A stretch of 14,472 nucleotides of DNA, from contig JAHFHC010000025.1 in assembly GCA_023247085.1 (NCBI GenBank), positions 1 to 14,472 of the forward strand, written 5' to 3'. Positions 1 through 14,472 of the stretch are shown one piece after another. Origin of the DNA: Microcaldota archaeon. GTDB lineage: Archaea; Micrarchaeota; Micrarchaeia; Norongarragalinales; UBA8480. Each line of letters opens with the position of its first letter. Positions within the stretch are counted from its first letter, which is position 1. Made by a program: the position numbers and the translations under genes. Below the pieces are notes generated by a model. That model had not been told where the DNA came from. It ran no database searches and was given only the letters and a program-made list of their open reading frames with translations.

Positions 1-2
1 CG

Positions 3-1229
3 CTTGAACTCGGAGAGATCTTGCGAAATACAGGCAAAGTACAACGCGGGTTGGGCACAATTCGACAAGATGTTAATATTTCAATTCCAGAAGGCCAACG
101 CATCGAGATAAAAGGATGCCAAGATTTAGAGGCAATTGATGACATTGTAAAAAATGAAATCTCCCGCCAACACGCTTTGCTTGACCTGAGAGAGAAACTT
201 AACTCTCGAAAAGCAAGGATAGACGGCAAAATAATTGATGTTTCAAAAATTTTCCAAAACACAAGCAGTAAATTGATTGCTAATGGAATCGCCGGCGGTG
301 CAAAAGTACTTGCAATAAAACTCGACGGTTTTTGCGGCGCATTTGCAACTGAAATACTGCCTGGATTTACATTCGGAAAAGAAGTTAATGACCACGCTAA
401 ATTAGCAGGAGTAAAAGGAATTTTGCATACTGACGAAAACTTGGAAAAAGTCGGCATAACGCTTGAAGAGCGGAAGAACTTAGAAGACTTGCTTAATGCG
501 GGCGGAGAAAACGCGTTTGTCATTTGTGTTGATAATGAATCAACGAGCAGACGAGCATTGCAATCAGTTATTGAACGTTGTAAACAAGCACTACAAGGAG
601 TACCAGCAGAGACAAGAAAAACTGACGACAAGAACACGCGCTTCATGCGGCCACTTGCTGGAGCAGGCAGATTATACCCTGAAACTGACTTGCCCCCGCG
701 CATAATTACAACAGAGGAACTCGCAACATTACCAAAAGTAGAGTCTCCTGCAGACAAAGTAAAACGTTATGAAACACTAGGACTAAATGAGGAACTAGCA
801 CGCAGAATGGCATCCCACCCGAAATACAAGTTATTCGAAGAAATTACAAGCAAGACAAAATGCGATGCGTCAACTGCAGCAGTCACAATACTTGAAACCT
901 TAACCGCACTGCGCCGCGAAGGGGTAAAAGTCGACGACATAACCGACGATAAACTAGTAAGTAGCCTTGAAGAATATGGCGAAAGCACAATTGCAAAACC
1001 AGGAATAGCGGCGCTACTTAAAATATTAAGCACCGACGCAGATATACCTGTAAGCAAGGCAATTAGCCAAAGTAACTTACAACGAATAGAAGGAGAATCG
1101 CTCAAAAAAATAGTTGTTGAACTAAAAGGCAACATAGCCGAAATAATGAAAAAGTACAAAGTCAACATTGAACCAAGCCAATTAAACAAAATAATGGCTG
1201 ACCTCAAACAAAATGGAAAAATTCAATAG
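3..1229 (+). CDS. gatE: Glu-tRNA(Gln) amidotransferase subunit E, C-terminal part (5' end outside window)
   Basis: GatE works with GatD to convert Glu-tRNA(Gln) to Gln-tRNA(Gln) in archaea; GatE binds and activates the mischarged tRNA. The reading frame is open from base 3 (residues LELGEI before the first possible TTG at 21), so this is a partial gene and that TTG is not a start. About 408 residues are visible of a family usually near 600-630. Seen in order: the end of the cradle domain with the GLGTIRQDVNISI motif and EIKG; an AspRS-like insert (about residues 90-230 from the TTG) ending in RPLAGAGRLYPETDLPP; then a helical YqeY-like tail that contacts tRNA. Stop is TAG. The next gene starts 56 bp later on the same strand, so co-transcription is possible. 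Identity is firm from these motifs; GatD is not in the window. Confidence 0.95.
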   Translation, partial: LELGEILRNTGKVQRGLGTIRQDVNISIPEGQRIEIKGCQDLEAIDDIVKNEISRQHALLDLREKLNSRKARIDGKIIDVSKIFQNTSSKLIANGIAGGAKVLAIKLDGFCGAFATEILPGFTFGKEVNDHAKLAGVKGILHTDENLEKVGITLEERKNLEDLLNAGGENAFVICVDNESTSRRALQSVIERCKQALQGVPAETRKTDDKNTRFMRPLAGAGRLYPETDLPPRIITTEELATLPKVESPADKVKRYETLGLNEELARRMASHPKYKLFEEITSKTKCDASTAAVTILETLTALRREGVKVDDITDDKLVSSLEEYGESTIAKPGIAALLKILSTDADIPVSKAISQSNLQRIEGESLKKIVVELKGNIAEIMKKYKVNIEPSQLNKIMADLKQNGKIQ

Positions 1230-1285
1230 CATCAAACACAACGAAAGCGAAATAAACCACCAATAGCAAATTAAGTGTGATACAA

Positions 1286-2317
1286 ATGCCTGAAGAAATA
1301 GAAGAAGATAAATTTGGAAAAATAAACGAATCAATTAACAAAATAGGAATAGCAAAAATAATTCTCCTACTGCTAATAGCTGCCGCAGTATTCTGGTACG
1401 TTAATCTTCCAAAAAACGGCTCCGTCTCCATTGTTATAACCGAGCTTGACAGCGACAAAAAAGTGAGCGGCGCAATAGTCTCTATAGAAGATTCAAACGG
1501 GCAAATACTGCCAAGCACTGGCACCGACAGCTACCAAAGCTTAACCGATGACACTGGAAGAGTATCATTTGCAAACGTACCAGCAAATCGAGCGCTAACA
1601 ATATCAATTGACACAAGTGCAGCAACTGAAAACTACGAGCCAACAAGTGATTTGGACATTCAACTTAAAAGCGAAGAAAACCTCGACCAAATAGTCCGCT
1701 TAGAAAAGCGAACTAAACTTTCCCTTTCGCCCGAACTAGTTTCAAGTCAAGTCACCCCAACATGCGTAAAGCAACAAAGCATAACTGTAAAAAATGACGG
1801 CGATGACCTTGAAGAAGTTGAACTAATCGGTTCAGGCGGATTGCAAAATGCATTTACATTTACTCCAGTGACAGTTGCACCAGGGTCAAGTGAAAACACT
1901 ACTCTTACAATTGACATGACAAAAGCAAACGCTAGTGCGTCAGTAAACGGAAAAATCAGGATAAAGGGGACAAACAAAGGGATAACAGTTAGATTCACAA
2001 CAATCCCTGCATTTCAAGTAGTTGTTTCGCCAAGTTCACTTAACTGCGCAGCAGGAAAAAACGTTTGCCCCTCCATCGTTACAATTCAAAACAATGGCAA
2101 AAGCTCGCTTACAAATTTGAAAGTTGAGCCAAGCGAAAGCATCGTAAGTGCTATTGACGGTGGACAAATTGAAAAATACTACACTGCCGACGATGTCCCG
2201 CCAGATGCAGAGGCAAAGTTCGGAGTAAAACTTGTTTCAACAACACAAGCAATCGGGGTAATAACAATTAAAGGCGACTGCTTTTCAAAACAAGTCAATG
2301 TGCAAACCGGGCAATAG
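1286..2317 (+). CDS. Single-pass membrane protein with exposed beta-sandwich-like repeats
   Basis: No specific function recognised. From ATG 1286 the protein has 343 residues: a short acidic N-terminus (PEEIEEDKFG), one strong membrane helix at about residues 21-41 (IGIAKIILLLLIAAAVFWYV), then only Thr/Ser/Val-rich beta-type sequence. Residues about 45-110 resemble a carboxypeptidase-regulatory/Cna-B-like fold (VSGAIVSIEDSNG, DDTGRVSFANVPA). Two similar stretches follow, each opening with a strand and a Cys pair or single Cys (LSLSPELVS...TC and VVVSPSSLNC), as in Ig-like CARDB-type domains. Likely anchored in the membrane with the C-terminal part outside. A GTG at 1277 is in frame, but GTGAT at 1277-1281 reads better as a Shine-Dalgarno element 4 nt before ATG 1286. 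Function is unknown; the topology is inferred. Confidence 0.8.
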   Translation: MPEEIEEDKFGKINESINKIGIAKIILLLLIAAAVFWYVNLPKNGSVSIVITELDSDKKVSGAIVSIEDSNGQILPSTGTDSYQSLTDDTGRVSFANVPANRALTISIDTSAATENYEPTSDLDIQLKSEENLDQIVRLEKRTKLSLSPELVSSQVTPTCVKQQSITVKNDGDDLEEVELIGSGGLQNAFTFTPVTVAPGSSENTTLTIDMTKANASASVNGKIRIKGTNKGITVRFTTIPAFQVVVSPSSLNCAAGKNVCPSIVTIQNNGKSSLTNLKVEPSESIVSAIDGGQIEKYYTADDVPPDAEAKFGVKLVSTTQAIGVITIKGDCFSKQVNVQTGQ

Positions 2318-2335
2318 ATTGTACGCTCGGCGCAA

Positions 2336-2390
2336 TATCGGATAATGTTAAATTTAATTCATCCGATACAAGCGGACAACATTATCCAAT
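2336..2390. repeat. Nested inverted repeats with competing partners, 5' of the AAA+ gene
   Basis: TATCGGAT (2336-2343) can pair with ATCCGATA (2361-2368) as an 8-bp hairpin. The overlapping TATCGGATAATGTTA (2336-2350) can instead pair with CAACATTATCCAATA (2377-2391) with about 13 of 15 matches. The two pairings exclude each other. The element sits in the 159-bp gap between the membrane protein and the AAA+ ATPase, upstream of the latter's TATA box. It could be a terminator, attenuator or protein-binding site; the sequence does not decide which. Confidence 0.5.
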
Positions 2391-2430
2391 ACAGTATTCG
2401 CTTAACAACACGCGGCATTCAACACAGGTT

Positions 2431-2440
2431 TTTTAATTAA
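2431..2440 (+). promoter_or_regulatory. TATA box for the AAA+ ATPase gene
   Basis: TTTTAATTAA is the best archaeal TATA-like run in this gap, 41 nt before ATG 2477 by its centre and 29 nt before the in-frame GTG 2465. A start site about 25 bp downstream would give a leader of roughly 15 nt carrying GTGA (2465-2468), 8 nt before the ATG. Confidence 0.5.
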
Positions 2441-2476
2441 ACTCATTCTTTGAATTATTATAGCGTGAAAATCCTG

Positions 2477-3928
2477 ATGAACTACGAATTCCTCAATGTT
2501 TTTGAAAACACTACAGAAGTTAAAATTCCAAAAGACCCACTACAGCAAATAATTGGGCAAAATAACGCAGTTAACTTAGCTAAAATAGTTGCAAAGCAAC
2601 GCCGCAATTTATTACTCGTTGGCCCGCCTGGAACTGGCAAAAGTTTAATCGCACAAGCAATTGCATTTCATTTAACTAAACCAACGCAAGAGATAAGCGT
2701 ATTACATAATCCAGAAAACCCAGAACGGCCGACAATAGAAGTAAAAAACGTTAGTGAAATTACAAACGAAGAAAAACTCGCGCGCCAAGTGCAAGGCAAA
2801 CTAGTTGAGCCAAGCAGTGTACCCTACTTCGTAGCTGAAAAACTAGGATTCCGCTGCCGTAAATGCGGTGCAAACAGCAAAGCAAATGTCAACGCTTGTC
2901 CAAAATGCGGGGCAGACAAATTCTTAACAACACGCTCTCCATTCGGTGACTTACTAGCACCGTATTTTGAAGACCCACGTAGATCTGACCGCGTGCACAC
3001 AACTCGCCAACTTGACAATGAAATGGAAGAAATAATTGTGTACGAACGCGAAGGAGACAAAATAAGGATACTTGACCAAAAGTCACTTGAACACTTAGAT
3101 AGTTTAAAACGCAAAAAGCCACGCAAAGTCATTGTTCCAATTAAACGAAAACAATTCGTAATTGCAACTGGCTCAAGCGAAACTGAACTACTTGGCGACG
3201 TACGCCACGACCCATACGGCGGCCACTCTCAAATCGGCACAGCCCCATACTTACGCGTAGTTGCAGGAGGCATACACGAAGCACATGAAGGAGTCTTATT
3301 CGTAGATGAAATCTCGTCACTGCAAAACCTACAACGCTACTTGCTAACAGCAATGCAAGAACGCAAGTACCCAATTTCAGGCAAGAACCCACAAAGCAGC
3401 GGCGCAGTTGTACGCGTTGACGACGTACCATGCGACTTCGTACTAGTGGCTGCCTCTAACATCAACGACTTACCACACATTCTACCCCCATTGCACTCGA
3501 GAATCGTTGGCAACGGTTACGAAGTGCTACTTGACACACACATGCCCGACACTTTTGACAACAGAGAAAAACTATGCCAATTCATAGCACAAGAAATTAA
3601 ACGCGATGGCAAAATACCACACGCGAGTTACAAAGCAGTTGAAGCCATCATACTAGAAGCAAAACGACGCGCAAAAATATTCGACGAAGTAGATGGCTTG
3701 ACATTACGCTTAAGAGAATTATCAGGAATAATCCGACTCGCTGGCGACAACGCAGTTAGCGAAAAAGCAGAGTTCATCGACGAAACCCACGTTAAAGTCG
3801 CAATCCACAGGGGAAGAACAATAGACGAACAACTATCAGAAAAATATGGCTCAGTATGGAAAGCCGGCCAATCAGAAACTTCACTAGGCCGCGAGAAAAA
3901 ACCAACAAACCAAAAAGAAATAAGCTAA
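2477..3928 (+). CDS. LonB-type AAA+ ATPase with zinc ribbon and no protease domain
   Basis: Archaeal LonB is a membrane-anchored AAA+ Ser-Lys protease; this 483-residue protein keeps the ATPase but not the protease. Seen from ATG 2477: Walker A GPPGTGKS (49-56); a CxxC-x10-CxxC zinc ribbon (Cys 127, 130, 141, 144); a charged stretch; the LonB signature LLGDVRHDP (239-246); Walker B VLFVDE (273-278); sensor 1 AASN (325-328); LHSR arginine finger (about 342); LonB-typical HMPDTFDNR and QEIKRDGKIPH; and sensor 2 TLRLREL (about 411-413). Normally LonB has two membrane helices between Walker A and Walker B; here the zinc ribbon and a hydrophilic segment take that place. The protein ends in a Lys-rich tail where the protease domain would follow, and no protease sequence follows in the next 93 bp. 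In-frame GTG 2465 and TTG 2450 are alternative starts. It may be a chaperone-like unfoldase or remodeller; its partner is unknown. Confidence 0.85.
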   Translation: MNYEFLNVFENTTEVKIPKDPLQQIIGQNNAVNLAKIVAKQRRNLLLVGPPGTGKSLIAQAIAFHLTKPTQEISVLHNPENPERPTIEVKNVSEITNEEKLARQVQGKLVEPSSVPYFVAEKLGFRCRKCGANSKANVNACPKCGADKFLTTRSPFGDLLAPYFEDPRRSDRVHTTRQLDNEMEEIIVYEREGDKIRILDQKSLEHLDSLKRKKPRKVIVPIKRKQFVIATGSSETELLGDVRHDPYGGHSQIGTAPYLRVVAGGIHEAHEGVLFVDEISSLQNLQRYLLTAMQERKYPISGKNPQSSGAVVRVDDVPCDFVLVAASNINDLPHILPPLHSRIVGNGYEVLLDTHMPDTFDNREKLCQFIAQEIKRDGKIPHASYKAVEAIILEAKRRAKIFDEVDGLTLRLRELSGIIRLAGDNAVSEKAEFIDETHVKVAIHRGRTIDEQLSEKYGSVWKAGQSETSLGREKKPTNQKEIS

Positions 3929-3981
3929 CAAGCGTTTGATGAGAATAGCTAAACCCATAAAGCCAAGATGAAAACCCAAAG

Positions 3982-4021
3982 CTTTTTAACGTGGTTCCAC
4001 ATATTTATTATGTGGTTTCAC
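3982..4021 (+). promoter_or_regulatory. vapBC promoter with paired operator-like repeats
   Basis: A TATA-like TTTTTAA (3983-3989) is followed by GTGGTTCCAC (3991-4000) and GTGGTTTCAC (4012-4021). The first is a perfect GTGG/CCAC palindrome and the second an imperfect copy. They are 21 bp apart, two helical turns, on the same DNA face, and the second abuts the antitoxin ATG. Ribbon-helix-helix antitoxins usually repress their own operon by binding such repeats, so this is the likely VapB operator. Confidence 0.6.
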
Positions 4022-4270
4022 ATGGCTAACATAACTTTATACATTCCAGATGACTTAAAGCGAAAAATGGACGAGCACAAGGAAATGCGCTGGTCAATGG
4101 CAATTAGAACTATTATTGAACAAAAGCTTGGCGAATTAGAAGAATTTGAACGACTAGTAAAAAAGAGCCGACTTACTGAAAAAGAAGCAATGACAATAGC
4201 CGATAAAATTAACGAAGCGGCAGGAAAACATGCCGAGGCGCTGTTAAATGAAGCTCGTAGTAGACGCTAA
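4022..4270 (+). CDS. vapB: VapB-type ribbon-helix-helix antitoxin
   Basis: An 82-residue protein starting MANITLYIPDDLKRKM: a beta strand followed by two helices through about residue 35 (SMAIRTIIEQKL), the layout of a MetJ/Arc-type ribbon-helix-helix DNA-binding domain. A long charged helical tail (residues 36-82, rich in Glu, Lys, Arg) would wrap and neutralise the toxin. The frame is open upstream to an ATG at 3968, but that extension (KTQSFLTWFHIF) spans the promoter and operator repeats, so ATG 4022 is chosen. It overlaps the toxin gene by 23 bp, the usual translational coupling of vapBC modules. It probably binds the repeats just upstream of its own start. The symbol rests on domain type and gene order. 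Confidence 0.85.
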   Translation: MANITLYIPDDLKRKMDEHKEMRWSMAIRTIIEQKLGELEEFERLVKKSRLTEKEAMTIADKINEAAGKHAEALLNEARSRR

Positions 4271-4658
4271 TATTCTATTCGCAGCACTAGCTAGAAATGG
4301 ACTAACTGCTAAGCTATGCTTTAGTAAATCAATTCAGCTATGTGCGCCTGAATTTATCTTACAAGAACTTGAAAAACACAGCCAAACATTGCGTAAAAAA
4401 TTCAACGGCACTGATGAAGAATTTGAAAAAATGAAAAACTTGCTGTTAAAACAAGTTGAACTAATTTCCGACGAAACCCTAATTCCATTCACTCCAGCAG
4501 CTGCTTCACTTATAACCGACAAAAAAGATTGGCTCTACTTAGCATGTGCACTGAAAGAAAACGCAGATATCTGGACCCACGATGCTGGTTTCAAAGAACA
4601 AAAGCGAGTAAAAGTTTGGACAACTGAAAAACTAGCTGAAGAAGTTGGAAAACTGTAA
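4248..4658 (+). CDS. vapC: VapC-type PIN-domain ribonuclease toxin
   Basis: A 136-residue PIN-domain protein. The metal-binding acidic residues are visible: Asp6 in VVDANILFAAL, a Glu at 40 or 42 in LQELEKH, Asp94 in DKKDWLYLACAL, and Asp112 in WTHDAGF. These fit the PIN-fold Mg2+/Mn2+ site used to cut RNA; family members often cut tRNA or rRNA, but the target here is unknown. All catalytic positions look intact, so the toxin is probably active. It overlaps the end of the antitoxin by 23 bp and should be translated with it. The gene ends 19 bp before the convergent membrane-protein gene. A housekeeping PIN nuclease is the less likely alternative. Confidence 0.85.
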   Translation: MKLVVDANILFAALARNGLTAKLCFSKSIQLCAPEFILQELEKHSQTLRKKFNGTDEEFEKMKNLLLKQVELISDETLIPFTPAAASLITDKKDWLYLACALKENADIWTHDAGFKEQKRVKVWTTEKLAEEVGKL

Positions 4659-4677
4659 AAAGAAAAATAAACGCGAA

Positions 4678-5100
4678 TTAGCGTCGCTTGTGGTGCGCTG
4701 CGATTGCTTTGCGAATCAGAGCCTTGTGCTTCTCTTTTACAACCGTTTCATATTCTTCAATTGGAAGAATAACTTTTCCACTCTGGTAAACCATAATAGC
4801 TATAACCGCCAGGCCAAGCCAAAAGAGGAACACTGCAACTGGGCCAAGTAAAACACCAACCACATCTTCAGTTAAGAATGAACCACCAGATGGATTTGCA
4901 CCCATTGCCCAGCCAAATAGCGAAGGGATAAGCGTTGGGTCAATTTGCGCATAAATAGCCTTGTTAGCCGTTACGAATATTTGATAGGCGGATTCAGCTA
5001 CTTTTAGCACTGAAGCAAAAATGAAAAACGCACCTGCGAGTTTCAATAAGTGAAAACGTTTACCACCAATTGAAAACCATAAAATCCTATGAGCTACCAT
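4678..5100 (-). CDS. Small membrane protein, function unknown
   Basis: 140 residues, not recognised. A basic N-terminus (MVAHRILWFSIGGKRFH) leads into a hydrophobic helix at about residues 18-36. A middle loop rich in Gly, Pro and Ser (FGWAMGANPSGGSF, 62-76) precedes a strong membrane helix at about 79-106 (VGVLLGPVAVFLFWLGLAVIAIMVYQ). The C-terminal 30 residues are charged and end in HHKRR, which suggests that both ends face the cytoplasm. ATG 5100 is supported by a TATA-like ATTTAAATTA 21-30 bp upstream, which predicts a leaderless mRNA. Its promoter faces away from that of tRNA-Val. Confidence 0.75.
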   Translation of the reverse strand: MVAHRILWFSIGGKRFHLLKLAGAFFIFASVLKVAESAYQIFVTANKAIYAQIDPTLIPSLFGWAMGANPSGGSFLTEDVVGVLLGPVAVFLFWLGLAVIAIMVYQSGKVILPIEEYETVVKEKHKALIRKAIAAHHKRR

Positions 5101-5120
5101 AAAAAAACAACGATTAAGTA

Positions 5121-5130
5121 TAATTTAAAT
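5121..5130 (-). promoter_or_regulatory. TATA box for the 4678-5100 membrane protein
   Basis: Read on the minus strand this is ATTTAAATTA, centred about 26 nt before ATG 5100, the spacing expected when transcription starts at or next to the start codon. Confidence 0.6.
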
Positions 5131-5167
5131 GCACCGCTTTCCGCAAATGGCAAACGCTAAGTCCAAT

Positions 5168-5177
5168 TATTTTTAAC
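5168..5177 (+). promoter_or_regulatory. TATA box for tRNA-Val
   Basis: TTATTTTTAA is followed by a G/C-containing spacer, with the mature tRNA 5' end at 5210. A start about 25 bp downstream would leave a leader of about 10 nt to be trimmed by RNase P. Confidence 0.5.
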
Positions 5178-5209
5178 CTTGAACCGCCCATTAGTACTTC
5201 AGTAATTAT

Positions 5210-5414
5210 GGGCTCATAGTCGAGTGGTTAAGACGCCTCCCTCACACGGAGGAAACCCCCGGTTCGATACCCATCTTTTTTCTTTTAAAAAAAGAAAAAA
5301 GCTAGGTGCTCCAAAAAAGAAAAACGCAAAAAACAGCGTTTCTTTTTGGGGTAAAGCCTAGACCTTTTTCTTTACAAAAGAAAAAGGGATCGGCCGAGAA
5401 TCCGGGTGGGCCCA
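5210..5414 (+). tRNA. tRNA-Val (anticodon CAC) with T-loop intron
   Basis: Exon 1 is 5210-5268 and exon 2 is 5401-5414, giving a 73-nt tRNA without encoded CCA. Acceptor GGGCTCA (5210-5216) pairs with TGGGCCC (5407-5413) with one T-G pair; discriminator A5414. The D arm is GTC/GAC (5219-5221, 5232-5234) with loop GAGTGGTTAA. The anticodon stem is CCTCC/GGAGG (5236-5240, 5248-5252) with loop CTCACAC, so CAC at 5243-5245 reads Val GUG. A 5-nt variable loop follows. The T stem is CCCGG (5258-5262) with CCGGG (5402-5406). The T loop becomes TTCGATT only after removing 5269-5400, placing the intron at position 59/60 instead of the usual 37/38. Without splicing the 3' half is missing, so the intron reading is strongly required by base pairing. 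Confidence 0.9.
5269..5400 (+). other. 132-nt structured intron in the tRNA-Val T-loop
   Basis: A relaxed bulge-helix-bulge frames it. The T stem forms the outer helix. Exon TTCG (5263-5266) pairs with intron CGAG (5395-5398) as a 4-bp central helix. Three-nt bulges ATA (5267-5269) and AAT (5399-5401) lie on opposite strands, each cut after its second base. The inner helix is CC(C)ATC with GAT(C)GG (5270-5275, 5388-5393), with one C-C mismatch and C5394 unpaired. Cutting a base or two earlier (TTCGA joined to AT) also restores a 7-nt T loop, so the junction could shift slightly. The intron holds hairpins at 5275-5301 (perfect 12 bp), 5311-5349 (inside a CTAGG/CCTAG stem, 5302-5306 with 5357-5361) and 5363-5387 (perfect 11 bp). 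No ORF is credible inside. Confidence 0.8.
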
Positions 5415-5424
5415 TTATAATTGG

Positions 5425-5432
5425 TTTAAAAA
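5425..5432 (+). promoter_or_regulatory. TATA box for the 5455-6318 gene
   Basis: TTTAAAAA is centred about 27 nt before ATG 5455, the leaderless spacing. It supports that ATG as the original start even though a TGA follows at codon 32. It lies only 11 bp after the tRNA. Confidence 0.6.
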
Positions 5433-5454
5433 CGACTAAGGCGTTTACATAATT

Positions 5455-6318
5455 ATGGCTTTGCCAGAAAACGTTGCTAAATTTTTCGATAGACACGTGA
5501 AACGTCACGGCTACTTATCTACAGAAATGAAAGCGCACTTGCACCGCTGATTCGTTGCAAAACAAATCACTGAAAAAGAACTAAGCGAACTAGGCAACCG
5601 CATTAAAGAGCATGTTGCAGACCGCAAAGGAAAATCAGACTACGACGATGCAGTTACCGCGCTAAATAATTTACAGCGAGATGGGCTTAGTCTAGAACCA
5701 CACGCAGCATTGAACTTATTATTAAAAAGAATTCCAAAAGCACAAGCGCCACTCGCAAAAGTCATTAGCAAGGCAATGGCACACGTCAGACACACGACCC
5801 CAACTACAACCAGACCATGGCACGCAATCGAAAAAACTGATCATGGAATAGCGATTGTTAGAGCAGCAAAAGGCGATGTGAAGCTATTTAGACCAACTAA
5901 CTTCACATATAGCGATTATATAGAAAGAATGTTAAACAAAATGAAAATAGAAGGCTGGAAAAATGCAATGGGGCACGATCGAATTACCCAGTTTTTCCCA
6001 AATAGAACGGAATTATTCCACGAACATTTCCGCCCACATATAGTCTATAGCTATAGGTATAGCGCGGGTACCAAAAAAACACCGGAAATAGTTATTGAAC
6101 CACTAATCAACATACCTGGAGAAGAGCGAGCAAAAGCAGTGGAACAACTTAGGCAAATTGGAAGCATAAAAATTGGAGAGCTTGTTGGCCACAAGGTGCA
6201 CGTATTCGAACAACATAATCAACCTGAAGCAGAGAAACTAGCACGCAAAATGTCACGCTTCTTCAGACACGACGTACAAATAGTACAACACTATAACGAA
6301 CCACCTCAACGTGCTTAA
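5455..6318 (+). pseudogene. Unknown protein gene interrupted by in-frame TGA at codon 32
   Basis: From ATG 5455 the frame reads MALPENVAKFFDRH through HLHR, then TGA (5548-5550), then continues in the same frame as FVAKQITEKELSELGNRI to a TAA at 6316-6318: 287 codons, one of them TGA. No ATG, GTG or TTG follows the TGA until TTG 5710, which sits mid-sequence (HAALNLLLKR) and lacks a promoter or Shine-Dalgarno match. The protein is basic and His-rich, mostly helical at first, with a beta-type middle (RPHIVYSYRYSAG, TPEIVIEPLINIPGE) and an Arg/His-rich end. I recognise no family. Either a single base change made a stop (recent pseudogene or sequencing error), or the stop is read through, or a shorter protein starts at 5710. 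No frameshift is needed. Confidence 0.6.
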
Positions 6319-6350
6319 ACCCCCACAGTTTCACGCAGCTCACTAACTTG

Positions 6351-6360
6351 ATTTATATAT
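6351..6360 (+). promoter_or_regulatory. TATA box for the 6414 gene
   Basis: ATTTATATAT, 54-63 nt before ATG 6414. A start about 25 bp downstream gives a leader of about 30 nt, consistent with the Shine-Dalgarno motif at 6397-6402. Confidence 0.6.
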
Positions 6361-6396
6361 TTGTAAGCATTTACTTATTGTATCGTTAAACCAAAA

Positions 6397-6402
6397 AGGT
6401 GG
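6397..6402 (+). promoter_or_regulatory. Shine-Dalgarno AGGTGG before the 6414 gene
   Basis: AGGTGG matches the archaeal 16S anti-SD (GGAGGTGAT family) and lies 11 nt before ATG 6414. It marks this gene as leadered, unlike many neighbours. Confidence 0.6.
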
Positions 6403-6413
6403 TTTGTTAAAAA

Positions 6414-6638
6414 ATGGTTAAAAAAACAGTTAGAAAAACAGAGTCAAAAGTTCCAGATCATTGCCACATGTGCGGTGGGAAGAACTGTAATTGTGCTAAG
6501 ATAAAAGCAGGCACAAAGTTGTTGATGGCACTTGCGTTGCTTGGTTATGCTGGCGGATTTTTATCGCTTCAACTCGCAGCTGGAGTTGTTGGAGTTCTAC
6601 TTGGGCTTGGCGGCTTAATGATGCTAACGAAGCATTAG
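6414..6638 (+). CDS. Small Cys-rich protein with two membrane helices
   Basis: 74 residues, not recognised. The cytoplasmic-looking N-terminus is basic and carries a compact Cys/His cluster, HCHMCGGKNCNC (Cys 17, 20, 25, 27), able to bind a metal such as zinc. Two hydrophobic stretches follow at about residues 33-50 and 52-72, joined by a very short turn, so they form either a helical hairpin or one long hydrophobic span. Start is fixed by AGGTGG and a good TATA box. It precedes rpoL by 111 bp on the same strand. No function is inferred. Confidence 0.75.
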   Translation: MVKKTVRKTESKVPDHCHMCGGKNCNCAKIKAGTKLLMALALLGYAGGFLSLQLAAGVVGVLLGLGGLMMLTKH

Positions 6639-6749
6639 AAACGCTAAATTTGCATAGTTAAGATTCAAGCCAACGGTGTTTTAAACCCGTTTTCGCCTTA
6701 TTTTTTACTTGTTTTTATTATTTACTCAAATTGGGGGGTTTAGTTTATT

Positions 6750-7013
6750 ATGAAGCTTGAATTTTTAAAAGATGAAAAAGACGAAGTACGCGTAAAGCTA
6801 GTTGGCGAAGACACTTCAATTGGATTACTCGTAGTTGAAAAACTCGCGGCTAACAAAACAGTTGACTTTGCTGGTTGCAACGATGACCACCCGTTATTAG
6901 GCAACCCGGTTATTGTAGTTAAAGGCAAAGGGGCAAAAAAACAATTAATTGAAGCAGTTGACGAAGTCAAAAAAGAGCTAAAAGACTTAGAAAAAGCAGT
7001 TGAAAAAGCCTAA
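6750..7013 (+). CDS. rpoL: DNA-directed RNA polymerase subunit L (Rpo11)
   Basis: Rpo11 forms a heterodimer with Rpo3 (the archaeal counterpart of the bacterial alpha dimer) and nucleates RNA polymerase assembly. The 87-residue length is typical. Signature motifs are visible: MKLEFLKDEKDEVRVKLVGED at the start, NKTVDFAGCNDDHPLLGNP in the middle (the alpha-motif with conserved DHPL), and a C-terminal charged helix (LIEAVDEVKKELKDLEKAVEKA). The start ATG is preceded by a run of six G (6733-6738) that may serve as Shine-Dalgarno. Its stop overlaps the convergent nth stop by 3 bp. Confidence 0.93.
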   Translation: MKLEFLKDEKDEVRVKLVGEDTSIGLLVVEKLAANKTVDFAGCNDDHPLLGNPVIVVKGKGAKKQLIEAVDEVKKELKDLEKAVEKA

Positions 7014-7684
7014 TTCTTCAAAAACACTTCTTTGTAATACTTGCATTCTTTTTTAAGCGGGCATTCTGCGCATTTTGGCTTTCGCGCCACGCAAATTTCT
7101 CTGCCTAATTTTATTAAGTTCAAGTGATAGCTTTGCTTTAACGCATCAGGCACAATCACTTCTAATTTCTCTTGGGCTTTTTCTGGAATTTTTTCATTTT
7201 GTAACCCAAGCCGATGCGTCACGCGGTACACGTGCGTGTCAACTGGAAAAGCAGCCATGCCAAACGCAAAGCTAAGTACAACAGCTGCACTTTTTGGCCC
7301 AACTCCATTGAGAGACAAGAGAAAAAGCTTCGCCTCTTCAATTGGCAAGTTTTTCAAAAAAGATAAGTCTAATTTGCCGGTTTTTTCTTTTATTTCACGC
7401 AGCACGTTTTTAATGCGTTCGGCTTTCACATTGGCCAAGCCGCCTGACCGAATTGCATCAACTATTTTTTTCTCATCTGCAACTATAACTTGTTCCCACG
7501 TGGGAAATTGTCGTTTAAGCTTAGCAAAAGCAGGAAAGCTGTTTTTGTCGCTTGTGTTTTGTGATAAAATCACTGCAATTAAACAGTCTAGCGGCGTATC
7601 GGCTATCCATGGCTGAGGCTCGCCGTATAACTTTTCTAGTAAAGCGGCGCTTCTGGTTATTTTTTGGCTGTGGATTTCGGGCAT
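7010..7684 (-). CDS. nth: Endonuclease III (bifunctional DNA glycosylase/AP lyase)
   Basis: Base-excision repair enzyme that removes oxidised pyrimidines and nicks the abasic site. From ATG 7684 it has 224 residues, a usual length. Seen: helix-hairpin-helix LNGVGPKSAAVVL with catalytic Lys131; catalytic Asp149 in FPVDTHVYRV; and the 4Fe-4S loop C198-x6-C205-x2-C208-x5-C214 (CVARKPKCAECPLKKEC). The N-terminal helices (LLEKLYGEPQPW, LIAVILSQNTSDKN) fit the HhH-GPD fold. The frame stays open upstream to 7846, but that part overlaps the divergent gene and looks non-coding. ATG 7684 has a TATA box 24-31 bp upstream (AATTTTAA, 7708-7715), implying a leaderless mRNA. Confidence 0.93.
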   Translation of the reverse strand: MPEIHSQKITRSAALLEKLYGEPQPWIADTPLDCLIAVILSQNTSDKNSFPAFAKLKRQFPTWEQVIVADEKKIVDAIRSGGLANVKAERIKNVLREIKEKTGKLDLSFLKNLPIEEAKLFLLSLNGVGPKSAAVVLSFAFGMAAFPVDTHVYRVTHRLGLQNEKIPEKAQEKLEVIVPDALKQSYHLNLIKLGREICVARKPKCAECPLKKECKYYKEVFLKN

Positions 7685-7720
7685 GGGATTTAAAACGAAG
7701 TCAAGACTTAAAATTAGCTT
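7685..7720. promoter_or_regulatory. Interleaved divergent leaderless promoters for nth and the 7721 gene
   Basis: Only 36 bp separate two opposite ATGs. ATTTAAAA at 7688-7695 is centred 29 bp before ATG 7721 (+). TTAAAATT at 7708-7715 (AATTTTAA on the minus strand) is centred about 27 bp before ATG 7684 (-). Each TATA box lies next to the other gene's start codon, so the two initiation complexes would overlap. Confidence 0.6.
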
Positions 7721-8287
7721 ATGTCGCTGTTTGAATCTTTCAGAAAATCCAAGGATGACATTTTCGCCAGGAAAAGCAAGTTCGAAAGCGAAGTTGCTAA
7801 AAGCAAGGGAAAAGTAGTGGTAGTTGTACATCCGTTTTATGACCATTGGAAGACGTCTTTTCCAGTCGAATATTTTGACAGAGTAAATGCACTGATAAAA
7901 CAGAGCAAAGCCCCGGTGATTATATTAGAAGAACATGATAGGGTGCACGTGACTCGAGCTATGCTTAAGGCACGGGCATTTTTCGTGCGCACTAAAATTG
8001 CAGATCCAACGCCAGTTGCTGGATGGAGAAAAGTACATGAATTATTGCAAGCCGCAGGTGCAAGAACGATCTTGATAGCGGGCAGTTATGCACTGCACAC
8101 GAACCCAACGCCCAGGCTGATAGATGACCAGCTGATAAGACAATACGAAATGACGCTTGGCCGAAACCGCAGGGTGCCAATTGTTGGCGGCTGCGTTGCA
8201 GGCGCATACGAGCAAATGATAAGGCAAGGTTATGAAAAAGTCAGGCTTGTACCGCAAGTGGTTTACCCTGACAAACCAAAGGCATAA
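7721..8287 (+). CDS. Unknown soluble alpha/beta protein
   Basis: 188 residues, no family named with confidence. After a charged helical N-terminus (about 1-30) it alternates strands and helices like a Rossmann-type fold: KVVVVVHPFYDHW (31-43), APVIILEEHD (64-73), ARTILIAGSYAL (113-124), VPIVGGCVAGAYEQMIRQGY (152-171) and KVRLVPQVVY. The order, with a Cys in GGCVAGAY before a helix and a GY-K-V-x-L strand, is loosely like isochorismatase-type hydrolases (CV..T...A...GY), but the catalytic Asp/Lys pattern is not clear, so this is only a topology hint. Start ATG 7721 is supported by its TATA box. The next gene begins 53 bp downstream with its own TATA box. Confidence 0.75.
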   Translation: MSLFESFRKSKDDIFARKSKFESEVAKSKGKVVVVVHPFYDHWKTSFPVEYFDRVNALIKQSKAPVIILEEHDRVHVTRAMLKARAFFVRTKIADPTPVAGWRKVHELLQAAGARTILIAGSYALHTNPTPRLIDDQLIRQYEMTLGRNRRVPIVGGCVAGAYEQMIRQGYEKVRLVPQVVYPDKPKA

Positions 8288-8309
8288 ACTTTTTGCTCTT
8301 CCGAAAAAG

Positions 8310-8317
8310 TTTAATAA
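8310..8317 (+). promoter_or_regulatory. TATA box for the 8340 gene
   Basis: TTTAATAA is centred about 26 nt before ATG 8340, predicting a leaderless transcript and arguing against the longer upstream in-frame start at 8232. Confidence 0.5.
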
Positions 8318-8339
8318 CTCGAAACAAGCCTATTTGTTT

Positions 8340-8813
8340 ATGAAGCATTCAAACGCATTGAAGCAACTTGCTATAAACGCAGTTTTTTGGACTGGGATAG
8401 CTGCAATCATAATCACAGCCGTACAGGCGGATTTCTATTTTGCCGGTTTTTTCATTGGGTTACTTGTACTAAATACCGTTATTTTGTTCGCTCTTGAAAA
8501 ACTAGCGCCTGGCGTGTTTAAAGCGAACCAGGAAATCAACAGTGACGCGAGTGAATTGAGTTTTAAGATAAAGCCAATTAAGTATCCAAAAGTGCTTGAC
8601 GAGGAAAAACGGGAATATTTGCCTGAGTTTATACACTTAGATATTACGCGCAACAAGCAAGTGATTTTTGGCGGCGATTTAGCGCGCAATGTGTTGAAAC
8701 AACTACGTGACGGCCTTGACCAAGCGCTTATGGTTCAAGATGCAAATGCAACTGTAGTTGGGCAGAAAAAAGTTGTTAAAAAAATGAAGGGAGTAAAAAA
8801 TAGTTTAAGCTGA
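8340..8813 (+). CDS. Two-helix membrane protein, function unknown
   Basis: 157 residues from ATG 8340. Two hydrophobic helices at about 11-30 (AINAVFWTGIAAIIITAVQA) and 33-53 (YFAGFFIGLLVLNTVILFALE) form a hairpin. The soluble C-terminal 100 residues are charged, with ELSFKIKPIKYPKVLDEE, EFIHLDITRNKQVIFGGD and a Lys-rich end. The frame is open back to 8232, but that stretch overlaps the previous gene and lacks coding character. It ends in TGA (8811-8813), the only complete gene here that uses TGA as terminal stop, and its end overlaps the convergent cysS end by 9 bp. No family recognised. Confidence 0.7.
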   Translation: MKHSNALKQLAINAVFWTGIAAIIITAVQADFYFAGFFIGLLVLNTVILFALEKLAPGVFKANQEINSDASELSFKIKPIKYPKVLDEEKREYLPEFIHLDITRNKQVIFGGDLARNVLKQLRDGLDQALMVQDANATVVGQKKVVKKMKGVKNSLS

Positions 8814-10214
8814 AGGGGCAACGTGCCACTTTTGGCCACTTTCGCCATCTTCTACGATTATTCCTTTTGCTGCAAGTTGGGCACGGATTTCATCAGCTTC
8901 TTTGAACTTCTTTTCTTTGCGCAACGATTCGCGCTTGACTAACAACGATTCCACCTCACTACGCAAGCTTTTTTCTATCGTTTTTTCTTGCCAGTTAAAG
9001 AAGCCAAAAACTGAATCAACTCTTTCTAAAGTTCCTAAAATTTCAGCTGCGTCTCCGGCAGTTATCCTTTTCAATTTATTAATGGCAGTTACGAACCCGT
9101 GCAATGCTGCAAGTGCTTGCGGCGAATCTAAATCATCATTCATGGCATTCTCAAACCGAGACAAGAAAGCGGAAGTGGCTTCATTTACTTTTTCAGATGG
9201 TTTGCCTTTGCCGCTTTTACTACGCATGTCTTCAAGAAATAATTGTAGTTTTTGCAATGTAGTTTGGCAACTTGATAATGCGTCAAAAGTGAAGTTAAGC
9301 TGTTGGCGATAGTGTGAAGATAAGTAAAAATAGCGAAGCACAAGCGGGTCGAACCCTTTTTCGCGTAATTCTCCAAGAGTATAGAAGTTTTTGAATCGTT
9401 TTCCCATACGCTGGCCATCAACTAGCAAGTGTTCTCCGTGTACCCAGAATTTTGCAAGTGGCTTACCGCTTAATGGTTGGCTCTGCGCAATTTCATTTTC
9501 ATGGTGTGGAAAAATCAAGTCAACCCCGCCGCAATGGATGTCAAAAAACCCGCCAAGGTATTTAGCGGACATTGCACTGCATTCAATATGCCAGCCGGGT
9601 CTTCCTTTTCCTAATTCGGTTTCCCAATAAACTTCGCCGTCTTCTTTTGTCCACGCTTTCCACAAAGCGAAGTCGCTAACGCCCTCTTTTTCATATTCAT
9701 CTGTTGAAACTCGATTGCCTGGTTTTAATTCAGTTAAATCTAAGTGAGATAATTTGCCGTATTCTGGAAAAGCGGACACTTTAAAATAAATCGAACCATC
9801 TGTGCTTTTGTAAGCCATTCCAGCGTCTATTAACTTCTTAACATTTTCAACCATTTCTTTTATGTGGCCAGTTGCCTTGCACACTACTTCTGGCTTTTCA
9901 ATATGTAATTTTTGACAGTCTTCAAAAAAATATTTTGAATATAACTCAGTGAATTCCTTGAGTGAAATTTTTTGTTCTTGAGAGCGTTTGATTGTTTTAT
10001 CATCAACATCGGTTAAGTTCATCGCTTCAAATAAAGTAAACCCGCTATATTTGAGAAAGCGGCGCAGCACGTCTTCAAACACATACGTACGCAAGTTTCC
10101 AATATGGGCATAGTTGTACACGGTTGGGCCACAGCAGTACATGCGCACTTCTTTGTTTTTCAAAGATTTGAACTCTTCTTTTCTTCGCGAATAAGTGTTA
10201 TAAAGTTTAAACAT
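8805..10214 (-). CDS. cysS: Cysteinyl-tRNA synthetase with degenerate KMSKS loop
   Basis: Class I synthetase that charges tRNA-Cys; 469 residues, a normal length. Seen from ATG 10214: YCCGPTVYNYAHIGNLRTYVFED with the HIGH-type HIGN (37-40) and zinc Cys28; GRPGWHIECSAMS with the second zinc Cys; DIHCGGVDLIFPHHENEIAQS with the His/Glu zinc ligands; and the C-terminal helical and tRNA-binding regions (SHYRQQLNFTFDAL; EADEIRAQLAAKGIIVEDG). The KMSKS position reads RMGKR within GQRMGKRFKNFYTL, which keeps only the second Lys. An in-frame GTG at 10226 is an alternative start, but its GTGA lies 8 nt before the ATG and may be the ribosome site. It lies behind the sugar kinase, 37 bp apart. Confidence 0.94.
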   Translation of the reverse strand: MFKLYNTYSRRKEEFKSLKNKEVRMYCCGPTVYNYAHIGNLRTYVFEDVLRRFLKYSGFTLFEAMNLTDVDDKTIKRSQEQKISLKEFTELYSKYFFEDCQKLHIEKPEVVCKATGHIKEMVENVKKLIDAGMAYKSTDGSIYFKVSAFPEYGKLSHLDLTELKPGNRVSTDEYEKEGVSDFALWKAWTKEDGEVYWETELGKGRPGWHIECSAMSAKYLGGFFDIHCGGVDLIFPHHENEIAQSQPLSGKPLAKFWVHGEHLLVDGQRMGKRFKNFYTLGELREKGFDPLVLRYFYLSSHYRQQLNFTFDALSSCQTTLQKLQLFLEDMRSKSGKGKPSEKVNEATSAFLSRFENAMNDDLDSPQALAALHGFVTAINKLKRITAGDAAEILGTLERVDSVFGFFNWQEKTIEKSLRSEVESLLVKRESLRKEKKFKEADEIRAQLAAKGIIVEDGESGQKWHVAPSA

Positions 10215-10249
10215 AGTGGAAGTCACTTTAGTAGAGTAGAACTAAATAA

Positions 10250-10257
10250 TTTTATAA
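10250..10257 (-). promoter_or_regulatory. TATA box for cysS over the kinase stop codon
   Basis: TTATAAAA on the minus strand, 24-31 bp before GTG 10226 and 36-43 bp before ATG 10214. It overlaps the TAA of the upstream kinase, so cysS can be transcribed alone as well as by read-through. Confidence 0.55.
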
Positions 10258-11682
10258 CCCCGCTAGGAAGGAGCATGATGAAACGACATCGCCAAGGCCA
10301 ACTGTGCGGCGAGTTATTGGCGAAACTTGACCCGGTACAATTAACAACACGTGGTTGCCAACGTCAAATGTTCCAGTTAACAAAGCATGTTCAGCACGGT
10401 GACGCGATAGCGACTGGTGTGCTGCAAAACGAGTCATTTGATGCAATGTGATTTCACTTACACCAATTTGCAACGCGGTTTCTAAATCTCCCCTTGCAAT
10501 TTCCTTTCCGTTTAACGCGCGTGAAGTTGCAGCTAGTGAGCCATAAAGTGCTGCATTTACTTGGTGGGCGATTTTATGTCCGTCAACTGGTTTCTTTAGT
10601 AAAATCAAGTGGTAGCCAAGGTTGTGAATGTGAAGCCGGCGTAGCTTCAAGGCTTGCATTATCTTCTCTCCAGCAGCATGAAGCGTAACCGCATTTTCGT
10701 TCTTCACAATGTCACGCGCTTCTTTTACAAACCCAAGTTTTTCAGCTAGTTCAATAGTCTCAATTTCATTTAGCCCTAAACTATCAACGTGTTTTGTTAT
10801 GTGGCTGTAAATCGCCGCGTCTATTTCCTTGAAAGGAGTTGAAACATATTCAACGTGAATTGGCACGTTCTTGTGACTCTTTAGCATTTCGAGGTAAAGC
10901 GCTTCAAGCGATAGATAGTATTCAAACGTTGTGCCATCTTCGTATTTAGGTTGAAGTGAGTGATAACCAGAAATAATGGCCGCATCAACTGCTTCCCCTA
11001 ATTCAGGCAACACGTGTACTAAATTTGTGGAGAACAACGGCGGAGTAGTTGAAGGAGATGAAAGAATTATGCGGTTCGAGCGCGGTGCAACGTAGATGCT
11101 TCCTGCAAATTTAAACACGTCGCCTTTTTTGTATTCAATTATGAAATTAATCTTTGCTTTATCTGCATTAACAGAATGCCGAACCGAATTAAATGAAAGC
11201 GAATTTTTATTGGAAACTGGAAACTTCACACGCGGCGAGAATAAGCCGGCTAATTGAAGCGAAAGTTGTGGAGTGTACAAAATTGGCATTGCGCCAAGGA
11301 GAGCGAATTGATTCGCAATTATTCCAGCTTGTCCGCCAAGCGAAGTGCCGGTTGAATAATTCTTTGCAAGGAAGTCCAGCAACTCGTTATTTGTTGGCGC
11401 ATGAATTGCTTTGCCTGTTTTAAACGCGTGAATAAACGTAGAGATAAGCGCTTGAGGTGAATCTACTCGCGCAAGTTGAGTTTTGGACTTGCGTAGAATT
11501 GAACGATGTTCTGGCTGGAAATGCGCAAAAAAAGAGTGAAACTTCCTTACATCGTAAACGATGATTTTGTCAACAACAGCATTAAAAGCAGTTAAAACTG
11601 TTTTATTGCGTAAACTAGTGTGAGAAGCACGACGCAGCCTACCTTGCCACGCGCTGAACCATAAACTCGTCAAACTAGCCAT
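10252..11682 (-). CDS. ADP-dependent sugar kinase (glucokinase/phosphofructokinase family)
   Basis: Ribokinase-fold kinase that uses ADP as phosphoryl donor in modified archaeal glycolysis. From ATG 11682 it has 476 residues, near the family's 450-480. Visible family motifs: GGQAGIIANQFALLG (about 116-130); an HxE metal motif in PIHVEYVS (about 276); an NxxE motif in SLGLNEIE (about 301-308); and the C-terminal VGLGDVVSSCSFLAG with catalytic Asp465. All key residues are present. Glucokinase and 6-phosphofructokinase members, and bifunctional ones, cannot be told apart reliably by eye, so no symbol is given. A TTG at 11688 is two codons upstream, but ATG 11682 has a TATA box centred 27 nt before it (TTTTAA on the minus strand, 11707-11712). 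Confidence 0.88.
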   Translation of the reverse strand: MASLTSLWFSAWQGRLRRASHTSLRNKTVLTAFNAVVDKIIVYDVRKFHSFFAHFQPEHRSILRKSKTQLARVDSPQALISTFIHAFKTGKAIHAPTNNELLDFLAKNYSTGTSLGGQAGIIANQFALLGAMPILYTPQLSLQLAGLFSPRVKFPVSNKNSLSFNSVRHSVNADKAKINFIIEYKKGDVFKFAGSIYVAPRSNRIILSSPSTTPPLFSTNLVHVLPELGEAVDAAIISGYHSLQPKYEDGTTFEYYLSLEALYLEMLKSHKNVPIHVEYVSTPFKEIDAAIYSHITKHVDSLGLNEIETIELAEKLGFVKEARDIVKNENAVTLHAAGEKIMQALKLRRLHIHNLGYHLILLKKPVDGHKIAHQVNAALYGSLAATSRALNGKEIARGDLETALQIGVSEITLHQMTRFAAHQSLSRHRAEHALLTGTFDVGNHVLLIVPGQVSPITRRTVGLGDVVSSCSFLAGL

Positions 11683-11704
11683 GTACAAATATTTCTGTAA
11701 GGTA

Positions 11705-11713
11705 GGTTAAAAG
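11705..11713 (-). promoter_or_regulatory. TATA box for the ADP-dependent kinase
   Basis: CTTTTAACC on the minus strand, centred about 27 nt before ATG 11682: leaderless spacing. Confidence 0.55.
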
Positions 11714-11753
11714 CTTATTGAACTCAAGCAACTAATAGTGGATTAAATTGTTT

Positions 11754-12515
11754 CTATCTCGGGAGTTTCCTAGCCTCTTTTTTTAACAGGGTAAGTGCTT
11801 TGTTGACTAATTTCCGCCTAGCCAACTCGTAAATTACATAGTCATATGGACTTGCGTGTGGAATCAGCGAAGTTTCAGAAGTCCATTCCAACGGTTTATC
11901 GAAACCTTGAGCAGCCATTCGGTCCAACACTGGTTTATGCTCCCAATGCGAATGCTCTGTAGAATTTTCAGTTATCTGCATTGCTTGACTGTGGAGTACT
12001 TGTGCCTCTTTTTTAGTTAAACGAATTGAAAACCATGGCTTAACTTGCTGCTCAAATGTGCGGGTTTCTTGAAACGTCGGGCACACTTTTCCATTTACAA
12101 GCGCGGTTTCATACTGCGGCCTATGCGGCACGTGCCTAGTTTTTGGACCGGGCTCAAATGCACGATAGTGCAGCTTGGTCTCCCCAACAGTAAAATCGGA
12201 ATATTCTGATTCAAAACGAATTTCCACTTCGTGTGGCACTTTGTCCCACGTTGTCCAATTTCGACGACCCACTTCTTGCGTGTGCTCCATCCCCCTAGCA
12301 ACAGCAGCTGAAATGGTGGCTTTTAATAAATTCATGAATTGAGCATGAGGAATATCGGCATCTGTTGGCACCCAATATCTATGGTATGAACGCGTGCGAT
12401 CCGCCTCTTCGCGCATTGCCCCAAGTGGATATTTAGAAGAAGTCCCTCTGATGCAAAAAGCCGCGGTGATACGCTCACGCAATTTGCCAATTTCACTTTC
12501 AGATAGATTAGCCAT
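11754..12515 (-). CDS. Unknown soluble protein, 253 aa
   Basis: No family recognised. From ATG 12515 (MANLSESEIGKLRERI) the protein is soluble, rich in His, Trp, Glu and Arg, with no membrane helix or signal peptide. A helical N-terminus leads to a mixed central part (VEIRFESEYSDFTVGETKLHYRAFEPGP, HVPHRPQYETALVNGKVCPTF), then a helical end (YDYVIYELARRKLVNKALTLLKKEARKL). The open frame extends to 12587 over the aIF2-gamma end but is not needed: ACATTTAAC on the minus strand (12541-12549) sits about 26-34 bp before ATG 12515. It lies 38 bp behind the aIF2-gamma stop on the same strand. A translation link is suggested only by position. Confidence 0.75.
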   Translation of the reverse strand: MANLSESEIGKLRERITAAFCIRGTSSKYPLGAMREEADRTRSYHRYWVPTDADIPHAQFMNLLKATISAAVARGMEHTQEVGRRNWTTWDKVPHEVEIRFESEYSDFTVGETKLHYRAFEPGPKTRHVPHRPQYETALVNGKVCPTFQETRTFEQQVKPWFSIRLTKKEAQVLHSQAMQITENSTEHSHWEHKPVLDRMAAQGFDKPLEWTSETSLIPHASPYDYVIYELARRKLVNKALTLLKKEARKLPR

Positions 12516-12540
12516 TGCACAAAAACAAACGACGAAAGAA

Positions 12541-12549
12541 GTTAAATGT
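12541..12549 (-). promoter_or_regulatory. TATA box for the 11754-12515 gene
   Basis: ACATTTAAC on the minus strand, centred about 30 nt before ATG 12515, between that gene and the aIF2-gamma stop. Confidence 0.45.
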
Positions 12550-12553
12550 TTCC

Positions 12554-13750
12554 TTAAGCTAGGTTTGCAGATGCGTATAAGTGCCATCTGCTTTTTGAGC
12601 GGCGCATAACTGCTATGTTTGCGCTTTTGTCAATTGAAACTGCTTTTTTTAGTTTAAGTGAAACTTTGTTCTTTTTGAACGACTGTACAAAACCAACAGT
12701 AGTCGCAGTGCCCACTCCGATTACAAGAGGTTCAGCTTGGATAAACGTATCAACAAATTTTTCAAGTTGGCGTTTTAACGGGAATAACTCAAGTGTTAAT
12801 TCAGTTAATGGCTGTGGGAGCGTTCCGGGGCTGCCAACTAAACAACCTACAAGTGAATCTGCACGCGTGAGGCTAGGGTCAAGAGTTGTTGAAAAGCCAA
12901 TTAATCCCCCAGTTGTAGCTTGAGGTAGCTCTTCTTTACCTGCATGAATAGCAACTATTTTAGACTTAAGAGGAATTAGCACTTCTTTATCTTTTTTTGG
13001 CCGATTTATTCCAGGTAGGATTTCAATCTCATCACCGGCTTTAAACACGCCTCGCACAATTGAACCCCCGATTACTCCACCTGCGATTTTGTCAAGCTTT
13101 GCCCCAGGCTTATTTACGTCAAAACTACGGGCAACATACATTAGTTTGCTACCCTCTTGCGGAGGTCTTGGCTTTATTTCGGCGCATAGTACATCTAGTA
13201 GCACTCCAGTGTTTAGCCCGCTACTTGCACTTACGGGGATAATTGTAGCATTTTCAAGAGTTGACCCTTTTAGAAAAGTTTTGATCTCTTTGTAACTTAG
13301 TTTAGCTTGTTCTTTTGAAACTAAATCGACTTTGTTCTGACAAATTACTACGTTTTTAATGCCAGCTGCCTCAAGCACCCCCAAATGTTCAATTGTTTGT
13401 GGTTGTGGACATTTTTCATTTGCGGCAATTACAAACAACGCGCCATCCATGACGCTGCTTGCTGCAATTACAGTTGCCATTAGGGTCTCGTGGCCGGGTG
13501 CGTCGAGAAAAGATATTTTTTTCACTTTTTCAGTTGTAGAATTACACTTCTTGCATTTTTCAAGCGTGCCGTATTCACCGCATTTGCACTTGTAAATAAT
13601 TGCATCGGCATAGCCAAGTTTAATTGTAATGCCGCGCTTTTTCTCTTCACTGTGCGTGTCAGTCCATATACCAGTAAGCGTTGAAACTAGTGTTGTTTTG
13701 CCGTGGTCAACGTGCCCAATGGTGCCAATGTTAAGTTCAGCTTGTGACAT
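12554..13750 (-). CDS. eif2g: Translation initiation factor aIF2 subunit gamma
   Basis: GTPase core of aIF2; it carries initiator Met-tRNA to the small ribosomal subunit. From ATG 13750 it has 398 residues, close to the family's 410. Seen: G1 GHVDHGKT (12-19); the aIF2-gamma-specific WTDTHSEEKKRGITIKLGYAD with G2 RGIT (39-42); a zinc knuckle with Cys 55, 57, 66 and 69 in KCKCGEYGTLEKCKKC, the first pair spaced by one residue where CxxC is usual; G3 DAPGH (83-87); G4 NKVD (139-142); then domains II and III (SFDVNKPGA, GGVIGGSI, VIGVGTATTVGFV). TTG 13765 is an in-frame alternative start without support. It follows the LysRS gene by 129 bp. SelB is excluded by the HSEEKKRGITIKLGYAD stretch. Confidence 0.95.
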   Translation of the reverse strand: MSQAELNIGTIGHVDHGKTTLVSTLTGIWTDTHSEEKKRGITIKLGYADAIIYKCKCGEYGTLEKCKKCNSTTEKVKKISFLDAPGHETLMATVIAASSVMDGALFVIAANEKCPQPQTIEHLGVLEAAGIKNVVICQNKVDLVSKEQAKLSYKEIKTFLKGSTLENATIIPVSASSGLNTGVLLDVLCAEIKPRPPQEGSKLMYVARSFDVNKPGAKLDKIAGGVIGGSIVRGVFKAGDEIEILPGINRPKKDKEVLIPLKSKIVAIHAGKEELPQATTGGLIGFSTTLDPSLTRADSLVGCLVGSPGTLPQPLTELTLELFPLKRQLEKFVDTFIQAEPLVIGVGTATTVGFVQSFKKNKVSLKLKKAVSIDKSANIAVMRRSKSRWHLYASANLA

Positions 13751-13879
13751 GAAAATTTTCAACAATTAGCTAACTTAGTTAGAACGAGTTAGTTGTAAGA
13801 GTATTTAGTGCTTTGAAACCCATTTTAACCTTCTGGTATTAGCTTAAATGCAACATACCTAAGGCTGCTGCAAAAAAAA
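13751..13879 (-). promoter_or_regulatory. Leader/promoter region of aIF2-gamma with GTTAG repeats
   Basis: 129 bp between lysS and aIF2-gamma. TATA-like candidates on the minus strand are GGTTAAAATG (13821-13830) and CATTTAAGCT (13841-13850), 70-100 nt before the ATG, so the mRNA may have a longer leader than its neighbours. Repeated AGTTAG/CTAAC elements at 13770-13796 include the hairpin-forming CTAAC-TTA-GTTAG (13770-13782). Their role is unknown. Confidence 0.35.
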
Positions 13880-14472
13880 CTAGGCGAGTAACTCAGCTGC
13901 TCTTTTTTGGCCGATTACCGAAGTTAAAGTATATAGTTTTGGCCCGCGGGGTTTTCCGATTAGAACAGTATACGCCGCAGTGAAGAATTCTGCAATGCTT
14001 ATATTGTGTTTTTTGCAAATGTCTTTAACCGCTATCATTTGTTCTGTTTCGCCTTCTTTTAAATGAGTTGAATATTCAGATAAAGAAGAAATTATCGATT
14101 CCTTGAACTTCGCTTTTCTTTCTTTTGCCTCTTGCAGTGTAGAGATTGATAGCTTGTGTTCTTTTCCATATAGTTCAACCCATTGTTTTGCAACTAACAA
14201 TCGCGTCTCCGCTAGTAACTCGTCTTCTTTTGTGCGTATGTGTTTTAACTCTTTTAATTTTTGAAGTGCTAGTGGAATTGACATTAATTGCGATAATTGA
14301 GCTGCAAAAGAAAACGAAACTCTATTTGGATTATTTTTCGGTATGTTTGACATGGCTAAGTCATACATTCGCTTTGCGTTTTCTTCTCGGTTCTCACTCT
14401 GTGCCTCGCTTTTGCCAAAATACGCTTTTTCAGCTTCGTCAAACTCGTCAACTAACTGAAAAATTTTACCTA
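13880..14472 (-). CDS. lysS: Class I lysyl-tRNA synthetase, C-terminal part (5' end outside window)
   Basis: Archaeal-type class I LysRS, which charges tRNA-Lys, as opposed to the class II enzyme of most bacteria. Only the last 197 residues are visible. The frame stays open to the window edge (upstream residues read GKIFQLVDEFDEAEKAYFGKSE), so the ATG at 14368 is internal. Family marks: EKAYFG, the KRMYDLA...NRVSFSFAAQLSQL segment, and the terminal ITAEFF-like helix followed by VLIGKPRGPKLYTLTSVIGQKRAAELL, typical of the class I C-terminal helical cage that holds the anticodon. The catalytic HIGH and KMSKS regions lie outside. Stop is TAG. Confidence 0.85.
   Translation of the reverse strand, partial: GKIFQLVDEFDEAEKAYFGKSEAQSENREENAKRMYDLAMSNIPKNNPNRVSFSFAAQLSQLMSIPLALQKLKELKHIRTKEDELLAETRLLVAKQWVELYGKEHKLSISTLQEAKERKAKFKESIISSLSEYSTHLKEGETEQMIAVKDICKKHNISIAEFFTAAYTVLIGKPRGPKLYTLTSVIGQKRAAELLA

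Follow-up and report, generated by a model that had tools for sequence, protein, structure and literature searches.

The window analysed here (the whole stretch of 14,472 nucleotides, contig C29 of a draft archaeal genome of 892,562 bp in 36 contigs that is 92% complete) very probably contains a tRNA-Val(CAC) gene that is functional and has a long bulge-helix-bulge (BHB) intron in its T-loop, at position 59/60. The intron would belong to a family dispersed among the tRNA genes of this lineage, and would be spliced out by an epsilon2-type endonuclease and the ligase RtcB.

The split gene and its probable splicing machinery

The gene lies on the forward strand. Exon 1 (5210-5268) consists of the 5' strand of the acceptor stem, the D arm, the anticodon arm with CAC, the variable loop, the 5' strand of the T-stem and T-loop nucleotides 54-59. 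Exon 2 (5401-5414) supplies T-loop nucleotide 60, the 3' strands of the T-stem and of the acceptor stem (to 5413) and the discriminator A73 at 5414. Removal of the 132-nt intron (5269-5400) gives the predicted tRNA GGGCTCATAGTCGAGTGGTTAAGACGCCTCCCTCACACGGAGGAAACCCCCGGTTCGATTCCGGGTGGGCCC(A), with the exon junction GGTTCGATTCCGGG, in which GGTTCGAT stands on the 5' side of the splice point and TCCGGG on the 3' side. The original prediction, made from the letters of the window, had claimed that the acceptor and T stems pair across a 132-nt gap, and it was found that the two exons do form 12/12 pairs across it. In the spliced form the acceptor stem is paired at 7/7 positions (one G-T), the T-stem at 5/5 and the anticodon stem at 5/5, with U33 and the anticodon CAC in place. 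A complete cloverleaf is obtained only when 5269-5400 is removed. Two scans returned 59 or 80 BHB-like pairings in the region, and the only one that yields a cloverleaf is the pairing first reported. A cloverleaf across a T-loop gap occurs once in the real window and in none of 100 dinucleotide shuffles of the whole window.

The gene is missed by ARAGORN and by an Rfam scan of the window, and a genome-wide Rfam tRNA search detects no more of it than a 5' portion, 5217-5271 (21.1 bits). The fold of the whole region is stronger than that of shuffled sequences (z -6.0), mostly due to hairpins inside the intron. No group I catalytic intron was found in the window by Rfam at E up to 1, the sole match being weak and unrelated. 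As a separate observation, a frame of 287 codons (5455-6318) lies shortly downstream of the gene and is open except for an in-frame TGA (5548-5550). The frame has no clear Pfam match, and the TGA may be a sequencing error, the mark of a pseudogene or a recoded UGA.

The junctions have the form that had been described. T-loop nucleotides 54-57 (TTCG, 5263-5266) pair with CGAG (5395-5398) near the 3' end of the intron, and this 4-bp central helix is flanked by the 3-nt bulges ATA (5267-5269) and AAT (5399-5401), which thus lie at the two junctions as in archaeal BHB introns. In BHB splicing the cut falls after the second nucleotide of the bulge, and both cuts are placed there. The inner helix (CCCATC, 5270-5275, with GATCGG, 5388-5393) contains a C-C mismatch and is followed by an extra C at 5394. 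A strict motif has a full inner helix beside the 5' bulge; here the pairing at that place is 2/4, and the intron has only a relaxed form of the BHB motif. Inner helices are imperfect in other introns of the same family too, so such an imperfection is usual in this genome.

The original prediction had further proposed an endonuclease that accepts imperfect motifs, and the subunit type found in the genome agrees well with this. The only endonuclease locus found (G000:C26; G000 is the genome of the window) is split by an assembly gap of 10 N, and both halves have as best PDB match 4fz2, the epsilon2 enzyme of Candidatus Micrarchaeum acidiphilum ARMAN-2 (8.5e-43 and 3.7e-82). They align to 4fz2 residues 12-180 and 198-387, as is to be expected of three fused units of about 390 residues, and in relatives of the family the gene is a single frame of 378-409 residues (409 aa in G002). 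The catalytic residues Y236, H251 and K282 are conserved, as are Y160 and K161 of the ARMAN-specific loop (numbering after PMC6379350 and PMC12397907). Passages of these two papers describe the epsilon2 endonuclease as an enzyme of broad specificity that cuts relaxed BHB motifs. The enzyme encoded here, judged by this likeness, would be tolerant in the same way. The genome also encodes RtcB (2e-172).

It could be possible, then, to picture the following sequence of events. RNA polymerase would transcribe the pre-tRNA, the TTCG of the T-loop would pair with CGAG at the 3' end of the intron and place each splice site in a 3-nt bulge, the epsilon2-type endonuclease, tolerant of the imperfect inner helix, would cut both bulges, and RtcB would ligate the exons so that the T-loop reads TTCGATT. 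The 3' end of the intron matches the near-universal T-loop sequence TTC(G/A) and would work in almost any tRNA. Because the match between exon and intron lies in the T-loop, one intron can serve many tRNAs.

A dispersed intron family

Interruption is the usual state of tRNA genes in this genome. About 43 tRNA genes were recognised in targeted stretches of the genome, a list that is not exhaustive; 7 are intact, about 36 are interrupted, and only 11 score above the Rfam cut-off. The only Trp gene and the only initiator Met gene found are both interrupted. Most of the interrupted genes give a full cloverleaf after removal of 1-3 introns (in the D arm, at 37/38 or at 59/60); roughly ten interrupted genes, among which Leu-CAG, Leu-TAG, Gly-GCC, Pro-GGG, Ser-CGA, Pro-TGG, Arg-TCT and both Met genes, were read by eye or only partly solved. 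With a solver bound to the strict BHB, over half of the interrupted genes were left unsolved or poorly solved, and one based on fixed tRNA anatomy handled most. T-loop introns at 59/60 are present in at least 21 tRNA genes, commonly as single units of 58-66 nt. Leu-TAG and Leu-CAG (L088 and L094; G000:C28 and C36) apparently have a mini-exon of about 6 nt (TTCAAA) between two introns of the T arm, and Gly-GCC (L018) and Pro-GGG (L089) resemble them in this. The gene at G000:C21 (L082) looks like a Phe tRNA, with an ambiguous anticodon.

The tRNA-Val(CAC) intron has a longer, three-hairpin form, which is found in the Arg-GCG and Thr-TGT introns as well. Hairpin 1 (CTTTTTTCTTTT/AAAAGAAAAAAG, 5275-5301) is the U-rich hairpin module as a sense unit, the middle arm (CTAGGTGCTCC-AAAAAAGAAAAACG / CGTTTCTTTTTGGGG-TAAAGCCTAG, 5303-5362) belongs to the architecture common to the three introns, and hairpin 3 (CCTTTTTCTTT/AAAGAAAAAGG, 5363-5387) is an inverted unit, so that the hairpin-plus-A-rich module occurs twice, once sense and once inverted. 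The region of hairpin 3 shares 86% identity over 65 nt with a stretch adjoining a tRNA 3'-end copy in the genus mate G001. The genome has 45 copies of the module TTTCTTT-N-AAAGAAA and 2 of the reversed control. Of 44 distinct copies assigned by reading, tRNA introns hold about 32 and the 16S rRNA gene 1; another 6 adjoin tRNA genes or partial copies of such genes, and 5 are at other places. One copy, at L079:1501-1517 (G000:C16), was seen in an intergenic stretch with no tRNA nearby.

The introns are alike across isotypes beyond chance, as in the transposed intron families of the Thermoproteales type. The mean identity of 14 short T-loop introns from different tRNAs is 69%, against 49% (sd 1) for shuffles, and 62/85 cross-isotype pairs reach at least 65%; the highest are Gly-TCC/Ala-GGC (91%) and Leu-TAA with the L082 gene (89%). 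A covariance model built from the 14 has as its best match in the window the tRNA-Val(CAC) intron (30.4 bits), which was outside the training set. By its sequence, this intron is a member of a family that has multiplied and become dispersed among the tRNA genes of the lineage.

The central helix covaries with the exon. Among 39 T-loop introns, exon base 57 and its intron partner are G-C in 12, G-T in 2, A-T in 16 and A-C in 3 (Fisher p 9e-5), and own-genome introns alone give p 0.008. The full 4-bp helix is present in 28/39, against a permuted mean of 21.7 and a maximum of 26 in 1000 permutations, in a scan that chose the set without regard to the central helix; part of the relatives' loci came from a model that contains this helix, which favours paired cases and inflates the figure. 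When the 14 sequences are aligned, 100% of the T-stem cells and 96% of those of the central helix are paired; a shift of the partner by one column brings overall pairing down from 95% to at most 71%. This covariation is the best sequence evidence for a selection on T-loop introns to be spliced.

The same model also matches the 16S rRNA gene (G000:C28:1546-1625, L087, minus strand) at E 2.7e-6. The insert of about 63 nt has up to 76% identity to tRNA introns, the best of 100 shuffles reaching 63%. A 63-nt candidate BHB is present at the site, and apart from the insert the gene has its full length (model 1-1478 over 1555 nt). It appears that a related intron has entered the 16S rRNA gene.

Probable gain, possible movement and alternative readings

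A second intact tRNA-Val(CAC) gene would have spoken for a tRNA broken by an insertion. None was found, either with the DNA of the gene itself or by the genome-wide Rfam tRNA search, in a genome of which about 8% is missing; the other exon-like matches are intact Val(GAC) and Val(TAC) genes. Uninterrupted tRNA-Val(CAC) orthologues are present in G003 and G004, which represent two other genera of the family, and exon 1 is 87% identical over 59 nt to the intact gene of G004. Since these orthologues lack the intron, the lineage leading to this genome probably acquired it. The named closest relative, Candidatus Micrarchaeota isolate nzgw34, whose aIF2-gamma is 97% identical to that of the present genome, falls outside this comparison as its contig ends before the corresponding locus. 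The genus mates G001 and G002 have an uninterrupted tRNA-Ala(GGC) gene, which in this genome likewise has a T-loop intron, of 61 nt.

Partial copies of tRNA genes were observed at several places. The upstream region and 5' part of tRNA-Tyr stand in tandem (L086:869-951 and 990-1072, G000:C27; 83 nt, 94% identity) with a hairpin between them, and a shorter 5' fragment lies similarly upstream of tRNA-Thr(TGT) (L017). Copies of tRNA 3' ends occur beside intron-like sequence at a Glu-like tRNA (L038:1451-1467 and 1565-1581, G001:C32) and at the tRNA-Val(CAC) of G009 (L126:348-367 and 428-447, G009:C16). By analogy, partial copies beside tRNA genes would point to recombination. No recombinase gene lies between the copies.

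These introns could still be spreading in this class of Micrarchaeota as mobile U-rich-hairpin BHB elements, though we put this forward tentatively and with some doubt. They would enter the shared T-loop sequence by way of their complementary 3' end and would have entered the 16S gene also. They may move when endonuclease/RtcB splicing runs in reverse and recombination follows; alternatively, the movement may take place at the DNA level and produce partial tRNA duplications as a by-product. Matches to the T-loop intron model number 27, 10 and 11 in the genus and are patchy in the class (23 in G009, 24 in G039, 15 in G020), with none or few in many other genomes of the class. Several distant matches were inspected and are T-loop introns of genuine tRNA genes. 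Across 20 genomes (this one and its relatives) a higher hairpin count goes with fewer Rfam-visible tRNAs (Spearman -0.77). In G009, which is of the same order (L126-L129), tRNA genes have long multiple inserts, and matches to the Rfam tRNA model number only 6, the best at E 1.4e-7.

That the gene is dead, broken by insertion of a hairpin repeat, is highly improbable. It is true that the module also sits at a few sites outside tRNA genes (for example G000:C16:13826), and that this genome also has an intact tRNA-Val(UAC); this tRNA could read GUG, and the tRNA-Val(CAC) gene might be dispensable for that reason. Against this, every exon stem is still paired, the anticodon is preserved together with U33 and A73, a BHB lies exactly at the ends of the insert, and the junction pairing covaries with the exon. 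Moreover, about 36/43 recognised tRNA genes are interrupted alike, the only Trp and initiator Met genes found being among them, so the cell must be able to remove such inserts. Still harder to believe is a misjoining of repeats inside a tRNA gene during assembly or binning: the genome is a draft of 36 contigs with an N gap in its endonuclease gene, but both exons come from one tRNA, their junctions form a BHB, and independent genomes, among them G001, G002 and G009, contain closely similar T-loop introns.

A different question is whether the 132 nt leave as one intron. The sense and inverted modules, and the frequency of single-unit introns in this genome, would suit an inverted unit lodged inside another and removed stepwise. 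We consider this unlikely, as no internal BHB alone yields a cloverleaf and the Arg-GCG and Thr-TGT introns have retained the three-hairpin architecture, as would be the case for one unit. A functional gene with a single T-loop intron is the reading that we prefer.

Comparison with known systems

The intron phenomenon itself is already known, from intron transposition in Thermoproteales and from the intron-rich tRNAs of some Asgard archaea. For this lineage's intron family, its U-rich hairpin module and the 16S copy, no description was found in the open-access literature. The near-identical introns and intron-free orthologues found here are numerous enough for a study of archaeal intron gain. 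There is a practical side as well. Most tRNAs of such genomes escape a standard tRNA model (here only 11 of about 43 exceed the Rfam cut-off), and those left unseen could be mistaken for absent tRNAs or for low completeness.

The transposition of tRNA introns in Thermoproteales was the subject of a 2010 study, as cited in passages of PMC4090602 and PMC4033280. The present case differs in being a Micrarchaeota lineage with an epsilon2-type endonuclease, and in having introns built of a U-rich hairpin module, many of them at 59/60, with a related insert in 16S rRNA. In Caldiarchaeum, tRNA-Thr has an extra intron and a duplicated 5' tRNA fragment upstream, in a 1.8-kb element with a putative recombinase (PMC3293823). 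The 5' fragments upstream of tRNA-Tyr and tRNA-Thr are similar, whereas the copies here are separated by no more than about 40-110 nt, a stretch that has hairpins and lacks a gene. According to sections of PMC11291895, introns are present in 92-95% of the tRNA genes of the Asgard archaea Atabeyarchaeia and Freyarchaeia, many of them non-canonical and multiple. Most tRNA genes bear introns here too; the shared intron sequence family of this genome, in contrast, has no counterpart mentioned in those sections. Another parallel is ARMAN-1/2, of the same phylum and with the same type of endonuclease (best match 4fz2), whose tRNAs have multiple, non-canonical introns according to portions of PMC4033280, PMC6379350 and PMC12397907. 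An amplified family of sequence-related introns, which those portions do not describe for ARMAN-1/2, sets the present genome apart. It adds a large expansion of tRNA introns in a DPANN lineage with an epsilon2 enzyme, outside the Thermoproteales and the Asgard archaea.
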